From: Phycisphaerae bacterium
GTDB taxonomy: Bacteria > Planctomycetota > Phycisphaerae > UBA1845 > Fen-1342
Assembly (NCBI GenBank): GCA_017999985.1
Contig: JAGNKU010000019.1
Span: 1 to 64,000 of the forward strand
Length of the DNA: 64,000 bases
Reading direction: 5' to 3'
The notes below the pieces were generated by a model, which was not told where the DNA came from, made no database searches, and worked only from the letters and a program-made list of their open reading frames with translations. Of the stretch, positions 1 to 64,000 are shown in pieces. Numbering within the stretch: the stretch's first letter is position 1; each line of letters opens with the position of its first letter. The translations under genes and the position numbers were made by a program.

Positions 1-2
1 AG

Positions 3-242
3 CGCTTGTACAAGGGCCGGACGGCGGTGGAACGGGTCAACGCCCGGCTGAAGGTGTTTTGGGGTGCGGACGACGGCAACATCGTCGGCCCGCGCCGCTT
101 CCACGCCTTCCTGAGCACCGTGCTGGTCGTGCATGCCGGGCTCGCGACGCTGCTGGCGAGCACTCCGCGGCGGGACGGTCCGCTGGGCCAGTTGCGGCTC
201 TCGGCCATCGCCCAGGCGCTGCAGGCGCGGGCCCCGGCGTAA
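3..242 (+). CDS. Transposase, C-terminal fragment (DDE type)
   Basis: The reading frame is open from the left edge of the window and ends in a stop at 240-242, so only the last ~79 residues are visible. The segment RTAVERVNARLK, followed by FWG and a hydrophobic tail, matches the C-terminal end of DDE_Tnp_1-like transposases, where the Glu of VERVN is the usual third catalytic acid. That places it as the end of an insertion-sequence transposase acting on DNA. Whether it is intact cannot be judged because the 5' part lies outside the window. I did not identify a terminal inverted repeat downstream. Confidence 0.7.
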   Translation, partial: RLYKGRTAVERVNARLKVFWGADDGNIVGPRRFHAFLSTVLVVHAGLATLLASTPRRDGPLGQLRLSAIAQALQARAPA

Positions 243-939
243 CCAACCGCCGAACCCTTTGGAGCACGCCCGGTCGGGGACGCGCTACGCGGCTGCGCAC
301 AACTGCGCCAAACTCCGGCCGAGTCCGCCCCCACCCCCTCAAAAACGGGCGCCGTCCGCTCCCTCCAGGCTGGTCAGCCTCCGGCCTCCCGCCCCCGAAG
401 CGTCGAGATCGTTACAACGCAACCGGCTCCGGTCGACGGGGATTGTCGCACCACGCGGCCCGCCGGCCCGTCTGTAATGCACGAGTAGCTGCACGCACGG
501 GACATGCCGCGGGCGCGCCCGTCTGCGCGACTTCATCCGCTGTTTCTCTCCATCGTGGGACTGTGACATCGATAACCCCGGAGCTCCTCGAAATCCACTG
601 CGGGCGCGTGGCGGCCGGTTGCATCCGCGCGACTCCTCGATCTTGCTGAGCCGAGCGTCCCCGCTCCTGAGCCCACGCATCACACCTGTAACGCGCCTCG
701 GCGCCCCCGCGCCAGCCCGTGACACGCCCCGAAGAGCCTTTGCCAGTTGCATCGAGCGCGCCGCAGTCAACCGCTGCCGGGAAGCATCGCGTATGCGCGG
801 TGCCGACGGACTGGCTGAAGCCGGTGATGAGCTCAAAACAGCCCATCGCGGCCCCATCGCACGGCCGTTCCGCGCCCAGTCTCCACACGGCGCCTCACCC
901 GGTTGCCAACGGCGTGGCTGCGGGACTACCCTATTCCAT
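243..939. other. Non-coding stretch between transposase and phoH
   Basis: About 700 bases in which no ORF has a credible start, ribosome-binding site or recognisable protein. The long ORFs here are low-complexity Arg/Ala/Pro-rich readings typical of random open frames in G+C-rich DNA. It may hold the transposon end and the phoH promoter, but I could not point to either. Confidence 0.5.
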
Positions 940-1992
940 ATGGAACTGACCGTTACCCTCCAGCAGCCGCATCGCCGGGCCGAGCTTTTCGGGCCGGGCG
1001 ACCGCAACCTGCGGCAGATACGCGAGTTGCTCGGCGTCCAGATTCAGGCCCGCAACACGACCGTGCGCATCCTCGGAGCATCGCCGGACGTGGCCAGGGC
1101 GGCCGCCGTGCTGGAGCGCTTACAGGAGATGCTGCGGCAGAAGGCGGACCTGGACGAGCACTCGGTCCGGCTGGCGATCGTCGAACTCGGCGAACGCGAG
1201 GGAGCGCGTAACCCGGACGCCATCACGGTGTTCTCGCGCGAGACGGTGATCACGCCGAAGACCGAGGGGCAGCGGCACTACGTAGCCGCCATGCTGCGGA
1301 ATGATCTGGTCCTGTGCCTGGGGCCGGCCGGCACCGGGAAGACCTACCTGGCGGTCGCGTTAGCCGTGCACCAGCTCAAGAACGGCGACGTGAAGCGGAT
1401 CGTGCTGGTGCGGCCGGCGGTCGAGGCAGGCGAGAAGCTGGGCTTCCTGCCGGGCGATCTGCAACAGAAGGTGAACCCCTACCTGCGCCCGCTGTTCGAC
1501 GCGATGCACGACATGATGACGTTCGACCAGCTCAAGCGGTTCATGGTCAACGACGTGATCGAGGTCGTGCCGCTGGCGTACATGCGCGGGCGAACGCTGA
1601 ACAACGCGATCATCATCCTGGACGAGGCCCAAAACTCGACGCCGTCGCAGATGCTCATGTTCCTGACGCGGCTGGGCAATCACAGCAAGATGATCGTGAC
1701 CGGCGACGACAGCCAGGTGGACCTGGAGCCGAACCAGCCGTCGGGCCTGATCGACGCGGTGCAGCGCTTGCGCGGTTGCCCAGGGGTGGCTATCATTCGT
1801 CTGGCGGACGTGGACATCGTGCGGCACCGGCTGGTGCAGGCGATCGTGAACCGTTACGCCAACGGCGCGGCCCCGCGACGGCCGGAAGTGCGCACGTCCG
1901 AGATTAACGCCCCCGCCGCGGGCGATGCCCCGGATCAGCCGGGGTTGCCGGAGTCCGGCCTGAAGGTCGGCGGCGAAAGCGACGACGCATAG
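940..1992 (+). CDS. phoH: PhoH-like ATPase
   Basis: A 350-residue PhoH-family P-loop ATPase, thought to act in RNA metabolism together with YbeY. An N-terminal KH-like segment (RNLRQIRELLGV, about residues 20-50) precedes the ATPase core. Walker A is GPAGTGKT, Walker B is IIILDEAQN, and VTGDDSQVDL is a sensor-like motif. The ATG at 940 is chosen because the in-frame sequence upstream is low complexity and family homology begins at MELTVTLQQ. The gene for the PgpH-like HD protein starts 4 bases after the stop and ybeY overlaps that gene, giving the conserved phoH-pgpH-ybeY order. The function of PhoH itself is known only loosely. Confidence 0.93.
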   Translation: MELTVTLQQPHRRAELFGPGDRNLRQIRELLGVQIQARNTTVRILGASPDVARAAAVLERLQEMLRQKADLDEHSVRLAIVELGEREGARNPDAITVFSRETVITPKTEGQRHYVAAMLRNDLVLCLGPAGTGKTYLAVALAVHQLKNGDVKRIVLVRPAVEAGEKLGFLPGDLQQKVNPYLRPLFDAMHDMMTFDQLKRFMVNDVIEVVPLAYMRGRTLNNAIIILDEAQNSTPSQMLMFLTRLGNHSKMIVTGDDSQVDLEPNQPSGLIDAVQRLRGCPGVAIIRLADVDIVRHRLVQAIVNRYANGAAPRRPEVRTSEINAPAAGDAPDQPGLPESGLKVGGESDDA

Positions 1993-1996
1993 TACC

Positions 1997-4315
1997 ATGC
2001 GCTTCTTTGGCCGACAGACAGCGCGACAGAAGGAAATTCGGCGCTCGCGGGCCGAGCGGCGTCAGGCGTGGTACCAGCGCCTGGGTGGCCAGGTGCACAT
2101 GGGGCCAGCGGTTTTCCTGGTCTTCTGCGCGGTCACGACGGCTTTGCTGGTGAACGCCGGCACGGACGGGCTGGGGCTGACGGTCGGGCAGAAGCTCCCG
2201 CGAGACATCACGTCGCGGGTGACATTCCGGATTGTGGACGAGGCGGCCACGGACCGCATGCGGTCGCGGGCGCGCGACAACGCCGAGGACCATTACGAGC
2301 TCGACGCGTCACTGCTACAGGACATTCGGGGGCGGTTGACGAACGCGCTGCGGATTGCGCGTGAGCAGGCGGCGGAGCCGCAGAAGCTCAAGGAGAAGGC
2401 CGAGGAAATCAAGGTTCTGTTTGACGACGCGGGCCTGGCGGAAATCCTGCGGCTGGCCGCCCTGCCGGACGCCTCCGAATACCAGCACGCGGTCGATCGG
2501 GCCGTGCGGGTGCTGCGCGGTCAGCCGCTGGCCGAGGCGAGCGACCTCGCGCGCCGACGGACCGGGCTGAACGCGATCCTGGTGGACGTCGAGCAAGCAC
2601 TCGAGCGGCCCGTGCCCAACAGCGAGCTGCTGTTCGCCAACAACCCGGAGCACGTGCTCAAGGTGGTGGACACGGTCGTGGCGGCGGCGGACTTCGCGGT
2701 GCCGCTGCGGGACACGATGCGGGCCTCGCTGCGGGAGATGCTGCGCGACCCGGCGACGAACACGCACAAGCCGCTGTATCGCTACGACACGCGGCGTTCG
2801 AACAAGGCCGCGCAGGACGCCGAGAACCGGGTGGAGACGCAGTATAACGTCTTCACGGCCGGTACGCGCCTGGCGCCGCTGGGCACGCTGACCGAATCCA
2901 CGTACGAGCTGCTCAAGGAGGAGCAGGCCCGCTATCTCGACCCGGACTGGGGCATGCAGGACGCGCAGACCGCGGAGCTGCTGCGCGGCGTGCCGCAGAT
3001 GCTGGTGCGGGAGCGCTGGGCGCGCGGGTTCGCGGCCTTCCTGCTGGTCATCGGGGTCGGCGGCGGGGTAATGCTCATTTACGGAAACCTGCCGGGCGGG
3101 GCGCAACGGCGGACGGCGTCGGCGCTGACCATGCTGGTGGTGCTGGGGCTGGCGCGGGCGACGTACGTGCAGGGGCTACCCGTGCATCTGGCGGTGGGCC
3201 TGCAAGCGTTCGCGATCGCGCTGCTGGCGATCACGTCGCGGGGCGGCCCGGTGTACGCCGCCGGGGGCGTGCTCGCGTTGATGGTCACGCTGGCGACGCG
3301 CCAGAGCGTGAGCCTGCTGATCGTGCTGATGGCGGTGACCATGGTGCTGTTTCTGGGGCTGCGCGACGTGCGGCATCGCGGCCACATCATCGGCGTGGGC
3401 GCGCTGGCGGCGCTGGTCGCGCTGGCGTTCACGCAACTGGCGGGGCTCATCGAGGGGCAGTACTTCCGGTTCGTGTTCTGGCACCAGGCCATGTGGGCGG
3501 CGCTGTCCACGCTGGCGGCCGCGTTCCTGGTCGAAGGCATTCTGCCGGCGATCGAGCGGGTGTTCGGCGTGACGACCAGCATGACGCTGCTGGAGTGGTG
3601 CGATCCGAACAAGCCGCTGTTGCGCATGCTCGCGGCCGAGTCGCCGGGGACGTACAACCACAGCCTGTTGGTGGGGACACTGGCGGACGCGGCGGCGGAG
3701 GCGATTGGGGCCGACGGCTTGCTGGCCCGCACCGGGGCGTATTACCATGACATCGGCAAGGTGAACAAGCCGGAATATTTTGTTGAGAACCAGGCGATGG
3801 GGGTCGGCAACCGGCACGAGCGGCTCTCGCCGGCGATGAGCCACCTGATCATCATCGGACACGTGAAAGACGGCATCGAGATGGCGCGCGAGTATGGACT
3901 GCCGGCCAGCCTGCACAGCTTCATCCCCGAGCACCACGGGACGTGCGTCGTCGAGTACTTCTATCACGCCGCGAGCAGGGCGCGCAAGCCGGGGGACCCG
4001 GAGATCTCCGATGAGCAGTTCCGGTATCCGGGGCCAAAGCCGCAGTCGCGCGAGACGGCGATCGTCATGCTGTGCGACGGCGTCGAGGGCGCGGTGCGGG
4101 CCATGACCGAGCCGACGCCGAACCGGATCGAGGACACGGTCGCGAAGATCATCGAGAAGCGCATGATGGACGGCCAGTTCGACGACTGCGATCTGACGTT
4201 CCGCGAACTGGAGACGATCCGCAACAGCCTGGTGAAGAGCCTGAGCAGCATCTATCACGGCCGCATCGCGTATCCGAGCACCGAGCAGAGTCCGGAGCCG
4301 CGCAGTGCCTCGTAA
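1997..4315 (+). CDS. pgpH: PgpH-type 7TM HD-domain phosphodiesterase (YqfF family)
   Basis: A 772-residue membrane protein of the 7TMR-HD family, whose characterised members (PgpH) hydrolyse cyclic di-AMP. There is one N-terminal TM near residue 35-55. A long extracytoplasmic 7TMR-HDED region follows to about residue 335, then a seven-helix membrane block (about 340-510), then a cytoplasmic HD domain. The HD residues are intact: YNHSLLVGTLAD, YYHDIGK, NRHERLSP and PEHHGT, with the final Asp in LCDGVEGA. It sits between phoH and ybeY and overlaps ybeY by 11 bases. A cyclase-like partner, the CdaA-YbbR fusion at 15997-17853, lies in the same window. The substrate is inferred from the family. 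Confidence 0.9.
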   Translation: MRFFGRQTARQKEIRRSRAERRQAWYQRLGGQVHMGPAVFLVFCAVTTALLVNAGTDGLGLTVGQKLPRDITSRVTFRIVDEAATDRMRSRARDNAEDHYELDASLLQDIRGRLTNALRIAREQAAEPQKLKEKAEEIKVLFDDAGLAEILRLAALPDASEYQHAVDRAVRVLRGQPLAEASDLARRRTGLNAILVDVEQALERPVPNSELLFANNPEHVLKVVDTVVAAADFAVPLRDTMRASLREMLRDPATNTHKPLYRYDTRRSNKAAQDAENRVETQYNVFTAGTRLAPLGTLTESTYELLKEEQARYLDPDWGMQDAQTAELLRGVPQMLVRERWARGFAAFLLVIGVGGGVMLIYGNLPGGAQRRTASALTMLVVLGLARATYVQGLPVHLAVGLQAFAIALLAITSRGGPVYAAGGVLALMVTLATRQSVSLLIVLMAVTMVLFLGLRDVRHRGHIIGVGALAALVALAFTQLAGLIEGQYFRFVFWHQAMWAALSTLAAAFLVEGILPAIERVFGVTTSMTLLEWCDPNKPLLRMLAAESPGTYNHSLLVGTLADAAAEAIGADGLLARTGAYYHDIGKVNKPEYFVENQAMGVGNRHERLSPAMSHLIIIGHVKDGIEMAREYGLPASLHSFIPEHHGTCVVEYFYHAASRARKPGDPEISDEQFRYPGPKPQSRETAIVMLCDGVEGAVRAMTEPTPNRIEDTVAKIIEKRMMDGQFDDCDLTFRELETIRNSLVKSLSSIYHGRIAYPSTEQSPEPRSAS

Positions 4316-4838
4316 ACGTCCGACGCGTCGGAGTTCCACCCTGTCGGCCGCGCGCGGCACAGGCCCCGCGGCGCGCGGCGTGGGCATCGAAGTGGTCTGG
4401 CGACCGCGGCGGGCGTGGGGCGCCGGGCCGCTGCTGCGGCGCGTCGCGCACTATGCCGTCACGGCGGAGGGGTTTCGTTCCGGGCAATTGACCATCGTCG
4501 TGGTCGGGTCACGGACGATGGCCGCGCTGCACCGGCGCTTCGCCGGCGCGGGCGGGACGACGGACGTGCTGACGTTTGACTATGGCGCGGAGGCGGGGCC
4601 GGGGCGCCTGGACGCCGAGGTGTATGTTTGTGCGGATGTCGCGCAGCAGCGCGCGGCCCGGCGTGGGGGCACGCTCGCGGCGGCGCGGGCAGAGCTGGCG
4701 CTGTACGTTGTGCACGGCATTTTGCACCTGGCCGGCTACGACGATCACACGGCGCGCGATTTCGAGCGCATGCACGCGCGCGAGGATCAGTTGCTCGAAC
4801 GGCTGGGGCTGGGCCCCGTGTTCGGGCTGCTTCGCTGA
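4305..4838 (+). CDS. ybeY: Endoribonuclease YbeY (rRNA maturation factor)
   Basis: A 177-residue UPF0054/YbeY protein, a zinc-dependent endoribonuclease involved in 16S rRNA 3' maturation and ribosome quality control. The signature HGILHLAGYDDH supplies the three metal-binding histidines, and TDVLTFDY is the preceding conserved block. The first ~25 residues are Arg/Pro-rich and could be a slightly early start; a later start inside the pgpH overlap region is possible. It is the last gene of the phoH-pgpH-ybeY cluster and ends 9 bases from the convergent lipoprotein gene. Confidence 0.92.
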   Translation: MPRKRPTRRSSTLSAARGTGPAARGVGIEVVWRPRRAWGAGPLLRRVAHYAVTAEGFRSGQLTIVVVGSRTMAALHRRFAGAGGTTDVLTFDYGAEAGPGRLDAEVYVCADVAQQRAARRGGTLAAARAELALYVVHGILHLAGYDDHTARDFERMHAREDQLLERLGLGPVFGLLR

Positions 4839-4847
4839 CGGTCGCCG

Positions 4848-5381
4848 TCACTTTCCCGGGGCCGTGGTCGGCGCTGCGTCCGGGGGCGGTTGTTCCAGCG
4901 CTTCCTGGTATTCCTGCAGGGCATTATCGACGCCCTTGCGCATCTCGCGCCAGGCTTCGTCGCTGGCGCCCTTCAGCCGCTCGAGTGTTTGCCGCGCGGC
5001 TTCGGCGCGGGCGGTCCACTCGTCGAGCTGCTTCTGCAGCGCCGGGCGGACGTCTTCGGCGGCGGACTCGAGCCTCTTGCGCAGCTCGTTGACGCGCTCG
5101 TTCATGCGCTCCGACTCGCGCTCGACCTCGCGCTGATACAGCTCGCGCGCCTGGCGGAGCAGCGCCTTCGCCGCCGCGGCCCCCTCGCTCGCCCGGCGTT
5201 CCGCTTCCGCGCCCAGCCGCTTAAGTTCCTCCAGCGTCGTGCGCTCTTCGGCGACGATGGGCGCCGTCGCGGGCTGCGACGTGCTGCCCGCGGGCGGTCC
5301 GCCAGGCGGTGCCGAACGCTCACACGCCACGGCGACCAGCAGCCCCAATCCCAGCGTGCCCAAGCTTGCGCTGCGTGTCAT
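4848..5381 (-). CDS. Coiled-coil lipoprotein, unknown function
   Basis: 177 residues. A signal peptide ends in a lipobox-like LVAVAC with Cys20 as the likely lipidation site. A Pro/Gly/Ser linker follows, then about 115 residues rich in Glu, Arg, Ala and Leu that read as one long amphipathic coiled coil resembling apolipoprotein-like helical repeats. The C-terminus is Pro/Thr-rich. Its start overlaps the stop of the upstream methyltransferase gene by an ATGA, so the two are probably translated together. I do not recognise a named family. A periplasmic or membrane-surface scaffold is the most that can be inferred. Confidence 0.7.
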   Translation of the reverse strand: MTRSASLGTLGLGLLVAVACERSAPPGGPPAGSTSQPATAPIVAEERTTLEELKRLGAEAERRASEGAAAAKALLRQARELYQREVERESERMNERVNELRKRLESAAEDVRPALQKQLDEWTARAEAARQTLERLKGASDEAWREMRKGVDNALQEYQEALEQPPPDAAPTTAPGK

Positions 5382-6178
5382 CGGTCTGCCCTTTCATCCA
5401 CCATGTTCACTGGTCCCGGCTTCACGCCCCGATACAACGCCACACCGCCGAAGTTCATCCGCTGCACGGCGACGGTTTGGAAACCCACGTCCGCGATGCG
5501 CCCGGCCATGACGCGCGTGTTCGCGAACGTGCGGATCGAACGCGGCAGGTAGCGATACGCACCCGTGCGGTCGCGACTGATGATCGCCGCCAGCGCCGGT
5601 ACCACGCGGTCACAGTATAGCTGATACGCCCAGCACAGCAGGGCGTTCTCGGGCATCGCGAATTCCAGGATCAGCACGCGTGCCCCGGGCCGGGCGACGC
5701 GGTGCATTTCGCGCAGCCCTTCCGCCAGATCGCCAAAGTTGCGCACGCCGAAAGCGCAGGTGATGACGTCCACGGACGCGTCCGCCAGCGGCAGGCGCAC
5801 GGCATCGGCGCGGATAAGGCGGATGGGGACGGGCGTGCCGTCGAAGTGCGCGGCCGCCAGCATGCCGGCGGAGAAATCGACGCCGAGCAGCAGGCGTGGC
5901 CGCGGCGTGTGGACGGCGAACGCGCGCAGCATGTCGCCGGTGCCGCAGCAGATATCGAGGACGACGTCGGTAGGCCGCACATCGGCGGCGGCCACGGTGC
6001 GCCGGCGCCAGGCGGTGTCGCGCCCGAACGTGGCAACCGTGTTGACACGCTCGTATGTCGGCGCGATGGCATCGAACATGGCCTCGACGCGCACGGCCTT
6101 GTCGGGCTGAGCATGCGGATCGCGCAGGGCGTCGGAATCCCAGGCTGGGCGGGTCGAAGCTGGCAGCATGGGCGGCAT
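5378..6178 (-). CDS. ubiE: UbiE/MenG-like quinone-biosynthesis methyltransferase
   Basis: A 266-residue class I SAM-dependent methyltransferase of the UbiE/COQ5 family, which methylates the demethylmenaquinone or ubiquinone precursor ring. The visible family blocks are the early signature KAVRVEAMFDAIAPTYERVN, the SAM motif VLDICCGTGDML, and VDVITCAFGVRNFGD, followed by a post-motif region with LEFAMPE. The start is set at MPPMLP (6178). The longer ORF runs into the divergent acetoacetyl-CoA synthetase gene and has no family match there. The ATGA overlap with the lipoprotein gene downstream indicates an operon. Whether the product is menaquinone or ubiquinone cannot be told from this gene. 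Confidence 0.88.
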   Translation of the reverse strand: MPPMLPASTRPAWDSDALRDPHAQPDKAVRVEAMFDAIAPTYERVNTVATFGRDTAWRRRTVAAADVRPTDVVLDICCGTGDMLRAFAVHTPRPRLLLGVDFSAGMLAAAHFDGTPVPIRLIRADAVRLPLADASVDVITCAFGVRNFGDLAEGLREMHRVARPGARVLILEFAMPENALLCWAYQLYCDRVVPALAAIISRDRTGAYRYLPRSIRTFANTRVMAGRIADVGFQTVAVQRMNFGGVALYRGVKPGPVNMVDERADR

Positions 6179-6282
6179 GATCGCAGGTTCCGCCGCAGCG
6201 GGCCAGCGGATGGCGTTGACCGGCTTTGGCTGGCGGACCAGAATGCGAAGGTGCCAGGTCACCTTGTGGAGGACGCGGCTCA

Positions 6283-8238
6283 ATGGCCATGTCGAAGCTG
6301 CTTTGGAAGCCGACGGCGGAACGGATCCGGGCGACGCAGATGCATGAGTTCATGACGCGTGTGGCAGCGCGGCACGGGATCGCGCCCGAGTGGGAGGCCC
6401 TGCGACGCTGGTCGATCGACAAACCGGAGGCGTTCTGGCCGGAGTTGCTCGGATTCGTTGGGATCGAGCCCTCTGCGCCGGCGACGAGCGTGATGAGCGG
6501 GAGCGGGATGCTGGGCACGAAGTGGTTTACCGGGATGAAGCTGAATTACGCGCGGCATCTGCTGCGTTTCGACGACGATCGCGTGGCCCTGTTCCACGAA
6601 AACGAGCTCGGGCAGCGCGGGCGCATGACACGGCGCGAGCTGCGCGCGGAGGTAGCGCGCTGCGCCGCGGCCCTGCGCGCCGCGGGCGTAACGGCGGGGC
6701 AGCGCGTCGGCGGGTTCATGCCGAACATCCCGGAGACGATTATCGCCATGCTCGCCGCCGCGAGCCTGGGCGCGATCTGGTCGTCGTGCTCGCCGGATTT
6801 CGGCGTGCGCGGTGTGCTGGACCGCTTCGGGCAGATCGAGCCGAGCGTGCTGATCGCGACTGACGGGTACACGTACAACGGCAAACGCTTCGAAACGCTG
6901 GGGCGCGTGGCGGAAATGCTGCCGCAGTTGCCGTCCGTGCAGCGCGTGGTAATCGTGCCGTTTCTCGACGCCGAGCCGAACGTGGCGCGCGTGCCAAAAG
7001 CGGTGCTGTGGCGCGGGTTCCTGGGGCCGGTGGATCAGCCGGCGCCGCCGCTGACCTTCACCGAGGTGCCCTTCGATCACCCGCTATTCATCATGTACTC
7101 GTCCGGGACGACCGGCGTGCCGAAGTGCATCGTCCACGGCCACGGCGGCACGCTGCTCCAGCACATGAAGGAGCTGATGCTGCACACGGACCTGCGGGCC
7201 GGCGAGCGGATTTTCTACTTTACGACGTGCGGCTGGATGATGTGGAACTGGCTCGTCAGCGGGCTGGGCGCTGGGGCGGCGCTCGTGCTGTTCGAGGGCA
7301 ACCCGGGCTACCCAACGATGGACCGGCTGTGGCAGATGGCCGAGGAAACGCAACTGCACGTGTTTGGCACGAGCGCGAAGTACATCGCGTCCTGCCAGAA
7401 GGCGGGGCTGCATCCGGGCCGCGAGCACGACCTGAGCGCGCTGCGGTGCATTTGCTCGACCGGTTCGCCGCTGAGCGTCGAGCTGTTCGAGTGGGTGTAC
7501 GACGAGGTGAAACGCGACCTGCAACTGGCGTCGATCTCCGGCGGCACGGACATCATCTCGTGCTTCATGCTCGGCAACCCGATCCTGCCGGTGTACGCCG
7601 GCGAAATCCAGTGCCGCGGGCTGGGCATGGATGTGCAGGCGTGGAGCAACGACGGCCGGCCGGTGACGGGACAGAAGGCTGAGCTCGTATGCTGCCGGCC
7701 GTTCCCCTGCCAGCCGGTGAGCTTCTGGAATGATCCGGACGGAGCCAAGTACCGCGGAGCGTATTTCGAGCACTTCACGAAGCCCCCCGTCTGGCGGCAC
7801 GGCGATTTCGTCGAGATCACCGACACGGGCGGGGTCATCGTGTATGGCCGTTCGGACGCGACATTGAACCCGGGCGGCGTGCGCATTGGCACCGCCGAGA
7901 TCTACCGCGTGGTCGAGAACTTCCCCGAGATTGCCGACAGCGTGGTCGTGGGGCGCGACACGGCGGACGACGACGTGGAGATCGTGCTGTTCCTGGTGTT
8001 GAAAGCGGGCGTGCAGCTGGACGAGGCACTGGAAAAGCGCCTGCGCGCGGCCATTGCCGAGGGAGCGACGAAGCGGCACGTGCCCAAGCACATTCGCCAG
8101 GTGAGCGCGATCCCCTACACGATCAGCGGCAAAAAGGTCGAGATGGCGGTGCGGCGGATGATCCACGGCCAGGACGTACCGAACCGTGACGCACTCGCGA
8201 ACCCGGACGCACTCGAACAATATCGCGGCATCCTGTAG
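6283..8238 (+). CDS. aacS: Acetoacetyl-CoA synthetase
   Basis: A 651-residue adenylate-forming enzyme that activates acetoacetate to acetoacetyl-CoA with ATP, normally used in ketone-body or polyhydroxybutyrate metabolism. The length fits AacS (~650). The AMP-binding core MYSSGTTGVPKCI, the aromatic FYFTTCGWMMWNW, SGGTDIISCF and the C-terminal YGRSDATLNPGGVRIG with the catalytic Lys near TISGKKVE are all present. A GGAGG at 6268-6272 lies 10 bases before the chosen ATG (6283); a second Met two codons on (6289) is also possible. It is divergent from the ubiE gene. Acetyl-CoA synthetase is a less likely alternative given the TTCGWMMWNWL context. Confidence 0.93.
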   Translation: MAMSKLLWKPTAERIRATQMHEFMTRVAARHGIAPEWEALRRWSIDKPEAFWPELLGFVGIEPSAPATSVMSGSGMLGTKWFTGMKLNYARHLLRFDDDRVALFHENELGQRGRMTRRELRAEVARCAAALRAAGVTAGQRVGGFMPNIPETIIAMLAAASLGAIWSSCSPDFGVRGVLDRFGQIEPSVLIATDGYTYNGKRFETLGRVAEMLPQLPSVQRVVIVPFLDAEPNVARVPKAVLWRGFLGPVDQPAPPLTFTEVPFDHPLFIMYSSGTTGVPKCIVHGHGGTLLQHMKELMLHTDLRAGERIFYFTTCGWMMWNWLVSGLGAGAALVLFEGNPGYPTMDRLWQMAEETQLHVFGTSAKYIASCQKAGLHPGREHDLSALRCICSTGSPLSVELFEWVYDEVKRDLQLASISGGTDIISCFMLGNPILPVYAGEIQCRGLGMDVQAWSNDGRPVTGQKAELVCCRPFPCQPVSFWNDPDGAKYRGAYFEHFTKPPVWRHGDFVEITDTGGVIVYGRSDATLNPGGVRIGTAEIYRVVENFPEIADSVVVGRDTADDDVEIVLFLVLKAGVQLDEALEKRLRAAIAEGATKRHVPKHIRQVSAIPYTISGKKVEMAVRRMIHGQDVPNRDALANPDALEQYRGIL

Positions 8239-8288
8239 CGGCGGGTTTCGCGCTGAATGGTCCCCTCGCCCCCCGTGCGGCGCCGAAG

Positions 8289-8312
8289 GGCGGTGGGCAC
8301 GGGCGCACCGCC
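8289..8312. terminator. Hairpin between convergent genes
   Basis: A 7-bp stem (GGCGGTG / CACCGCC) with a 10-base loop sits between the end of aacS and the end of the small gene on the opposite strand. No U-tract is present, so it is only a possible shared terminator. Confidence 0.3.
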
Positions 8313-8337
8313 GGCCTCCGTGACGCACGTTACACCG

Positions 8338-8574
8338 CTACGCCAAGCCCACGGCGTCGGACGAGTCCGCGGACGCGGGCGTCGGCAAGGGCATTCCAGC
8401 GGACGCGGCGGTGAGGACGGCCTGCAGGTGCCGCAGTTCGCGGCGCTGCTCACGCAGGTCATCCTTGTAACTGCTCGTCATCGTGTGGTGGATTTCAGGG
8501 CCAATTTCGCGAAGTGCCGAATCGACGAGCTGCAGCAACAGATCGCACTCCGCCGGAGTCAGTTCCACGTGCAT
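8338..8574 (-). CDS. Small conserved-type protein, 78 residues, unknown function
   Basis: The ORF begins MHVELTPAECDLLLQLVDSAL and continues with a charged helical segment (YKDDLREQRRELRHL) and a Pro/Ser-rich tail. A strong AGGAGGAT lies 7 bases upstream of the ATG, which supports translation. The N-terminal half predicts as helical and has no membrane segment or signal peptide, so it should be cytoplasmic. I do not recognise a characterised family. Confidence 0.65.
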   Translation of the reverse strand: MHVELTPAECDLLLQLVDSALREIGPEIHHTMTSSYKDDLREQRRELRHLQAVLTAASAGMPLPTPASADSSDAVGLA

Positions 8575-8692
8575 GGCTGATCCTCCTGGCAGCTATCTAT
8601 ATTATAATGCGTAAACTCCGGCCGGGTCTGAACTTTCGTGCGATGCGCGCGGGGCGCGGCCAGGAATCCGGTCCTTCGAGGAGGCTGGCACC

Positions 8693-9178
8693 GTGCACGA
8701 CCCGGACCTGGATCGCCGCCTGCAACCGCTGCGACTCGTCGTCGCCGCGATGGCCGTCGGGATTGTCACCCTCGCCGTTGTCGCCAGCGTGCTCGCGGCA
8801 GGCGGGAGTGTGTCGCTCAAGCCGGAGCTGGCCGGACCGCTGGGGCTCGCACTCGGTGTGTTTGTCGTCGTGGCGGCGGTGGCGTACACGCTCGTGCGCA
8901 ACCGGATGATCGCCGGCCTGCGACAGATCTACGAGGAGCAGAGCACGCCGGATGACACCGCGACCGAACTGGCACCGCGCTACGCGGCCATCACGATCAT
9001 CGGGGCGGCGCTGGCTGAAGGACCGAGCCTGCTTGGGGGGATCGTCGTGATGCTGACGGGGCAGTGGACGGCTCTGGTTGTGCCGGGAGTCGGTCTGGTC
9101 GTGCTAGCATTATTGCTGCCGACGCGCGACCGGTTCGCGAGCTTTGTAACGCAGGCCACGGGTCGCATCTGGCCGTGA
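8693..9178 (+). CDS. Four-helix membrane protein, unknown function
   Basis: A 161-residue protein with four hydrophobic stretches (about residues 12-36, 45-66, 98-120 and 124-144) and a short cytoplasmic loop containing RQIYEEQSTPDD. A GAGGAGG sequence a few bases upstream supports the GTG start at 8693. Its stop overlaps the GTG start of the glycosyltransferase-TPR gene, so the two are translationally coupled. No characterised family recognised. Confidence 0.75.
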   Translation: MHDPDLDRRLQPLRLVVAAMAVGIVTLAVVASVLAAGGSVSLKPELAGPLGLALGVFVVVAAVAYTLVRNRMIAGLRQIYEEQSTPDDTATELAPRYAAITIIGAALAEGPSLLGGIVVMLTGQWTALVVPGVGLVVLALLLPTRDRFASFVTQATGRIWP

Positions 9179-11424
9179 AGAGGACCACGCGCGAGCAGCC
9201 GCCGGCCGTTCGTCCGCCGTCCGGCGGGCGCGTGTGGCTGGCGCTCGCGGGGATACTGCTGGTTGGGCTCGGGCTGCGGAGCGCCTATCTGGTCGAGTTG
9301 CGGCACACGCCGGACTTCGCCGCGCCCCTGGCCGATCCGGCGTTTCATGATTACTGGGCGAGCGCGCTGGTGACGGGGGACTGGACGCCGCCGCCGGGCA
9401 ACCCCGACCCGGCGATCCGGACGACGGCATATCTGCGGCCGCCGGGGTATCCGTACTTCCTGGCGGCGGTGTATTGGGTCGCGGGGCCGCAGAGCTACAT
9501 GGCCGCCCGGCTTGTGCAGATGGGACTGGGGCTGGTGACGTGCGTGCTGGCGTGGGGGCTGGGACGGGCGTTGTTCGGGCGGGGCGCCGGCCTACTGGTC
9601 GCGCTGTTTGTGGCGACCCACTGGGCTTGCATCTACTACGAGGGTGAGTTGCAGGAGCCGTGTCTGCTCGTGCTGCTGCTGCTGGGGGCCGTGTGGGTGC
9701 TGCACGCGTGGGCGCGGCAGCCGTCGGCTTGGCGCGCCCTGGTGGCGGGCGTTCTGCTGGGCGTCTTTGCGCTATTGCGCCCGAACATCCTCCTGTGCGT
9801 GCCGGTCGTCGCCGCGTGGATGATCTGGGTGGCCTGGCGACGACGCGGCGCACGAAGCGGTGTGCCGGCCGTGGTCGCGCTGCTGCTCGGCGCGGGGCTG
9901 ACGATCGCGCCGGCCACGATCCGCAACTACGTGGTGGCACGCGACCTCGTGCTCGTCTCCAGCAACGGGCCCATCAACCTGTACATCGGCTACAACGAGC
10001 GCAGCGACGGCTACACGGCCCGCATCCCGGACCTGTACGAATTGAGCGGCGAGAACGCCTGGAGCTGGTTCCTGTATCCGCAGATCGTGCGCGGCGTCGA
10101 GGCCCGGGTGGGCCGAACGCTGCGTCCTGCGGAAGTCGCGGCATATTTCCGCGGTCGGGCCGCGTCATATATCCGTGAGCATCCCTGGCACGCGCTGCAG
10201 CTCACCGCACGCCGCGCGCTGCTATTTGGGGGACCGATGGAAGTGGCCAACAACAAGGAGGTGCATTTCGACCGGTCGCACTCGAACGTGCTGCGCTGGC
10301 TGCCGGGCTGGCCGCTGGCACTGGCGGCCGCGGCGCTGAGCCTGGCGCTCTACGTTGCCCGGCGGCGCGCAGGGGTTGGACCGGCAAACGGGCCGCAGTA
10401 CGAGTCGATCGTCCTCATCGCGGCCGTGGGCGGCGCGTACTTCGCGTCATTCCTGCCGTTCCTGGTGGCCGAGCGTTTCCGGGTCACGCTGGCACCGCTC
10501 CTGGCGCTGATCGGCAGCCATGCGCTCGTGCAGTTGGCGCGTTGGGCGCAAGCGCGTGAGTGGCGGCCATTGTGCGGATGGGGATTGGCCGGCGTCGTGC
10601 TGTTCGGACTCGCGCAGGTGCGCGTGGCCGCCTACACGCCGCAACTCGCCGGTTGGCACATGGCCCGCGGCGATGCCTATGCGCGGAGCAACGACTTCGC
10701 GGCGGCCGCCGCCGAGTACGCACGGGCGATCGAGCTGAAACCGGAATACCTGGAGGCCCGCAAGACGCTGGCAACGGCTCTCGGGCGGCAAGGTCGCGCC
10801 GCGGAGGCGCTGGCTCAGTATGAAGCACTGCTCACATACACGCCGCAAGAGGCCGGCGTGCATCACGAAATCGGGCGTCTGCGGCTCGAGCTGCAGCAGC
10901 CGGGCGAGGCCGAGGCTGCGCTGCGGACGGCGCTGGCGCTGCGCCCGGACTTCAGCAGCGCCCATGCGCATCTGGGCACGGCACTGCATCAACAGGGGCG
11001 TCTGGATGAGGCCATCGCCGCGTTCCGCGCGGCGCTCTCCATCGATCCCAACGACGCAGACGCACACTACAACCTCGGGCTGGCCCTGGTGGCGCGGGGC
11101 GCGGCGGACGAAGCCGCGCAGGCTTATCGCGCGGCCATCGCGCACAATCCGCAACACGTCGAGGCCCACGTGAACCTGGGGATTCTGCTGGCCGCACAGG
11201 GGCAGTACACGGCCGCCATCGCGGAGTACCGCCAGGCCCAGGCGATCGCTCCGAACCGCTTCGAGCCGTACTTCAACCTGGCTGCGGCACTGGCGGCCCA
11301 GGGTCAGCATGAGCCGGCCGCCGCGGCGCTGCAGCGCGTGCTGGAACTCAAGCCGGATTTCACGCCGGCCCGGCAGGCGCTGGAGGCGCTGCGGCGGCAG
11401 CGGGAGAAGCCGGCGGAACCGTAG
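9175..11424 (+). CDS. Multi-pass glycosyltransferase (GT39/GT83-like) fused to TPR repeats
   Basis: A 749-residue protein. The first ~510 residues hold about ten to twelve hydrophobic helices with loops resembling dolichyl/undecaprenyl-phosphate-sugar-dependent glycosyltransferases; the first extracytoplasmic loop contains LADPAFHDYW and YLRPPGYPYF. The remaining ~235 residues are consecutive TPR units, recognisable by repeats such as ARSNDFAAAAAEYARAIELKP and PNDADAHYNLGLAL. The GTG start at 9175 overlaps the stop of the preceding membrane gene (GTGA). The TPR part would lie after the last helix and may recruit partner proteins. The donor and acceptor sugars are not evident. Confidence 0.82.
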   Translation: MKRTTREQPPAVRPPSGGRVWLALAGILLVGLGLRSAYLVELRHTPDFAAPLADPAFHDYWASALVTGDWTPPPGNPDPAIRTTAYLRPPGYPYFLAAVYWVAGPQSYMAARLVQMGLGLVTCVLAWGLGRALFGRGAGLLVALFVATHWACIYYEGELQEPCLLVLLLLGAVWVLHAWARQPSAWRALVAGVLLGVFALLRPNILLCVPVVAAWMIWVAWRRRGARSGVPAVVALLLGAGLTIAPATIRNYVVARDLVLVSSNGPINLYIGYNERSDGYTARIPDLYELSGENAWSWFLYPQIVRGVEARVGRTLRPAEVAAYFRGRAASYIREHPWHALQLTARRALLFGGPMEVANNKEVHFDRSHSNVLRWLPGWPLALAAAALSLALYVARRRAGVGPANGPQYESIVLIAAVGGAYFASFLPFLVAERFRVTLAPLLALIGSHALVQLARWAQAREWRPLCGWGLAGVVLFGLAQVRVAAYTPQLAGWHMARGDAYARSNDFAAAAAEYARAIELKPEYLEARKTLATALGRQGRAAEALAQYEALLTYTPQEAGVHHEIGRLRLELQQPGEAEAALRTALALRPDFSSAHAHLGTALHQQGRLDEAIAAFRAALSIDPNDADAHYNLGLALVARGAADEAAQAYRAAIAHNPQHVEAHVNLGILLAAQGQYTAAIAEYRQAQAIAPNRFEPYFNLAAALAAQGQHEPAAAALQRVLELKPDFTPARQALEALRRQREKPAEP

Positions 11425-11456
11425 TACCCGTCCGCGGGATGTTGCCAGCAGCGCGG

Positions 11457-11669
11457 CTACCTGCCCTTCGTAAGCAGGACGTTCACCGCCTTGGCAATGA
11501 TGTTGACCGTGTCGCCCTTCTTCAGGCCGAGCTCTTTGAGCGACTCGGTGGTCATGACCGAGCACATCGTGGCGGGTCCGCGCACCTTGAGCTTGACCTG
11601 GCACATGACGCCCCCCTTCCTGATCTCGACGACTTCCCCGACGAGTTGATTCCGCGCGCCGTATTTCAT
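11457..11669 (-). CDS. Mop-type molybdate-binding small protein
   Basis: A 70-residue single Mop/TOBE domain, from MKYGARNQLVGEV through the typical C-terminal LGLKKGDTVNIIAKAVNVLL. Free-standing Mop proteins (molbindins) bind molybdate or tungstate oxyanions as oligomers in the cytoplasm. The Met at 11669 is preferred over one six codons upstream because GAGGG lies 7 bases before it. No molybdate transporter or molybdoenzyme gene is adjacent; it is convergent with the TPR gene and follows the start side of nothing recognisable. Confidence 0.85.
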   Translation of the reverse strand: MKYGARNQLVGEVVEIRKGGVMCQVKLKVRGPATMCSVMTTESLKELGLKKGDTVNIIAKAVNVLLTKGR

Positions 11670-11694
11670 GTTCGTCCCTCGCGACAAGGCCGGG

Positions 11695-14600
11695 CTACAT
11701 GCCGGCGGCGTCTCGGCGCCGCCGTCCGGGCATTCTCGCCGTCAGGAGGGCGCCGAGCAACCACGTCGCGCCGAACCCGGCGCCAGCGGCGAGGGCGCTG
11801 TTGCGCACGCGACCGGGCGCACGGGTCGCGATGACCGGCTCATCGCTGGTGACGAGCTCCGGCCCGGTACCCTGCGGCTGCGCGTCCACGAGTTCCTGCT
11901 CAAGCTCGCGGAGACGCGCGGCGTGCCACTCGATTTCCGACGCGCGGCGCTGGGCCACGGCTTCCGCGTCGATGCGCGCCCGCGTGGCGTCATCCAGGTT
12001 GCGCAGTTGCCGCAGCGTGATGACGAGGCTGGCCACAACCTCTTCGCGCCGGCGCTCCAACTGGCGCACGGCCTCGCGCGCCGCCTGCACGCGGGCCGCA
12101 TGCGTCTCGCCCGCGGCGCGGTCCGCCTCCATCTGGAGCTGCTGCTGCAAGGTGTCGCGCCGGCTGGACAAGCGGGCGCGCAGACCGCGCAGCTTGCGGT
12201 CACGCGCGTCCAGCTCGAAGTTGCCGCTTACCGCGATCTTCGCCGCGGCGGCGGTGAACGCGTCCACGGCGGATTTCAGTCCGGACTGCTCGTCGCGCAG
12301 CACGGCCGCGACCACGACTTCGCGCGTGCCGCCCTGCGACTGATCGACAGTCTCGATCTGCGCGCCGATCCGCTGCAGGAGCGTGCCGGCGGTCTCCGCC
12401 GCCTGGCGAGCCGCGTCGGCGACAAGGTTTTGCTGGCTCACGAGCTGCACAACGTCCGCGCTGACATCCAGCCCCTGGACCGTGTCGGTCCAGTTCTGCC
12501 ACTGCCCGACGAATGGCGCGAGGTTCGCCTGGGCCTCGTCGACGGCCGTCGCGCACGCTTCGAGCACCGCGGCGATCTGCGGCGGCGGATCCAGGCTGCG
12601 TTGTTCCGCGAGCGTGGCCGCGAAGTCAGCCAGCGTCTTCTGCAACACCTTGGCGGGATCGGTCAACAGCAGCATCGCGACGCCGAGTTCCCTGCGATAC
12701 TCCAGCGCCACCGCCTGGAATTCCGCGCGGTCCTCACGGTGGATGGTGTCGTCGGCCAGGGCCCGCTCGACCGCCGTCGGCTGCACTTCGCCGCGCGGCA
12801 CCTCGGTAGCGACCAGCACGGCCAGCGCAGCCCGCTGCTCGTCCAGCGCGGTGGTCAGCGCCCCGAGCTCGGTCTCCAGGTCATCGGCGGCGGTGATGAG
12901 CGGCGTGCGCGAGGTCAGCGCCGGCGCCGTGGTGGTCGCGGCCTGCGCGGCCGACTCCTGGGCGTGCAGTTCCTGCAGGGCGCTTTCGAGCTGAGCATGT
13001 CGCCGGAGCAACGCCTGGTATTCGGCCGGGAGCGGGCCGTCGCCAGCGCCGCTGGTGACCCACACGGTGTGCGCGGCGACCGCGGCCCGCAGCAGTTGCT
13101 CCGCTTCGTCCGCGCGGGCGGCGGTCACGCTGAGCCAGAGCACTGGCTCGTCCGGCGCGGCTGTCACCACGACGCGCGCGGCGGCGCAGGCGGTGCGCCA
13201 CGCCGCGGCCAGCTCGGGGGCTGCCGCGGCCCCGTCCAGCAAACGTGGATCGCACAACTGCCGCGCGTGACGCGCGGTCACGTCAACGGACGCGGCGGCA
13301 CTGTCGATCCGCAATCGAACGGTCGCGTGTGACTGGGCCGGATGGGTGCTGAACCACGCCAGCGCGCACAGCGCCGCAACACCGGCCGCCACGACGGTAC
13401 GCCGTGCCAGCGACAGGCGCGGGGCCGCGTGGTGCGCGACCGCCGGCCCGGCCTCGACGGGCGTCGCCAGCGCCGCTCGAGCGGTTTCCAGGTCGCGCTG
13501 CGCGGCTTCCAGCTCCCGGCGCTCGTCGGCCAGTCGCGCGCGGTCGTCTTCCAGCGCCTGCGTGGCCACCTCCAGTTGCTGCCACTCACCGGCCACGCGG
13601 GCGCGTTCCGTCTCCAGTTCCGCGGTGGCGGCCGCGCTGCGACTGCGTTCGTCGTCGAGGCGGGCGTACTGGGCGGCGAGAGCCTGCTCGGCCTGCTGCA
13701 GGCGCTCGCGTTGCCGCGCGAGGTCAGCGCGGTCTGCGGCGAGCGCTTCCGCTGCGCGGCCCAACTCCGCCTGGTGCCGGTCCAGTTCACCGGCCCGGGC
13801 CGTCAGCGCGGCGCGCTCCTCGTTCACGCTCGCGAGCGCGCGGGCCAACTCGTCCCGCTCCTGTTGCAGGCGCGCGGAGTGGTCGGTTCGCGCGCCGCGT
13901 TCGGCCTCGAAGCGGGCGGACGCGGCGGCGAGCTCGTCGCGCTGCCGTTCGAGTTCCGCGGCGCGGGCCGCGAGCGCGCTGCGCGCCTGCGCCAGGCGGG
14001 TGGCATCATCCGCCAGCTCGCCGCGCCGGCGCTCCACTTCCGCGGCCGCGGACTCCTCCGCGCACCGTCGCCGTTCGAGCGCGGCACGCTCCTCGTCCAG
14101 GCCCCGCGCGGCCGCGTCGAGCTGGGCCGCACGCGTGTCAAGTTCGGCGGCCCGGCGCGTCAGGTCGTCTCTGACGCGCGCCAGGCTCGCGGTCTGGTCG
14201 GCCAGCGCTTCCCGCTGTTGTTCCAGCGCCGCGGCGGCGGACTCGCCGGCCTGGAGCCGTCGTGCCAGCGCCGCGCGTTCCCCATCCAGACTCTGCTCGA
14301 CCGTCGCAAGCTGCGCGGCCCGCGCGTCGAGCTCGGCAGCCCGGCGCGCCAGGTCGGCGTGCGTCTGCGCGAGGCGCGTCGTTTCTTCCGCCAGCTCCCG
14401 CCGCTGTTGCGCCAGCGTGTCGGCCGCGGACTCGCCGGCGCGCAGACGTTGCTCCAGCGCCGTGCGTTCCCGCAGCAGGGCCTGCTCGGCCGCGGCGAGC
14501 TGCGCGGTCCGCGCGTCGAGCTCAACGGCCCGACTCTCCAGCTCATCGCGTTGCCGGGCCACCACTGCGTCCACCTGGTCGCGCTGCTGCCGCAGCGTGC

Positions 14601-15102
14601 GCTCGTGCTGGCGGATGACCGCGATGCGGCGCTTGAGGACCTGGTGCTGGCGGCGTTGCCAGGCCCGTAGGTGCTCAGCCTGCTGGCGGGAACGCTCGCT
14701 GCGGAAGACCAGGTCGCTGCGCTGTTGCTCCAGCTCGAGTTGTCGCGCCCGGAGTTGGTCGGCGATCTCGTTGAGCCGCGCCCGCTTGGCGGCCAGTTCG
14801 ACGGCCTTGGCGTTCAGCTCGGCGATCTGCTCGGCCACACGGTGTTGCGTCTGCTCAAACTCGGCGGCCGCCGCCCGATGCGCCGCCTGCTTCAGCTCGC
14901 GATATTGCCGGCCGAAATCCTGCTCGCGGCGGCGCAGCTCCAGCTCGCGGGTGGAGATCTGCGCCAACCCCTCGCGGATGTCGCGGATGATGCTGTTGAT
15001 ACCGTCGCCGGCCGGGGTGGGCGCGGTGGGCGGCACCTGTGGCGCAGGCGCAGCGGGGGTCGCGCGACGGGTGTCGGACGAATCTGGGGGCGGGTTTGCC
15101 AT
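11695..15102 (-). CDS. Giant coiled-coil membrane protein with Wzz/GumC-like topology
   Basis: 1135 residues. After a Pro-rich N-terminus, about residues 45-540 form an almost uninterrupted coiled coil. It includes three near-identical 63-residue (nine-heptad) units at bases 13966-14532. A transmembrane helix follows (about 568-585, VVAAGVAALCALAWF), then a ~510-residue extracytoplasmic part with further coiled coils, then a second TM helix (about 1100-1118) and a short basic tail. Two TMs flanking a coiled-coil periplasmic domain recalls chain-length/export proteins of the Wzz/GumC class, but the long cytoplasmic coiled coil is unlike them and no kinase domain is present. The start at MANPPPDSS is chosen over an upstream Met preceded by unstructured sequence. 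Confidence 0.8.
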   Translation of the reverse strand: MANPPPDSSDTRRATPAAPAPQVPPTAPTPAGDGINSIIRDIREGLAQISTRELELRRREQDFGRQYRELKQAAHRAAAAEFEQTQHRVAEQIAELNAKAVELAAKRARLNEIADQLRARQLELEQQRSDLVFRSERSRQQAEHLRAWQRRQHQVLKRRIAVIRQHERTLRQQRDQVDAVVARQRDELESRAVELDARTAQLAAAEQALLRERTALEQRLRAGESAADTLAQQRRELAEETTRLAQTHADLARRAAELDARAAQLATVEQSLDGERAALARRLQAGESAAAALEQQREALADQTASLARVRDDLTRRAAELDTRAAQLDAAARGLDEERAALERRRCAEESAAAEVERRRGELADDATRLAQARSALAARAAELERQRDELAAASARFEAERGARTDHSARLQQERDELARALASVNEERAALTARAGELDRHQAELGRAAEALAADRADLARQRERLQQAEQALAAQYARLDDERSRSAAATAELETERARVAGEWQQLEVATQALEDDRARLADERRELEAAQRDLETARAALATPVEAGPAVAHHAAPRLSLARRTVVAAGVAALCALAWFSTHPAQSHATVRLRIDSAAASVDVTARHARQLCDPRLLDGAAAAPELAAAWRTACAAARVVVTAAPDEPVLWLSVTAARADEAEQLLRAAVAAHTVWVTSGAGDGPLPAEYQALLRRHAQLESALQELHAQESAAQAATTTAPALTSRTPLITAADDLETELGALTTALDEQRAALAVLVATEVPRGEVQPTAVERALADDTIHREDRAEFQAVALEYRRELGVAMLLLTDPAKVLQKTLADFAATLAEQRSLDPPPQIAAVLEACATAVDEAQANLAPFVGQWQNWTDTVQGLDVSADVVQLVSQQNLVADAARQAAETAGTLLQRIGAQIETVDQSQGGTREVVVAAVLRDEQSGLKSAVDAFTAAAAKIAVSGNFELDARDRKLRGLRARLSSRRDTLQQQLQMEADRAAGETHAARVQAAREAVRQLERRREEVVASLVITLRQLRNLDDATRARIDAEAVAQRRASEIEWHAARLRELEQELVDAQPQGTGPELVTSDEPVIATRAPGRVRNSALAAGAGFGATWLLGALLTARMPGRRRRDAAGM
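13966..14532 (-). repeat. Tandem 189-bp repeat inside the coiled-coil gene (three copies)
   Basis: Three consecutive 189-bp units encode RAxELDxRAAQL...GESAA...LAR blocks. Landmarks on the plus strand recur exactly 189 bases apart, for example the GTC of the Asp codon at 14137, 14326 and 14515. Less conserved half-copies follow downstream. Each unit is 63 residues, exactly nine heptads, so copy-number change keeps the coiled-coil register. Confidence 0.9.
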
Positions 15103-15256
15103 CAATGCACTCAAACGCGCCAGCGCCCCCCGGTGGGAGCACCGTATGCCGGAACCGCGCACAGCGGTGCCGGGCCCCTATTGTAATAACGGCTGCCGAG
15201 CGCGCGCGGCCACAGTATTAGGATTTTCGGGCCGCAGGCACTGCGCCCCCGCCGGT

Positions 15257-15997
15257 TCAGAGCAAGCGACTGAGCTGCGTGACGGCCGCGCGCAGGTCTT
15301 TCGGCCAAGGCGCCGCCAGTGTCAGCGGTTGTCCGGTCGCCGGGTGCTCAAAGGTGATGCGGGCAGCGTGCAGGGTCAGCCGGGCGATCAACGGGTGCTC
15401 CGGGCGGCGCCGGTTGGGCCGATAGTCTATCTTGTAGTGCGACAGCAGGAGGGACTGGCCACCGCCGTAGAGCGGATCGACGGCCAGGGGGTGCCCGATG
15501 GCCGCGAGATGCGCGCGGATCTGATGCAGGCGGCCCGTGACCGGCTGGCATTCGAGCAGCGTGTGCCCGGCCAGGCGCTGGACGACGCGATAGCGCGTCA
15601 AGGCGTGCTTGCCGGCGCCGCTCGAGACGCGCACGCGGTTGCGCCGGCGGTCGAAGGCGAGCGGCAGATCGATTTCGCCGTCAGCGGGAACGACGCCGCC
15701 GACGAGCGCGAGGTAGGCCTTGTGCACGCGGCGCTCGACAAACTGCCGCACCAGGTGGCGCTGGGCCTCGAGGGTGCGCGCGTAGAGGAGCACGCCGCTG
15801 GCGTCCTGGTCGAGGCGGTGCACGATGCGCACGGCGGGATTGTCCTGCAGTTCGGGCCGGGCCCGGAGCACGTCGACCGCGCACGGCTCGGGGCCGCGAC
15901 CCGGAGCGGCCAGCATGCGCGGCGGCTTGTCGATGGCGACTAATTCGTGGTCGACATGGAGCAAGGTCAGAGCGCGGGTGGGCGGGCGCGCCGACAT
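15257..15997 (-). CDS. RluA-family pseudouridine synthase
   Basis: A 246-residue RNA pseudouridine synthase of the RluA/RluC/RluD family, which isomerises uridine in rRNA or tRNA. The catalytic block is IVHRLDQDASGVLLYAR with the nucleophilic Asp. The conserved VHKAYLALV, LLECQPVTGRLHQIRAHL and HPLAVDPLYGG segments are all present. There is no N-terminal S4 domain, so it is a short form, and the target nucleotide cannot be assigned. The ATG at 15997 overlaps the stop of the upstream cyclase-YbbR gene (TGATG), so they form one transcription unit. Confidence 0.9.
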   Translation of the reverse strand: MSARPPTRALTLLHVDHELVAIDKPPRMLAAPGRGPEPCAVDVLRARPELQDNPAVRIVHRLDQDASGVLLYARTLEAQRHLVRQFVERRVHKAYLALVGGVVPADGEIDLPLAFDRRRNRVRVSSGAGKHALTRYRVVQRLAGHTLLECQPVTGRLHQIRAHLAAIGHPLAVDPLYGGGQSLLLSHYKIDYRPNRRRPEHPLIARLTLHAARITFEHPATGQPLTLAAPWPKDLRAAVTQLSRLL

Positions 15998-17853
15998 CAA
16001 GGCCCCCGTCCGATCCGCGGGACGAGCGTCACCTGTACCGAGCGGCTGCTGACGACGGACACGCCTTTGGGCGTCAGGAAAACGACGGGCAGCGTGCGAA
16101 ACTGCTGTTCAGGCGTCTCGCTGGGCGGCGGCAACAGGTCGGCCGTGACCAGCACGATGGCCCGGATGGTGAGTGTGCCGAGCGACTGGAAGACCGCCTC
16201 GTCGCCCTGGACCTCGACGTCGGTGCGCCATTCGTTCAGGTCCGTCTTGAGAACGTCGTAGTGCTCCGCGACGTCCGGGCTCACAAAGAGGCCGACGACG
16301 ACGTTGCGCACCAGCTTGGGCTGCGCGACGACACGGATCGTGACGTCCACCTTGTCCGGCGTGAACACCGCGACGCCTTTGAGGCCGACCGGCGGCACGA
16401 GCGACACGCCGCTAAAGGTGCGCACGTCGCCGGGCGCAAGGCCCTCGAGCTGGCGACCGAGAACCGCGTACACGGCGCCCTGGCCCTCCAGTGTCTTGAG
16501 ATCATCGCGGCGCACATCGACGTCGACGCGTGGCGGCGTGGCGCGTTCGAGGGCCACGCGGACGGCGCTGCCTTCGACCTTCACGTCGACCGGCAGCGAC
16601 AGGGAGGCGCGCGCGTGGACGCTGAACGTCAGCGTCGACAACCCCACGTTCGTGACGGCCAGCCCACGTTCGCGGACCTGGCGCGAACTCTCGACGATCG
16701 TGCGGATGTCCTCGCGGGTGTTGACCGTGTACGGGGCGGGGCGCGGCTGGTAGGCCTTCGGCAGCACGTAGGTCACGCCGAGCGGCTGCTTCAGCGTTGC
16801 GATGCGCAAACGGTCGATGGCCCGGCCCGGGCCGGTGAACGTGGCGTCGAAGATCGTCGGCGGACCGTTCACCTCGACCTCGGTGGCGGGGTCCTCACTG
16901 CGCACGCGGAGCTCGACCTGGCACGTGTCGGAGGCAAAGGTAGCCTGATCGGCGACGTACCAGATGACCGCGGTGAGCGGCACCACGACCAGCAGGCGGC
17001 GGGCCACGCGCCATGCATCGGAGGTCCAAGTGCGGGTGCGCGGGATGACGGACGCGCCCGTGCGGCCGGCCAGCCGGTTGTGGAGTTCCTCGGAAAGGTC
17101 ATCCAGCGACAGGTAGCGCGTCAGCTTGCCGTTGTCCGCCAGCGAGATCACGCCGGTCTCCTCCGACACGACCAGCACGAGCGCATCAGTCTCGTAGCTC
17201 ATGCCAATCGCGGCGAGATGGCGGCTGCCGAGCGCGACGTCGACCTCGTCGCTCTCGGCGGACGGGAACTGGCAGTTCGCCGCGACAACGCGGGTGTCGC
17301 GGATGATGACGCCCAGGTCGTGCAAGGGGGAGCCGGGGTAGAAGATCGTGTTAAGCAGGTTGGCGGAGACCTCGGCGCGGATGAGCGTGCCGTTCTCGGC
17401 CCAGCCGGTGAGATCGACGCTGCGCTGGATCGCGATCACGGCACCATAGCGATTGCGGGACAGGTAGCCGGCCGACTTGACCAGAGCGGCGATCACGTGC
17501 GACTGCGGGGCGCCGCTGCGGCGCAGGCGCACGTCGCCGACGCGAATCACCGCGCGGCGCAGTTCGGGCTGAAACACCACCAGTGCGATGAACGCGAGGC
17601 CGTACAGAATGTAGCTGTACAGTAGGTCCAGCCGGACCCACTCGAACTGGGCGGTGAGGATACGGACGACGAGCGTGGTGCCGACGAGGATGATGAGCAC
17701 GCCGCGCAGCGGGCGCGTGCCGCGCGTGCCCTGGAGCACGCCCGCGCACCAGTTCACGCACAGGCCGATCAGCAGCACCTCGACCAGCACGGCGGGCAGG
17801 TCGTAGGCGCCGCTGTTCAGGCGGTAGTACAGGCTGCGCAGCATGTCGCTCAT
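15997..17853 (-). CDS. cdaA: CdaA-like diadenylate cyclase domain fused to YbbR region; altered catalytic motifs
   Basis: 618 residues. Three N-terminal TM helices (about 20-95) and a DisA_N/DAC domain (about 100-265) match the CdaA architecture, which makes cyclic di-AMP from two ATP. A further TM (about 286-302) and a ~300-residue extracytoplasmic part resembling YbbR/CdaR domains follow in the same chain; these are normally separate proteins. The usual PLHDGA motif reads PLHDLG (residues 176-181) and the usual RHR reads RHL (211-213), while GSRHLAAIGMS..TDAL and VVSEETGVIS are otherwise conserved. The cyclase may therefore be altered or inactive. It is coupled to the pseudouridine synthase gene downstream. 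Confidence 0.85.
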   Translation of the reverse strand: MSDMLRSLYYRLNSGAYDLPAVLVEVLLIGLCVNWCAGVLQGTRGTRPLRGVLIILVGTTLVVRILTAQFEWVRLDLLYSYILYGLAFIALVVFQPELRRAVIRVGDVRLRRSGAPQSHVIAALVKSAGYLSRNRYGAVIAIQRSVDLTGWAENGTLIRAEVSANLLNTIFYPGSPLHDLGVIIRDTRVVAANCQFPSAESDEVDVALGSRHLAAIGMSYETDALVLVVSEETGVISLADNGKLTRYLSLDDLSEELHNRLAGRTGASVIPRTRTWTSDAWRVARRLLVVVPLTAVIWYVADQATFASDTCQVELRVRSEDPATEVEVNGPPTIFDATFTGPGRAIDRLRIATLKQPLGVTYVLPKAYQPRPAPYTVNTREDIRTIVESSRQVRERGLAVTNVGLSTLTFSVHARASLSLPVDVKVEGSAVRVALERATPPRVDVDVRRDDLKTLEGQGAVYAVLGRQLEGLAPGDVRTFSGVSLVPPVGLKGVAVFTPDKVDVTIRVVAQPKLVRNVVVGLFVSPDVAEHYDVLKTDLNEWRTDVEVQGDEAVFQSLGTLTIRAIVLVTADLLPPPSETPEQQFRTLPVVFLTPKGVSVVSSRSVQVTLVPRIGRGP

Positions 17854-17933
17854 GGGCGGACAGTATAGAATGTCGCCCGGGTCCGCTCCACTGGGCGTGC
17901 CGCTGAAGCGGGACCCACCCCGAGCCGAGGGAT

Positions 17934-18695
17934 ATGACCGAATCCGCCTGGACCGACCGGCTGCGCGACAATCTCGCCCAAGTCCGCGGCGCGATCGCGG
18001 ACGCCTGCCAACGCAGCGGGCGCGCGCCGACGGCTGTGCGCCTGATCGCCGTGACCAAATACGTGCCGGTATCCGTGCTGCGCGCCGTCGTGGCGGCGGG
18101 GGTGGACGACCTCGGCGAGAGCCAGGTACAGCAGCTCACGGCGCGGGCGCGCGAATGCGGCCCGCAGCAGTTCGACTGGGCGGGCGAGCACCGGGGCGTG
18201 CCGCGCTGGCACATGATCGGTCACGTGCAGCGGAACAAGGTCAAGGCTCTGTTGCCGCACGCAAGGATCATCCACTCGCTGGATTCGCAGCGGCTGGCGG
18301 ACACCCTGGAGCAGCACGCCGCGGCCATTGGGGCGGAGGTCAGCGTGTTTATCGAGGTGAACATCGCCGGGGAGGCCACCAAAGAAGGCGTGACGCCGAC
18401 AGAGGTGCCGGGGCTGATCGCGGGGTTGGCGCGGTGTCCGCATTTGCGGCTGCGGGGGCTGATGACGATGGCGCCGTTTGACCCCGATCCTGAGCGGGCC
18501 CGTCCACACTTCGCGCGGCTGCGGATGCTGCGCGACGAGCTGCAGGCCACCGGGGTGGCGGGCCCGGACTGTGTCCACCTGTCGATGGGCATGAGCCAGG
18601 ATTACGTGGTGGCGGTCGAGGAGGGGGCGACGTGCGTGCGGGTGGGGTCGGCGTTGTTTGCGGGCCTGCCGACCAGCGACCCGCGTGCCGGGTAG
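17934..18695 (+). CDS. yggS: YggS-family PLP homeostasis protein
   Basis: A 253-residue PLP-binding protein of the YggS/PROSC family, a single-domain alanine racemase-like barrel that controls pyridoxal phosphate and amino-acid balance rather than catalysing a known reaction. Lys in IAVTKYVP is the Schiff-base residue. GESQVQQL, WHMIGHVQRNKVK, HSLDS, VNIAGEATKEG and HLSMGMSQDY are family blocks. The sequence begins MTESAWTDRL directly upstream of conserved sequence. It is divergent from the cyclase-YbbR gene across an 80-base gap. Confidence 0.93.
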   Translation: MTESAWTDRLRDNLAQVRGAIADACQRSGRAPTAVRLIAVTKYVPVSVLRAVVAAGVDDLGESQVQQLTARARECGPQQFDWAGEHRGVPRWHMIGHVQRNKVKALLPHARIIHSLDSQRLADTLEQHAAAIGAEVSVFIEVNIAGEATKEGVTPTEVPGLIAGLARCPHLRLRGLMTMAPFDPDPERARPHFARLRMLRDELQATGVAGPDCVHLSMGMSQDYVVAVEEGATCVRVGSALFAGLPTSDPRAG

Positions 18696-18787
18696 GCAAA
18701 AACGCCCGCCCGGGACCCTCGACCGGCCCGCCGACCGGCGGTATAAGTGCTTTCCGGCATGCTGGACCCAGGGAAGAGGTCGTTTCA

Positions 18788-19234
18788 ATGCCCCTGCGAC
18801 GTTTGGACGCGGATGCCCGCGCGGTAGTCAATCTGGCGAATGACATCGCCCACGAGTACGAGATGGAGTACGTGGGCACCGAGCACATTCTGCTCGCGAT
18901 TCTGCGGCACGATGACAACGTGGGGGCGCGGGCGCTGCACAAGCTGGGCGTCGACGAGGACAAGGTCCGCGCCGCCATCGACGATATCGTCCAGCGCGCC
19001 AAGGAAGACACGTGGGTCTTCGGCCGGCTGCCGGGCAGCCCGCACTACCGCAACGTCATCGAACGGGCGATGGAAGTCGCCGAACAGCTCGAATCGCAGT
19101 CGATCGGCAGCGCCCATCTGCTGCTCGCCCTCTACCACGACAAGGAGAGCACCGCCCAGCGCACCCTCACCGGGCTGGGCGTGACTCTGAAGAAATGCCG
19201 GGACCAAGTGCTGCGTGAGCTGGCCGCCGGCTAG
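18788..19234 (+). CDS. Stand-alone Clp N-terminal domain protein
   Basis: A 148-residue protein consisting of a double Clp_N repeat as found at the N-terminus of ClpC/ClpA, with TEHILLAILRHDD in the first repeat and SAHLLLALYHDKES in the second. No AAA+ module follows, so it could be an adaptor or a substrate-binding decoy for ClpC, as suggested for other free Clp-N proteins. The ATG at 18788 is preceded by GAAGAGG. It lies 92 bases after yggS on the same strand and may be cotranscribed with it. Confidence 0.88.
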   Translation: MPLRRLDADARAVVNLANDIAHEYEMEYVGTEHILLAILRHDDNVGARALHKLGVDEDKVRAAIDDIVQRAKEDTWVFGRLPGSPHYRNVIERAMEVAEQLESQSIGSAHLLLALYHDKESTAQRTLTGLGVTLKKCRDQVLRELAAG

Positions 19235-19264
19235 CAAACGCACACAGGCCTGAGCGGTGTCGGC

Positions 19265-20101
19265 GTGTTTCTGGTCCCGCGTGTCAGCCTCGACCCCACC
19301 GGACGACTGGGCTGCGATCTTACCTGCGTGCGTTGCGCGCACAATCTGCGTGGTCTGCTGCCGACGGGGGCCTGCGGCGAATGCGGGCTGCCCGTGGAAT
19401 ACTCGCTCGCCGGAACGCCGCTGGGCGCCGCCGATCCCCGCTGGCTGGCACAACAGCGCTGGGGCATGGCGACGTTTACGTTGGCGCTGCCGTGGCTCTG
19501 GCTGCCGGTGGCGTGGCCGGTGGCGTGGGTCGCGTGTTGGTACCTGACGGCGCCGGATCCAAGCGGACGCGAACGGGGTGAAGGGTTGATCGTCAGCGCA
19601 CGCATCGTGTTAGTTGTCCTCGTGGCGGTCGTGGTCATGATGATCATCATTGTCATCGACCTGCCGCTGGCCGGCGTCTGGATGCTGACCCTGCCACTCG
19701 CGATCGGCATCGTCGCCGTATTCCTGGCAGTCGCAACGCTGGCGGTCCGGCGTCTGGCCCTGCGCCGTACCACGCCGCGTCGTCTGAGCATCACCGGATT
19801 GCTGACGCTGGTCTGGGTCGCGGGGACCAGCCTGCTGGCGTTGGGGACGCTTGCCGAGTTGGGGCTGCCGCTCTCCGCAGGGCCGGCAGCCGATGCGCGG
19901 GTCGCCGGGCTTGCTTTCCTGCTGGCGATTCCGATCCTGCTGCCGATCGCGACGATTCGGCTGTGGCGGGAATTGGAGACGGCGGAGGCACTCGCGGCCG
20001 ATCGCGAGCTGCTCAAGGGCTGGGCGTTGCGGGCCGCGCTGACGCCGCCAGGGGCCAGGCTACCTCCTCCCGCAGTCGTCGCCCGGCCCGTTCGAGCGTG
20101 A
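19265..20101 (+). CDS. Zinc-ribbon membrane protein, unknown function
   Basis: A 278-residue protein with an N-terminal zinc ribbon (C21-x2-C24 and C37-x2-C40) followed by at least four hydrophobic segments (about 62-90, 110-130, 134-160 and 180-205, plus a later one). The GTG at 19265 is used. Its last 89 bases overlap tail-to-tail with the convergent pseudopilin gene. A similar arrangement (zinc ribbon plus several TMs) is found in the gene at 58753-60168. The function is unknown. Confidence 0.72.
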   Translation: MFLVPRVSLDPTGRLGCDLTCVRCAHNLRGLLPTGACGECGLPVEYSLAGTPLGAADPRWLAQQRWGMATFTLALPWLWLPVAWPVAWVACWYLTAPDPSGRERGEGLIVSARIVLVVLVAVVVMMIIIVIDLPLAGVWMLTLPLAIGIVAVFLAVATLAVRRLALRRTTPRRLSITGLLTLVWVAGTSLLALGTLAELGLPLSAGPAADARVAGLAFLLAIPILLPIATIRLWRELETAEALAADRELLKGWALRAALTPPGARLPPPAVVARPVRA

Positions 20102-20420
20102 CAGCGCAAACCACGCGCACGCCCTCCGGCCCACGTTCCGGCCGCACGCTGACCGTCCCAGTGACGTCAGGCGGCAGCACGTTTTCGAGCGGCAGCGAGC
20201 GCGGCGCGGTTAGTTCCGCCCCGTGCACGCGCGCCCATTCGTGTGCACTGGCAATGACCTGGTCGGCGCACATGCGCAGCGCGGCGTGGCGCTCGCGACT
20301 GAATTCCAGCACGGCGAGGCGGGCCAGTCCGACGGCACCGAGCACGATGATGCCCATCGTCAGGAGCACGACGACCAGCGTGACGCCACGACGCCGGCAG
20401 CACGGCCGCGGCGGACTCAT
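20013..20420 (-). CDS. Pseudopilin-like protein (last gene of the operon)
   Basis: 135 residues. A short basic leader (CCRRRGVTL) runs into a single hydrophobic helix (VTLVVVLLTMGIIVLGAVGLA), the layout of type IV pilin-like proteins. The usual Glu at +5 is not obvious. The C-terminal part is a small soluble domain. It overlaps the preceding prepilin gene by 4 bases and overlaps the opposite-strand zinc-ribbon gene at its 3' end. Probably an accessory pseudopilin of a type II secretion or type IV pilus-like machine. Confidence 0.65.
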   Translation of the reverse strand: MSPPRPCCRRRGVTLVVVLLTMGIIVLGAVGLARLAVLEFSRERHAALRMCADQVIASAHEWARVHGAELTAPRSLPLENVLPPDVTGTVSVRPERGPEGVRVVCAVTLERAGRRLREEVAWPLAASARPATPSP

Positions 20421-20938
20421 GGCGATTCCTCCGGCCTGGACGCAATGTTCGGCGCGACGCGGGGCAAGCCCGTGGCCACTGAGTACGTGCGCTGCGGCAG
20501 CCCCAACGAATGCGGCGGCGGCTGTTCGGTGAAATCGAGCCAGAGGACGCTGCCCCGCGGTCCGTGCTCGACGCGCCAGCCAAAGGTCAGCCGGTCGGCC
20601 TGCCAGGCACGATCGTCGTCCGCTGCGCCGCTGCGCTGCACCCGGCCGGTCGCGAGCGTATAGCGCACCTCGGCCGGCCCGGTTTCGCGCTGCACGCGCA
20701 GTGCAAGTGTGGCGCCGGCGAGTTCCCAGGTCAGGACACCGCGGGCGTCGGTGGTCAACTGGCGCGTCAGGCTGTCCATGACCGCCAGGCGGTTGGCGTG
20801 CTCCGCGGCCAGGCGCTGGACCCGGAGGACCGTGATGGTCTGCTTGCCCAACAGCGTCAGCAGCACCATCCCCACCGTCAGCAGGGCCAGTAGTTCGGTC
20901 AGAATGTACGCCCGGCGAGTGGGGCGGCGCGCCATCAT
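20417..20938 (-). CDS. Prepilin-like N-methylation protein
   Basis: 173 residues from MMARRPTRR. A basic leader is followed by a prepilin-type segment, AYILTELLALLTVGMVLLTLL, with Glu at about +5 after the likely cleavage site, then a periplasmic domain with DSLTRQLTTDARGVLTWE. The Met at 20938 (or 20935) is chosen because it overlaps the stop of the upstream pseudopilin gene (ATGATG). The longer ORF upstream has no homology-like sequence. This resembles GspJ-type pseudopilins. Confidence 0.72.
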   Translation of the reverse strand: MMARRPTRRAYILTELLALLTVGMVLLTLLGKQTITVLRVQRLAAEHANRLAVMDSLTRQLTTDARGVLTWELAGATLALRVQRETGPAEVRYTLATGRVQRSGAADDDRAWQADRLTFGWRVEHGPRGSVLWLDFTEQPPPHSLGLPQRTYSVATGLPRVAPNIASRPEESP

Positions 20939-21354
20939 GGCCCGGTCTCCGGGGCGGCGAGGTAAGCGGCCAGATCGACGCGCACGGTGCGTGTGCCCGT
21001 AATGGCGCGGCTGGCCACGATGCGGACTTCGGTCAGGCCGCGCCATAAACCTTCCCCGGGCCGGGTGGTGATCGTAAGGCGCGTCGCCGCCGGCTGGGTG
21101 GCTGGCAGTGTGCGATCGCTCGCGACCACCGGGACCAGGCCCGCCCGCATGCGCTCGAGCTCACCGGCGGCGACCTGTCGGAGCATGCGCCGCGCGTCGT
21201 TCTCGCGGCGCGCAGCGGCGTACTGCAGAGTGACGACCGACAGCAACGCGGCGAGCGCGATGACGAACCCGAGCGACCCCAGGACTTCGAGGGTCAGGAA
21301 CGCCCGCCGCCCATCGGCACCGTGCGACGGATTTTGCCGGCCAGCGACAGTCAC
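20935..21354 (-). CDS. Prepilin-like protein
   Basis: 139 residues. After GRRAFLTLEVLGSLGFVIALAA, a type IV pilin-like cleavage region with Glu five residues into the hydrophobic helix, there is a small C-terminal domain. The gene lies 9 bases after the second GspF-like gene and overlaps the next pseudopilin. It is probably a GspI/GspJ-like minor component of the same assembly. Confidence 0.7.
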   Translation of the reverse strand: MTVAGRQNPSHGADGRRAFLTLEVLGSLGFVIALAALLSVVTLQYAAARRENDARRMLRQVAAGELERMRAGLVPVVASDRTLPATQPAATRLTITTRPGEGLWRGLTEVRIVASRAITGTRTVRVDLAAYLAAPETGP

Positions 21355-21363
21355 GCGCGCACC

Positions 21364-22509
21364 TCAGTAGATCGTGTCCATGACGGAGTCGAGCAGGGCC
21401 TGCAGCGGCAGCAATAGCGCGGTCGTGATGTAGAGCACGAACGCCGCCCAGAACAGCACCAGCAATGGGCCGAGCCCCGACAGCGCGACGCGCTCCCAGT
21501 GATGCCAGAGAGCCTGGTAGTAAACGGCCAGGTAGTCGAGGCCGGCAACCAGGTCGGTACCCTGCTGGGCCGCGGTCAGCACGCGGAGGACCGGGGCCGG
21601 GAAGCCGATCCGCCGGGCCGCGGCCAGGGGGTCCGCGCCCTGCTCGAGCGCCTCGGCCCAGCATGCCAGTCGGCGGCGGGCGTGCCAGTTCACCGGGATG
21701 CACGTCGCCTGCCGCGCCGCGGCGGGCAGATCGTGGCCCGCCCGAACGCCGGCCGCGAGCAGCGGCAGTTGACGCGCGAGGGCCCGGCTGCGCACCACCT
21801 GGCGCGCGAACGGCAGGCTCCAGACCAGCGTGTCCCAAAGCAGGTACAGTGCCTGCGCGCGCCCCGCAACGCGGACGATGAAGAAACGCCCGATCGCCAT
21901 CTGGACGAGCGCCAACAGCGCCGCCCCGGCGATCGCGAGCAGCAGGTACCACCGCTCCGCCCCCGCGCGGGCCAGGTCGACCAGGCTCAGTGTCACCGCC
22001 GGCAGCGGCGCCCCGAAGTCGAGGAAGATCTCGTGGAGCTTCGGCACGACTACCACCATGACGAACGTCACGACGGCGGGCGCGACGACGGCGAGGACCA
22101 GGAAATACCACAAGGTGTGCTGGCCAGACGTCGGGCGCCCGCCCTTGCGGCGGGCTTCGGCCGCCAGGGTCTGGAGCACGCTCGGCAACGTGCCGCCGCG
22201 CTCGGCGCCCTGCACGGCGCCGATCATCTCGCCCGGGCAGGTCAGCAATGTACTGCGCAGGGCGGCGCTGAGGCTGTCGCCGACATCCAGCCGCGTCGCG
22301 AGACGCGTGTAGATGCGGGCGAGCGACCCGCGTTCGCTGCGGGCGGCGGCCCGCAACGCGGCGGGCAGCGGCAGGTTCTGAGCGACAATGCTGGCCAGCG
22401 TCTGGACGACGGGTCGGATGCGCATGCGTCGAATCTGGAGCCAGGCACCCAACAGGCCGACGGCGACCACGAAGCACACGACCAGGATGTAGATGATGGT
22501 CGGCAGCAT
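21364..22509 (-). CDS. GspF/PilC-like inner-membrane protein (second copy)
   Basis: 381 residues with the T2SF fold: an N-terminal TM (MLPTIIYILVVCFVVAVGLLG), a cytoplasmic helical domain, a TM near 150-175, a second helical domain and a C-terminal TM. The ATG at 22509 overlaps the stop of the first GspF-like gene (TGATG). These platform proteins hold the assembly ATPase to the membrane. This copy is more divergent than the upstream one; it starts with a TM that the usual family lacks. Confidence 0.78.
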   Translation of the reverse strand: MLPTIIYILVVCFVVAVGLLGAWLQIRRMRIRPVVQTLASIVAQNLPLPAALRAAARSERGSLARIYTRLATRLDVGDSLSAALRSTLLTCPGEMIGAVQGAERGGTLPSVLQTLAAEARRKGGRPTSGQHTLWYFLVLAVVAPAVVTFVMVVVVPKLHEIFLDFGAPLPAVTLSLVDLARAGAERWYLLLAIAGAALLALVQMAIGRFFIVRVAGRAQALYLLWDTLVWSLPFARQVVRSRALARQLPLLAAGVRAGHDLPAAARQATCIPVNWHARRRLACWAEALEQGADPLAAARRIGFPAPVLRVLTAAQQGTDLVAGLDYLAVYYQALWHHWERVALSGLGPLLVLFWAAFVLYITTALLLPLQALLDSVMDTIY

Positions 22510-23735
22510 CAGAACGAAGTCAGGCTCATGAACACCCTGAGGATCGACGAGATCAACGCCAGGACGCTGACGATCAGGCCACCGAGGCCGAGCGCCAGGA
22601 TGAACAGCAGCAGCGGACCGAGGATGGCCCGCAACGCGTTGGCCCAATGTTGCGCCCGTGTTTCATAGGTGCGGGCGAGCTCGGCGAGCGTGGCCGGCAG
22701 GTCGCCGCGCGGCGCGGCCACCGCCACCGCACAGCTCCATAGTTGCGGCACGGCGGGCTCCTCGGCCCCGACGTCCTCCAGCCGTTCGCCCCGGGACAGC
22801 CGGTCCGCGACGCGCTGGGTGGCCTGCGTCAGTGCCGGGCTGCCCGATGCGGCTCCGGCCACGGATACCAGCTCGGGCAATGGACGACCTGCGAAGGCGG
22901 CCAGCGCCGAGGTGTGCGCGAAGCGCGCGATCACGCTGGACCAGTACACCTGGGCAAAGCCCGGGATGCGGCGCAAGACGCGCTCGCGCAGCCCGTGGAC
23001 GCCCGGCAGACTCGTGAGAACAGTCCCGAAGATCAGCATGGCCGCCAGCACCACCACGGCGATTTCCACGCCAGGCCAGATGTCCGACAGCCAGAAGAGG
23101 AATCCGCCACGGCCGAGTGTGGCGCGCAGGCCGAATGCACCGATGTCGCCGATGAGCTCGACCAGGATCGCGCGCAACTCCGGCACGACCACCCGCATGA
23201 TGAAGCTGGAGACCAGGAACGCCAGAACCAGCACGAGGGCCGGGTAGATCGCCAGTTCAAGCAACGAGCGGCGCAGGGAGCCCTTCAGCCGCAGGTGCGT
23301 CGTCAGGCCATAGAGGGTGCCGGAGAGGTCGCCGGTCTGCAGCCCGGCCGACACGACCTCCGGATACTGGGGCGGGAAGCGGCGCCGCTGGCGCTGGAGC
23401 GCCTCCTCGAGCGGCACGCCGGTCGCCAGGTCGTTCGCCAGATCCAGCAACAGCCGTTTCAGACGCCGCGAACCCACGTCGGCGGCAAGCTGGCGCAGGC
23501 CGGTCTCGAGGGGCAGGCTGGCCTTGGTCAGGGCGGAGAGCTGCTCGTTGAAGAACGTGAACTCGTCGAGTGACAGGGGCGCGACCAGCACGTTCCGGCG
23601 GCTGGGCCGCAGGGTCAGGACGCGGACGCCCATGTGACCGAGCAGGACCTCCGCATGCGTCTGGCTCTCGGCTTCCAGCGTGCCCTGGAAACTCGCGCCC
23701 GAGCCCAGCTGCCCGGTGTAGTCGAATAACGGCAT
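22509..23735 (-). CDS. GspF/PilC-like inner-membrane platform protein (first copy)
   Basis: A 408-residue T2SF protein with the typical start MPLFDYTG.LGSG..F.GTLEAES, two cytoplasmic T2SF domains and three TM regions. The hallmark LPLETGLRQLA is in the first domain. GGAGGT lies 8 bases upstream of the ATG at 23735. It heads an operon of two GspF paralogues and three pseudopilins. The ATPase, secretin and major pseudopilin are not in the window and must be elsewhere if the machine is complete. Confidence 0.87.
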   Translation of the reverse strand: MPLFDYTGQLGSGASFQGTLEAESQTHAEVLLGHMGVRVLTLRPSRRNVLVAPLSLDEFTFFNEQLSALTKASLPLETGLRQLAADVGSRRLKRLLLDLANDLATGVPLEEALQRQRRRFPPQYPEVVSAGLQTGDLSGTLYGLTTHLRLKGSLRRSLLELAIYPALVLVLAFLVSSFIMRVVVPELRAILVELIGDIGAFGLRATLGRGGFLFWLSDIWPGVEIAVVVLAAMLIFGTVLTSLPGVHGLRERVLRRIPGFAQVYWSSVIARFAHTSALAAFAGRPLPELVSVAGAASGSPALTQATQRVADRLSRGERLEDVGAEEPAVPQLWSCAVAVAAPRGDLPATLAELARTYETRAQHWANALRAILGPLLLFILALGLGGLIVSVLALISSILRVFMSLTSF

Positions 23736-24049
23736 CCGCACACCTCCGCCAGCGCGCTTGCGCACTACCATACATCCGTCCGGCGGGCGTGTGCAGCTCC
23801 GCCGTGATCGGCCGGCCCGCTCCACTGCCCTTCTACCGGGACTACGCAAGAACGCGCCCGAACCCGCAACGGCGGTGCGCGGATTTGCGCGAGGGGACCC
23901 CAGCTTGCCCGGTGGCGTATGACCGGCGGGCGGGAGCGGGCTACAATCAGGGCGTGCCGGGCGGGGTGAGAGTGTCCCCGGCACCGACGGCGAGTTCGGA
24001 ACAGGGGTCCGTGGCCGCGCAACCGCGGCCAACAGCGAGGGAGACGCCC
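23736..24049. other. Divergent intergenic region with a promoter
   Basis: 314 bases between the GspF operon (minus) and yceI (plus). It contains one credible sigma70-type promoter for yceI, annotated separately. I see no RNA gene or short ORF with a supporting ribosome-binding site. Confidence 0.5.
23919..23947 (+). promoter_or_regulatory. Predicted sigma70-type promoter of yceI
   Basis: ATGACC (23919-23924), a 17-base spacer and TACAAT (23942-23947) stand out against very G+C-rich flanks and lie about 100 bases upstream of the yceI GTG. Confidence 0.5.
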
Positions 24050-24655
24050 GTGAGACAATCGTGGCAGTTCGGCATCGTGGGCATGGTCACGCTGGCGGTG
24101 GTGTGCGCTGGTGGGTACGCCCAACAGGCAGGGGCACCGGCGGCCGGCAAGGTCGAGACCTACCAAGTGGACGCGGTGCACTCGAGCATCTGGTTCCGCG
24201 TCAAGCACTCGAACGTCAGCTACTTCTACGGGCGATTCAACGAGGTGGCAGGGAAGATCACGCTGAGCGACGACCTCGCAGCGTGCGCGCTTGACATGCA
24301 GGTGAAGGTCGCGAGCATCGACACGAACAACGCGGACCGCGACAAGCACCTGAAGTCGGCGGACTTCTTCGAGGCCGAGACATACCCACTGGTCACGTTC
24401 AAGAGCCGCAGCTTCAAGCAGGCCGGTGACGATGCGTACGAGGTGAGCGGCGATCTGACGCTGCACGGGGTGACGAAGCCCCTGACGGTCAAGCTGGAGA
24501 AGACGGGCGCCGGGCCGGGGATGAAGGGCGAGTATCGCCTGGGGCTCGAAACCACGTTTGAGATCAAGCGCACTGACTTCGGCATGACCAAGCTCGTGGG
24601 GCCGGTCAGCGACGAGGTGCGGCTGATCGTGGCTGTGGCGGCCGTCCGCGACTAG
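24050..24655 (+). CDS. yceI: YceI-family periplasmic protein
   Basis: 201 residues. The signal peptide (about residues 1-27, ending in YAQQA) is followed by the lipocalin-like YceI domain beginning YQVDAVHSSIWFRVKH. SADFFEAETYPLVTFKS, GDLTLHGVTKP and EIKRTDFGM are the family landmarks. YceI proteins bind isoprenoid chains or related lipids in the periplasm; the exact role is unknown. The GTG at 24050 follows GAGGGAG. The longer in-frame ORF upstream is non-homologous. Confidence 0.9.
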   Translation: MRQSWQFGIVGMVTLAVVCAGGYAQQAGAPAAGKVETYQVDAVHSSIWFRVKHSNVSYFYGRFNEVAGKITLSDDLAACALDMQVKVASIDTNNADRDKHLKSADFFEAETYPLVTFKSRSFKQAGDDAYEVSGDLTLHGVTKPLTVKLEKTGAGPGMKGEYRLGLETTFEIKRTDFGMTKLVGPVSDEVRLIVAVAAVRD

Positions 24656-24706
24656 CGCGCCACAGCGGCCCAGCGCATTGGCTTGCACCGGGCGGGTCGT
24701 TCTAAT

Positions 24707-25603
24707 ATGGGCATGACCGCCTGCGGCCCCGACATCGTCCTTGCGGTGCGCGACCTTGTGGTCCGGTTCGACACCGGCGACGCCGCCGAGATGACCGTCC
24801 TCGACGGCGTCACGTTCGACGTGCGCCGCGGCGAAACGCTCGTGATCATGGGCGGGTCCGGGTGCGGCAAGAGCACCCTGCTGAATTGCCTGATCGGGGA
24901 AATCGATCCGGACGGCGGATCGATCTGCTATCACCTGCCGGACCTGCCGGAAATCGACCTGGCGACGGCGGATGAGAACATGCGCAACGCGCTGCGCAAG
25001 CGGTTTGGCATTCTGTTTCAATCCGGCGCGCTGTTCAGCTCGCTGACACTGGCCGAGAACGTGGCGTTGCCGCTGAAGGAGCATTCGCACGTTCAGCCGG
25101 ACATCATCGACATCGTCGTGGCGATGAAGCTGCAACAGGTGCGCATGCTGCCGCACCGGGACAAGTACCCGGCGCAGCTTTCGGGCGGCCAGAAGAAGCG
25201 GGCGGGGCTGGCGCGGGCGACGGCGCTGGACCCGCAACTGCTGTTCTATGACGAGCCGAGCGCGGGACTTGACCCGGTCACGTCATCGGCAATCGACGAG
25301 CTGATGATGGACCTGGCTCACAAGCTGCACGTGACGAGCGTGGTGGTGACGCACGAGATGGACTCGGCGTTCCGGATCGCCGACCGGATGATCATGCTGG
25401 AGAAGGGGCGGATTCTGAAGATCGGCCCGCGGCGGGAGTTCGAGGCGCTTCGCGACGCCGAGCCGCAGACGCTGCCGACGGACACCGACAGGCTGCTGCA
25501 CCAGTTCCTGCGTGGCGCGGCCACCGGTCCCCTGACCGACGCGGAGGGGACCAGCGAGTACGAGAAGATCCTCGTCGGCACGCGGACCGTGACGCTCAGG
25601 TGA
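24707..25603 (+). CDS. MlaF-like ABC transporter ATP-binding protein
   Basis: 298 residues (a Met two codons downstream at 24713 is equally possible). Walker A is GGSGCGKST, the signature is LSGGQKKRAGLARA, Walker B is LLFYDEPSAGLDP, and the switch His is in VVVTHEM. FQSGALFSSLTLAENVALPL is typical of the MlaF/Ttg2A group that energises phospholipid or organic-solvent trafficking through MlaE/MCE proteins. No MlaE or MCE gene is adjacent, so it is orphaned within this window. A TAATAT overlaps the ATG, suggesting either a leaderless message or an upstream promoter I cannot place. Confidence 0.88.
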   Translation: MGMTACGPDIVLAVRDLVVRFDTGDAAEMTVLDGVTFDVRRGETLVIMGGSGCGKSTLLNCLIGEIDPDGGSICYHLPDLPEIDLATADENMRNALRKRFGILFQSGALFSSLTLAENVALPLKEHSHVQPDIIDIVVAMKLQQVRMLPHRDKYPAQLSGGQKKRAGLARATALDPQLLFYDEPSAGLDPVTSSAIDELMMDLAHKLHVTSVVVTHEMDSAFRIADRMIMLEKGRILKIGPRREFEALRDAEPQTLPTDTDRLLHQFLRGAATGPLTDAEGTSEYEKILVGTRTVTLR

Positions 25604-25606
25604 GGC

Positions 25607-26530
25607 GTGTGGATCGCGTACTTCTTCGCGAGCGGCGCGGCATACTTTGCCGGGGCTGCGCTGATCGGCCTGGCCGCCTGCCTACCCAGCCGGAGCTCGC
25701 GTCTGCTGCGCGGGGTCGCGACCCCGGTCCTGGCGGTCACAGGGATGGTTGGTGCCCTGCTGTCCGCCACTCCGAGCCCCGTGGGCCTCTACCTGCCGTG
25801 GTTCGGACTGACCGTGGCCTGGCTGGCGCTGCGCTGCGTAACGCGTCCGGCCACTCCCCGGCCGCACAATCGTGCGACGCCAACGACCAGGCGCGGGGGA
25901 CGGTTTGCGCTCCGGGTTGACATCGGACTGCGTTGCGCGGTCGTGATCTTGTCAACCGCGGCAGTCCTGACCGAATGGCCGCATACGCGGAATCCACGGC
26001 TGACACGCCGGGTCACGCGGACATTGTACGTGATCGGCGACTCCATCAGCGCCGGCATCGGCGGGAGCAGTGAGCACACGTGGCCAGCGCTCCTGGCACA
26101 CCGGCGCGCGATTGATGTTGTGAATCTCGCCGTCGCGGGAGCCACGGCCCGGTCCGCGCTGGCACAGGCGGCGCGCGCGGCAGACCCCAATGCGGTGGTG
26201 CTGGTCGAGATCGGCGGCAACGACCTGCTCGGGGGAACGGCAGTCGCACGTTTTGAACAGGACCTCGCCGCACTACTGACGGCGCTGACGGGCCCACACC
26301 GGCTGGTAGTGATGGTCGAGCTGCCCTTGCTGCCGTTCAGCAACGGATACGGGGCGGCTCAACGGCGTGTCGCGCGCGCCGCCGGGGTCGCGTTGATCCC
26401 GAAGCGGCACCTGGCAGGAGTGGTGTCTGCCGCCGGAGCCACCATCGACGGGCTGCACCTGTCCAATGTGGGGCACGAGCTGATGGAACGAGCGATGTGG
26501 AGCGTGCTGAGGCCTGTGTTCGAGGACTGA
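25607..26530 (+). CDS. Membrane-anchored SGNH/GDSL hydrolase
   Basis: 307 residues. Three or four hydrophobic segments occupy the first ~135 residues, followed by an extracytoplasmic SGNH hydrolase domain. Block I is YVIGDSISAG with the nucleophile Ser, block III is EIGGNDLLGG, and block V is DGLHLSNVGH with the catalytic Asp and His. Such enzymes are lipases, acyl esterases or peptidoglycan/sugar O-acetylesterases; the substrate is not evident. The GTG at 25607 is 3 bases after the ABC ATPase stop, so the two are likely cotranscribed. Confidence 0.82.
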   Translation: MWIAYFFASGAAYFAGAALIGLAACLPSRSSRLLRGVATPVLAVTGMVGALLSATPSPVGLYLPWFGLTVAWLALRCVTRPATPRPHNRATPTTRRGGRFALRVDIGLRCAVVILSTAAVLTEWPHTRNPRLTRRVTRTLYVIGDSISAGIGGSSEHTWPALLAHRRAIDVVNLAVAGATARSALAQAARAADPNAVVLVEIGGNDLLGGTAVARFEQDLAALLTALTGPHRLVVMVELPLLPFSNGYGAAQRRVARAAGVALIPKRHLAGVVSAAGATIDGLHLSNVGHELMERAMWSVLRPVFED

Positions 26531-26651
26531 TGGCATGTCGGGTGAGGGGGCGGCAATAGTCGGCGAGGCCGGTAGAATACGCCCGTGACGCCCGCGCGTG
26601 GGCCCGGGTGGAAACCGCGGCTTCGTAGCCGGATTGCACAAGGAGCCGATC

Positions 26652-27506
26652 GTGGCCGACACGCCCCAGGACGCCGAGCAGCCGACGACGCCGGCCGGTG
26701 AAAGCACACCCGCCTCGACCGTGCCGAAGCGGTCGCGCAAGGCGCTGCACGAGATCACGTTCGTCACGTATCCGAAGCTGCTGTTCAGTTGGCCGATCAT
26801 CGTGCTGGGGTTCGCGCTGTACCCCCTCGCTTATCCCGAGACGCCCGTCGCCGCCGCGAGCGCACCGGTGGTGACCACGCAGACCGCGCCGGCCGCGACC
26901 GCGCCGGCCACGGCACCGGTGTCGCGCCGGCTGGAGATCATCGGCTGGGTCTACATCTGGGCGGTCGTGCTGGTGCTGCTCACGCTGGGGGTCGACGTCG
27001 AACGGAACATGGCCGTGTTCTGGATTCTGCTGGTCGCGGCCGTCTACATCCTCGGCCTGTGGCTGCACGACGTGAAGGGCTTCACGCTCTTCGGCGACAT
27101 CTACCGCTGGTTCGGCAACCTGAACGTGCAGTACGACCGCAAGCTCGGCCTGACCCTGAGTATACTGCTGGGGGTGCCCTACGTGCTCATGCTGCTGTGG
27201 GCGCGGCTCAACGACCGCTGGCGCATCACGCACAACGAGTTCGAGCACTACACCTTCGGCAAGATGAACGACTCGCTGGGTCGCGGGGCCAAGACAATCC
27301 GCACGGACTTCCCCGACGTGTTCGAGCTGATCCTCGGGCTGGCCGGCACGCTGATCGTCTACAACTCGACGGGCACCAAAGAGCTACGTCGCATTCCGCA
27401 TGTGATGTTCCTCCCGTTCGTCCGCCGGCGGCTGAACCAGATCCTCGAAACCACGGCGATCACCGCCGCGGCCACGGAAGACGAAGAGGAGGGTGAGGAA
27501 GGATAG
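26652..27506 (+). CDS. Membrane protein with PH-like C-terminal domain, unknown function
   Basis: 284 residues. A Thr/Pro-rich cytoplasmic N-terminus precedes hydrophobic helices at about 45-64, 95-118, 120-136 and 170-192. A soluble domain follows with WRITHNEFEHYTFGKMNDSL and ELILGLAGTLIVY, resembling a bacterial PH-like fold, and the tail is acidic. AAGGAG lies just before the GTG at 26652. I do not recognise a characterised family. It is convergent with the HoxU-like gene. Confidence 0.72.
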   Translation: MADTPQDAEQPTTPAGESTPASTVPKRSRKALHEITFVTYPKLLFSWPIIVLGFALYPLAYPETPVAAASAPVVTTQTAPAATAPATAPVSRRLEIIGWVYIWAVVLVLLTLGVDVERNMAVFWILLVAAVYILGLWLHDVKGFTLFGDIYRWFGNLNVQYDRKLGLTLSILLGVPYVLMLLWARLNDRWRITHNEFEHYTFGKMNDSLGRGAKTIRTDFPDVFELILGLAGTLIVYNSTGTKELRRIPHVMFLPFVRRRLNQILETTAITAAATEDEEEGEEG

Positions 27507-27514
27507 CGCGCGGC

Positions 27515-28189
27515 TCAGGTCCGCGGTTTGTTCCGCGGCGTGCGGAGTGACAAGGCCCCGGTCGGACAGGCGCCGGCACAACGCCGGGCGGCAGTCCGCA
27601 GCGCCTGATCGAGCGTGCCGTCAAAGGGTACATCGACGCGCAGCTCGAAGCCGCGGCCGACCAGCGTGAGCCCGAGCGGCTCGCCCGCCTGCTGGGCGAG
27701 CTGGACACAGATCCCGCACAGGATGCATTTACCAGGGTCGTACGCGATTTCCGGGTGCGCGTACCGGGCGGCGGCTTCCGCGTCGCGCCGCACGCCGCGA
27801 AAACGGGCCGGGTCCGCGCCATACAACGCCCCGTACTTGCGCAGCCGGCACAAGTCGTGTTTGGCGCAATCGCAGGGCCCATCCAGACCGGCCGCCGGGG
27901 AGGCGCAGTGATCGCTCAGCAGCAGCTCCAGCGCGGTGCGGCGCAGCGCGCGGATGTCGTCCGTTTCGCTCGCGACGCACAGCCCGTCCGTCGCGGGCGT
28001 CGCACAGGCGGGTACGATCCGGTCCGGGTCCTTCACGCGCACCACGCACGCCATGCAGGACGTGTTCGGCGTGCAGCCGGGGTGGTAGCACAGCGCGGGG
28101 ATGTCGATCCCCAGCTTGCGGGCGGCGGCGAGCAGATTGCTCCCCGGCGTCACCTCGACTTCACGGCCGTCGATCGTCACGCGCGGCAT
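27515..28189 (-). CDS. HoxU/NuoG-N-like iron-sulfur protein
   Basis: 224 residues with the N-terminal module of NuoG, HoxU and HydA. It has a [2Fe-2S] ferredoxin domain (CYHPGCTPNTSCMAC followed by VPACAT), a His/Cys segment (SDHCASP...CDCAKHDLCRL) and a [4Fe-4S] motif (CILCGIC...CAGACPTGAL). It lacks the NuoG molybdopterin-like part and the hydrogenase H-cluster domain, so it is only the electron-wire part of such enzymes. The Met at 28189 is chosen over one 13 codons upstream inside a palindromic repeat. It is the last gene of the redox operon, 148 bases after the NuoE-NuoF fusion. Confidence 0.85.
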   Translation of the reverse strand: MPRVTIDGREVEVTPGSNLLAAARKLGIDIPALCYHPGCTPNTSCMACVVRVKDPDRIVPACATPATDGLCVASETDDIRALRRTALELLLSDHCASPAAGLDGPCDCAKHDLCRLRKYGALYGADPARFRGVRRDAEAAARYAHPEIAYDPGKCILCGICVQLAQQAGEPLGLTLVGRGFELRVDVPFDGTLDQALRTAARRCAGACPTGALSLRTPRNKPRT

Positions 28190-28203
28190 GCTGGGGGCCT
28201 TTT

Positions 28204-28340
28204 CACCACTAAGACACCAAGACACCAAGAAATGCCTGCGGGTTCAGCACTTGAGCGCCTGCGCGCGAGGGGACCGTCGATCGGTGATGCCAACCGACTT
28301 AAAGAGCACCCTTGGTGCCTTTGTGTCTTGGTGCTATTCA
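28204..28340. repeat. Palindromic element with 8-bp-period arms
   Basis: The left arm (28207-28230) is three 8-bp units CACTAAGA, CACCAAGA, CACCAAGA. The right arm (28310-28333) is the reverse complement type: CCTTGGTG, CCTTTGTG, TCTTGGTG. The spacer is about 79 bases. The element fills the gap between the NuoE-NuoF stop (28338-28340) and the HoxU-like start. It could fold into a long imperfect hairpin in the message or be an interspersed repeat. Confidence 0.85.
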
Positions 28341-31118
28341 TAGAATCACGATCGCTGACTCCGGACAGCGAATTCTACATACGTCGCAGCGTGTGCACTT
28401 GTCGGCATCGATTTCGTGGCGCTCGTACGGGCGCAGCTCAATCGCGCCCGCCGGGCAATGCTGTGCGCAAATCGTACACCCGGTGCAGGCCTCGCCGACC
28501 GTGTAACGAACCAGGGCCTTGCACTTGCCGGCCGGGCAGCGACCCGCGAGATGGGCTTCATACTCCGCCCGGAAGTAACGCAGCGTCGTCAACACCGGGT
28601 TTGGGGCCGTCTTGCCAAGGCCGCAGAGGCTGCTCTGCTGGACTGCGCGGGCCAGCTCTGCCAGTGTCGCCAGATCGTCCGGTCGCGCCTGGCCCGCACA
28701 CAGCCGTTCGAGAATCTCCAGCATCCGGCGGGTGCCGATGCGGCACGGCGTGCATTTCCCGCACGACTGATTCTGCGTGAAGCCCAGAAAGTAGCGGGCC
28801 ATGTCCACCATGCAGTCGGTCTCGTCGAGCACGACCAGCCCGCCCGACCCCATGATCGCCCCGAGCCCGGCCAGCGCTTCATAGTCCACCGGCGTGTCCG
28901 CGAGCGTGGCGGGGATGCAGCCGCCGGAGGGGCCGCCGATCTGCACAGCCTTAAACGCGCGCGGGCGCGGGCCGGCAGCCGTCTCTTCGTCGCGGACGCC
29001 GCCGCCGATGTCCTCCACGATCTGGCGGATGGTGATGCCCATCGGGACTTCGATCAGCCCGCCACGGCGAACCTTGCCGGCCAGGGCGAAGACCTTAGTG
29101 CCCTTACTGGTCGGCGTGCCGAGGGCGGCAAACGCCTCCGGGCCGTGTCGCACAATCCACGGCACGAGCGCGTAGGTCTCGACGTTGTTGACCAGCGTCG
29201 GGCGCCCGCCCAAGCCCTGCTCGGCGGGGTACGGCGGACGCAATGCCGGCGTGCCGCGCTGCCCCTCCAAGGTCGCGATGAGCGCGGTTTCCTCGCCGCA
29301 GACGAACGCGCCAGCGCCCTGCACGACGCGCAGGTGCAGCCGCAGGCCGCGCCTGAGGATGTCGTCACCGAGCAGGCCGCGCTCCACGCAGCGCTGCTCG
29401 GCCGCGCTGATGCGCTCGACGGCCAGCGGGTACTCGGCGCGGATGTAGAATATGCCGTCGGTCGCACCGGTCGCGTACGCCGCAATGGCGAGCCCCTCGA
29501 TGACGCGGTACGGGTACGACTCCATGATCATACGGTCCATGAACGCGCCGGGGTCGCCTTCGTCGCCGTTGCAGATCACGTGCTTCAACTCGCCGGGCGC
29601 GGCGCGCACCTTGGACCACTTCTGCCAGGTGGGATAGCCCGCGCCGCCACGGCCGCGCAGGCCGCTGCGGCGAATCTGCTCGATCAGCACATCGGGCGCG
29701 ATCGGTTCCCCGAGACAGCGCCGCAGGGCCATGAAGCCGTCGTGCGCGAGGTATTCGTCCAGATCGAGCGGGTCCAGGTCGCCGCAGTGCTCCGTCGCGA
29801 TGTGCCGCTGCGGACCGAGAAAGGCGGCGACCGGCGGATCGCGCAGCTCGATGGCGCGCCGGGCAACCGCGGCCCGTTGCGCGCCGTCGCGCCAGTGCGC
29901 CACCGTACTCGTCAGCCGGCGCGCGAGACCGGCAGGCTTGAAATGCCGCCGGACGATGGCGCGGGCGTGCTCGGGCCGGATGCGCGTGTAGCGCGCCGGC
30001 GTACCATGGGCGGGATGGACCTCGACGAACGGCGTCTGGTGACACATGCCGACGCAGCCGACGCGCTTCACGGCGGCTTGGGCGCCCGCGGCGCTGAGCG
30101 CGTCTTGCAGCGCCGCGTACACCGCCTCGCTGCCGTTCGCGATGCAGCACGAGCCGAGACCGATGCGGATCTCGGTGGCGCCAGGCGCGCGCGGTACCGG
30201 CGCGACGCTGTGGCGCGTGGGTGTGGCGGGTGAGTTGGCCGCCGCGTGCACCAGATCGGTCACGCCGTCGGCCTGCACGTGTCCGTGCGTGACGCCGTTT
30301 ACCTGCATGACCGGCGCGAGCGTGCAGCAGCCGAGGCACGGCACAGCCTGCACGGTGAATTCGTGCTGGGCGTCGGTATCCGCGCCGGGCGCGATACGCA
30401 GTTGCCGCCGCAGTTCATCGGTGATGTGCCCGGCGCCGGCCACGTGGCACGCGGTTCCATGACAGACGGTAACCACGTGCCGTCCGATCGGCGTGTGCCG
30501 AAAGTTCGGGTAGAAGCTGGCCACGCCGGCCAACTGTGCCGGCGTGATCTCGGTCCGTTCGCACACGCGGTGCAGTGCGGCCTGCGGCAGGTAGCGATAG
30601 TGGGCCTGAATCGCCTGGAGAATCGGGATGGCAGCGGGCGGCTGGCGTCCCAGGCGCGCGACGATCGCGTCTATGGCACGCAGATCCACGCTCTCGACGA
30701 CCGGCAGCGGCCGCGCGGCCGACTCCGGTGGCGACGTGGCGGCAGCGGACGAGCGCACGTGCAGCTCGACGACTTGCCGCGGCGGCGGACACGCCGGGAT
30801 GCGCAGCGTGAGCAGCCACTTGGCGCTGACCAGAAACACCGCGGCCGCCGCCAACAGCGTCTTTGCCAGCACGCCGGTGCGTGCTTCGCGCGCCAGCGTC
30901 GCCTGGGTCTGCCGGTCGTACTCGGCCTGCAATTCCGCGGCAGCGCCCGCCTCCAACCGCCCGCGTTCGAGCAGCACCTGCACGCGGGCCTGGTGCGCGG
31001 GCAGCGCGCGCAGCGCGACGACCGCGTCAAGCGTGAGCCAGCCACCGGCAAACAGCACGCCCGCGCCGGCCAGTACGGCCAAGACCGCCAGCACGCGTTG
31101 GCGCCCGGGGGAACTCAT
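28338..31118 (-). CDS. Membrane-anchored NuoE-NuoF fusion (HydC-HydB-like NADH dehydrogenase module)
   Basis: 926 residues. A membrane hairpin (TMs about 8-30 and 86-106) leads into a NuoE-type thioredoxin-like [2Fe-2S] domain with C219, C224, C261 and C265. A second thioredoxin-like [2Fe-2S] segment (CC at 324-325, C355, C359) follows, then a full NuoF: GLRGRGGAGYPTW (FMN/NADH), CNGDEGDPGAFMDR, LVNNVETY and the [4Fe-4S] block SCGKCTPCRIGT. At the C-terminus is a 2x[4Fe-4S] ferredoxin (CTGCTICAQHCP, CTRCDVCRIRCP). NuoF with extra N- and C-terminal clusters is the HydB/HndC layout. The ATG at 31118 overlaps the NapH-like stop (ATGA); the longer ORF upstream is a shadow of that gene. Predicted role: oxidising NADH at the cytoplasmic face. 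Confidence 0.88.
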   Translation of the reverse strand: MSSPGRQRVLAVLAVLAGAGVLFAGGWLTLDAVVALRALPAHQARVQVLLERGRLEAGAAAELQAEYDRQTQATLAREARTGVLAKTLLAAAAVFLVSAKWLLTLRIPACPPPRQVVELHVRSSAAATSPPESAARPLPVVESVDLRAIDAIVARLGRQPPAAIPILQAIQAHYRYLPQAALHRVCERTEITPAQLAGVASFYPNFRHTPIGRHVVTVCHGTACHVAGAGHITDELRRQLRIAPGADTDAQHEFTVQAVPCLGCCTLAPVMQVNGVTHGHVQADGVTDLVHAAANSPATPTRHSVAPVPRAPGATEIRIGLGSCCIANGSEAVYAALQDALSAAGAQAAVKRVGCVGMCHQTPFVEVHPAHGTPARYTRIRPEHARAIVRRHFKPAGLARRLTSTVAHWRDGAQRAAVARRAIELRDPPVAAFLGPQRHIATEHCGDLDPLDLDEYLAHDGFMALRRCLGEPIAPDVLIEQIRRSGLRGRGGAGYPTWQKWSKVRAAPGELKHVICNGDEGDPGAFMDRMIMESYPYRVIEGLAIAAYATGATDGIFYIRAEYPLAVERISAAEQRCVERGLLGDDILRRGLRLHLRVVQGAGAFVCGEETALIATLEGQRGTPALRPPYPAEQGLGGRPTLVNNVETYALVPWIVRHGPEAFAALGTPTSKGTKVFALAGKVRRGGLIEVPMGITIRQIVEDIGGGVRDEETAAGPRPRAFKAVQIGGPSGGCIPATLADTPVDYEALAGLGAIMGSGGLVVLDETDCMVDMARYFLGFTQNQSCGKCTPCRIGTRRMLEILERLCAGQARPDDLATLAELARAVQQSSLCGLGKTAPNPVLTTLRYFRAEYEAHLAGRCPAGKCKALVRYTVGEACTGCTICAQHCPAGAIELRPYERHEIDADKCTRCDVCRIRCPESAIVIL

Positions 31119-32059
31119 GGTACCGGTGGCCCGGAGGTCCGCACGCGATGGCGCGGACAGCGGTTGAAGCAGCGGGCGCAGAACAGGCACGCGGAGCGCA
31201 CCGCCCGCAGCTGTTCGATCGCTCCGTATGGGCACGCCTCGGCACACAGGCCGCAATCCAGCTCCTTGTCCGGCGTGACCGTGACGCCACGCCACGAGAG
31301 GCGCGACAACAGCGACAGCAGCGCGCCATACGGGCAGAGGTAGCGGCAATACGGCCGGCCGATGAACATTCCAAGAATCAGCAGCCCGGCGCCGATCAGC
31401 AACATGTGCAGCGGCCCGGTGAAGCGGAAGAAGCCGACGAACGGATCGAAGCGGCAGATGATGAAGTCGCGATCCACGGCAGGCAGCGCGGCGAACCAGA
31501 TCGCCAGTCCCAGGTAAGCCCACTTCAGCAGGCCGAGCCCCTGGTCGAGCCGGCGTGGCACGTGCACCGGCCGCAAGACGACGAGTTCCTGAATCGCACC
31601 GAGCGGGCACACGCCGCCGCAAAACGCCCGGCCGAACAACAGCGCAAACACGAGCGGCAGGAAAAAGATCGCGATGGCAATCAGCGAGAGGGCGTACGTT
31701 GAATCGACCAGCGCGACGGTCACGTTCTGGATCGCGCCGATCGGGCAGAGGCAACCCTCGCGGTAGAAGCCGAAGTATGCCAGGCAAAAGATAGTGAGCG
31801 CGACCAGCGCCGTGCGGCTGCGGCGCTGGAGGACGATCCAGCTCGCCGCCCCCAGCGCCGCTGCCAGGACGACCACATCGACGATCTCGCGCCACAGGGC
31901 GCGAGGCAGCGCGCGCTGCACGACCGGCGTCACGTAGTCAGCGCCAATGTCTTCGGCACTTGGTGCGGCGTCAACCGGGCGATGGTACTCCTGCGCCACG
32001 GCCGCGGTGGCCGCGAGCAACAGAAGCAGCAGGAGGGTGCAGCGCCAACCCACGTTCAC
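31115..32059 (-). CDS. NapH/NosR-like membrane ferredoxin
   Basis: 314 residues with a signal-like first helix, about six further TM helices, and three CxxxCP loops (CLCPIGAIQ, CGGVCPLGAIQ, CRYLCPYGALL). A C-terminal 2x[4Fe-4S] segment follows (CGLCAEACPYGAI and CLFCARCFNRCP). NapH and NosR relatives pass electrons between quinol, flavin or iron-sulfur centres across the membrane. It is ATGA-coupled on both sides, to the Tat ferredoxin upstream and the NuoE-NuoF fusion downstream, so it probably transfers electrons between them. Confidence 0.88.
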   Translation of the reverse strand: MNVGWRCTLLLLLLLAATAAVAQEYHRPVDAAPSAEDIGADYVTPVVQRALPRALWREIVDVVVLAAALGAASWIVLQRRSRTALVALTIFCLAYFGFYREGCLCPIGAIQNVTVALVDSTYALSLIAIAIFFLPLVFALLFGRAFCGGVCPLGAIQELVVLRPVHVPRRLDQGLGLLKWAYLGLAIWFAALPAVDRDFIICRFDPFVGFFRFTGPLHMLLIGAGLLILGMFIGRPYCRYLCPYGALLSLLSRLSWRGVTVTPDKELDCGLCAEACPYGAIEQLRAVRSACLFCARCFNRCPRHRVRTSGPPVP

Positions 32060-32640
32060 GACTTCACCGGGACGCGCTGGTATGCTTCATCCGGGCAGGC
32101 GATGGCGATCGAGCAGCGGTTGCAGTCCACACACAAGTTGTGGCGCACTTCGAGGCGGATCGAGCTGAGGCCAGCCGGTTCCTTGCAGCCCATCACGCAC
32201 TTGCCACAGCCGTTGCAGAGCTGCTCATCGATCACGTATTCGTAGTAATTGTTCGCCGGGTCCGTCGGATCAATGTCGCCGATGGCCTCGCGCTTGATCG
32301 CGTCGCGCGGGCAGAGCTTCTGACTGGGCAGGCCCTGCGTGTTCACGGCGCTCTTGATCTCGAAGTACGCGGGGCAGATGTAGCAGCGGCCGCATTTCGC
32401 GTGGTCGTTGACGGCGCGGACGGCCGACAGCGGCAGGACACACGTCGTGGAGCAGAGTTCGCACGCCGGCACGCCGACCGCGCCGAGCCGGCTGTTGATG
32501 CACTTCTCGGGATCGAGCCCCCACGCGCCCTCCGCGACGGCCTTGCGGCTCAGGTAGGCGACGATACCGCCGACGCCCACCAGGGCAGCGCCACGGACGG
32601 CGTGTCCAAGCACGTCGCGCCGCGTCGGCTGGTCCTTCAT
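32056..32640 (-). CDS. Tat-type ferredoxin (NapG/MauM-like)
   Basis: 194 residues. The N-terminus has a twin-arginine-like TRRDVLG followed by a hydrophobic stretch, so it is probably exported to the periplasm. Cys-rich motifs include ELCSTTC, CGRCYIC, CNGCGKCVMGCKEP and CVDCNRCSIAIACP, enough for up to four [4Fe-4S] clusters as in NapG/MauM-type proteins. It overlaps the propeller gene upstream and the NapH-like gene downstream by 4 bases each. Predicted role: periplasmic electron carrier partnering the NapH-like protein. Confidence 0.85.
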   Translation of the reverse strand: MKDQPTRRDVLGHAVRGAALVGVGGIVAYLSRKAVAEGAWGLDPEKCINSRLGAVGVPACELCSTTCVLPLSAVRAVNDHAKCGRCYICPAYFEIKSAVNTQGLPSQKLCPRDAIKREAIGDIDPTDPANNYYEYVIDEQLCNGCGKCVMGCKEPAGLSSIRLEVRHNLCVDCNRCSIAIACPDEAYQRVPVKS

Positions 32641-34844
32641 TGCGGCACCTCCGCCGCGGCCGGCGCACTGGTCGGCTGAGACGACGGCACCGGTTCATAC
32701 ACACGAATTTCCAGCCGCACGGTATCGGCCACATAGATCCGGTCGTGTGAATCGACGGCGATGTCCATGTTCTTGCAGTTCGGTTCGAAGTCGTCCGTGG
32801 CGACGACTGTCAGCAGCTCGCCGGTTGGATTATAGACTTTCACGCGCGGGCCGGCCTTCTCCGTCACGACGATGTGGCCGTCGCGAGTCAGCGCGATGTT
32901 CGTCGGATTGCAGCAACCCGGAAAGCCCGCCGGGTCCTGGCCGTCAAAGCGCCCCCACTGCCCCAGCAATTCGCCCTCGAGATTGAAACGCTGGACACGG
33001 TGCATGCCCGCGTTGGCGGCGTGAAGCGTCCCCTGCGCGTCGCTGGCGAAATCGAGGTGGCGGTTGGGTACCAGGAAACCGCGCATGCGATTGTCGTTGC
33101 CCAGATCGCCGCGCCACCGGCCACGCGGGTCGTACCGGCGAAGACAGCGGTCCCGCGTGTCCGCAATCACGACCTCGCCGCGCACGAAGCCGATCGCCGT
33201 CACCAGCCCCAGCCGCTCGGGATCGGCCCAGGTGTCGAGGAGTCTGCCCGTTTCGTCGAAGACCTCGATCTGCCGTTCTTCACCCACGAAGACGCGCCCA
33301 TCGGCCGCAACGGCGACACAATAGCCCGGCTTCTGCGTGTCCCAACCCCGCAGAAACTTCCCTTCGGGCAACAGAATCGCCAGTTTGGAGTCGCCGACGG
33401 CGTAAATGCGGTCCTGGGCATCGATCGCCAGGCCGCGCAGCTCGTCAGCAAACTGCCCCGGCCCGGCGCCACGACCGCCGATGACGCGGAGCTGGCGGTA
33501 TGCCACCTTCGGCTCATCACGCGCCGCGAGCAGGAGCAGGCAATTCACGTGCCCGAGTCCGGCCCCGCGACCGACGGACGCGCTCTTCGCCGCGGGCTGA
33601 CCAACTTCGATGCAGACCATCTTCGTCATGTCGCGCAGGACGAGCTTGCCGTCGGACAGCGCCATCGGCCCCCAGACGTTGTCGCCATTGAGCACCTGCG
33701 CGTGGGCGAGCTCGCGGTACTCCTGCGTGTTCGCTTCCAGCAGCCGCAGCAGGCCGGTCTTGCCTTCGAGCGCGAAGATCAGCCCATCCACGAGCAGGAA
33801 GCTCCCCAAGTCGAAATCCGCGTGGCCCGCGCTGGTCCAGACGATCTTGCCGTCGAGGTCCAGGCACGTGAACAGGCCCCGCTGCTTCTTGCCGACGGCG
33901 AAGAGATGATCCTCGTAGAGGATCGGCGTGTGGACCTCCGAGTTCCACTCCTCCGTGGTCAGCTCGAACACGGTCTCCGTGCTGAACTTCCCGCCGTCGT
34001 TTTTCACGCGGATCATGACCGTGCCCGCGTCGTAGCCCGAGGTCATGAACACGCGGTCCGGCGGAATGGCCAGCGGCGACGGCGCCACCGCGACGTTGAA
34101 CTTGCGCGCGTGATGCCAGAGCAGCGTGCCGTCGTCCGCCCGCACGCCCAGCACGCCGAACAACGTGCACCACAGGTATTGCTTCACGCCGCCGAGCTCG
34201 GCCGGCATCACCGACGCGTGCGAGAGCGGCCAGTTTTCCGGGTTCGGCGTGCGCCACAGCTCGCGGCCGGTGGCCTGGTCGAAGGCGACGATGAGCGCCG
34301 CCCCGCCGACTCCCAGCACCACGCGGTCGCCGTCCAGCAGCGGGTTCTGGCCGTTGTACCAGGGCGGGATTTGCGCCTGGTAATCGGCGACGAGATCCTT
34401 GCGCCACAGTTCCTTGCCGGTCTCGGCGTCGAGGCAATGGAAGATGCACTTCGGATCGAGCGTGAACACGCGCCCCCCCGCCACGGCCGGCGTGGTGCGC
34501 GTGATCCCGTGGTTCGGCCGGATGGTCTTGCTCTCCCTGAAGCGCCAGAGTTCCTTACCGTCCGTCAACGTCAGGCACCGAACGCTCCACTCCTTCGCGT
34601 CGCGGTCGTAGTCGTTGAAGTACACGCGGCCGGCCACGATCGCCGCGGCGGCATAGCCCTGGCAGGCCTCCACCGTCCAGAGCACCTTCGGCCCACCGTC
34701 AGGCCACTGCCGCAGCAGGCCCGTCTCACGGGCGATGTTGTCGCGCTGCGGGCCGCGGAATTGCGGCCAGTCCGCCGCGCGCGCCATGGCGGCCAGCCCC
34801 GCCGCCGCGCACAGAGTCAGTAGTACCGTGAATCGTCGCCGCAT
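32637..34844 (-). CDS. Exported PQQ-like plus NHL beta-propeller protein
   Basis: 735 residues. A signal peptide ends near AMARA and is followed by DWPQFRGPQRDN, then a PQQ-like (outer-membrane PQQ/quinoprotein-type) propeller to about residue 400 with repeats such as DAETGKELWRK and DDGTLLWHH. A second, NHL-type propeller lies in the C-terminal half (AIDAQDRIYAVGDSKLAIL, TRDGHIVVTEKAGPRVKVYNP). No heme motif and no clear PQQ-ligand set was seen, so it may be structural or sensory rather than a dehydrogenase. The ATG at 34844 is chosen at the start of the signal peptide. It is the first gene of the redox operon. Confidence 0.83.
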   Translation of the reverse strand: MRRRFTVLLTLCAAAGLAAMARAADWPQFRGPQRDNIARETGLLRQWPDGGPKVLWTVEACQGYAAAAIVAGRVYFNDYDRDAKEWSVRCLTLTDGKELWRFRESKTIRPNHGITRTTPAVAGGRVFTLDPKCIFHCLDAETGKELWRKDLVADYQAQIPPWYNGQNPLLDGDRVVLGVGGAALIVAFDQATGRELWRTPNPENWPLSHASVMPAELGGVKQYLWCTLFGVLGVRADDGTLLWHHARKFNVAVAPSPLAIPPDRVFMTSGYDAGTVMIRVKNDGGKFSTETVFELTTEEWNSEVHTPILYEDHLFAVGKKQRGLFTCLDLDGKIVWTSAGHADFDLGSFLLVDGLIFALEGKTGLLRLLEANTQEYRELAHAQVLNGDNVWGPMALSDGKLVLRDMTKMVCIEVGQPAAKSASVGRGAGLGHVNCLLLLAARDEPKVAYRQLRVIGGRGAGPGQFADELRGLAIDAQDRIYAVGDSKLAILLPEGKFLRGWDTQKPGYCVAVAADGRVFVGEERQIEVFDETGRLLDTWADPERLGLVTAIGFVRGEVVIADTRDRCLRRYDPRGRWRGDLGNDNRMRGFLVPNRHLDFASDAQGTLHAANAGMHRVQRFNLEGELLGQWGRFDGQDPAGFPGCCNPTNIALTRDGHIVVTEKAGPRVKVYNPTGELLTVVATDDFEPNCKNMDIAVDSHDRIYVADTVRLEIRVYEPVPSSQPTSAPAAAEVPQ

Positions 34845-34863
34845 GGCGTCGGGGGTTCGCGTC

Positions 34864-36447
34864 CTAGGAGCCAGCCAGGGCATTCACAAACGGATTGATG
34901 TCCCCGAAGTTGACTTCGCCGTCGCCGTTCATGTCGCAGAAATTGCGGCCGTCGCAATCGGGGAAGTACTGGTCGTACACCCCGGTAAGCAGCATGACGA
35001 ACGGGTTGATGTCGGCGAAACTGAGCCGGCCATCGCAGTTGGCATCGCCCAGGACAAACAGTCGGTTGTAGTACACGTAGTTGCCGCGGTCGCTGTCCCA
35101 ATTCGTGACCGCCATGTCGAGCTTGCTGGACACCGTGTACGCGACGCGCAGCTCCGCGCCGGGATCCACGCCGATCGTCAGCCAGCCGCACTCCCGGCTC
35201 ACCAGGTACTGCGACGGCGCTAGCGGCGAACCATCGACGAGGACCGCGGTCACTTCCTGGATCGTCCGGTGCGGCAGATGGTACAGGCGCTGTCCGCCGG
35301 TGGCCGGCGTGAAGACCGTCTCCACCGGCCGTAGTCCATTCTTCTCGATGTCACCGAACGCGATTTTCTCCACGACGCTGGTCACGTTGGAGCGCCAGGT
35401 GTGGGCGTTGCCGAAGCCGGCGCCGTTGTTGAGGAAGACACGCGTGTAATCCCACCAGGCCCCGGTGGCCAGGTCCAGGCGCCCGTCGCTGTCCAGGTCC
35501 GCCAGCGCGACCGCCGAGCAATAGCCGTCGGCGTACGTCCAGGCTGCGGTGGGGCCGAAGAACCCGAGCGTCTGGCCGTTGTACTGCCGGAAGCGCCCGC
35601 TGCCGCCTGAGATCTGGTTGTTGTCGGCGATCAACAGGTCGGGGCGCCCGTCGCCGGTCACGTCGCCGGCCGTCACCATGATCGCGTCCTGCGAGGTCTG
35701 ATCCGTCAGTTGCCAGGCCGCCGTTGTCCCCAGCACGCCACCCAAATTACGATATACACGGCTGACCGAACCCGAAGCGGCGAAAGCGAGATCGAGCCAG
35801 CCGTCGGCGTCCGCATCCACCCAGCAGGCCCCCTGATAGTCATATTGGTCGCTCGACGTCCAGCTCGGCGTCGCCGCGAGCGTGCCGTCGATGTTCAGGT
35901 AAACGTAATTCGGGTAATGGTGCGGCGGGGAATAGGCCCAGCCGGTCGCGACGGCCAGGTCCGGCCGGCCATCATTGTTCATGTCGCCGAAAGCCACGCC
36001 GAATGCGTTGCCGATGACGTTCGCCGACCAGTCCGGCGTCGGCGAGAGCGTGCCTTCATTGTTGAGGTACAGACGCGCGATCGGCCCGGTGGTGTTGAAT
36101 TCGCCGAGCGTGGCCACGGCGACATCCGGCCAGCCGTCGCCGTTCACGTCGGCGACGTCGAGGTGGCCGTTGAACACAAAGTCACTCGATTGCCAGTCGG
36201 GCGTCGGGGGGAAGGTGCCGTCGCCGCGGTTGTAGTACACGGCCACGTGCTGCTGGGCCATGTCGTTGCCGTTCGAGACGACGAAGTCCAGCCAGCCGTC
36301 GAGGTCGAGATCGACGAGGGCGCCACCGGTGCTGACCTGCGTGTCGGCGGAGATCCAGTCGGGCGTGCCGGAGTAAATGACCTGGGCCAGGCCCGGGATT
36401 CCGGACAGCACGGCGACAACGAGAGCGACACTTGCGCGAGTACACAT
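34864..36447 (-). CDS. Secreted FG-GAP/VCBS repeat protein with dockerin-like C-terminus
   Basis: 527 residues. The signal peptide (about 1-22) is followed by six or seven FG-GAP/VCBS calcium-binding blades, each with a D.(D/N).DG..D motif (DLDLDGWLDFVV, DVNGDGWPDVAVA, DMNNDGRPDLAVA, DSDGRLDLATG). The C-terminus carries a paired dockerin-like module: LGDANCDGRLSFADINPFV and CDMNGDGEVNFGDINPFV. GGAGG lies 8 bases before the ATG at 36447. It is the neighbour of the propeller gene on the same strand (20-base gap), and it shares the C-terminal module with the proteins at 40100 and 42157. Confidence 0.85.
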   Translation of the reverse strand: MCTRASVALVVAVLSGIPGLAQVIYSGTPDWISADTQVSTGGALVDLDLDGWLDFVVSNGNDMAQQHVAVYYNRGDGTFPPTPDWQSSDFVFNGHLDVADVNGDGWPDVAVATLGEFNTTGPIARLYLNNEGTLSPTPDWSANVIGNAFGVAFGDMNNDGRPDLAVATGWAYSPPHHYPNYVYLNIDGTLAATPSWTSSDQYDYQGACWVDADADGWLDLAFAASGSVSRVYRNLGGVLGTTAAWQLTDQTSQDAIMVTAGDVTGDGRPDLLIADNNQISGGSGRFRQYNGQTLGFFGPTAAWTYADGYCSAVALADLDSDGRLDLATGAWWDYTRVFLNNGAGFGNAHTWRSNVTSVVEKIAFGDIEKNGLRPVETVFTPATGGQRLYHLPHRTIQEVTAVLVDGSPLAPSQYLVSRECGWLTIGVDPGAELRVAYTVSSKLDMAVTNWDSDRGNYVYYNRLFVLGDANCDGRLSFADINPFVMLLTGVYDQYFPDCDGRNFCDMNGDGEVNFGDINPFVNALAGS

Positions 36448-36674
36448 CGTGCGGTTCCTCCAGGCCAACGCCAGTCCTCCGGTCCCATTGTAGCAGGAGC
36501 CGGACCCCGCCGGAACGCCCGATTGCCGCCCCCGAGGCCGCGTGGGGTGCTACCGACACAAAACAACACCGAAGCCCAGGCGCACCGCAGCGGGCCGCGC
36601 GCCTGAGGTTCGGTCCGCCGAGGGCCCCGCCGGGTCCGACCCGCGGTGGAGCACATGCGCCGCGGGGCGCAGGA

Positions 36675-36827
36675 CTATGCGCCGGTTGTCGCGCTATTCA
36701 CCAGGGCGGAGACGATTTGCGTGGCCACCAGCTGGAGGACGTAGTACCCGAGGTCCGAGGCACACGCGCTCAATTGCAGCAGCGTACCCCCGGCCAGCGT
36801 CAACGCGATCCATTTCCACTTCCTCAT
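36675..36827 (-). CDS. 50-residue lipoprotein, unknown function
   Basis: A short ORF starting MRKWKWIALT. The N-terminal hydrophobic signal ends in LQLSAC, with Cys22 as a likely lipidation site, followed by ASDLGYYVLQLVATQIVSALV and a short polar end. GGAG lies 8 bases before the ATG. It sits alone between the FG-GAP gene and the phosphodiesterase gene. The signal, lipobox and ribosome-binding site together support translation. No characterised family recognised. Confidence 0.6.
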   Translation of the reverse strand: MRKWKWIALTLAGGTLLQLSACASDLGYYVLQLVATQIVSALVNSATTGA

Positions 36828-36989
36828 ATTCGTCTCCGTTCAAGTTGGGCAGCCCAGGGATTCGTTAGGGTATCGGGCACTATATCGCCCACCGTGGCGC
36901 GGGCACAAGCGCGCCGAGCACACAAACTTGATCCGCGGCACGCCATCGGGATAATGCCGCGACCGGCAACCGGAACCGCGGGAGTGCGC

Positions 36990-38666
36990 ATGCGATCCGT
37001 CCGTCCGATCGACAACACGGTCCAGCACCCGACACCCTCGCTGACCGTGCGCGCGGTTGTTGCGCTGCTGGCGGCGGGCGCGCTGCTGGTTGGCGGCTGT
37101 GGCCACGGCGGGCCGCTGTGGGCACGGCTGCACGCGGATGTGCAACGCCCCGAGCCGGGCGTGGTGCTGTTTCTGTGCGACGGTTTCAGGGCGGACATGC
37201 TGGAGACCGGCTGCCGGGCGGGCTGGTTGCCGAACATCCAGCGGCGCTTCATGCAGGGCGGCACGCACGTGGCCTGCGCCACAACGTGCATCCCGGCGAT
37301 CACGTACGCGGCCATCGCCACGCACCTGACCGGGACGGGCCCGGGGCAACACACCATCGTCGGCAATTGCTGGTTCGATCCCGACAGGTTCTTCTTCCGC
37401 AGCTACGCCACGATCGAGCACTATCGCGATGTCGACCACGACTGTGTCTCGCCCACCATCTACAGGCTGATGCAGCCCGCGCCATCCGCCAACATCCAAA
37501 CCGCCCACCACCGCGACGTCACGCAGAACTTCGCGAACTGGGCGGTCTCCGGGGTCATGTGGTTCTTCGGCGACCACACGGCGGTCGATAAGCTGACCGC
37601 CACGACGATCGAGCGCGTGGCCGCCTGGGCGAACGAGCAGCGCGCCTGGCCGAGCCTGCTGACGTGTTACTTCCCCGGCGCGGACTCCGTCGGCCACGCA
37701 CACGGCGCCGGCTCGGACGCCTATCGCACGGCGTTGGCGCATGTCGACTACCAGATCGGCCGCATCTGCGACTGGCTCGATGCGCAGGACCTGCTCCCGA
37801 CCACGTATCTGATCCTCGTCAGCGATCACGGCATGGTCGATGTGCAGCCCGACCAGCGGATCGACCTCCTCGAGCTCGTGCGTGAGCGCTGGGGGCGGCA
37901 CGCTACCGACCGCACGCTCCAGGACGGCCCCGACGCCGGGCGGCGCGCGTACTTCGACGACTTCGACACCGTCGTCGCCTACCACAACGGCCGCGGCGCG
38001 TTCCTCTACCTCCGGGGGCCTGAGGGCTGGGACGGCCGTCGCGCTGCCCCGGACGAGGTCGCAGCCGTGCTGACGGCGCCGCCGCCGGAGGACCAGCTCT
38101 GGAACATCCCCGGTGTCGCGCTGGTCACGTATCTGACCGGTGACGACGAGGCCATGTTGCGCTCGGCACGGGGCGTGTCGCAAGTGCGGCGTCGGACCGG
38201 CGCGGATGGTCCGGAGTTCGCGTACCTGCCCGGCTCGGATGACGTACTAGAGTACATGGCCGACCCGGGGGTGGCCGCTTTCGTGACGGCCGGCTTCCAC
38301 CCGGCGCGCGCCTGGCTGGAAGCGACGGCGAACCAGCGCATCCCCGACGTCATTCCGCACCTGATCCCGCTGCTGCACGTGCATCGCGCCGGGCAGGTGG
38401 TCGCGTTCACCGAGGTCGGGTACAGTTTCGTATTCGAAGCCGGCGGTCACGGCGGTCTGGACCGGGACGAGCTGCGGATTCCGTTCATGATTGCCGGCCC
38501 CGGCGTGGAGCCGGGCGGGACGATCACCGTGGCGCGGTCCGTGGACTTGGTGCCGACCATCCTGACGCTGCTGGGGCGAAGGCCCGAAGACTACGCATGG
38601 CTGGAAGGTGTCTCGCTGATGAAAGCTGCTCCGGCAGTGTCCGGCCCACGGCGCGGGGCAGACTGA
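36990..38666 (+). CDS. Exported type I phosphodiesterase / nucleotide pyrophosphatase family lipoprotein
   Basis: 558 residues. The N-terminal signal ends in LLVGGC, a lipobox with Cys near residue 37. The alkaline-phosphatase-like fold shows VVLFLCDGFRADML (metal Asp), TTCIPAITYAAIATHLTG with the nucleophilic Thr in the usual position, GADSVGHAHG and LVSDHGM (metal Asp/His). Such enzymes cleave phosphodiester or phosphonate/sulfate esters at the cell surface; the substrate is unknown. The ATG at 36990 has GGGAG just upstream. The next gene starts 2 bases after the stop. Confidence 0.86.
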   Translation: MRSVRPIDNTVQHPTPSLTVRAVVALLAAGALLVGGCGHGGPLWARLHADVQRPEPGVVLFLCDGFRADMLETGCRAGWLPNIQRRFMQGGTHVACATTCIPAITYAAIATHLTGTGPGQHTIVGNCWFDPDRFFFRSYATIEHYRDVDHDCVSPTIYRLMQPAPSANIQTAHHRDVTQNFANWAVSGVMWFFGDHTAVDKLTATTIERVAAWANEQRAWPSLLTCYFPGADSVGHAHGAGSDAYRTALAHVDYQIGRICDWLDAQDLLPTTYLILVSDHGMVDVQPDQRIDLLELVRERWGRHATDRTLQDGPDAGRRAYFDDFDTVVAYHNGRGAFLYLRGPEGWDGRRAAPDEVAAVLTAPPPEDQLWNIPGVALVTYLTGDDEAMLRSARGVSQVRRRTGADGPEFAYLPGSDDVLEYMADPGVAAFVTAGFHPARAWLEATANQRIPDVIPHLIPLLHVHRAGQVVAFTEVGYSFVFEAGGHGGLDRDELRIPFMIAGPGVEPGGTITVARSVDLVPTILTLLGRRPEDYAWLEGVSLMKAAPAVSGPRRGAD

Positions 38667-38668
38667 TC

Positions 38669-39790
38669 ATGAAAGCCGCCGCTGCGCTGGGTGTGATGAT
38701 CTTCACAGGGGCCGCCCTGTGGTGGAGTCTGCCGCCGCAATCCGCCAGCCCGCAGGCCGCCGCCGCGGCCACCGGCGAAATCAAGCCTTCGACCGCCGAC
38801 TATCGTGGCCTGGCAATCCAGGTCGCGTCGGGCTACAAGCCGGTCGAGACCTACGGGGCACTGCTGCGCGAGATCGCCGCGCTGGGGGCGAACTCCGTTT
38901 TGCTGAGCGTCGCCGGGTACATGGAACACGCCACCGCGCAGTCGATCTACATCGATGCCCGCAAGGTGCCGGCGCCGGAGGACTTCAAGACTGTGATCCG
39001 CCAGGCGCGGGCGCTGGGGCTAAAGGTCATCGTCATGCCGATCGTCCTGCTGCGCAATCCGCGCGGCAGCGAATGGCGCGGCGTGATCGAGCCGCCGGAC
39101 TGGGACGACTGGTGGGAGCAGTACAACGAGTTCGTCCTGTACTTCGCCGACATCGCGCGCGAGGGGCAGGCGGACGCATTGATGGTCGGCTCGGAGCTGG
39201 TCAGCACCGAGAAATACACGGACCGGTGGGAGAAGCTGATCGATGCCGTGCGGCCGCGGTTCTATGGCGGCAAGCTCGGGTACTCGGCCAACTGGGACCA
39301 CTTCCGCCCCGTGCAGTTCTGGAACAAGCTCGACTTCATCGGCATGACGAGCTACTTCACGCTGGCGGACAAGAAGAACCCGACGGTCGAGGAGATCATC
39401 GCCCGGTGGGAGCCGATCCGGAAGGACATCCTGGATTGGCAGCGGCAGGTGGGCAAGCCGATCCTGCTCACCGAGGTCGGCTGGTGCAGCCAGGAAGGCG
39501 CCGCGACCGCCCCGTGGAACTACTACCAGAATCAGAAGGCCACGCCGGCGGCGATGGAGGAGCAACGCCGGTTGTACGAGGCCTTCATCCGCGCGTGGAA
39601 CGGAACGCCGGAGCTGATGGGCGTGATCTGGTGGGAATGGAACGCGACGGCAGGCGGGCCGACCGATTTCGGCTACACGCCAAAGGGCAAGCCGGCGGAG
39701 CAAGTGCTGCGGCAATGGCTGGGGGCGGGGCCAGAGTCGGCGCAACCTGACCCGCACGTATCCGAGAGTGGTGCCGGCACGCGGCATTGA
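38669..39790 (+). CDS. GH113-like exported TIM-barrel glycosidase
   Basis: 373 residues. An N-terminal signal or anchor helix (about 4-22) precedes a TIM-barrel hydrolase. The acid/base Glu is likely in MVGSELVSTEKYTDRW and the nucleophile Glu in ILLTEVGWCSQEG; GVIWWEWN near the end is a typical substrate-lining block. This layout resembles GH113 (beta-mannanase-like) enzymes. It is transcribed directly after the phosphodiesterase gene (2-base gap), suggesting a surface carbohydrate or phosphodiester degradation pair. Confidence 0.8.
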   Translation: MKAAAALGVMIFTGAALWWSLPPQSASPQAAAAATGEIKPSTADYRGLAIQVASGYKPVETYGALLREIAALGANSVLLSVAGYMEHATAQSIYIDARKVPAPEDFKTVIRQARALGLKVIVMPIVLLRNPRGSEWRGVIEPPDWDDWWEQYNEFVLYFADIAREGQADALMVGSELVSTEKYTDRWEKLIDAVRPRFYGGKLGYSANWDHFRPVQFWNKLDFIGMTSYFTLADKKNPTVEEIIARWEPIRKDILDWQRQVGKPILLTEVGWCSQEGAATAPWNYYQNQKATPAAMEEQRRLYEAFIRAWNGTPELMGVIWWEWNATAGGPTDFGYTPKGKPAEQVLRQWLGAGPESAQPDPHVSESGAGTRH

Positions 39791-40099
39791 GCAGCGCGTG
39801 CTCTGAGCAGGCGGGGTTCCGCGCGCACAGATTTCGCACGCACCGGGAGAACGGTGTCGCCACATTCGCTGACGACATGGATGCGTTGCGCCGGGCCGGC
39901 ACGCGTCAATTCGTCCACCAGCACGTCTATAGGTACTCGTAAGGCCGCAACGAAGCGCAACACGCCACCAGAAGCGGCCCCCCGGTTGGGACCGGGGATG
40001 GGGTGAAGGGCAGCGCGACTCACCGAGTTCCGACTACCGTGGCCGAGCCGGACACACCGCGCGCTCGCCAGGTCATCCGGGCCACGCAGGAGAATCACC
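39791..40099. other. Intergenic region with no recognised gene
   Basis: 309 bases. A small hairpin CCCCGG-TTGGGA-CCGGGG (about 39980-39997) is the only structure I see; no short ORF has a good ribosome-binding site. It presumably carries the promoter of the CHRD gene. Confidence 0.45.
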
Positions 40100-41227
40100 A
40101 TGAACCACGCACAGACCCACACCTCACAACCACTCGCACGCAGTTTGCTGTGGCTCGTCGCGCTCGCGTTGCTGGCGAGCGCCTGGGAGGCCAGCGCCGG
40201 CAACATCAACTGGGGCAAGCAGGAGTCGCCGCGGATGTACAGCCAGTACGCCGCCCACCGGCAGCTCGTCGGCCCCGTGGATACCCACTTCATCGGGAGC
40301 CCGCCGGCCAGTTGCTGGGCCAGCCCGACGTACCTGATCGGCGGGTTTGGGCCGCCGGAGACGATCACCGCCGTACACCGGGCGCGGCACCTCGTCCCGG
40401 TGTGCCCGGGTGAGACCGCTCCGGCTCCGTGGTGGACGCCGCCGCCGATCTCACCGCCGGCGGTCAACTGGGGCACAACGTTCGCGGGTGCCCGCGGCAG
40501 CGTCATCCATCCCGGGCCGCCCAACCACGCCGACAATTTCCTGGAAGTGCTCGGCGCGGCCTACCGCTGGGGCATCCTCGGCGGCTACGCCTACGCCTCG
40601 ATCGGGTTCCACGACCCGATTTGCGAGTCACGCTGGTGCACGCTGACGGGCGACCAGGTCGTGCCGCCGGTGCCGGACCCGCCGCCGGACACGCTGCCTC
40701 GGCTGTGCATTAGCGCGGTCGCGGTCGACTCGCACCTGGGCGTGTTCGCCCTGGTGATCGTCGCTCAGAACATCGAGCCGGCGGACTTGCTGGGGGCGGA
40801 GATTCACATTGGGGCAGTTGGGGAGAACGGCCCGGGGATCTACTGGTTGGGGAGCGGCCTGGAGTGGGAGAATCTGAACGGGGACGGGCTCGCCAAGGTC
40901 GTACTGGAGGAACCCTTCCCGATGGAGTTCTATCCGGCGTTTGTCGCGGAGCAGATGTACATCTCCCTCTATACGATGGAGTACCCGGAGGGAGCCCTGC
41001 GCGGGCAATTGCTCGCCCTGCCCGTGGCCTACATCGCGGGCGACGTGAACTGCGACGGCGAAGTCAGCTTCGCCGACATCAACCCGTTCGTGCTGTACCT
41101 GTCCAACTTCGACACCTGGCAGAGCGAATATCCCGACTGCCCGCCAGAAAACGGCGACATCAACGGCGACGGCGAGTTCCCGTCGTTCCGCGACATCAAC
41201 GCCTTCGTGAGCCTGCTCTCGCAGTAG
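40100..41227 (+). CDS. Secreted CHRD-domain protein with dockerin-like C-terminus
   Basis: 375 residues. The signal peptide (cleavage near EASAG) is followed by a region with WTPPP and Cys residues. A CHRD-like domain (about 190-310) includes LTGDQVVPPVPD, GAEIHIGAVGENGPG and YPEGALRGQL, then a dockerin-like pair (AGDVNCDGEVSFADINPFV and DINGDGEFPSFRDINAFV). GGAGAATC precedes the ATG. CHRD domains are named from Chordin and their bacterial function is unknown. A strong terminator hairpin follows the stop. Confidence 0.84.
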   Translation: MNHAQTHTSQPLARSLLWLVALALLASAWEASAGNINWGKQESPRMYSQYAAHRQLVGPVDTHFIGSPPASCWASPTYLIGGFGPPETITAVHRARHLVPVCPGETAPAPWWTPPPISPPAVNWGTTFAGARGSVIHPGPPNHADNFLEVLGAAYRWGILGGYAYASIGFHDPICESRWCTLTGDQVVPPVPDPPPDTLPRLCISAVAVDSHLGVFALVIVAQNIEPADLLGAEIHIGAVGENGPGIYWLGSGLEWENLNGDGLAKVVLEEPFPMEFYPAFVAEQMYISLYTMEYPEGALRGQLLALPVAYIAGDVNCDGEVSFADINPFVLYLSNFDTWQSEYPDCPPENGDINGDGEFPSFRDINAFVSLLSQ

Positions 41228-41246
41228 GTCACGAAGCTCAGCCGGC

Positions 41247-41287
41247 CGCAGCGCCCGTAGCTCCCGCGACGGGCGCTGCGTGCTTTT
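41247..41287 (+). terminator. Rho-independent-type terminator after the CHRD gene
   Basis: A perfect 12-bp stem CGCAGCGCCCGT / ACGGGCGCTGCG with a 10-base loop is followed by TGCTTTT. It lies 20 bases after the CHRD stop and just upstream of rnpB. Confidence 0.75.
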
Positions 41288-41312
41288 GCTCGCGGCGCCT
41301 GCCGTTCTCGCG

Positions 41313-41318
41313 TACAAT
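41313..41318 (+). promoter_or_regulatory. -10 element of rnpB
   Basis: TACAAT ends 7 bases before the expected first nucleotide of the P1 stem (41326). No convincing -35 was found at the usual spacing. Confidence 0.5.
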
Positions 41319-41325
41319 CCGTATT

Positions 41326-41826
41326 GGCGGAGTGGGCCAGGCGACCGCTGTCGGGGCGACCCGGCAGAGGAAAGTCCGAACTGGACAGGGCACGGTGATG
41401 GCTAACAGCCACCGGGTGCGAGCCCAGGGAAAGTGCCACAGAAAAGATACCGCCGGCGGGGCGGTGGCTTCGCCACCGCCGTGACAGGGTCGAATGTAAC
41501 AAGGTGACAATGTGTGCGTCCCTCGGCTTGTTGGATGGTCCTCGGATTGCGGACGGGCTCACTCTGTTACTCTGTCACGTTGTTACCTTATCACCTCCCC
41601 GCCGGTAAGGGTGAAATGGTGCGGTAAGAGCGCACCGCGCGGCCGGTGACGGCCGTGGCAGGGTAAACCCCACCGCCAGCAAGCCCAAATAGGGGGCGAT
41701 GAGCCGGCCCGGCTCGTTACCAGCCCCGGGTAGGGCGCTTGAGCCCGTCGGTAACGGCGGGCCTAGAGGAATGGTCGCCATCCGCCTCAAGCGGAAACAG
41801 AATTCGGCTTACTGGCCCACTCCGCC
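41326..41826 (+). ncRNA. rnpB: RNase P RNA (class A)
   Basis: The catalytic RNA of ribonuclease P, which cleaves tRNA 5' leaders. The ends pair as a perfect 15-bp P1 stem (GGCGGAGTGGGCCAG, 41326-41340, with its complement at 41812-41826). The conserved core elements GAGGAAAGTCC, ACAGAAAAGATACCGCC, GGTAAGGGTGAAA, GGTAAGAGCGCACCG, GCAAGCCCAAATAGGGGG, GGGTAGG..GCTTGAG and CCTAGAGGAATG are all present in order. At 501 nt it is longer than the usual 350-420. The excess lies between the two sides of P12, at about 41462-41596, where an extra hairpin and a palindromic repeat are inserted. Confidence 0.95.
41481..41594. repeat. Palindromic insert in the P12 arm of RNase P RNA, 8-bp-period arms
   Basis: The left arm (41481-41514) reads GTGACAGG, GTCGAAT, GTAACAAG, GTGACAAT, GTG. 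The right arm (41561-41594) is, in reverse complement, GTGATAAG, GTAACAAC, GTGACAGA, GTAACAGA, GT. Arms of ~8-bp quasi-repeats separated by ~46 bases can pair and extend P12. The helix base itself is CGGCGGGG (41453-41460) with its complement at 41597-41604. Confidence 0.85.
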
Positions 41827-42156
41827 GAATTTCCCGCCCGCCGCTGTCAGAATCGCACTCCCGGAGGGATAGGCACAGTTGGAGACCTGGCCAACTGGCG
41901 CTCAGAACCACGGGTGACACTTCGATCCGCCAACTGAGCCCCAAGTGCCGAGCGTGCGGAAGCCGCGAAAGCACGGCCGCGCGCCGCTGGCCAGCGGAAT
42001 TCTAATTGAAACGCCAGGGTGCCGATCGGTATTTTGAAGTATTGGTCAGAACGCGAATCGCACGGGACCGCGTTCGGAAGGAGTGGGAAAGCTCAATTAC
42101 GGGTAGGCCGGTGGTCGCCCGCGCAGGTCGCCACTGGCGCTGCTGGAGGGTTCGCG
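41827..42156. other. Intergenic region downstream of rnpB
   Basis: 330 bases with no supported gene. TTGAAA (42006-42011) followed after 18 bases by TATTTT (42030-42035) is a possible promoter for the repeat-protein gene that starts at 42157. No clear rnpB terminator is seen. Confidence 0.4.
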
Positions 42157-45129
42157 ATGTACACGGTGACACAATTGGCTGCGCGCGCGGGGCGCGCCCG
42201 AGCTCTGCTGACCGGCTTGGTCGTATGTGGTCTGCCATTCACGACTCTGGCCCAAGTGCACATTTTCACGACGGATACGCTGATCGCCGACGGCGACACG
42301 ACCTGGGACGGCTACGACATTGTCGTGCAGGGCTGCACGGTGACGATTAACGGCGCCCATGCGTTCAACTCCGTCACGATCGAGCGTAGCGCAAGCAACC
42401 AACCCGGCACCATCACACACGCCGCCGGTTTCTCGAACGGCACGGTCAACGGCATGCACCTCACGGTGGCCGGTGACGTGCTGATCCAGGGCTCCGATGG
42501 TGCGCTCGTCGCCAGCCTGCTGACGGCTACGGCCCGCGGGTTCGGTCCGCACACGGGGCCCGGGGCCGGTGTGCTCGGTGTGAACTTCGGCAGCGGTGGG
42601 GGCTACGGTGGTCATGGGGGGCGTGCCCATGAGGGGCAGGCCGGCGGCGGCGTGTACGGCCTGTTCATGCAGCCGACCGAACTCGGCAGCGGTGGCGCCG
42701 GTGACAACGACAGCTATAACCAGCTGGGCGGCGCCGGTGGCGGAGCGGTACACCTCGTGGTGGGTGGAACCCTCACCGTGAATGGTCAATTGCGCGCCGA
42801 CGGCGGAAACGGCGCCGCCGGCACCAGCGAGTCCGCCGGTGGCGGTTCGGGCGGCAGCCTCTGGATCGAGGCGGGGGCATTGACGGGGACCGGGACCATC
42901 GCAGCCCGCGGCGGCAACGCGGGCGACGCGCGGTCCGGCGGTGGCGGCGGCGGCCGCATCGCGGTCTACTCCGATAACGTCACGTTTGGTGGCATCGTCA
43001 GTGCGTGCGGCGGTACCGGCTACGTCCGCGGCGGCGCCGGGACACGCTTCAGCAAGAGCTCGGTCCAGCTCTATGGGGACCTGCGCATTGACAACGAGGG
43101 TGCTGCCGGTGCCATCACTGACCTGCCCGCGCCGATCTCGACGATCGACGGGCTGACGGTGGCCGGCGCGGCGATACTCGACCTCCCCGGCGCCACGACC
43201 CTGACCATCACAGACCTGAGCGTCCTGACCGGCGGCGTCCTGACGCACCGGGCCGGAGAAGCCGGATTCCTAATCGATGCCGCCGGCGACGTGTACATCG
43301 CTGAGGACGGTTGCCTGAATGTGAGCGCCCGCGGATATGGCCCACACACAGGCCCCGGGGCCGGCGCGCTTGGCCCGAGTTTCGGCGGCGGTGGCGGCCA
43401 CGGCGGCTATGGCGGTAGCAGCAACGGAGGACAGGCCGGCGGCAGTGTATATGGCTCGTTCACTCAACCGGTCGAACTCGGCAGCGGCGGCGCCGGGGAC
43501 AACGACTCCTACAACGAACCGGGTGGCGCGGGCGGTGGAGCCGTACACCTCATCGTTGGCGGGACCCTCACCGTGGACGGCCAACTGCTCGCCGATGGCG
43601 GAAACGGTGAAAGCGGCTACAGCGAATCGGCGGGTGGCGGATCAGGTGGGAGTATCTGGATCGAGATGGGCTGGTTGACGGGGACAGGGACGATCGCGGC
43701 GCGCGGCGGGAACGCGGGTGACACGCGGTCCGGCGGCGGTGGCGGCGGCCGCATCGCCATCTACTGCAGCAACACCGCGTTCACGTTTGGCGGCACCATC
43801 AGTGCCTGCGGCGGCACGGGCTACATTCACGGCGGCGCCGGCTCGCGCTTCAGCAAGGCCGCGCCCCAACCGCACGGGGACCTGCTCCTTGACAACGACG
43901 GCACAGCCGGCGCGATCACGGACCTGCCGGTACCAATCCCAACCGTTGACGTGCTGACGGTGGCCGGCGCGGCGATACTCGACTTCCCCGGCGCCACTGT
44001 GTTGAGCGTCACAGACCTGAACGTGCTCTCGAACGGCATCGTGACCCATCGTGCCGGAGAGGCCGAATTCCAGATCGATGCAGCCGGTGATGTGGTTATC
44101 GCAGCGGACAGTCGCATCGATGTCAGCGCCCGCGGATACGGTCCGCACACGGGGCCCGGGGCCGGCACGCTCGGCCCGAGCTTCGGCGGCGGCGGGGGCT
44201 ACGGCGGCCACGGCGGCAGCAGCAACGGAGGACAGGCCGGCGGCGGCGTCTACGGCTCATTCATTCAGCCCGCCGAACTCGGCAGCGGCGGCGCCGGGGA
44301 CAACGACGGCTTTGACGAGCTGGGCGGCGCGGGCGGCGGAGCCATACGCCTTACCGTTGGCGGAACCCTTACCGTGGATGGCCAACTGCTCGCCAATGGC
44401 GGAAACGGTGAAAGCGGCTACAGCGAGTCGGCGGGTGGCGGCTCCGGCGGTAGCATCTGGATCGAGGCAGCCACGCTGGCAGGCACAGGCACGATCGCGG
44501 CCCGCGGCGGGAATGCGGGTGACACGCGGTCGGGCGGCGGTGGCGGCGGCCGCATCGCCATCTACACTTGCGATCAACGAGTGGATCCCGCGCAGATTGT
44601 GGTGACAGGTGGCAGCGGCTGGCAGGGAGGCGGATCCGGCACGGTGACGCACGTATCCGCTTTCATCGCCATTACCCAACAGCCGGTCGGTGGCATTGTC
44701 TTCGCCGGAGATCCACTCCAGCTCTCCATTGCGGCGGACACGACGCAGGGCACACTGACGTATCAGTGGCGCCGGGACCAGACGGACCTGAGTGATGACG
44801 GGCATTACGCGGGCGTCCAGACCGAGACGTTGACGGTCGCGGCGGCGGCGCTCAGCGACCAGGGCTACTACGACGTGTGGCTGACCGACGATTGCGGCAT
44901 GCAGCTCAGCCAGAGTGCGTATGTGATCGTCCCGCCGCCCGGCGATGTGACCTGTGACGGCGTGGTCAGTTTCGCCGATATCAACCCGTTCGTGCTCGCG
45001 CTCAGCAATCCAACGCTGTATGAGCAGCTGTGGCCGCAGTGCCGCCTGCTCCAGGCCGACTGCAACGGGAATGGCATGGTGGACTTCCGTGACATCAACC
45101 CGTTCGTGGCGCTGCTGACGGGTAAGTGA
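42157..45129 (+). CDS. Secreted glycine-rich repeat protein with Ig-like and dockerin-like domains
   Basis: 990 residues. The signal peptide (about 1-26) is followed by three long tandem units of 265-267 residues, each with a Gly-rich core (GPHTGPGAG, GGGGYGGHGG, GSGGAGDNDSYN, GGTLTVDGQLLADGGNG, GGGSGGSIWIE) and a beta-helix-like THRAGEA/TVAGAAILD part. An Ig-like domain (about 840-925, YQWRRDQTDL..YDVWLTDDCG) and a dockerin-like pair (GDVTCDGVVSFADINPFV and CNGNGMVDFRDINPFV) close the protein. GGAGG precedes the ATG. It is probably a cell-surface or extracellular structural/adhesive protein. A perfect terminator hairpin follows. Confidence 0.84.
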   Translation: MYTVTQLAARAGRARALLTGLVVCGLPFTTLAQVHIFTTDTLIADGDTTWDGYDIVVQGCTVTINGAHAFNSVTIERSASNQPGTITHAAGFSNGTVNGMHLTVAGDVLIQGSDGALVASLLTATARGFGPHTGPGAGVLGVNFGSGGGYGGHGGRAHEGQAGGGVYGLFMQPTELGSGGAGDNDSYNQLGGAGGGAVHLVVGGTLTVNGQLRADGGNGAAGTSESAGGGSGGSLWIEAGALTGTGTIAARGGNAGDARSGGGGGGRIAVYSDNVTFGGIVSACGGTGYVRGGAGTRFSKSSVQLYGDLRIDNEGAAGAITDLPAPISTIDGLTVAGAAILDLPGATTLTITDLSVLTGGVLTHRAGEAGFLIDAAGDVYIAEDGCLNVSARGYGPHTGPGAGALGPSFGGGGGHGGYGGSSNGGQAGGSVYGSFTQPVELGSGGAGDNDSYNEPGGAGGGAVHLIVGGTLTVDGQLLADGGNGESGYSESAGGGSGGSIWIEMGWLTGTGTIAARGGNAGDTRSGGGGGGRIAIYCSNTAFTFGGTISACGGTGYIHGGAGSRFSKAAPQPHGDLLLDNDGTAGAITDLPVPIPTVDVLTVAGAAILDFPGATVLSVTDLNVLSNGIVTHRAGEAEFQIDAAGDVVIAADSRIDVSARGYGPHTGPGAGTLGPSFGGGGGYGGHGGSSNGGQAGGGVYGSFIQPAELGSGGAGDNDGFDELGGAGGGAIRLTVGGTLTVDGQLLANGGNGESGYSESAGGGSGGSIWIEAATLAGTGTIAARGGNAGDTRSGGGGGGRIAIYTCDQRVDPAQIVVTGGSGWQGGGSGTVTHVSAFIAITQQPVGGIVFAGDPLQLSIAADTTQGTLTYQWRRDQTDLSDDGHYAGVQTETLTVAAAALSDQGYYDVWLTDDCGMQLSQSAYVIVPPPGDVTCDGVVSFADINPFVLALSNPTLYEQLWPQCRLLQADCNGNGMVDFRDINPFVALLTGK
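42535..44570 (+). repeat. Tandem ~0.8-kb repeat in the glycine-rich protein
   Basis: The landmark CGCGGNTNNGGNCCNCACACNGG recurs at 42535, 43330 and 44131, spacings of 795 and 801 bases. The third copy stops after the GGGGGGRIAIY block. Copies differ by scattered substitutions and by a two-residue indel, so they are diverged but clearly homologous. Confidence 0.9.
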
Positions 45130-45163
45130 GGCGCACCCGCGTCTATCACGGGCTCCAAGCCAC

Positions 45164-45197
45164 GGGCCGGGCAGCGCATGTTGGCGCTGCCCGGCCC
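45164..45197 (+). terminator. Terminator-like hairpin after the repeat-protein gene
   Basis: A perfect 14-bp stem GGGCCGGGCAGCGC with its complement and a 6-base loop, 35 bases after the stop. There is no U-tract, so efficiency is uncertain. Confidence 0.55.
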
Positions 45198-45295
45198 CGC
45201 TTGCTCCCCGCCCGCACTGACGCGATAGTACGCGCAGCGAGACGCGGAGGATCCCGCGCCCGCCGGCCCGCGCGGGCCACGTCGACAAGGATGTC

Positions 45296-47422
45296 ATGTT
45301 CCGCCGACGCCTGACCTGGTTCTGGGTTCTGCTAACCGGCCTTGCGCTGGTGATCGTGGCGCGCCTGTGTCAGATCCAGGTCGTGCAGGCGGGCGAGTAT
45401 CAGCGGCTGGCGGACCGCATCCTGACCCGTCGTCCGGACTACATCCCCGCCCCGCGCGGCGCGATCCTCGATCACAGCGGACACGTGCTGCTGGTGGACG
45501 AGCCCACCGCCGACATCTGCATCCACTACGGCGCGCTCACGGTGCCGCCGCAGGCGGACTACCTCCTGGAAGCGGCCCGCGCGTTGAAGCGGCGCGGCGA
45601 CTATCCCAGTGATGCGCGGTTGAGCGACATTGCCGCGCATCTGCCGGTCGAGATCGAGGAGATGTGGTGGCAACTATCCGGCCTGACCGGCATCCCGCAG
45701 CCCGAGTTGCGGGCCAGCGCCCGGCAGGTTGTCGCCCGGGTGCAGCGCTGGCGCGCGGCCAGCGGCCAGCCCGTCATCCGCGAAGAACGCCAGCTTCTGC
45801 CGGTCATCGAGGGGATTCGCAACGCCGTCGCCGTGGATGTGCGTCTGAAGATGGGCCGCTACCCGTGGCTGCGCGTCGTGCCCAGCGCGCGGCGCGTCGC
45901 CCGCGACGCCGACGCCGTCGCCCACGTGCTCGGCCGCACGGGTGCCGCCAGCCCGGAACTTCTTGCCGCTGACCCGCTGCGTGGCGACGAGTTGCGCGGT
46001 CTGCGGGCCGGCGACCGCTGCGGCGTGTCGGGTATCGAGCGGCTGGCGGAGACCTCGCTGCGTGGCCAGCGCGGTCGGATCCTGATGGACTACGAGTGGC
46101 AGGAACGCGAGCGCAGCGAGCCGATCGCGGGGCACGACGTGCACCTGACGATCGATCTGCCCCTGCAGAAATACGTCGTGGAACGGCTGGAAGAGGCGGT
46201 CGGGCAACTGCCGGAGCGCCTCCGGGCGGGTGCCGCGGCTGTCGTCATCGACGTGGCGACACGCGAGGTGCGCGCGCTGGCGAGCTATCCGTCCTACCGC
46301 TACGACGACTTCGACGCCGATTACGCGGCCCTGCAGCGCGACGCCCGCCGCCTGCCGCTGCTCTTCCGCGCCGTACAGGCCCAGTACCCGCCCGGATCGA
46401 TCTGCAAGGCCATCACGCTGGTCGGCGGACTGACCGAGGGAGTGATCACGCCGGCGACGCGCTTCCACTGCACCGGCCATCTGCTCCCGGACAAGCCCGA
46501 TCGCTTCCGCTGCTGGATCTACAGCCAGTACGGCATCACCCACGATTTTGAGGAGCCGGAAGGCCAGAACAGCGAGGACGCGGTCCGCAACTCATGCAAC
46601 ATCTACTTCTTCCGCGTCGGCGAGCGCCTCGGCCCGGACCGGCTCTGCGACTGGTTCGCGCGCTTCGGCCTGGGCCGGACCACCGGCAGCGGGCTGATCG
46701 AAGAGAGCACGGGCATTGTCCCCACTGGCGAGTGGCTGCAGCGCGTCGCCGGCCGCGCACCCCAGACATCCGACGCATGGAACTTCGCGATCGGCCAGGG
46801 CGAGGTGACCATCACGCCGCTGCAGGCCGCCAATGTCGCCGCCACGATCGCGGCCGGGTCTTGGCTGCCGGTGCGCCTGGCCTACGACGACAGCGGGCAT
46901 GCCTGCGGCGCACCGGTCACACCGCCGGTCACGTTCGACGAGGGCCACATCAGCGTGCTGCGGCGCGGCATGTGGCGGGTGGTGAACGAGCCAGGCGGGA
47001 CGGCCGCGCGCTACGCCGCCCTGGACCGCGGCGACTATGAGCTGTGCGGCAAGACCGGCTCGGCCCAGACCGTGCCCCGCCCTATCACATATCGCTATAC
47101 ATTCGAATGGCTGGACGGGTACCGCGAGGAAGCGATCGCCTACCTGGAGGATGACGCCCGCGCGGTGCTGCCCGCGCGCGGCGACGAGCAGCCGCGTTGC
47201 GTCGGCCGGCATGCCGCCGAGCGCTTCCCGAGCCTGGAAGAGGGGGAGCGCCTGCCCGCCCATGCCTGGTTCATGGGCTTCACGCAGCCCGCGCGCACGC
47301 CGCGCGGCGCCCGTCCCGCGGGTAAGGTCTACGCCATCAGCGTGCTGCTCGAATTCGGCGGCAGCGGCGGAGCCGAGGCCGGTCCCGTGGCGAAGCAGAT
47401 CGCGGAATATCTCCTGCAGTGA
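45296..47422 (+). CDS. mrdA: Penicillin-binding protein 2 (elongasome transpeptidase)
   Basis: A 708-residue class B transpeptidase that cross-links peptidoglycan during side-wall growth. It has an N-terminal TM (about 7-25), a PBP dimerisation domain (RGAILDHSGHVLLVDEP) and a transpeptidase domain. The active-site motifs are SICK (about residue 367), SCN (about 433) and KTGSAQ (about 585). An insert of roughly 50 residues follows KTG before AHAWFMGFTQP. It is followed by rodA 16 bases downstream, the usual mrdA-rodA pair, without mreBCD in the window. Confidence 0.92.
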   Translation: MFRRRLTWFWVLLTGLALVIVARLCQIQVVQAGEYQRLADRILTRRPDYIPAPRGAILDHSGHVLLVDEPTADICIHYGALTVPPQADYLLEAARALKRRGDYPSDARLSDIAAHLPVEIEEMWWQLSGLTGIPQPELRASARQVVARVQRWRAASGQPVIREERQLLPVIEGIRNAVAVDVRLKMGRYPWLRVVPSARRVARDADAVAHVLGRTGAASPELLAADPLRGDELRGLRAGDRCGVSGIERLAETSLRGQRGRILMDYEWQERERSEPIAGHDVHLTIDLPLQKYVVERLEEAVGQLPERLRAGAAAVVIDVATREVRALASYPSYRYDDFDADYAALQRDARRLPLLFRAVQAQYPPGSICKAITLVGGLTEGVITPATRFHCTGHLLPDKPDRFRCWIYSQYGITHDFEEPEGQNSEDAVRNSCNIYFFRVGERLGPDRLCDWFARFGLGRTTGSGLIEESTGIVPTGEWLQRVAGRAPQTSDAWNFAIGQGEVTITPLQAANVAATIAAGSWLPVRLAYDDSGHACGAPVTPPVTFDEGHISVLRRGMWRVVNEPGGTAARYAALDRGDYELCGKTGSAQTVPRPITYRYTFEWLDGYREEAIAYLEDDARAVLPARGDEQPRCVGRHAAERFPSLEEGERLPAHAWFMGFTQPARTPRGARPAGKVYAISVLLEFGGSGGAEAGPVAKQIAEYLLQ

Positions 47423-47438
47423 GGCGCGGGTAGGCCCG

Positions 47439-48674
47439 ATGCTCGACCGACAAGTCCTGAACCTGACGCGACTCGGCTGGAGCCTGGCGGTCCCAGTGGT
47501 CTTCCTGGCGGCGGTGGGGCTGAGCTGCATCCACGCAACGGAGCGCGACCCGACCCCGGGCGCAGCGGCGGCGGCCGCCCGCTACGCGGGGGAGGAGCGT
47601 GGCTGGCTGCTGCGGACCTATGACGCCCTGGGCCCGATGACCGTCCGCCAGCTCGTGTACCTGCTCACCGGCACGGGCCTGCTGCTGCTCGTCCTCGTGC
47701 CGAGCTACCAGAAGATCGGGCGGTACGCTTACCCGGTGTACGGCATCACGATCCTGCTGCTACTGCTGCTGTTTGTCGATCGGTACGTGGACTTGCCGCT
47801 GATCCCGGTGCGGAACAACGCGCGGCGCTGGATCCAGTACGGGTTCTTCACGCTCCAGCCGTCGGAATTCATGAAGCTGGCCCTGGTCCTGGTGCTCGCG
47901 CGCTACCTCCGCTTCCGCAATTCGTACCGGCGCTGGTGGGGTCTGGCGCCGCCGTTCCTGCTCAGCGTCGTGCCGATGGTGCTGATCCTCAAGCAGCCTG
48001 ACCTGGGCACGATGCTCATGCTGCTCCCGGTGCTGTTCGCGATGCTCTTCGTGGCCGGCGCCCGGATGCGACACCTGCTCGTGATCATCGTGCTGGGCAC
48101 GCTGACGCTGCCGGCGTTCTACTACTTCGGCATGAAGCCCTATCAGCGCGAGCGCATCGAGGTGCTGTTCCGGCAGCACACGACCGACGAAGCCTGGCAC
48201 ATGGACGCGGGCTATCAACTGCGGCAGTCGAAGATCGCGCTGGGCACGGGCGGCCTGACGGGCACCGGCTACGGCGCTGGTATTTTCGTCCAGTACAAGG
48301 ACCTGCTGCCCGAGGAGCAGAACGACTTCATCTTCGCCATCATCGGCCACCAGTGGGGCCTGGTCGGCGGCCTGCTGGCGATCGGCGCCTACGTGCTGAT
48401 CATCGTCTTCGGCCTCGAGGTGGCCACCGTGACCAACGACCCGTTCGGACGGCTGCTGGCCGTCGGCGTGGTGGTCATGATCGCCGTGCAGGCCCTCCTG
48501 AACATCTGCATGACGATCGGGCTCGCTCCGATCACCGGCATGACGCTGCCGTTCGTCAGTGCCGGGGGCAGCAGCTTGTGGGCCAATTTCCTCGCGCTGG
48601 GCCTGCTGGTGAATGTCGCCCAGCGGCGCCCCCTGCTGATCGCCCGCCCGCCTTTCGAACATGGCGACGATTGA
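47439..48674 (+). CDS. rodA: RodA (SEDS peptidoglycan glycosyltransferase)
   Basis: A 411-residue SEDS-family protein with about ten TM helices, polymerising glycan strands with PBP2. Landmarks are RRWIQYGFFTLQPSEFMKLAL, LKQPDLGTMLMLLPV, EEQNDFIFAIIGHQWG (with the catalytic-loop Asp) and PFVSAGGSSLWANFLALGLL. The ATG at 47439 starts just before the first TM. An extended loop after the first TM (about residues 30-60) is longer than in E. coli RodA. Confidence 0.93.
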   Translation: MLDRQVLNLTRLGWSLAVPVVFLAAVGLSCIHATERDPTPGAAAAAARYAGEERGWLLRTYDALGPMTVRQLVYLLTGTGLLLLVLVPSYQKIGRYAYPVYGITILLLLLLFVDRYVDLPLIPVRNNARRWIQYGFFTLQPSEFMKLALVLVLARYLRFRNSYRRWWGLAPPFLLSVVPMVLILKQPDLGTMLMLLPVLFAMLFVAGARMRHLLVIIVLGTLTLPAFYYFGMKPYQRERIEVLFRQHTTDEAWHMDAGYQLRQSKIALGTGGLTGTGYGAGIFVQYKDLLPEEQNDFIFAIIGHQWGLVGGLLAIGAYVLIIVFGLEVATVTNDPFGRLLAVGVVVMIAVQALLNICMTIGLAPITGMTLPFVSAGGSSLWANFLALGLLVNVAQRRPLLIARPPFEHGDD

Positions 48675-48701
48675 CGCCGCGCGGTCCCTGACCGGGCCGC
48701 G

Positions 48702-51086
48702 TCACTTCGCCCCGATCGCCAGCCCGATCTTGTCCACCAGCGCGGACGCCGTGTACGGCTTGTGCACGAAGCCCGCGAGCGGCGCATCGGCGAAGTGCAA
48801 CGCCGCCTCCTGCTCGCTGTAGCCGGTCGACACGATCACTTTCACGTCCGGCCGGATCGCCAGCAGGCCGCGGAACACCGCCTCCCCATGCATGCCCGGC
48901 ATGTTCATGTCGAGCAGCACCGCGTCGATCTCGTCGGCGTGCGCCTGGAACACTTCCAGGCCGCGCTGGCCATCCTCCGCCGTCAGGACCCGGAGGCCCC
49001 GACTGCTCAGCACGGCGTCGACGACGTCGCGAATTTCCTCCTCGTCATCGATGACTAGCACCGTCGAGCCGCGTGGCAGCCCCGCGCGCCGTCGCTCCGC
49101 GATCGCCCGCTCCGCCTTGGCCGCGATCGCCGGCAGCAGCACGCGAAACACCGTGCCCACGCCCGGCTCACTCCTCACCGTGATGGCGCCACGATGCGCC
49201 CGCACGATGCCGAGGATCGCCGACAGGCCGAGCCCGCGGCCGGCGAACTTGGTGCTGAAGAACGGATCGAAGATGCGGCTCAGCGTCTCTTTCGACATGC
49301 CGCAACCGGTGTCACTCACCTCCAAGCAGACATACAGCCCGGGCACCGGCTGCTGGTCCGCGAACTCGCTCGCGACCCGCTCTGCCGAGAGCTCCTCCGC
49401 CCACGTCGCGACCGAAACCTTGCCCCCCTGCTCGCCAATCGCCTCGGCCGCGTTGATCAGCAGGTTCATGATCACCTGCTGGATCTGCCCGCTGTCCGCC
49501 CGCACGAGCGGCAACCCCGCGGCGGTGTTGATGTGCAGATCGACGTTCTTCGGGACGGCGGCCACCGCGAACTCCGCCATCTCCTGGACGAGGTTGTTCA
49601 GGTCCATGATCTGCACGTCGCACGTCGCACGGCCCGCATAGGCCAGCATGCGCTTGGTCAGGTCCGTGGCCCGCCGGCCGGCGTTCACGACGCGCTCCAG
49701 CAGCGGCTGCAGCGGCGATTCCGCCGGGAGCCGCTCCTGCGCCAGCGACGCGTTCCCCAGGATGCCCACCAGCAGGTTGTTGAAGTCGTGCGCCACGCCG
49801 CCCGCGAGCACGCCCAGGCTCTCCAGTTTCTGCGACTGGCGCAACTGCGCTTCCAGTCGCTCGCGTTCGGACACGTCCCGCACCAGCGTCACGACGCCCT
49901 GCACGCCGCCGGCCGCATCGGGCAGCACCGTGTTGTGCCATTCGCAGGTGATCTTCTCACCGTCGCGCTTGCGGCTGACCAGCACAGTCCCGGAGCACGC
50001 CTCGCCCTTCAGCAGCGCCGCGCACATCTGCGCGAAAGCCGCGCGGCTCTCCTCCGGCACGATCAGCTCAGTGGCCAAGCGCCCTGCCGCCTCTTCGGGC
50101 GGGTACCCGAAGATCGTCGTCGCCGCCGGGTTCCACTCGAGCACGCGGAAATCCGCCGACCAGACCACGTAGCCCAGCGGCATGCGCGCCACCAACGACT
50201 CGAACCGCGCGTTGGCCGCCTGCACGCGCTCCTCGGCCAGCTTGCGGTCGGTCAGGTCCACCGCGGTCCCGGTACAGCCCACCACGTTGCCGGCGTCGTC
50301 GCGCAACGGAATCGCGTTGATGCTGAGGTGCACCACCGCGCCGTCCTTGCGAACGTGCTGCGTGTCAAACCGCAGCCGCGGCCGGCCCGCCCGCAGTTCG
50401 GCCAGGACCTGCCGCGCGCGCTCCTGCACGGCGGGTGGCACAAAATCGAGCATGGAGCGCCCGAGCATTTCCTCCGGCTCGTAGCCATAAATCGCCCGGG
50501 CGGCGTTGTTCACGAAGGTCCAGCGCCCGTCCAGGTCGACCGACCAGATCAGATCACGCGACGTCTCGACCAGGTTGCGGTACTGGGCCTCACTCTTGAG
50601 CAGCGACTGCTCGGCCCGCGCCCGCTCGGTCACGTCACGCGCAAAGCCCGCCAGGAACTTCGCGTCGCCGTCGCGCAGCACGATCACGCAGGTCTCGAGC
50701 TGCACGAGGTGCCCGTCCTTGTGACGATGCGACGTCGCGAAGTGGTGCAGGCCGGTGCGCAGATAGCCGCCCCCGTCGCGCAGCGGGCTGGCCACTTCGA
50801 GATCCGTCATCTTCAGACGGAGCAGTTCCTCCGGCGCGTACCCCAGCATCCGGCAGAACGCGTGGTTGACTTCAAGGAAGCGGCAGTCCTCACCCAGTAG
50901 AAAGAACCCGTCCAGCGCGTTCTCGAGCACGGCGGCACTGCGCTCCGCCTGCCGCGTCAGCTCACGCATGCGCTGCGTCTGGGCCACCCCGGCCGCGCGC
51001 TCCGCGGCCACCGCCGCCCGCGCCCGCCACCACAGCGCCGCGAGCACGAGCGACAGCAATCCCAGAGCCAGCGCCGCCCACGCCAT
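48702..51086 (-). CDS. PAS-containing hybrid histidine kinase with C-terminal receiver
   Basis: 794 residues. A single N-terminal TM helix (about 2-20) anchors the protein. Three PAS domains follow (about 45-160, 165-290, 295-415), each with GYEPEEMLGRS-like or GYAPEELLRL sequences. HisKA carries the phosphoacceptor His in GGVAHDFNNLL. HATPase_c has NLLINAAEAI, DTGCGM and GRGLGLSA. A C-terminal REC domain (about 675-790) has phosphoacceptor Asp in AVLLDMNMPGM and Lys in HKPYTA. This is a sensor kinase of the hybrid type with no recognisable output regulator beside it. Confidence 0.92.
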   Translation of the reverse strand: MAWAALALGLLSLVLAALWWRARAAVAAERAAGVAQTQRMRELTRQAERSAAVLENALDGFFLLGEDCRFLEVNHAFCRMLGYAPEELLRLKMTDLEVASPLRDGGGYLRTGLHHFATSHRHKDGHLVQLETCVIVLRDGDAKFLAGFARDVTERARAEQSLLKSEAQYRNLVETSRDLIWSVDLDGRWTFVNNAARAIYGYEPEEMLGRSMLDFVPPAVQERARQVLAELRAGRPRLRFDTQHVRKDGAVVHLSINAIPLRDDAGNVVGCTGTAVDLTDRKLAEERVQAANARFESLVARMPLGYVVWSADFRVLEWNPAATTIFGYPPEEAAGRLATELIVPEESRAAFAQMCAALLKGEACSGTVLVSRKRDGEKITCEWHNTVLPDAAGGVQGVVTLVRDVSERERLEAQLRQSQKLESLGVLAGGVAHDFNNLLVGILGNASLAQERLPAESPLQPLLERVVNAGRRATDLTKRMLAYAGRATCDVQIMDLNNLVQEMAEFAVAAVPKNVDLHINTAAGLPLVRADSGQIQQVIMNLLINAAEAIGEQGGKVSVATWAEELSAERVASEFADQQPVPGLYVCLEVSDTGCGMSKETLSRIFDPFFSTKFAGRGLGLSAILGIVRAHRGAITVRSEPGVGTVFRVLLPAIAAKAERAIAERRRAGLPRGSTVLVIDDEEEIRDVVDAVLSSRGLRVLTAEDGQRGLEVFQAHADEIDAVLLDMNMPGMHGEAVFRGLLAIRPDVKVIVSTGYSEQEAALHFADAPLAGFVHKPYTASALVDKIGLAIGAK

Positions 51087-51163
51087 CCTGATGCTCCCTG
51101 GCCGCCGGCCAAACCGGCCGGCGGATTCCGCTCTGATGCCTGGCGCGCCTCGGCGACCGGCGT

Positions 51164-53587
51164 CTAGCCGGCCGGTGCCGGCACGGCACCCAGGTCACGG
51201 CCGCGCTGTTCGCACGCGACCGCCTCCGCCTCACATCCCGCGCGGCGTAGCGCCTCCGCTTTCTGCAGCCACGCCGCCGCCTCCATACGTACGTTCGAGT
51301 GTTGCCGCGCCAACTCAATCCGCTTGTCGGCGCAGCGCAGTGCCTCATCGTGATTGCCCGCCTGGAGGTGCATCTCGGCGATGTACTCGTACGCCCGGCC
51401 GAGTCCGTTCCAAAACCGGGTTTCCTCCAGGGCGTTCAACGCCATTGTAAACTCATGCTTCGCGTCTGCAAAATGTCCTTGCTGCGCTGCGCAGCGCCCC
51501 AGGTGCATGTGCGTGGTGCCCACGCTGGTCCGACCTTCGGTTTCCCGGGCCAGCGCCAGCGCGCGCTGGTAATAGGACCTGGCTTCGTCGTAGCGCTGTT
51601 GCTCGGCGAGGACATTGCCCATCCCATTGTATGGCCCCACCAGCAGCGTCAGTCCACCGTACGCGCGATGCGCTTCAATGGCCCGTAAAAACGCCTTTTC
51701 CGCGTCCGCCAGCCGTCCCCGGCGGAAAAGCACGAACCCCAGGTTGTTCGATATTTGCGCGTGCTCGGTCGCGAGACCCAGTTGTTCCGCCATCGCCCCC
51801 GCCTGCACGAACTGCGTCTCCGCAGCTTCGTAGTTGCCCCGGAAGTAGTTCATGGCACCCAGGTTTGCGAGCGCCTCGACCTGCCGCCGCACGTCACCCC
51901 ACTGCCGCGCCAGGGCCTCCTGCCGACGATGATGCACTTCCGCGTCGTCGTAACGCCCGATACGCGCGAGACACACGCCCACGAAGCCGATCGCCTCGGC
52001 GAATTCCGGCGCCAACCGCACGGCTTCCTCGCCCAGCGCGATGGCATGCTCATACTCCCCGCGCAGGTACGCCTGCTTCGCCAGCACGAACTTCTCGCGG
52101 GCCCCCAGCGTGACCGCCCGCGGACGCTCACCCTCCCGCCGCCCCAGCCCCAGCACGTGCGCCAGCCGCTCGAACAAGGCGCGCTCCAGCTTCGGCAACT
52201 CGACCAGCTCCCCCTCGACGCGCGCCACGCGCTCCGGCGTGCCGCGCCCGCTCCGCAGCGCTTCCATCCACAGGATGACACGCTCCCCCGCGCGCTGAAA
52301 CCGTCCGGTCACAATCGTCGCCGCCCCGACCAACCGCCCCGCCTCGCGCAGCCGCTCGGTGGCTCCGGCGAGGGTGCCAGCCTCCATCCGCTGGACCATG
52401 GCCACGAGACCGTCCTGGTCCGCAACGTACACGTCCGGCGCCTCAGCCAGCGCCCGTGACAGATAGTTCGCCACCGCATAGCCAAGCCAATCATCGTCGG
52501 GCGTGTCCCGCTCGTTCGCAAAGGGCAGCACCCCGACGCCGCGCGGCTGCAACTTGTCCAGTTGAACCACCGGCCGCCGCCGCACGGACTCATCCGCGGG
52601 CAGCTTCAAGCGTGTCGTCAGCTCCGCCGCACTCTCGAATCGCTCCCCGGGTTCAATGGCCAGCAGCCGGAGGAGCACGGCGACCAGCCAGGGCGGAACT
52701 TCTTCCGTCAACTCCTCCGGCCACGCGACCCGCTGGCACTGCAGGTCCATGAGCCGCTGAAAAACCTGGCTGCCGGCATGCGGCAGACGCCCGGTGAGCA
52801 GATGGAACAGCGCCGCGCCCAGGGAGTACAGGTCTGCGGGTGGCCCCACCTGGACATCCGTGCGAAACACCTCGGGCGCGGCGTAGCCCAGCGTGCCGGC
52901 CGGCGAGCCCGCCCCCACGGCAACGTCGACGCGTTCGTGCGCCAGGGTGGCCACGCCGAGGTCCGCCACGCGTACGCGCCCGTCAGTGCCCAGGATGAGA
53001 TTTCCGGGCTTGATGTCGCGATGGAGTATGCCAGCCCGATGAATGGCGGCCAGTCCGTCGGCCGCGTCGGTGCCGACCCGCACGGCCTGAAGCCAGTTCA
53101 GACGTTGCTTGGCCGCGAGAATCTCCGCCAGGTTCACACCATCGACATACTCCATCACGAAGTACCAGACCCCGTGCACCACGTCGCAGTCGAGCACACG
53201 CACCACGTTCGGATCATCCACCGAGAATCCGGCGCGCGCCTCAGTGCGCAGACGGCGCACTGCGTTGTCCGCGGCGTCTCCGATGCGGTGCGGGAGAATC
53301 TTCACGACGCAGGGGTGGCCGAGGTACTCGTGCTCCGCGAGATAGCTGATGCCGTGCGCACCCTCGCCCAGCCGCTCGATCAGGCGGTACTTGTTGCGCA
53401 GCACCCCACCTGGCGCGATGGCCCCTAGCAGCGCCGGCGCGCCCATGAGCGGTCCCCGCGTGACTTGTCTGGGCTGCGGCCGCAGAAACCCGCACGCCCG
53501 GCAGCGTTCCAGACGCTCGGTTACCGGCTGGACGCTGTCGCGCTCGCCGCAGTGCCCACACCGGCGGGCTGTCGACTCGACATCCAT
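51164..53587 (-). CDS. Ser/Thr protein kinase with zinc ribbon, TolB-like and TPR domains
   Basis: 807 residues. An N-terminal zinc ribbon (C10-x2-C13, C29-x2-C32) precedes a Hanks-type kinase (about 66-340) with GEGAHGISYLA (Gly loop), CVVKILP (Lys), HRDIKPGN (catalytic loop), ADLGVA (DLG in place of DFG) and GYAAPEV. A TolB-like segment (about 375-460, GVGVLPFANERDT) follows, then about eight TPR repeats to the end (for example NLGAMNYFRGNYEAAETQFVQAG). No TM helix is evident, so it is cytoplasmic. The substrate is unknown. It is next to the hybrid histidine kinase on the same strand. Confidence 0.88.
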   Translation of the reverse strand: MDVESTARRCGHCGERDSVQPVTERLERCRACGFLRPQPRQVTRGPLMGAPALLGAIAPGGVLRNKYRLIERLGEGAHGISYLAEHEYLGHPCVVKILPHRIGDAADNAVRRLRTEARAGFSVDDPNVVRVLDCDVVHGVWYFVMEYVDGVNLAEILAAKQRLNWLQAVRVGTDAADGLAAIHRAGILHRDIKPGNLILGTDGRVRVADLGVATLAHERVDVAVGAGSPAGTLGYAAPEVFRTDVQVGPPADLYSLGAALFHLLTGRLPHAGSQVFQRLMDLQCQRVAWPEELTEEVPPWLVAVLLRLLAIEPGERFESAAELTTRLKLPADESVRRRPVVQLDKLQPRGVGVLPFANERDTPDDDWLGYAVANYLSRALAEAPDVYVADQDGLVAMVQRMEAGTLAGATERLREAGRLVGAATIVTGRFQRAGERVILWMEALRSGRGTPERVARVEGELVELPKLERALFERLAHVLGLGRREGERPRAVTLGAREKFVLAKQAYLRGEYEHAIALGEEAVRLAPEFAEAIGFVGVCLARIGRYDDAEVHHRRQEALARQWGDVRRQVEALANLGAMNYFRGNYEAAETQFVQAGAMAEQLGLATEHAQISNNLGFVLFRRGRLADAEKAFLRAIEAHRAYGGLTLLVGPYNGMGNVLAEQQRYDEARSYYQRALALARETEGRTSVGTTHMHLGRCAAQQGHFADAKHEFTMALNALEETRFWNGLGRAYEYIAEMHLQAGNHDEALRCADKRIELARQHSNVRMEAAAWLQKAEALRRAGCEAEAVACEQRGRDLGAVPAPAG

Positions 53588-53662
53588 GGGCGCCTCAGAG
53601 CGGGGCAGGGCGCGCGCGGGCTCGCGAACGCCGTGCGAGCGATAAGAATTCTGCCAAGGTGC

Positions 53663-53691
53663 TTGACATGCATTTATTATCGGTATATTTT
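53663..53691 (+). promoter_or_regulatory. Predicted sigma70-type promoter reading into a gene-poor stretch
   Basis: TTGACA (53663-53668) followed by TATATT at 15 or TATTTT at 17 bases. It is the best consensus match in the window and points rightward, away from the kinase, toward no long gene. Confidence 0.55.
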
Positions 53692-53892
53692 ACACTTACG
53701 AGCGAGTAGCAGTTTCTGCCGGTATGAATTGAATCCGTGTGCGCACCAGCGGTTAATGTGCATGCGGGCCTGTGAGCGTTCCCGGTCGAGCGCCGGCTGG
53801 CGTTTATTTCGCCGATGGCTTTCGGCGCATGTGTTTTCATATCAGTGGGTTGCGCGTCTTCAGACGCAAGACCCCAGGCATGGAGAACCGCG

Positions 53893-53970
53893 ATGTACGC
53901 CTGTGTCCAAGTCCTCATGAACTTCGTGCTCGATTATCTCGCGTCATTCATCGACAACATCACCTGCTGA
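53893..53970 (+). CDS. Candidate 25-residue peptide
   Basis: An ATG preceded by GGAGAACCGCG opens a frame encoding MYACVQVLMNFVLDYLASF and ending in DNITC before a TGA. It is short, hydrophobic and amphipathic, with Cys at residues 4 and 25. It lies downstream of the rightward promoter at 53663. It could be a small membrane peptide, but ORFs of this size arise often by chance. Confidence 0.25.
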   Translation: MYACVQVLMNFVLDYLASFIDNITC

Positions 53971-54171
53971 CCAGCGCTGCGACCATGCTTGAAGTCATTA
54001 CCGACATCGACGATCTCGTCATCGATCAGCGCTGATCACGTCTGGCGACGGCCAGCAGATCATACGGCCCACTCCTGAGCCGGTCGGCGTATGTGGAACT
54101 GAATCATACGCCGGGCGAGTTGACCTGTAGTTCCAGCGACAAGCGTTGTTAACCGCAGCAGCGGCAGGTGT

Positions 54172-55674
54172 TTATGTGCGCACCGCGGTGCGCCATGCCG
54201 CCTGATCGCCAGGTATATACGCCGCGTGCGTCAGCGTCTCGAACGCCGGACGGCAAGCCGAATCCGCTGGCAAGGCGCGCAAATCCACGCTTACGCGCTG
54301 TACACGTTCTACCAATCTTTCCAGCCGGCACAAGTCTGCGGCTGAACCGCCGCGCTCCGCCGCCCGCGCCAGGCCGGGCCGCAGCCGGCCCAGCAACGCA
54401 GGTCCATCGTCGAGAGCCGCCGCGGCATCCGCGATCCGACCTTCCGCGTACGCCCGGTACGCGTTCTCTGCCAGCCGGACCCAGAGCACCGCCGCGCGGT
54501 GCAATTCGGCCACGAAATGCAGCGGGTCACCGGGCGGCAGCGCGGCGTCGGCCTCGTCGCACAGGCGCAGAATCTCATCACCCGGGTGCCCGCACGCCTC
54601 GTCGCGCCAGGCCTGCCACAAATAGAACGGGTTTGCGCGGAAAACGAAGGCATCCCGGAATTGCCGCCCGCTTCCGGGTTTCAGCAACACTGATATCCCG
54701 GGGATGCGGTTGCCCAACAGCTCCGCAGCGCGAGCATAGCCGGGGCCACCCTCCGCGGCCAGCGCCACGGACCAGTCCATGCCCGCCGTCAGTCGCTGGC
54801 CCGCCGCGTAAATCAGGGGCAACACGGTGTCATACGACGAGAAATGCGTGGCGATCCACGTGGTCACGAGCACGCCCAAGGCCCCAGCGGCGCGGGCGTC
54901 TGCGGCGTGCTCGTCAACATTCGCTTGCGACTCGCGCAGGAAGCACCAACCAGCAAAGTACGTCTGGAGGGCCGGACAGCAGACCACGTCGAAGCCGTGC
55001 CGGCGGAACAGCGCAGTGCTCTCGGCCGGTCGCTGGGTGTACTGCCAGTCGAAGATGACCGTGGCGCGTGGAATCGCCGGCAGGGCCTCCGGGTGCTGCA
55101 GCAGCATGTCGCCCCACAGGCACGGCCGCCGGCCACGGTCGAGCACCATCTGGCATAGCGGCCCGAAGTGTTCCGCGTAGAGTCCGCCGGCCCCCACCGC
55201 TTTCACCCGCGCGGCACATTGCTTGCATTGGCCGAGCTGGCGCGTCTCGTCGCCGCCGAGGTGCACCCACTCGTCATCAAACGCGGCCAGGGTGTCCTCG
55301 ATAAGCCCGCGAACGAACGCCGTGCACTCCGGCCGCGTCGCGCACATCTGTGCGCCCCAGCCATCCGTCGGCCCCTCGCTGAGCCACTGTCCGCCCTCTG
55401 CGCGCATGAACCCTTCCATGTGGCCAAGCGTGTTGAGGAACGGGACCAGGCGCAGACCGCCGCCGAGCTTCGCGCGGACCCGCCGCAGCAGCTCGGGCGT
55501 CAGGCATCCTGGGCCAGCGGCCCACGGTGCCGACGCGTACGCGAAGCGGTGCTCCAGGTAGAGCCCCACCGCGTTGTAGCCCGCGGCGCGCGAGCGCTGC
55601 AGCATCTCCGTCAGCACATCCAGACGCGGCGACTGCTCGCGGGCAATATCGTACATCCAGCCGAGGAATTTCAT
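54172..55674 (-). CDS. GH20-like glycoside hydrolase (beta-N-acetylhexosaminidase type)
   Basis: 500 residues without signal peptide, so probably cytoplasmic. The TIM-barrel shows AGYNAVGLYLEHRFAY, LVPFLNTLGHMEGFM and WVHLGGDETRQLG, where D142-E143 match the catalytic Asp-Glu pair of GH20 enzymes. The C-terminal ~170 residues are helical (CDEADAALPPGDPLHFVAELH). Substrates of the family are terminal N-acetylhexosamines. A role in recycling amino sugars from peptidoglycan or polysaccharide is an inference. Confidence 0.83.
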   Translation of the reverse strand: MKFLGWMYDIAREQSPRLDVLTEMLQRSRAAGYNAVGLYLEHRFAYASAPWAAGPGCLTPELLRRVRAKLGGGLRLVPFLNTLGHMEGFMRAEGGQWLSEGPTDGWGAQMCATRPECTAFVRGLIEDTLAAFDDEWVHLGGDETRQLGQCKQCAARVKAVGAGGLYAEHFGPLCQMVLDRGRRPCLWGDMLLQHPEALPAIPRATVIFDWQYTQRPAESTALFRRHGFDVVCCPALQTYFAGWCFLRESQANVDEHAADARAAGALGVLVTTWIATHFSSYDTVLPLIYAAGQRLTAGMDWSVALAAEGGPGYARAAELLGNRIPGISVLLKPGSGRQFRDAFVFRANPFYLWQAWRDEACGHPGDEILRLCDEADAALPPGDPLHFVAELHRAAVLWVRLAENAYRAYAEGRIADAAAALDDGPALLGRLRPGLARAAERGGSAADLCRLERLVERVQRVSVDLRALPADSACRPAFETLTHAAYIPGDQAAWRTAVRT

Positions 55675-55800
55675 GCCGCGATTCTATGGCGCACTACGGC
55701 CCCGCAGGAATGCCGCCCCAGTACCCGACACCCGCTTTTTCCTGCGCGGCGGCCGCGCTGCCGGACAACGGTCGGCACATCTGCCCCGGCCACTCCACCG

Positions 55801-56880
55801 CTACAGAATCAACATCGCGTCGCCGTAGCTGTAAAACCGGTAGCGCTCCGCAATCGCCGCCGCGTATGCCGCCCTTATCAACTCCGGCGACGCAAACGCC
55901 ATCACGAGCGCCAGGAGCGTGCTGCCCGGCAGATGGAAATTCGTAATCAGGTGGTCGACGTGGCGAAATCGGTATGGCGGATAGATGAAGATGTCGGTCC
56001 ACGCCGACTGCGCCTGGTCGATGGCGTCTGCCGCGACGTCCAGCCCTCCTTCCGGCAGCGATTCCAGTACGCGGGCCGCCGTAGTACCGACCGCGACGAG
56101 GCGCTGCCCACCGACCCGCGCGCCGCGCAGCGTCGTCAGCGCGGACGGCGTGACCTCGTACCACTCGGCGTGCATGCGATGCTGCGCCAGGTCCTCGGCT
56201 TCGATCGGCACAAACGTCCCCGCGCCAACGTGCAGCGTGACGCTCGCGCGCTGCACGCCACGGCGCGCCAGCTCCGCGAGGAGCCCGGGTGTGAAATGCA
56301 GGCCTGCCGTCGGCGCCGCCACCGCACCCGGCCGCGCTGCATACACCGTCTGATACCGCTCGGCGTCTGCCGCGTCCGGGGCCCCATGGCCGTTGGCGCC
56401 GCGGTGAATGTACGGCGGCAGCGGCGTCTGTCCGACCTGTGCCAGCCAGGCCAGCGGATCGACCGCCGGATCCGGCCGCACCAGCCACTCACCGCGCTCC
56501 AGACGCGCCATGATCACGAGCCGCACGTCACTATCCGGCGACAACAGCGCCTCGCCGACCCTCAGCCGCGCGGCCGGCTTGAGCATGACTTGCCAGGCAT
56601 CGGCCGCAACGTGGAGAAAGAGCCCTTCAATGCGTCCGCCGCTCACGCGCCGACAGAAGAAGCGCGCCGGAATGACGCGTGTGTCGTTCAGCACGAGGCA
56701 GTCGCGCGCGGTGAGGTGAGTGCCGATGTCGCGGAACGCGCAATGGGTAATGCGGCCGCTTGCCCGGTCGAGCACCAGCAGGCGCGACGCGTCACGCGGC
56801 TCGACCGGCCGCTGGGCAATCAGCTCAGAGGGAAGGTCATACTGCAGCTCCGACAATCGCACGGCAGAAGCACCTGTCAT
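55801..56880 (-). CDS. queA: tRNA preQ1(34) S-adenosylmethionine ribosyltransferase-isomerase QueA
   Basis: 359 residues. It transfers and isomerises the ribosyl moiety of SAM to preQ1 in tRNA, the penultimate step of queuosine synthesis. Landmarks are FDYDLP-like ELQYDLPSELIAQRP, CLVLNDTRVIPAR, PLPPYIHR, YQTVYA, AAPTAGLHFT, LHVGAGTF and NFHLPGSTLLALV. The Met at 56880 (MTGASAVRLSEL) is chosen over one 44 codons upstream in unrelated sequence. Other queuosine genes are not nearby. Confidence 0.93.
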   Translation of the reverse strand: MTGASAVRLSELQYDLPSELIAQRPVEPRDASRLLVLDRASGRITHCAFRDIGTHLTARDCLVLNDTRVIPARFFCRRVSGGRIEGLFLHVAADAWQVMLKPAARLRVGEALLSPDSDVRLVIMARLERGEWLVRPDPAVDPLAWLAQVGQTPLPPYIHRGANGHGAPDAADAERYQTVYAARPGAVAAPTAGLHFTPGLLAELARRGVQRASVTLHVGAGTFVPIEAEDLAQHRMHAEWYEVTPSALTTLRGARVGGQRLVAVGTTAARVLESLPEGGLDVAADAIDQAQSAWTDIFIYPPYRFRHVDHLITNFHLPGSTLLALVMAFASPELIRAAYAAAIAERYRFYSYGDAMLIL

Positions 56881-56908
56881 TACACGCGGCCAACTCCCGC
56901 ACGCCGCA

Positions 56909-56937
56909 TTGGCGGCACCCACTTGCGTAGTTATACT
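56909..56937 (+). promoter_or_regulatory. Predicted promoter of the alanine racemase-like gene
   Basis: TTGGCG (56909-56914), a 17-base spacer and TATACT (56932-56937), 44 bases before the ATG at 56981 and divergent from queA. Confidence 0.55.
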
Positions 56938-56980
56938 GCATACGGGAGACACGGAGGTCCACTGAAGTAGTGAAGACTCT

Positions 56981-57895
56981 ATGCGTTCACCCCAAATTGA
57001 CGTAGCCATCAATCTCGATCAGGTCCGTGCATCGGCGGAGGCGATCCGTGCCAAGACGCGTGTCGGATTGATCGCGGTGGTCAAGGCCGACGCGTACGGC
57101 CTGGGCGCGCCGGCCATCGGCGATGCGCTCGGGTCCGTCGTCGATGAGTTCGCCTATTTCCGCATCGAAGAGGCCCGCGAACTGCGCCGGCCGGGGCTGA
57201 CGCTCGGTCCGCCGGACGGCGATCCGGAGGAGTATCGCGCGCTGCGGGTGCGACCGGCGATCCACACGCCCGAGGCCGCCGCGCGGTTCAAAGGTCAGCG
57301 TGTCGCGATCAAGGTCGATGCCGGGATGCAGCGGTTCGGCTGTCCGCCGGCGGAGCTCGACGACCTCGTGGCCGGTTGCGATGTCGCGGACTACTTCGCG
57401 CACACGACGACCGTGGAGGAGGTAGCGCGCTTGCGGGCGGCCTGCACGGGTCGCGGGCGTCCGATGCACGCCGCCGCGACGAATTTGCTGGACCAGCCGG
57501 AGACGTGGCTGGACGCGGTGCGGCCGGGGCTGGCGCTGTATCGGGGGGCGGTGCGTGTGACGGCGCGGCTGAGCTCGGTGCGCGACACGAATGGGCCGAT
57601 CGGTTACACGGGCGTCGAGTACCCGCGCGTGGGCGTCATCCTGGCGGGCTACAGCAATTTCGTCCGGCCGGGCCCGGTGCTGGTGAATGGCCGGCCGCAG
57701 CGAATCCTCGAAAGCGGCATGAACACGTCATACATCTCGGCCGACCCGCGCGACGCGGTGGGCGATGAGGTCGTGCTGCTGGGCGACGGGCTGAGCGAAG
57801 AGACGCTGGCGAAAGTCTTCGACAGCCGGCCGCACGAAATCCTGTGCCGCTACACGTCGATGGGCCCGCGGCGGTACGTCACGGCGCGTTCATAG
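56981..57895 (+). CDS. alr: Alanine racemase-like PLP enzyme, short form
   Basis: 304 residues, about 60 shorter than typical Alr. PLP Lys is in VVKADAYGLG. VDAGMQRFG, HAAATNLLDQ and DAVRPGLALYRG match barrel blocks, and the C-terminal domain has GYSNFVRPGPVLVNGRPQ and NTSYISADPRDAVGDEVVLLG in place of the usual GYGDG and GR.SMD segments. Alanine racemase makes D-alanine for peptidoglycan, which fits the nearby PBP2/RodA genes, but the divergent C-terminus leaves open another amino acid substrate. The ATG lacks a strong Shine-Dalgarno. Confidence 0.75.
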   Translation: MRSPQIDVAINLDQVRASAEAIRAKTRVGLIAVVKADAYGLGAPAIGDALGSVVDEFAYFRIEEARELRRPGLTLGPPDGDPEEYRALRVRPAIHTPEAAARFKGQRVAIKVDAGMQRFGCPPAELDDLVAGCDVADYFAHTTTVEEVARLRAACTGRGRPMHAAATNLLDQPETWLDAVRPGLALYRGAVRVTARLSSVRDTNGPIGYTGVEYPRVGVILAGYSNFVRPGPVLVNGRPQRILESGMNTSYISADPRDAVGDEVVLLGDGLSEETLAKVFDSRPHEILCRYTSMGPRRYVTARS

Positions 57896-58756
57896 CCCCG
57901 GCCCAGGCGCCGTGGCGGGCAGCGACGCCGGTTGTGTGTCTGGAGGCCTGAGGCGGGCAACGACGGTCTCGAGCAGTTCGTTGGGGTCGAAGACGACGGG
58001 CTGGTTGTCCGGCAGCGGCCAGAGCCGAATGGTTCCATCGTCGGGTAGCAAGCGCGGCGTCAGGATTCCGCCGGGGGCGGTCCAATCGAAGATGGCGACA
58101 AGCTGGTCCGGCCAGTCGGGCATCTGAATGAACCTTGCGGGACCGCGGGACCAGCTGTGGAGGACCAGTTCCGACACACCATCCCGGTCCTCGTCAACGC
58201 AGGTCGGAGTTGGATAGCTTCGCGGTCGAGCCGGCCGCAATGCTATGTCTTCATCAAGTATCGCCACGACTTCGTTTGCCGCTGGTCGGACGCGAACCAA
58301 GATGATGGAAGAGCGTCTGACCGGGGGCCAGCTGACCAGCACCAGCAACTCAGGATGACCGTCCCGATCCCAATCGCCGGGCGGCGTAATCCATACATCA
58401 GACGCCCGCATCATCCCAATTCGCCGTAGCTTCCCATCCACGAAGAACCAAGTAGAAACTGGTCCGTGCTCCCAGCCAATTAAACCCCAAGTCAGGAATG
58501 GTGCGCCTGGTCCGGCGGCGGCGTACATCGGATCGTATTCACCCATATACGAACCGGGAAACTGCGCCTGCAATGCGGCGCTCAGCAACTCAAGCCGATG
58601 CGATCCCACACTGCTACAGGCCAGTGTGTGGATCACGGCTGGTCGCAGGGCGCGCCACGCGACCGACATCGCTAGTACCAGCGCGAATCCGACTACCAAA
58701 CGCTGCCAATCGGCACGCGTTGATCTTCGCGGATGCCGGGCCAGGAGGCCTGTCAT
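57890..58756 (-). CDS. Single-TM exported protein with VCBS-like Asp motifs, unknown function
   Basis: 288 residues. One TM or signal helix (about 18-37, LVVGFALVLAMSVAWRAL) is followed by an extracytoplasmic region containing PPGDWDRDGHPELLVLVS and CVDEDRDGVSELVLHSW, single Asp-rich motifs as in FG-GAP/VCBS repeats. The ATG at 58756 overlaps the stop of the upstream zinc-ribbon gene (ATGA). The longer ORF upstream of it is a shadow frame of that gene. No characterised function. Confidence 0.7.
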   Translation of the reverse strand: MTGLLARHPRRSTRADWQRLVVGFALVLAMSVAWRALRPAVIHTLACSSVGSHRLELLSAALQAQFPGSYMGEYDPMYAAAGPGAPFLTWGLIGWEHGPVSTWFFVDGKLRRIGMMRASDVWITPPGDWDRDGHPELLVLVSWPPVRRSSIILVRVRPAANEVVAILDEDIALRPARPRSYPTPTCVDEDRDGVSELVLHSWSRGPARFIQMPDWPDQLVAIFDWTAPGGILTPRLLPDDGTIRLWPLPDNQPVVFDPNELLETVVARLRPPDTQPASLPATAPGPGL

Positions 58757-60168
58757 AGCAGTTCTACCATGGTGTGCGGAAACGCCACTCGCCCCAGCAG
58801 ATAGCATGCCACGAGGAAGACGACTGCGTTGAGCATGAAGGCGGCGCGTCCGCGCTGAAGCAGGTACGGGTTGACGGCGACACCGGCGGCCCACCAGAGC
58901 GCATACGTGATTGCGAGAACAGCCAACGGAACCGCGGGCGCGGAAGTGAGTGCTTGACACGCGAATACCCAGGTGGGGCCGCTTATCGGCCACTCGTTCC
59001 AGACGAATCGCGACCAGTGGACCGCGGTGCCAAGCAGGCCGACGACCGGGACGAGGACGCTGCCGTAGAGGCTCCACTTGATGATGCCGCGGCGGGCGGC
59101 GGGATGGCGACCCGGAACCAGGGCGCCGAGCGTGCTGCCAAGGGCCGGAAACGTGGCAAGTGCGATGAGCCATGCGGTGAAGGACTGCGCGGACCAGAGC
59201 AAGATCCGCGCCGCCGGCGTGTTCTGGGCGGCTTCCACCCGCACCCACGCGGGCATGCTCGGAAAGAGCACTGCCTGCACGGCGGCAGACTGGATTACAT
59301 CCGGCGACAGCGCCGCGTGCAGGAGGGCGTACAGGGCGACGTGTACGAGCGCCCAGCGGATGGCACGCGGGAACCGGTCGGGGATGATAGTGCCCCGGGC
59401 CGCTCGGCACGGGCAACACACGATCGCAAGGACCGTCTTGACGTAGGCCACGGCAAGGTTCCCGCGGTCACGACGATCCCAGCGCAGCCGGCGGCGCGCC
59501 CAGCGCCGATACGTCGGCACGGGCGTCGGAAGCTGATTGCCACATTCAGGACAGCGATCTGTCGTCAAACGCCGAAGGCTGTACCCACACTCCGGGCACT
59601 CCGGACGCCAGCGCGAGCGACCAAACCGAAGACCGAGTTCCCGGCGGGCCCACCAGCCCGGTCCGACCACGAGATACGCCACCGGCACAATGCAGAGGGC
59701 CCAGCCGCGCGCCGACTCGGGCAGTACTTCCACAACGACCGGAACAAAGGGCACCGCCAGCGTGCCCCACAGGCAGTTCCGCCACCAGGCACGTACGAAG
59801 CCGAAGAACGTACGCAAACGGCGGGGGACAAATACCCAATAGACGCCCCAGACGAGCACTGCTTCTATCGCGGCAAACTGTGCGGAGAACAGGAACGTGA
59901 AGCTCGATGCGAGCCTGACGTCCAGGAACGGGATCGTGATCTCGTCGAGCCGGGGCACGCCGCGGTACAGCCAGGAATCAAGCCATCCGAGCTCCTCCAA
60001 TGCGACCAGGGCCAGGCCCCCGAGCATCAGTGCATGCCAGGTGACGATGAACAATAGCTGGAGAACCGCGACGCGAACGCCCGTGGTCGCGGGCCGCGCG
60101 AAGAATGCGCCCGCGACACTCGCCAACCCCGCGCGCGTGTGCGGGCTTATCTTCACAATGCAGTCCAC
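58753..60168 (-). CDS. Zinc-ribbon multi-TM membrane protein, unknown function
   Basis: About 471 residues with many hydrophobic segments and a central zinc ribbon (PECPECGYSLRRLTTDRCPECG). Two or three TMs precede the ribbon and five or more follow, with VLIALATFPALGSTLG-like stretches near the C-terminal third. The start is uncertain; GTG codons at 60168 and 60156 are both plausible, and the longer ORF enters a direct repeat with no homology. It is ATGA-coupled to the downstream exported-protein gene. It resembles the zinc-ribbon protein at 19265 in layout, not in detectable sequence. Confidence 0.7.
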   Translation of the reverse strand: MDCIVKISPHTRAGLASVAGAFFARPATTGVRVAVLQLLFIVTWHALMLGGLALVALEELGWLDSWLYRGVPRLDEITIPFLDVRLASSFTFLFSAQFAAIEAVLVWGVYWVFVPRRLRTFFGFVRAWWRNCLWGTLAVPFVPVVVEVLPESARGWALCIVPVAYLVVGPGWWARRELGLRFGRSRWRPECPECGYSLRRLTTDRCPECGNQLPTPVPTYRRWARRRLRWDRRDRGNLAVAYVKTVLAIVCCPCRAARGTIIPDRFPRAIRWALVHVALYALLHAALSPDVIQSAAVQAVLFPSMPAWVRVEAAQNTPAARILLWSAQSFTAWLIALATFPALGSTLGALVPGRHPAARRGIIKWSLYGSVLVPVVGLLGTAVHWSRFVWNEWPISGPTWVFACQALTSAPAVPLAVLAITYALWWAAGVAVNPYLLQRGRAAFMLNAVVFLVACYLLGRVAFPHTMVELL

Positions 60169-60233
60169 CGTCGAATCCCGGCCGCTCCGCGTGGGGCACC
60201 GGGTCGCGCGTATCGTACCCGACGGCGGCCGGT

Positions 60234-60354
60234 GGACGGCAGGTCGCAAACCGACGCGACTCGCCCTAGCGCACAAGGGTGGTACGGGCGTCCCGCCCGT
60301 CACGAGGGCGGTGCCGGCGGCTCGGCAGTCACAGACGGGCAAGATGCCCGTACC
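60234..60354. repeat. 121-bp direct repeat, copy A
   Basis: A 121-bp block containing GGTACGGGCGTCCCGCCCGT and ACGGGCAAGATGCCCGTACC, each an internal inverted repeat. It matches copy B at 61710-61830 at 116 of 121 positions by my alignment. Copies lie on either side of the AAA+ ATPase gene. This GGTACGGGCGT / GATGCCCGTACC type of sequence resembles interspersed repeats known from planctomycete genomes. Confidence 0.9.
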
Positions 60355-60459
60355 ACCCGGGTGGCGGGAATCCCCGGGCCGCCAGAACGCGGCCCGAGCG
60401 CCATTGACGCGCCGCAGGGCACCGGCTAATCTGCATTCGCGTTGCAGATTGGACGGACC

Positions 60460-61683
60460 ATGTATTACCCCCGCGCCATGAGTGCGAGCTGTCTGGCCGC
60501 GGCCGAGCAGTTCCCCGTGCTGCTGCTCACCGGCCCGCGGCAGGTCGGCAAGACCACGCTCCTACAGCGCCTGGCAGGCAAGCAGCGGCGCTACGTCACA
60601 CTCGACGACCCCACGCTGCGCGCGCTGGCGCAGAGCGACCCGGCCCTGTTTCTGCAGCGCTACGAGCCACCGGTGCTCATCGACGAAATCCAGTATGCCC
60701 CGCAGCTCCTGCCGCTCATCAAGATGATGGTCGACGAGCGGCGCCACCCGGGGCTGTTCTGGCTGACCGGCTCGCAGCAGTTCCACCTGATGAAAGGCAT
60801 CTCCGAAACCCTGGCGGGCCGCGTCGCGGTCCTGTCCCTGCTCGGCTTCTCGAACCGCGAGCGCCGCCGGCGCGCGGCGGATCTGCCACCTTTCCTGCCG
60901 ACGGAGGCGTGCCTGCGCGCGCGCGAACGCGCCGCTCCGACGCTCACGCTCAAACGCGCGTACGGCGACATCTGGCTCGGTGGCTTCCCAGCACTCGTGA
61001 CCAAGGCGGTCCGCGATCGCGACCTGTTCTTCGGCTCGTACCTGCAAACCTACTTGCAGCGTGACGTCAAAGACCTTGCCCAGGTCGGCAACGAAGCCGC
61101 GTTCTTGCGCTTCGTGAAAGCCTGCGCCGCCCGCACCGGCCAAATGCTCAATCTGACCGAGCTGGCCCGCGACGTCGACATCGCCCTCAACACGGCGAAA
61201 AACTGGCTCTCCATCCTGCAGACCAGCGGCCAGGTCTACCTGCTCCAGCCGTATCACACGAACGTCACCAAACGCCTGGTGAAGACGCCGAAGCTGTATT
61301 TCCTCGACACGGGGCTCTGCGCGTACCTGACCGGCTGGTCGACGCCCGAGACGTTGGAGGCCGGTGCAATGGGGGGCGCGAGCCTGGAAACGTATGTCGT
61401 CGCGGAGATCCTGAAGAGTTGGTGGAACCACGGCCGGCAGCCACCCGCGTACTATTACCGCGACAAGGACGGCAGGGAGATCGACATGCTGCTCGTGCAG
61501 GACCGCAAGCTCCACCCTGTTGAGATCAAGAAGTCGGCTAGCCCACGCCGCGAGTGGGTCCAGGCCTTCGCGGCGCTGGCGCGGCTCCAGCCGCGACCGG
61601 CTGCGGGCGGGGTCGTGTGTCTGTGCCGCGAACGCGTGCCGCTGACGGACGCCGTGACAGCCATTCCAGTGGGGCTGCTGTAG
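60460..61683 (+). CDS. AAA+ ATPase with DUF4143 domain
   Basis: 407 residues. Walker A is LLTGPRQVGKTTL, Walker B is PPVLIDEIQYAP, and sensor 1 is FWLTGSQQF. The C-terminal DUF4143 region includes GFPALV, SYLQTYLQRDVKDLAQVG and KLYFLDTGLCAYL, with DGREIDML and PVEIKKSASP near the end, an endonuclease-like ending (D..E.K). The function of this widespread family is not established. The Met at 60460 is preferred to a TTG 6 codons upstream. It is flanked on both sides by 121-bp direct repeats. Confidence 0.88.
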   Translation: MYYPRAMSASCLAAAEQFPVLLLTGPRQVGKTTLLQRLAGKQRRYVTLDDPTLRALAQSDPALFLQRYEPPVLIDEIQYAPQLLPLIKMMVDERRHPGLFWLTGSQQFHLMKGISETLAGRVAVLSLLGFSNRERRRRAADLPPFLPTEACLRARERAAPTLTLKRAYGDIWLGGFPALVTKAVRDRDLFFGSYLQTYLQRDVKDLAQVGNEAAFLRFVKACAARTGQMLNLTELARDVDIALNTAKNWLSILQTSGQVYLLQPYHTNVTKRLVKTPKLYFLDTGLCAYLTGWSTPETLEAGAMGGASLETYVVAEILKSWWNHGRQPPAYYYRDKDGREIDMLLVQDRKLHPVEIKKSASPRREWVQAFAALARLQPRPAAGGVVCLCRERVPLTDAVTAIPVGLL

Positions 61684-61709
61684 ACGGCCCGCGCACAGCG
61701 AACACACAT

Positions 61710-61830
61710 GGACGGCACGTCGCAAACCGACGCGACCCGCCCTACCGCTCAAGGGTGGTACGGGCGTTCCGCCCGTCACGAGGGCGGTGCCGGCGGCTCG
61801 GCAGTCACAGACGGGCAAGATGCCCGTACC
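61710..61830. repeat. 121-bp direct repeat, copy B
   Basis: Same orientation as copy A, offset exactly 1476 bases, with five mismatches. It starts 27 bases after the ATPase stop and ends 115 bases before the glycogen synthase ATG. Confidence 0.9.
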
Positions 61831-61944
61831 CGCCATCTCGCACCGCCGGCTACGAGTGGCGGCGCCGCGAAACGGCCGGTACATTGCGGGCGTCTGGCGG
61901 GGCGAGCTTTTTCGCCCCCGACGGCAATACCGGACGTCACGGCG

Positions 61945-63936
61945 ATGAACCAACAACCGAATTCGTACGACCCGGGGGCCAATCACGGAGCCAGCCTGCC
62001 TGCCACGCCGGCGCCGGAGCCGCAGCCGCCCACCGCGCTGCTGTTCGAGGTCTCCTGGGAGGTGTGCTCGCAGGTCGGCGGCATCTACACCGTCCTGCGC
62101 AGCAAGGCGGCCGCGACGGTCCGGCGCTGGGGCGACGACTACTTCCTGATCGGCCCCTACCGCGAGGCCTCCGCCAACGTCGAGTTCGAGCCGCAGCCGC
62201 CCAGTGGAGCGTTGAAAGCGGTCGTCGACGAGCTGGCCGCCACGGGGATCCGCCTGCATACCGGGCGCTGGCTGATCAGCGGGCACCCGCAGGTCATCCT
62301 CGTCGACGCCGGCTCCGTAAGCCCGCGCCTCGCCGAGATCAAGTACTACCTGTGGAAGGACAACGGCATCAGCTCGCCGCCCGGCGATTACGAGTTCGAC
62401 GAGATCGTCGGCTTCGGCAGCGTGGTCGCGGAGCTGCTGACGGGCCTGCGGCGGCATCTGCCGGACCGGGCGATCCTGGCGCAATTTCACGAATGGCAGG
62501 GGGCGGCGGCGATCCCCATTCTCAGGCACCGCCAGGCGCACATCGCGACCGTGTTCACGACGCACGCGACACTGGTCGGCCGGAGCTTGTGCGCAGCGAA
62601 CCAGAACATCTACGACCACCTGGGGCAGATCGATGCCGGCGCGCTCGCGGCGTCGCACGGGTTCGGCCACCGGCACGCGCTCGAAGGCGCGGCAGCCGCG
62701 GCGGCGGACGTGTTCACGACCGTGTCCGCGATCACAGGGCTGGAGTCGCAGCAGTTCCTGGGCCGGCGGCCCGACGCGCTGCTGCCGAACGGGCTGAACG
62801 TGGAGCGCTTCGCCGCCCCGCACGAATTCCAGGTCATGCACCGCGCGAGCAAGCAGCTCATCCACGAGTTCGTGATGGGACACTTCTTCCCCAGCTACAC
62901 GTTCGACCTGGACCGCACGCTCTACGTGTTCTCCGCCGGACGCTACGAATACCGCAACAAGGGGCTCGACGTCTTTCTCGAAGCCCTCTACGAGCTGAAT
63001 CGCCGGATGAAGGCGGACGGGGCCACGGCGACGGTGGTCGCGTTCATCGTGACGCGGGCGGCGTACAAGGCGATCAACGTCGAGACGCTGAACCGCCAGG
63101 CGATGTTCAACGAGCTGCGCGACACGTGCGAGCGGATCGAGGAGGACATGGGGCGGCGGCTGTTCCACACCGTCGCGACCGGGCGGATGCCGACGCTGGA
63201 GGAGCTGCTCGATGAGACGGCGGCGATCCGGCTGAAGCGCATCATGCACGCCTGGAAGACCGGCGCACTGCCAACGATCGTCACGCACGACTTGCTGGAC
63301 GATGCGCACGACCCGGTGCTGTGCCACCTCCGTAACCGCCAGCTCTGGAACCTGCCGGACGACCGGGTAAAGGTCGTGTTCCACCCGGAATTCATGTCGG
63401 TGACGAGCCCGCTGCTGGGCATGGACTACGACCAGTTCGTGCGCGGCTGCCACGTCGGCGTGTTCCCCTCGTACTATGAGCCCTGGGGCTACACGCCGAT
63501 GGAATGCGTCGTGCGCGGGATCCCGGCGGTGTCGAGCGACCTGGGGGGGTTTGGCGATTACGTGATGGAGCACTTCCCCGACCACGACGCGAACGGGATG
63601 TTCGTCGCCCGGCGGCGCGGGACCAGTTTCCAGGCGACCGTCGGACAGGTGGCCGAGTGGCTGTATGGCCTGACGCGCATGTCGCGGCGCGAGCGGATCG
63701 GACTGCGGAACCGCACGGAAAGCCACGGGCAGTTCTTCGACTGGAACAACCTGATCGGCTACTACGTGACGGCCCACAAGATGGCGTTGCGGGCCCGACA
63801 CCCCTACGAAGAACTGGTGCCCGTCGATCCCGAGCTGGATGTCGAGCCGCGCGAGACGCCGGAGCCGGCTCCCCGGCGGACGGCCAAGCGGCGCGCGGGC
63901 GGCGGCCGGCGGAAAGCAGCGGCAGGACGCAGTTGA
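61945..63936 (+). CDS. GT3-type (eukaryote-like) glycogen synthase
   Basis: 663 residues of the GT3 family, UDP-glucose-dependent glycogen synthase as in animals and fungi, as opposed to the GT5 GlgA of most bacteria. VSWEVCSQVGGIYTVLRSKA is the N-terminal glycosyl-donor loop, QFHEWQGAAAIP, TTHATLVGR, LPNGLNVERF and FPSYYEPWGYTPMECVVRG (the E..G block of GT-B enzymes) follow. The basic Ala/Arg/Lys-rich tail after residue ~640 is an extension. The ATG at 61945 is the first Met before homology. No glgB or glgP neighbour is visible in the window. Confidence 0.92.
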   Translation: MNQQPNSYDPGANHGASLPATPAPEPQPPTALLFEVSWEVCSQVGGIYTVLRSKAAATVRRWGDDYFLIGPYREASANVEFEPQPPSGALKAVVDELAATGIRLHTGRWLISGHPQVILVDAGSVSPRLAEIKYYLWKDNGISSPPGDYEFDEIVGFGSVVAELLTGLRRHLPDRAILAQFHEWQGAAAIPILRHRQAHIATVFTTHATLVGRSLCAANQNIYDHLGQIDAGALAASHGFGHRHALEGAAAAAADVFTTVSAITGLESQQFLGRRPDALLPNGLNVERFAAPHEFQVMHRASKQLIHEFVMGHFFPSYTFDLDRTLYVFSAGRYEYRNKGLDVFLEALYELNRRMKADGATATVVAFIVTRAAYKAINVETLNRQAMFNELRDTCERIEEDMGRRLFHTVATGRMPTLEELLDETAAIRLKRIMHAWKTGALPTIVTHDLLDDAHDPVLCHLRNRQLWNLPDDRVKVVFHPEFMSVTSPLLGMDYDQFVRGCHVGVFPSYYEPWGYTPMECVVRGIPAVSSDLGGFGDYVMEHFPDHDANGMFVARRRGTSFQATVGQVAEWLYGLTRMSRRERIGLRNRTESHGQFFDWNNLIGYYVTAHKMALRARHPYEELVPVDPELDVEPRETPEPAPRRTAKRRAGGGRRKAAAGRS

Positions 63937-64000
63937 TAACTCCGGCTGCGCACCGGGCTTTCACACAACACGGGGGCGGCGGAGAGGCGGCGCCTTGTTG

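Follow-up and report, generated by a model that had tools for sequence, protein, structure and literature searches.

The DGA and RHR motifs are used to call proteins with a DAC domain active or dead, and the question raised by this locus is whether a CdaA-like protein in which both motifs are altered can still make c-di-AMP. The gene lies in the window analyzed here, a stretch of 64,000 nt from contig JAGNKU010000019.1 of a Phycisphaerae bacterium (GCA_017999985.1, a draft genome of 31 contigs). The initial annotation left two options for its product, namely, a protein that binds or senses c-di-AMP or ATP and a variant cyclase. From the evidence presented below, it is very probable that this is a CdaA-type diadenylate cyclase which is active and anchored in the membrane, its active site being remodelled and YbbR (CdaR) being fused at its C-terminus. 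The domain architecture, the conservation and the history of the motifs, and the presence of genes for reading and degrading c-di-AMP are observed directly in the genomes; catalysis is what we infer from them.

Architecture of the fusion protein

The gene and the parts of its product are located as follows:

15997..17853, minus strand: CdaA-YbbR fusion protein, 618 aa, ATG start (open reading frame; DAC domain by Pfam, YbbR fold by AlphaFold2 and PDB comparison)
17524..17853, minus strand: predicted N-terminal helical membrane region of the CdaA type, residues 1-110 (TIGR00159 match from residue 23; helices of the model)
17122..17475, minus strand: DAC domain, residues 127-244 (PF02457; model compared with 8c4o)
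17311..17322, minus strand: H-D-L-G, residues 178-181, replacing H-D-G-A (alignment with solved CdaA chains)
17215..17229, minus strand: G-S-R-H-L, residues 209-213, replacing G-T-R-H-R (alignment with solved CdaA chains)
17155..17166, minus strand: S-E-E-T, residues 230-233, metal and phosphate motif, intact (87-row alignment)
16942..17028, minus strand: linking helix between the two halves, residues 276-304, proposed fourth membrane helix (AlphaFold2 helix 3-31 of the C-terminal model, from which the topology is conjectured)
16000..17034, minus strand: YbbR-fold region, residues 274-618, proposed to be extracytoplasmic (AlphaFold2 model; matches to 4qdy, 5hqh and 3lyw)

The structure model of the N-terminal region contains helices at residues 19-41, 47-70 and 73-93, which are predicted to form the membrane region. 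The DAC domain is recognized by the Pfam profile PF02457 with a score of 115 bits (curated cut-off 27), and its model superimposes on the CdaA-ATP complex 8c4o with a Z of 27.7 and an rmsd of 1.2 over 151 residues, which indicates a DAC fold. The NCBIfam equivalog profile for CdaA, TIGR00159 (Listeria, Bacillus, Leptospira), matches residues 23-260 with 174.4 bits, below its cut-off of 188.8.

A Pfam search up to E 1 detects no match to PF07949 (YbbR) in the C-terminal half, and the Pfam YbbR search over the relatives set likewise gave matches in 0 of 61 genomes, compared to 4 of the 14 control genomes. The AlphaFold2 model of this half, built from an alignment of 60 sequences, has a pLDDT of 94, and its best PDB match is the YbbR protein 4qdy (Foldseek E 1.1e-7). 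VIA-align comparison of the model yields Z 8.9 and rmsd 2.6 over 93 residues for 5hqh, Z 8.8 and rmsd 7.3 over 186 residues for 4qdy, and Z 8.8 and rmsd 2.2 over 84 residues for 3lyw; after the seven YbbR-type chains come mainly ribosomal chains (L25/TL5 type) with Z below 5, taken to reflect a shared arrangement. As judged from the model, the C-terminal half is a YbbR fold. In addition, in relatives with an unfused cdaA, a profile of the C-terminal part of the family matches a separate gene immediately downstream of it (E-values down to 6.5e-55). The fold matches and the match to this downstream gene therefore suggest that the fusion joins a pair of neighboring genes. The region shares with CdaR/YbbR proteins the fold, the preceding helix and, in unfused relatives, the position directly after cdaA, but differs from them in the lack of a PF07949 sequence match and in being part of the cyclase chain. 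Similarly, the cyclase and YbbR are encoded together in the cdaA-cdaR(-glmM) operons of Firmicutes and the dacA-ybbR operon of Chlamydia, whereas in the window they form one polypeptide, and the next gene downstream encodes a pseudouridine synthase.

The claim of the initial annotation that the cyclase and its regulator form a single polypeptide thus holds: the 618-aa open reading frame contains the membrane region, the DAC domain and the YbbR-fold region. The draft state of the genome could raise the suspicion that two genes were wrongly joined, but the probability of such an artefact is negligible. The C-terminal match is in the same open frame in 27 of 27 loci of the window's family, from 26 genomes, and the fused proteins form one clade with a support of 100, so that independent genomes already refute it.

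The two halves differ in the dN/dS values obtained for the window protein and three RHL relatives, which are 0.06, 0.10 and 0.08 for the DAC domain and 0.24, 0.73 and 0.37 for the C-terminal part (a simple counting method applied to five chosen pairs, in one of which dS reaches 1.27, near saturation). Strong purifying selection on the DAC domain after the change to RHL would fit an enzyme, although a nucleotide-binding sensor would show the same.

Near the cyclase gene, at 11695-15162 on the minus strand, the window encodes a 1155-aa protein in which long coiled-coil-like repeats are seen by eye. In another locus (L051), a protein with a start that by eye resembles that of the 1155-aa protein is encoded right after the fused gene.

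Active-site motifs and their history

In an ungapped alignment with solved CdaA chains, HDLG (178-181) of the window protein is opposite HDGA and GSRHL (209-213) is opposite GTRHR. Thus, the initial annotation placed the altered motifs correctly: Asp alone is kept from DGA, and the first Arg and the His are kept from RHR. The same motifs recur in relatives, and accordingly their change is not due to chance. Among the 87 aligned relatives, D179, G209, R211, H212, S230 and E231 are invariant (87/87), E232 is kept in 85 of the 87 rows, and Leu at position 213 is found in 18 of the 87; near copies from the window's family (L043 and L050) are omitted from this alignment. Hence the protein shares with CdaA/DacA the N-terminal helices followed by DAC, the fold, and the HD, RH and SEE residues, but differs in the replacement of the DGA Gly by Leu, of the DGA Ala by Gly and of the second RHR Arg by Leu, in having Gln in place of the Tyr of the adenine lid, in the equivalog score below the cut-off, and in the fused regulator.

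Published mutants show which of these positions matter. In Leptospira CdaA, D172A (the DGA Asp) and R203A (the first RHR Arg) are reported to abolish activity (PMC12974146), and in Chlamydia, a mutant of the Asp, D164N, is described as having no catalytic activity (PMC12422730). The residues whose loss kills activity are present in the window protein as D179 and R211. In M. tuberculosis DacA, G73A (the DGA Gly) is reported to retain activity, whereas replacement of RHR by AAA, in which all three residues are altered, abolishes it (PMC3328451). In the literature as far as its text was available, no published test was found of the second RHR Arg alone or of Gly replaced by Leu. Ten ATP-site residues are listed for Listeria CdaA, and the list contains neither the DGA Gly and Ala nor the second RHR Arg (PMC7288161). 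Of the listed side chains, those of Asp, Arg, His, Ser and Glu are retained in the window protein; the substitutions are Thr to Ser210, Leu of the GALI motif to Val139, and Leu188 to Phe196, Leu188 being described in the same report as acting through its main chain (PMC7288161). The position of Listeria Tyr187, a stacking residue that is described as crucial for activity (PMC10167629), is Gln195 in the window protein; the six rows of HDGA type in the 87-row alignment lack the Tyr as well, all of them having Leu. Altogether, positions 180, 181, 195, 196 and 210 are all unlike Firmicute CdaA; the alignment places them around the sites for the base and the phosphates, where they may modulate the enzyme.

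A link between two of these positions was found in a set of 268 rows, merged to 237 distinct ones with scores above 100. Gly181 occurs only alongside an aromatic residue at position 196 (126/126 distinct motif rows), an association with a Fisher p of 3e-45 when kinship is ignored; on the tree, however, the supported branches provide no more than 3 independent pairs (sign test p 0.25). With so few independent events, this covariation is best regarded as a lead.

The motif change extends far beyond the window. In the window's own family, HDLG is present in 27 of 27 loci read, with RHL in 20 and RHR in 7; these loci cover 26 of the 27 genomes, and the match in the remaining one (G017) is a short fragment. 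In the rest of the order, HD[LM]G is combined with RHR in 26/26 loci read, from a sample of 34 genomes of which 3 have no match and 5 have matches left unread. All 31 distinct loci read from other orders of the class have HD[LM]A or HD[LM]G, these being mostly the best-scoring matches and hence no random sample. Conversely, Gly is at the second DGA position in 62/62 loci read from the rest of the phylum. The suggestion to ask among planctomycete DAC proteins whether the change is lineage-wide is thereby answered for the Gly position: its replacement by Leu or Met is class-wide, with 84 of 84 CdaA-type loci of the class against 0 of 62 elsewhere in the phylum.

In a pattern scan of named genomes, at least 120 loci matched, and 113 of the 120 listed held DAC; loci without DAC (L146, L159, L194, L203, L204, L222 and L224) were taken as chance matches and dropped. 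Among the matches listed, the DAC-bearing ones are mostly Phycisphaerae or Planctomycetota records, and these matches also include HDMA with GTRHR in Chloroflexota (L151, L162, L201, L241, L246) and HDLA with GTRHR in Armatimonadota (L186, L196). The D[LM]A CdaA proteins of these two far lineages share with the window protein the change of the DGA Gly to Leu or Met but differ in that Ala at the third position and GTRHR are kept. RHL is not unique to the window's family either: among the matches listed, it is also found in L207 and L214.

In a tree of the 87 proteins, made with the motif columns removed, there is one change at position 180 (support 95), one fusion (support 100) and one change from RHR to RHL within the fused clade (support 97); this is a quick tree, with 32 of its 84 inner branches open. 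In a FastTree of the 237 rows, position 213 changes 5 times and position 180 changes 4 times, versus once each in the narrower tree. The 87-protein tree thus points to a single origin of RHL, later than the change of Gly to Leu or Met and inside one clade of the fusion proteins. The class contains another fusion, L302, with the motifs DMG/RHR.

Two simple accounts of the motif change were considered and rejected. A shift of DGA by one residue does not explain DLG: position 180 goes from Gly to Leu or Met, and both Ala and Gly are found at position 181. Nor is fusion the cause of the change, given that unfused members of the order have D[LM]G in 26/26 loci and that the fused L302 is DMG/RHR.

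Some other planctomycete proteins (L079, L105-L110, L113-L115) resemble the window protein in that DAC is followed by a hydrophobic stretch and another 387-843 residues, but differ in keeping Gly at the second DGA position. YbbR was not found in these extensions by Pfam (8 of the 10 tested) or with the profile of the window's family; possibly, they are separate YbbR fusions.

Genes of the c-di-AMP pathway and the case for activity

As the initial annotation stated, a PgpH-type phosphodiesterase is encoded in the same window, not adjacent to the fusion gene:

1997..4315, plus strand: PgpH-type 7TM-HD phosphodiesterase (PF07697, PF07698 and PF01966 above cut-off: 7TMR-HDED, 7TM and HD domains)

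PgpH-type genes are present in 59 of the 61 genomes of the relatives set. The c-di-AMP riboswitch RF00379 scores above cut-off in 14 of these genomes (cmscan confirmed it in all 12 stretches examined) and is absent or undetected in the other 47. The riboswitch of the window's own genome (G000:C18:98964-99121, 59.9 bits) is located 103 bases before an open frame for a TrkH potassium transporter (E 7.2e-45). Eleven of the 14 genomes with the riboswitch (G001, G011, G014, G015, G019, G020, G022, G032, G036, G037 and G043) have exactly one PF02457 match, read as D[LM]G, together with a PgpH-type gene. Five of the eleven are DLG/RHL (G001, G014, G015, G020 and G022, with a completeness of 95, 97, 99, 89 and 93 percent, respectively). 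The remaining three genomes with the riboswitch are the window's own (G000), which has a second DAC, G055, in which the motif is unread, and G060, with a weak second DAC match.

The second DAC of the window's genome (G000:C13:112743-114095; positions 4744-6096 of locus L064) combines a DACNV sensor domain (PF21751, E 8.2e-25) with a divergent DAC that carries DGA and RHR. Its only relative among the 61 genomes is in G060, and a weak one; no such DACNV-DAC protein was found in the eleven genomes with a single DAC and the riboswitch. Where c-di-AMP is read and degraded and a single DAC is detectable, that DAC is most simply the source of c-di-AMP. In any one genome, this reasoning could fail because of a very divergent, undetected DAC or gaps in the assembly, but it would be harder to overturn in all eleven at once. 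For the window's own genome, the argument for activity is weaker because the second, divergent DAC is present there.

Some genomes of the order encode DacZ-like DAC proteins (L060 and L061, with similar matches of 66-86 bits and a DacZ_P domain in L061); in the two that were read, DGA is kept and RHR is replaced by RHA or RHQ.

The active-site residues kept in all 87 rows speak for activity; against it are the inactivity of the M. tuberculosis AAA mutant, the TIGR00159 score, the replacement of Tyr187 by Gln195, the 47 genomes in which the riboswitch is absent or undetected, and the DGA/RHR protein of the same genome, which could supply c-di-AMP. The alteration of both signature motifs, the score below the equivalog cut-off and that second DAC are also what would be expected of a DAC domain that bound ATP or c-di-AMP but did not link one ATP to another, with the YbbR part reporting its state; c-di-AMP in this genome would then come from the DACNV-DAC protein. 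Such a sensor appears improbable, however: outside the window's genome, that second DAC is found in one of the 61 genomes, and weakly, whereas DLG/RHL alone coexists with the riboswitch and a PgpH-type gene in five, and the site shows no variation in its Asp, Arg, His, Ser and Glu. Loss of function was therefore rejected as the main reading, given that the altered positions have no mutational support as essential and that DLG/RHL is the sole detectable DAC in those five genomes. An inactive sensor is possible but less likely than an active variant. Of the two options in the initial annotation, the variant cyclase is favored, considering the lineage-wide change, the retention of Asp and the first Arg in 87/87 rows and the presence of these motifs in the sole detectable DAC of several genomes with the riboswitch, and the sensor that makes no product is not. 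That annotation also regarded c-di-AMP without a second canonical cyclase as an argument against inactivity; in the relatives, a canonical second cyclase is indeed absent while the reading machinery is present, which bears on c-di-AMP indirectly, from genes alone.

It is highly improbable that the protein is instead a cyclase of changed chemistry, with another product, another metal or strong feedback through a remodelled base pocket (L180, G181, Q195, F196). The differences from Firmicute CdaA at positions 180, 181, 195, 196 and 210 and the occurrence of Gly181 exclusively with an aromatic residue at 196 would be compatible with such a change, but the riboswitch family in the same genomes is the one for c-di-AMP, and the link between 181 and 196 comes from the few independent events noted above.

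Proposed mechanism and implications

For an active cyclase, the following mechanism can be proposed. The N-terminal helices would hold the DAC domain at the cytoplasmic side of the membrane, and the further helix would take the chain across the membrane to the outer YbbR-fold region. For CdaA, two DAC domains are reported to have to meet head to head (PMC8573169); here, two ATP-loaded DAC domains would meet in this manner to yield c-di-AMP. D179 would act on the ribose 3' end, S210, R211, H212 and S230 would hold the phosphates, and E232 would hold the metal, whereas the DGA Gly and Ala and the second RHR Arg, which are outside the listed ATP contacts, would have been replaced stepwise in evolution. 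In Chlamydia, YbbR is reported as required to activate DacA, and the balance of both proteins is said to matter (PMC12422730). The fused YbbR region would fix a 1:1 ratio and probably relays an envelope signal to the cyclase, the mode of action of the outer domain being something we infer. The PgpH-type enzyme would then degrade the c-di-AMP produced, and the riboswitch that precedes trkH would sense it.

If the protein is active, the DGA/RHR rule misses a bacterial class plus some Chloroflexota and Armatimonadota, and HD, RH and SEE alone should be retained as diagnostic. The protein is a lineage-wide variant of a known enzyme, with the prospect that a motif treated as diagnostic may be dispensable across a class. 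A more detailed scenario, which we consider possible but doubtful, is that the class dropped the DGA Gly, and one family also the second RHR Arg, while keeping c-di-AMP signalling; that the base pocket was rebuilt stepwise (Leu or Met at 180, Gly181 with Phe196, Gln195, Ser210), so that the use of metal, the rate or the feedback changed; and that the YbbR fusion is a single-chain transducer of envelope signals. The fusion also offers a convenient single-chain system in which to study the control of the cyclase by YbbR. Among the papers searched, none was found on c-di-AMP in Phycisphaerae, and therefore the pathway seems little studied in this class.

Several further observations concern the genes behind the riboswitch and other RNAs. 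In four genomes of the family (G015, G020, G022 and G011; loci L292, L295, L297 and L299), the riboswitch is directly ahead of Band_7/SPFH genes, to our knowledge an unusual target for a c-di-AMP riboswitch. In two other loci (L300 and L301), it precedes genes of the amino acid permease family, which we assume might be KimA-like potassium transporters. Two nearby matches to the Acido-Lenti-1 RNA, on opposite strands, are found at positions 6224-6440 of L292. The window itself encodes a bacterial RNase P class A RNA at 41329-41827 on the plus strand (300 bits).

Follow-up and report, generated by a model that had tools for sequence, protein, structure and literature searches.

How does a palindromic repeat come to lie inside the gene of an essential ribozyme, and to which family of elements does it belong? 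The question arises at rnpB, the gene for the class A RNase P RNA, in a 64-kb stretch of planctomycete DNA (the window, by which we mean the whole stretch analysed). The initial annotation of this DNA read the locus as a repeat element that had been inserted into the P12 arm of the RNA and is tolerated there; a P12 arm shared by relatives, with compensatory changes, would have refuted this. The analyses described below support that reading: the extra sequence does lie in P12, the arm is not shared by the relatives compared, and its units are found elsewhere in the genome.

The host gene

The annotated class A RNA is complete: the covariance-model match to RF00010 spans the full-length model (positions 1-367) and lies above the gathering threshold, and the P1 stem is, as annotated, perfect over 15 bp (Table 1). 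This is the sole RF00010 match found in the genome (5.23 Mb, 98.65% complete, 31 contigs); as the only copy found in so complete a genome, rnpB is presumed to be functional, its function in the cell being inferred. The genes that flank it (40100-41227 and 42019-45129 of the window) carry similar CDGxVSFADINPFV repeats at their ends which, by eye, have a dockerin-like look. In one relative, G057, two places match RNase P RNA strongly (C1:1119264-1119652 and C1:2096372-2096760; 313.8 and 304.5 bits).

Boundaries and structure of the insert

Where does the extra sequence begin and end? The RNase P covariance model places it in P12, and the 41453-41604 interval annotated earlier is essentially the entire P12 arm. 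Finer boundaries come from an excision scan, in which stretches of 40-149 nt (thousands of them) were cut from the arm and the longest perfect hairpin that remained was measured. A 16-bp P12 hairpin (17 bp with a G-U pair) is restored only by cutting 41479-41596, 41480-41597 or 41481-41598; without any cut the figure is 9 bp, and the runner-up excision reaches 12 bp. The ends of the excision coincide with the ends of the octamer arrays. Together, the restored hairpin and these coincident ends indicate that P12 was a perfect hairpin before its 3' strand received the element, which now branches off to the side. One detail of the annotation has to be given up: the "extra" hairpin next to the palindrome is not extra, being the outer half of the native P12. 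A target duplication of at most 2 nt (CC) is possible, a reading left ambiguous by the run of C residues at the site; none longer than 2 nt is visible in the excision analysis.

Table 1. Features of rnpB and its P12 insert, in window coordinates
Feature	Position	Strand	Evidence
rnpB, class A RNase P RNA (host gene)	41329-41827	+	RF00010, 300.2 bits, E 3e-97
P1, 5' strand	41326-41340	+	15/15 complementary to 41812-41826
P1, 3' strand	41812-41826	+	15/15 complementary to 41326-41340
P12 proximal stem, 5' strand (GCCGGCGGGG)	41452-41461	+	paired with 41597-41606
Native P12 distal half, CGGTGGC TTC GCCACCG	41462-41478	+	continuous with the proximal stem after insert removal; 16-bp hairpin
Palindromic octamer element, 118 nt, in P12 3' strand	41479-41596	+	exhaustive excision scan
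Element 5' arm, units GTGACAGG, GTAACAAG, GTGACAAT	41481-41514	+	lag-8 periodicity
Element centre, without ORF	41515-41561	+	direct reading of the sequence
Element 3' arm, reverse strand GTGATAAG GTAACAAC GTGACAGA GTAACAGA	41562-41594	-	lag-8 z 4.4
P12 proximal stem, 3' strand (CCCCGCCGGT)	41597-41606	+	covariance model and excision scan

The annotated palindrome of ~8-base units is real. GTRACAAGGTRACA occurs, at up to two mismatches, four times in the window (0.40 expected), always within the P12 arm; both arms of the element are periodic at lag 8 (z 2.8 and 4.4), and TRF reports period 8 at 41561-41586, in the 3' arm. The P12 arm as a whole folds at -78.4 kcal/mol (z -3.8); the insert by itself, at -41.7 kcal/mol (z -1.9), folds only mildly better than its shuffles.

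The insert is a genomic repeat

A search of the genome for the units, proposed with the annotation, finds them at other places. The 19-nt arm segment GTAACAAGGTGACAATGTG at 41496-41514 recurs across the genome: GTRACAAGGTGACAATGTG, at up to three mismatches, has 67 places (30 forward, 37 reverse), and the reversed control pattern has none. These places group into 32 clusters. All ten clusters that hold both orientations present them in one order, + then -, and, when read out, follow a common arm-centre-arm plan with differing centres; solo octamer arrays are numerous elsewhere in the genome. With its terminal inverted repeats, multiple copies and lack of an ORF, the insert resembles a MITE in these features. 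At one locus (L075; G000:C1:607685-608694), two facing arrays of the GTGATAAG type, separated by about 1 kb, enclose a membrane-protein-like ORF on the - strand in place of a gene for an IVP (23S rRNA intervening-sequence protein).

P12 in relatives and in other bacteria

Do relatives share the arm? The comparison covers P12 of 54 rnpB genes from the order, with no same-genus genome among them. Within this set the element is absent from every other rnpB, and the relatives' genes have either a short P12 or unrelated repeats in its place; the outcome that would have refuted an insertion is thus not seen, with the caveat that same-genus genomes are missing from the comparison. P12 stretches of at least 70 nt occur in 18 of the 54 genes. 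Palindromes built of 7- or 8-mers are present in eight, the present genome included, and their units mostly differ: GTRACAAG here, GTGGGAAC/A in G002, G010 and G025, GTGAAAAC in G022, a unit of the GTCGAAAC type in G041 and G059, and GGGTTCA in G013. The remaining long P12s of the order are other palindromes or hairpins, and all others are short. Four more 7/8-mer palindromes lie in P12 among the longest rnpB genes of the class (L411, L412, L414 and L415), and several cyanobacterial P12s likewise carry 7-mer palindromes; in the IVP-bearing genomes of other phyla that were checked, P12 palindromes are not general. Their presence across order, class and cyanobacteria is what makes P12, judged from sequence, a recurrent landing site for palindromes, and the differing units probably reflect recurrent, independent insertions.

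Other P12 inserts are of different make. G039 has a REP-like AAAAGGTGTCAGGAACC repeat (L024); one GTAGGGTGGGC palindrome is common to G021 (L125) and G049 (L117), which belong to different families; and the longest insert seen, of a different kind, is the 270-nt P12 of L410 (G372) with repeated GTGGACCATCAG units. A complete IVP element was not found in P12, the longest class-level rnpB inserts (up to 270 nt) being too short for an IVP gene. Seven relatives lack an RF00010 match, and a search of these for 5' and 3' rnpB motifs found no true rnpB half. G016 and G026, both of genus g17 and 96-97% complete, have neither an RF00010 match nor, at the stringency used, a conserved 5' or 3' rnpB motif; in these two the assembly may lack rnpB, or the gene may be split or have diverged strongly.

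Inverted 7/8-mer arrays border IVP genes

If the insert has no gene of its own, is it related to elements that do? One octamer cluster in the present genome (L054) borders a gene for a four-helix-bundle IVP (PF05635 / TIGR02436), a connection that the initial annotation does not make. PF05635 is the only Pfam domain in the protein, and we know of no nuclease or recombinase domain in it. Inverted repeats of this kind are a regular companion of the family: for 24 of 34 IVP genes the flanking repeats exceed in strength those at any of 150 random places in the present genome, and, of 79 usable IVP loci spread over many bacterial phyla plus one archaeon, 67 reach a score of 13; among 160 mismatched-flank controls a single one does. 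Nearly all strong cases (104/108) have 7, 8 or 14 as their best arm period.

Arms and proteins also go together. Protein similarity correlates with arm similarity (Mantel r 0.26, 0/5000 permutations), and IVPs with GTRNNAAN arms form a single clade of eight rows (support 100/99, 0/500 shuffles) that includes those of the present genome (GTGATAAG), G007 (GTAACAAG), G002, G010 and G025. Loci from related genomes are not independent of one another; the correlation and the tree show that arms and gene are co-inherited, which does not demonstrate that the protein binds the arms. Two IVP elements, with arms of 7- and 8-mers, also lie inside a DnaE-type polymerase gene (PF07733, PF17657; L066:8085-12605, G000:C10, ~173-177.6 kb). 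Through both, the host frame remains open (1506 aa); the nested IVP reading frames, one of them with an internal stop, occupy a different frame. Two smaller palindromic inserts seem to be present in the gene as well.

Which of these arms resemble the rnpB insert? GTRAYAAG-type units border the IVP gene both in G007 (L103, GTAACAAG) and in the present genome (L054, GTGATAAG), and these are the two best matches to the insert among 59 IVP loci. In G002, G010 and G025, the GTGGGAAC/A unit of P12 also borders an IVP gene of the same genome. Across genomes, rnpB units match IVP arms of their own genome in excess (9.6 against 2.9 +/- 2.0 when permuted, 5/3000), in a test that was devised with the units already known and that rests on a small number of genomes. 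The stricter expectation that the top IVP match always lies in the own genome fails (0/7), since a family-wide clade has these units in common. In G007, GTNACAAG arrays are found around an IVP gene and also, more closely spaced, in pairs. As far as sequence comparison can go, the insert's units are shown to match those that border one well-supported PF05635 IVP clade, the gene of the present genome included.

Weighing the explanations

Could the arm be an old, lineage-specific extension of P12, kept for a role in RNase P such as contact with a protein or a substrate? P12 length varies naturally, the arm folds well and no same-genus genome is at hand to date the insert; yet no relative examined shares the element, its removal restores a perfect P12 hairpin exactly, and its arm sequence is that of a multi-copy genomic repeat, so that we regard this as very improbable. 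Local simple-sequence expansion would dispense with mobility altogether: the octamers would have arisen in place by slippage and template switching, with IVP genes as bystanders that attract such repeats. The arms, tandem and degenerate, and the numerous solo arrays of the genome fit this account; the 19-nt arm segment that is exactly common to other loci, the single orientation of all ten paired clusters and the way in which units track IVP clades do not, and we give it only a slight chance.

A third possibility is a conventional MITE or REP, unrelated to IVP, for whose movement an ordinary DNA transposase (e.g., RAYT/Y1) would be responsible. Inverted ends, small size and many copies are MITE-like, and a REP-like palindrome does lie in the P12 of the relative G039. 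However, the best-matching units border IVP genes, the present genome's among the best two of 59 loci, which makes such an origin unlikely; without a transposase search behind the comparison, a MITE driven by a transposase stays possible. Finally, a multi-copy repeat in a genome of 31 contigs might have been misjoined into rnpB during assembly. The P12 flanks are intact and complementary on both sides, and seven other rnpB genes of the order have 7/8-mer palindromes in P12; given these flanks and parallel cases in other genomes, an assembly error hardly merits consideration.

A probable gene-less relative of IVP elements

The insertion site, the repeat family, the absence in relatives, the recurrence in P12 and the unit match with one IVP clade are established by these comparisons, and we consider it likely that the insert is a mobile, gene-less palindromic element related to IVP genes that inserted into P12 of rnpB and is tolerated there. 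In such an element a centre of ~47 nt separates two arrays of degenerate GTRNNAAN octamers in inverted orientation; the element would have entered P12, until then a perfect hairpin, on the 3' strand, and would be a non-autonomous relative of elements that hold a PF05635 IVP gene between like octamer arms. The palindrome is inferred to move as a unit and, in the absence of an ORF, its movement must depend on something unidentified. The IVP protein may recognise the arms, as RNA or as DNA; this is an inference, for which there are no binding data. How might the RNA still work? We infer that P12 tolerates the element because the palindrome pairs with itself and branches off P12, at an arm's distance from the catalytic core. 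RNase III may then cut the hairpin and leave an RNase P RNA in two pieces that works all the same, a guess that the analogy with the Coxiella 23S intervening sequence (IVS), close in plan, makes reasonable and that we advance only tentatively. Counting against the favoured reading is the lack of a same-strain pair with and without the insert and of any same-genus genome. The missing ORF, the lack of a known nuclease or recombinase domain in IVP, the absence of any target duplication beyond 2 nt, the failure to find a whole IVP element in P12, the post hoc design of the own-genome test and the modest folding of the insert by itself weigh on the same side.

In its broadest form, which we find doubtful though worth stating, the proposal would make IVP genes with inverted 7/8-mer arrays one widespread class of prokaryotic mobile elements, the short tandem repeats (STRRs) and others like them their gene-less derivatives, P12 a recurrent safe landing site, and RNase III-cut RNase P RNA a molecule that works in two pieces, as 23S rRNA with IVSs does.

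P12 repeats in cyanobacteria and IVSs in rRNA are already known; what is new to us is an IVP-class octamer palindrome in rnpB with an exact empty site. We found no paper that makes the link, none that connects IVP genes generally to 7/8-mer arrays and none that describes IVSs in rnpB, in a literature search that left out most subscription papers. At this locus an element with exactly defined limits lies within an essential ribozyme, and three subjects usually treated apart are brought together: the short tandem repeats of rnpB, the intervening sequences of 23S rRNA and the IVPs, four-helix-bundle proteins of unknown function. Should IVP recognise the octamer arms, one could test directly what a very common uncharacterised family does, and there would be a candidate answer to where the STRR repeats came from.

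Comparison with known systems

Small palindromes tolerated inside genes are familiar from the Rickettsia palindromic elements; to our knowledge, these are of a different sequence class, are not 8-mer arrays and are not tied to IVP. With MITEs and REPs the element shares small size, palindromy, multiple copies and the lack of an ORF; it differs in that its arms are tandem octamer arrays and that no transposase partner is known (none was searched for).

Closer in position are the STRR repeats of heterocystous cyanobacteria, reportedly described by Vioque in 1997, which are said to lie in P12 of the RNase P RNA and to have unrelated units in related strains; the 7-mer palindromes noted above in several cyanobacterial P12s are what that report would lead one to expect. 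Both are short tandem repeats inside P12 of rnpB, but the unit here is 8 nt long rather than the seven bases of an STRR, so that a strict STRR is ruled out by its period. The host also differs, being taken for a planctomycete from its relatives in the tree; the empty site here has an exact definition, and the units connect to an IVP clade.

In the 23S IVS of Coxiella burnetii, an S23p ORF is preceded by tandem heptamers and RNase III cuts in the terminal stem, near the first repeat (PMC4990558). The element described here is not a full IVS: the host is rnpB, not 16S or 23S rRNA, and the insert lies in a stem strand instead of replacing a terminal loop. The insert has only 118 nt and no PF05635 ORF, which makes it at most a non-autonomous relative of an IVS; the genome's own 23S (2851 nt) has no IVS. 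What the two have in common is a hairpin-forming insert with complementary ends, placed in a helix of an essential or stable RNA, and the S23p family.
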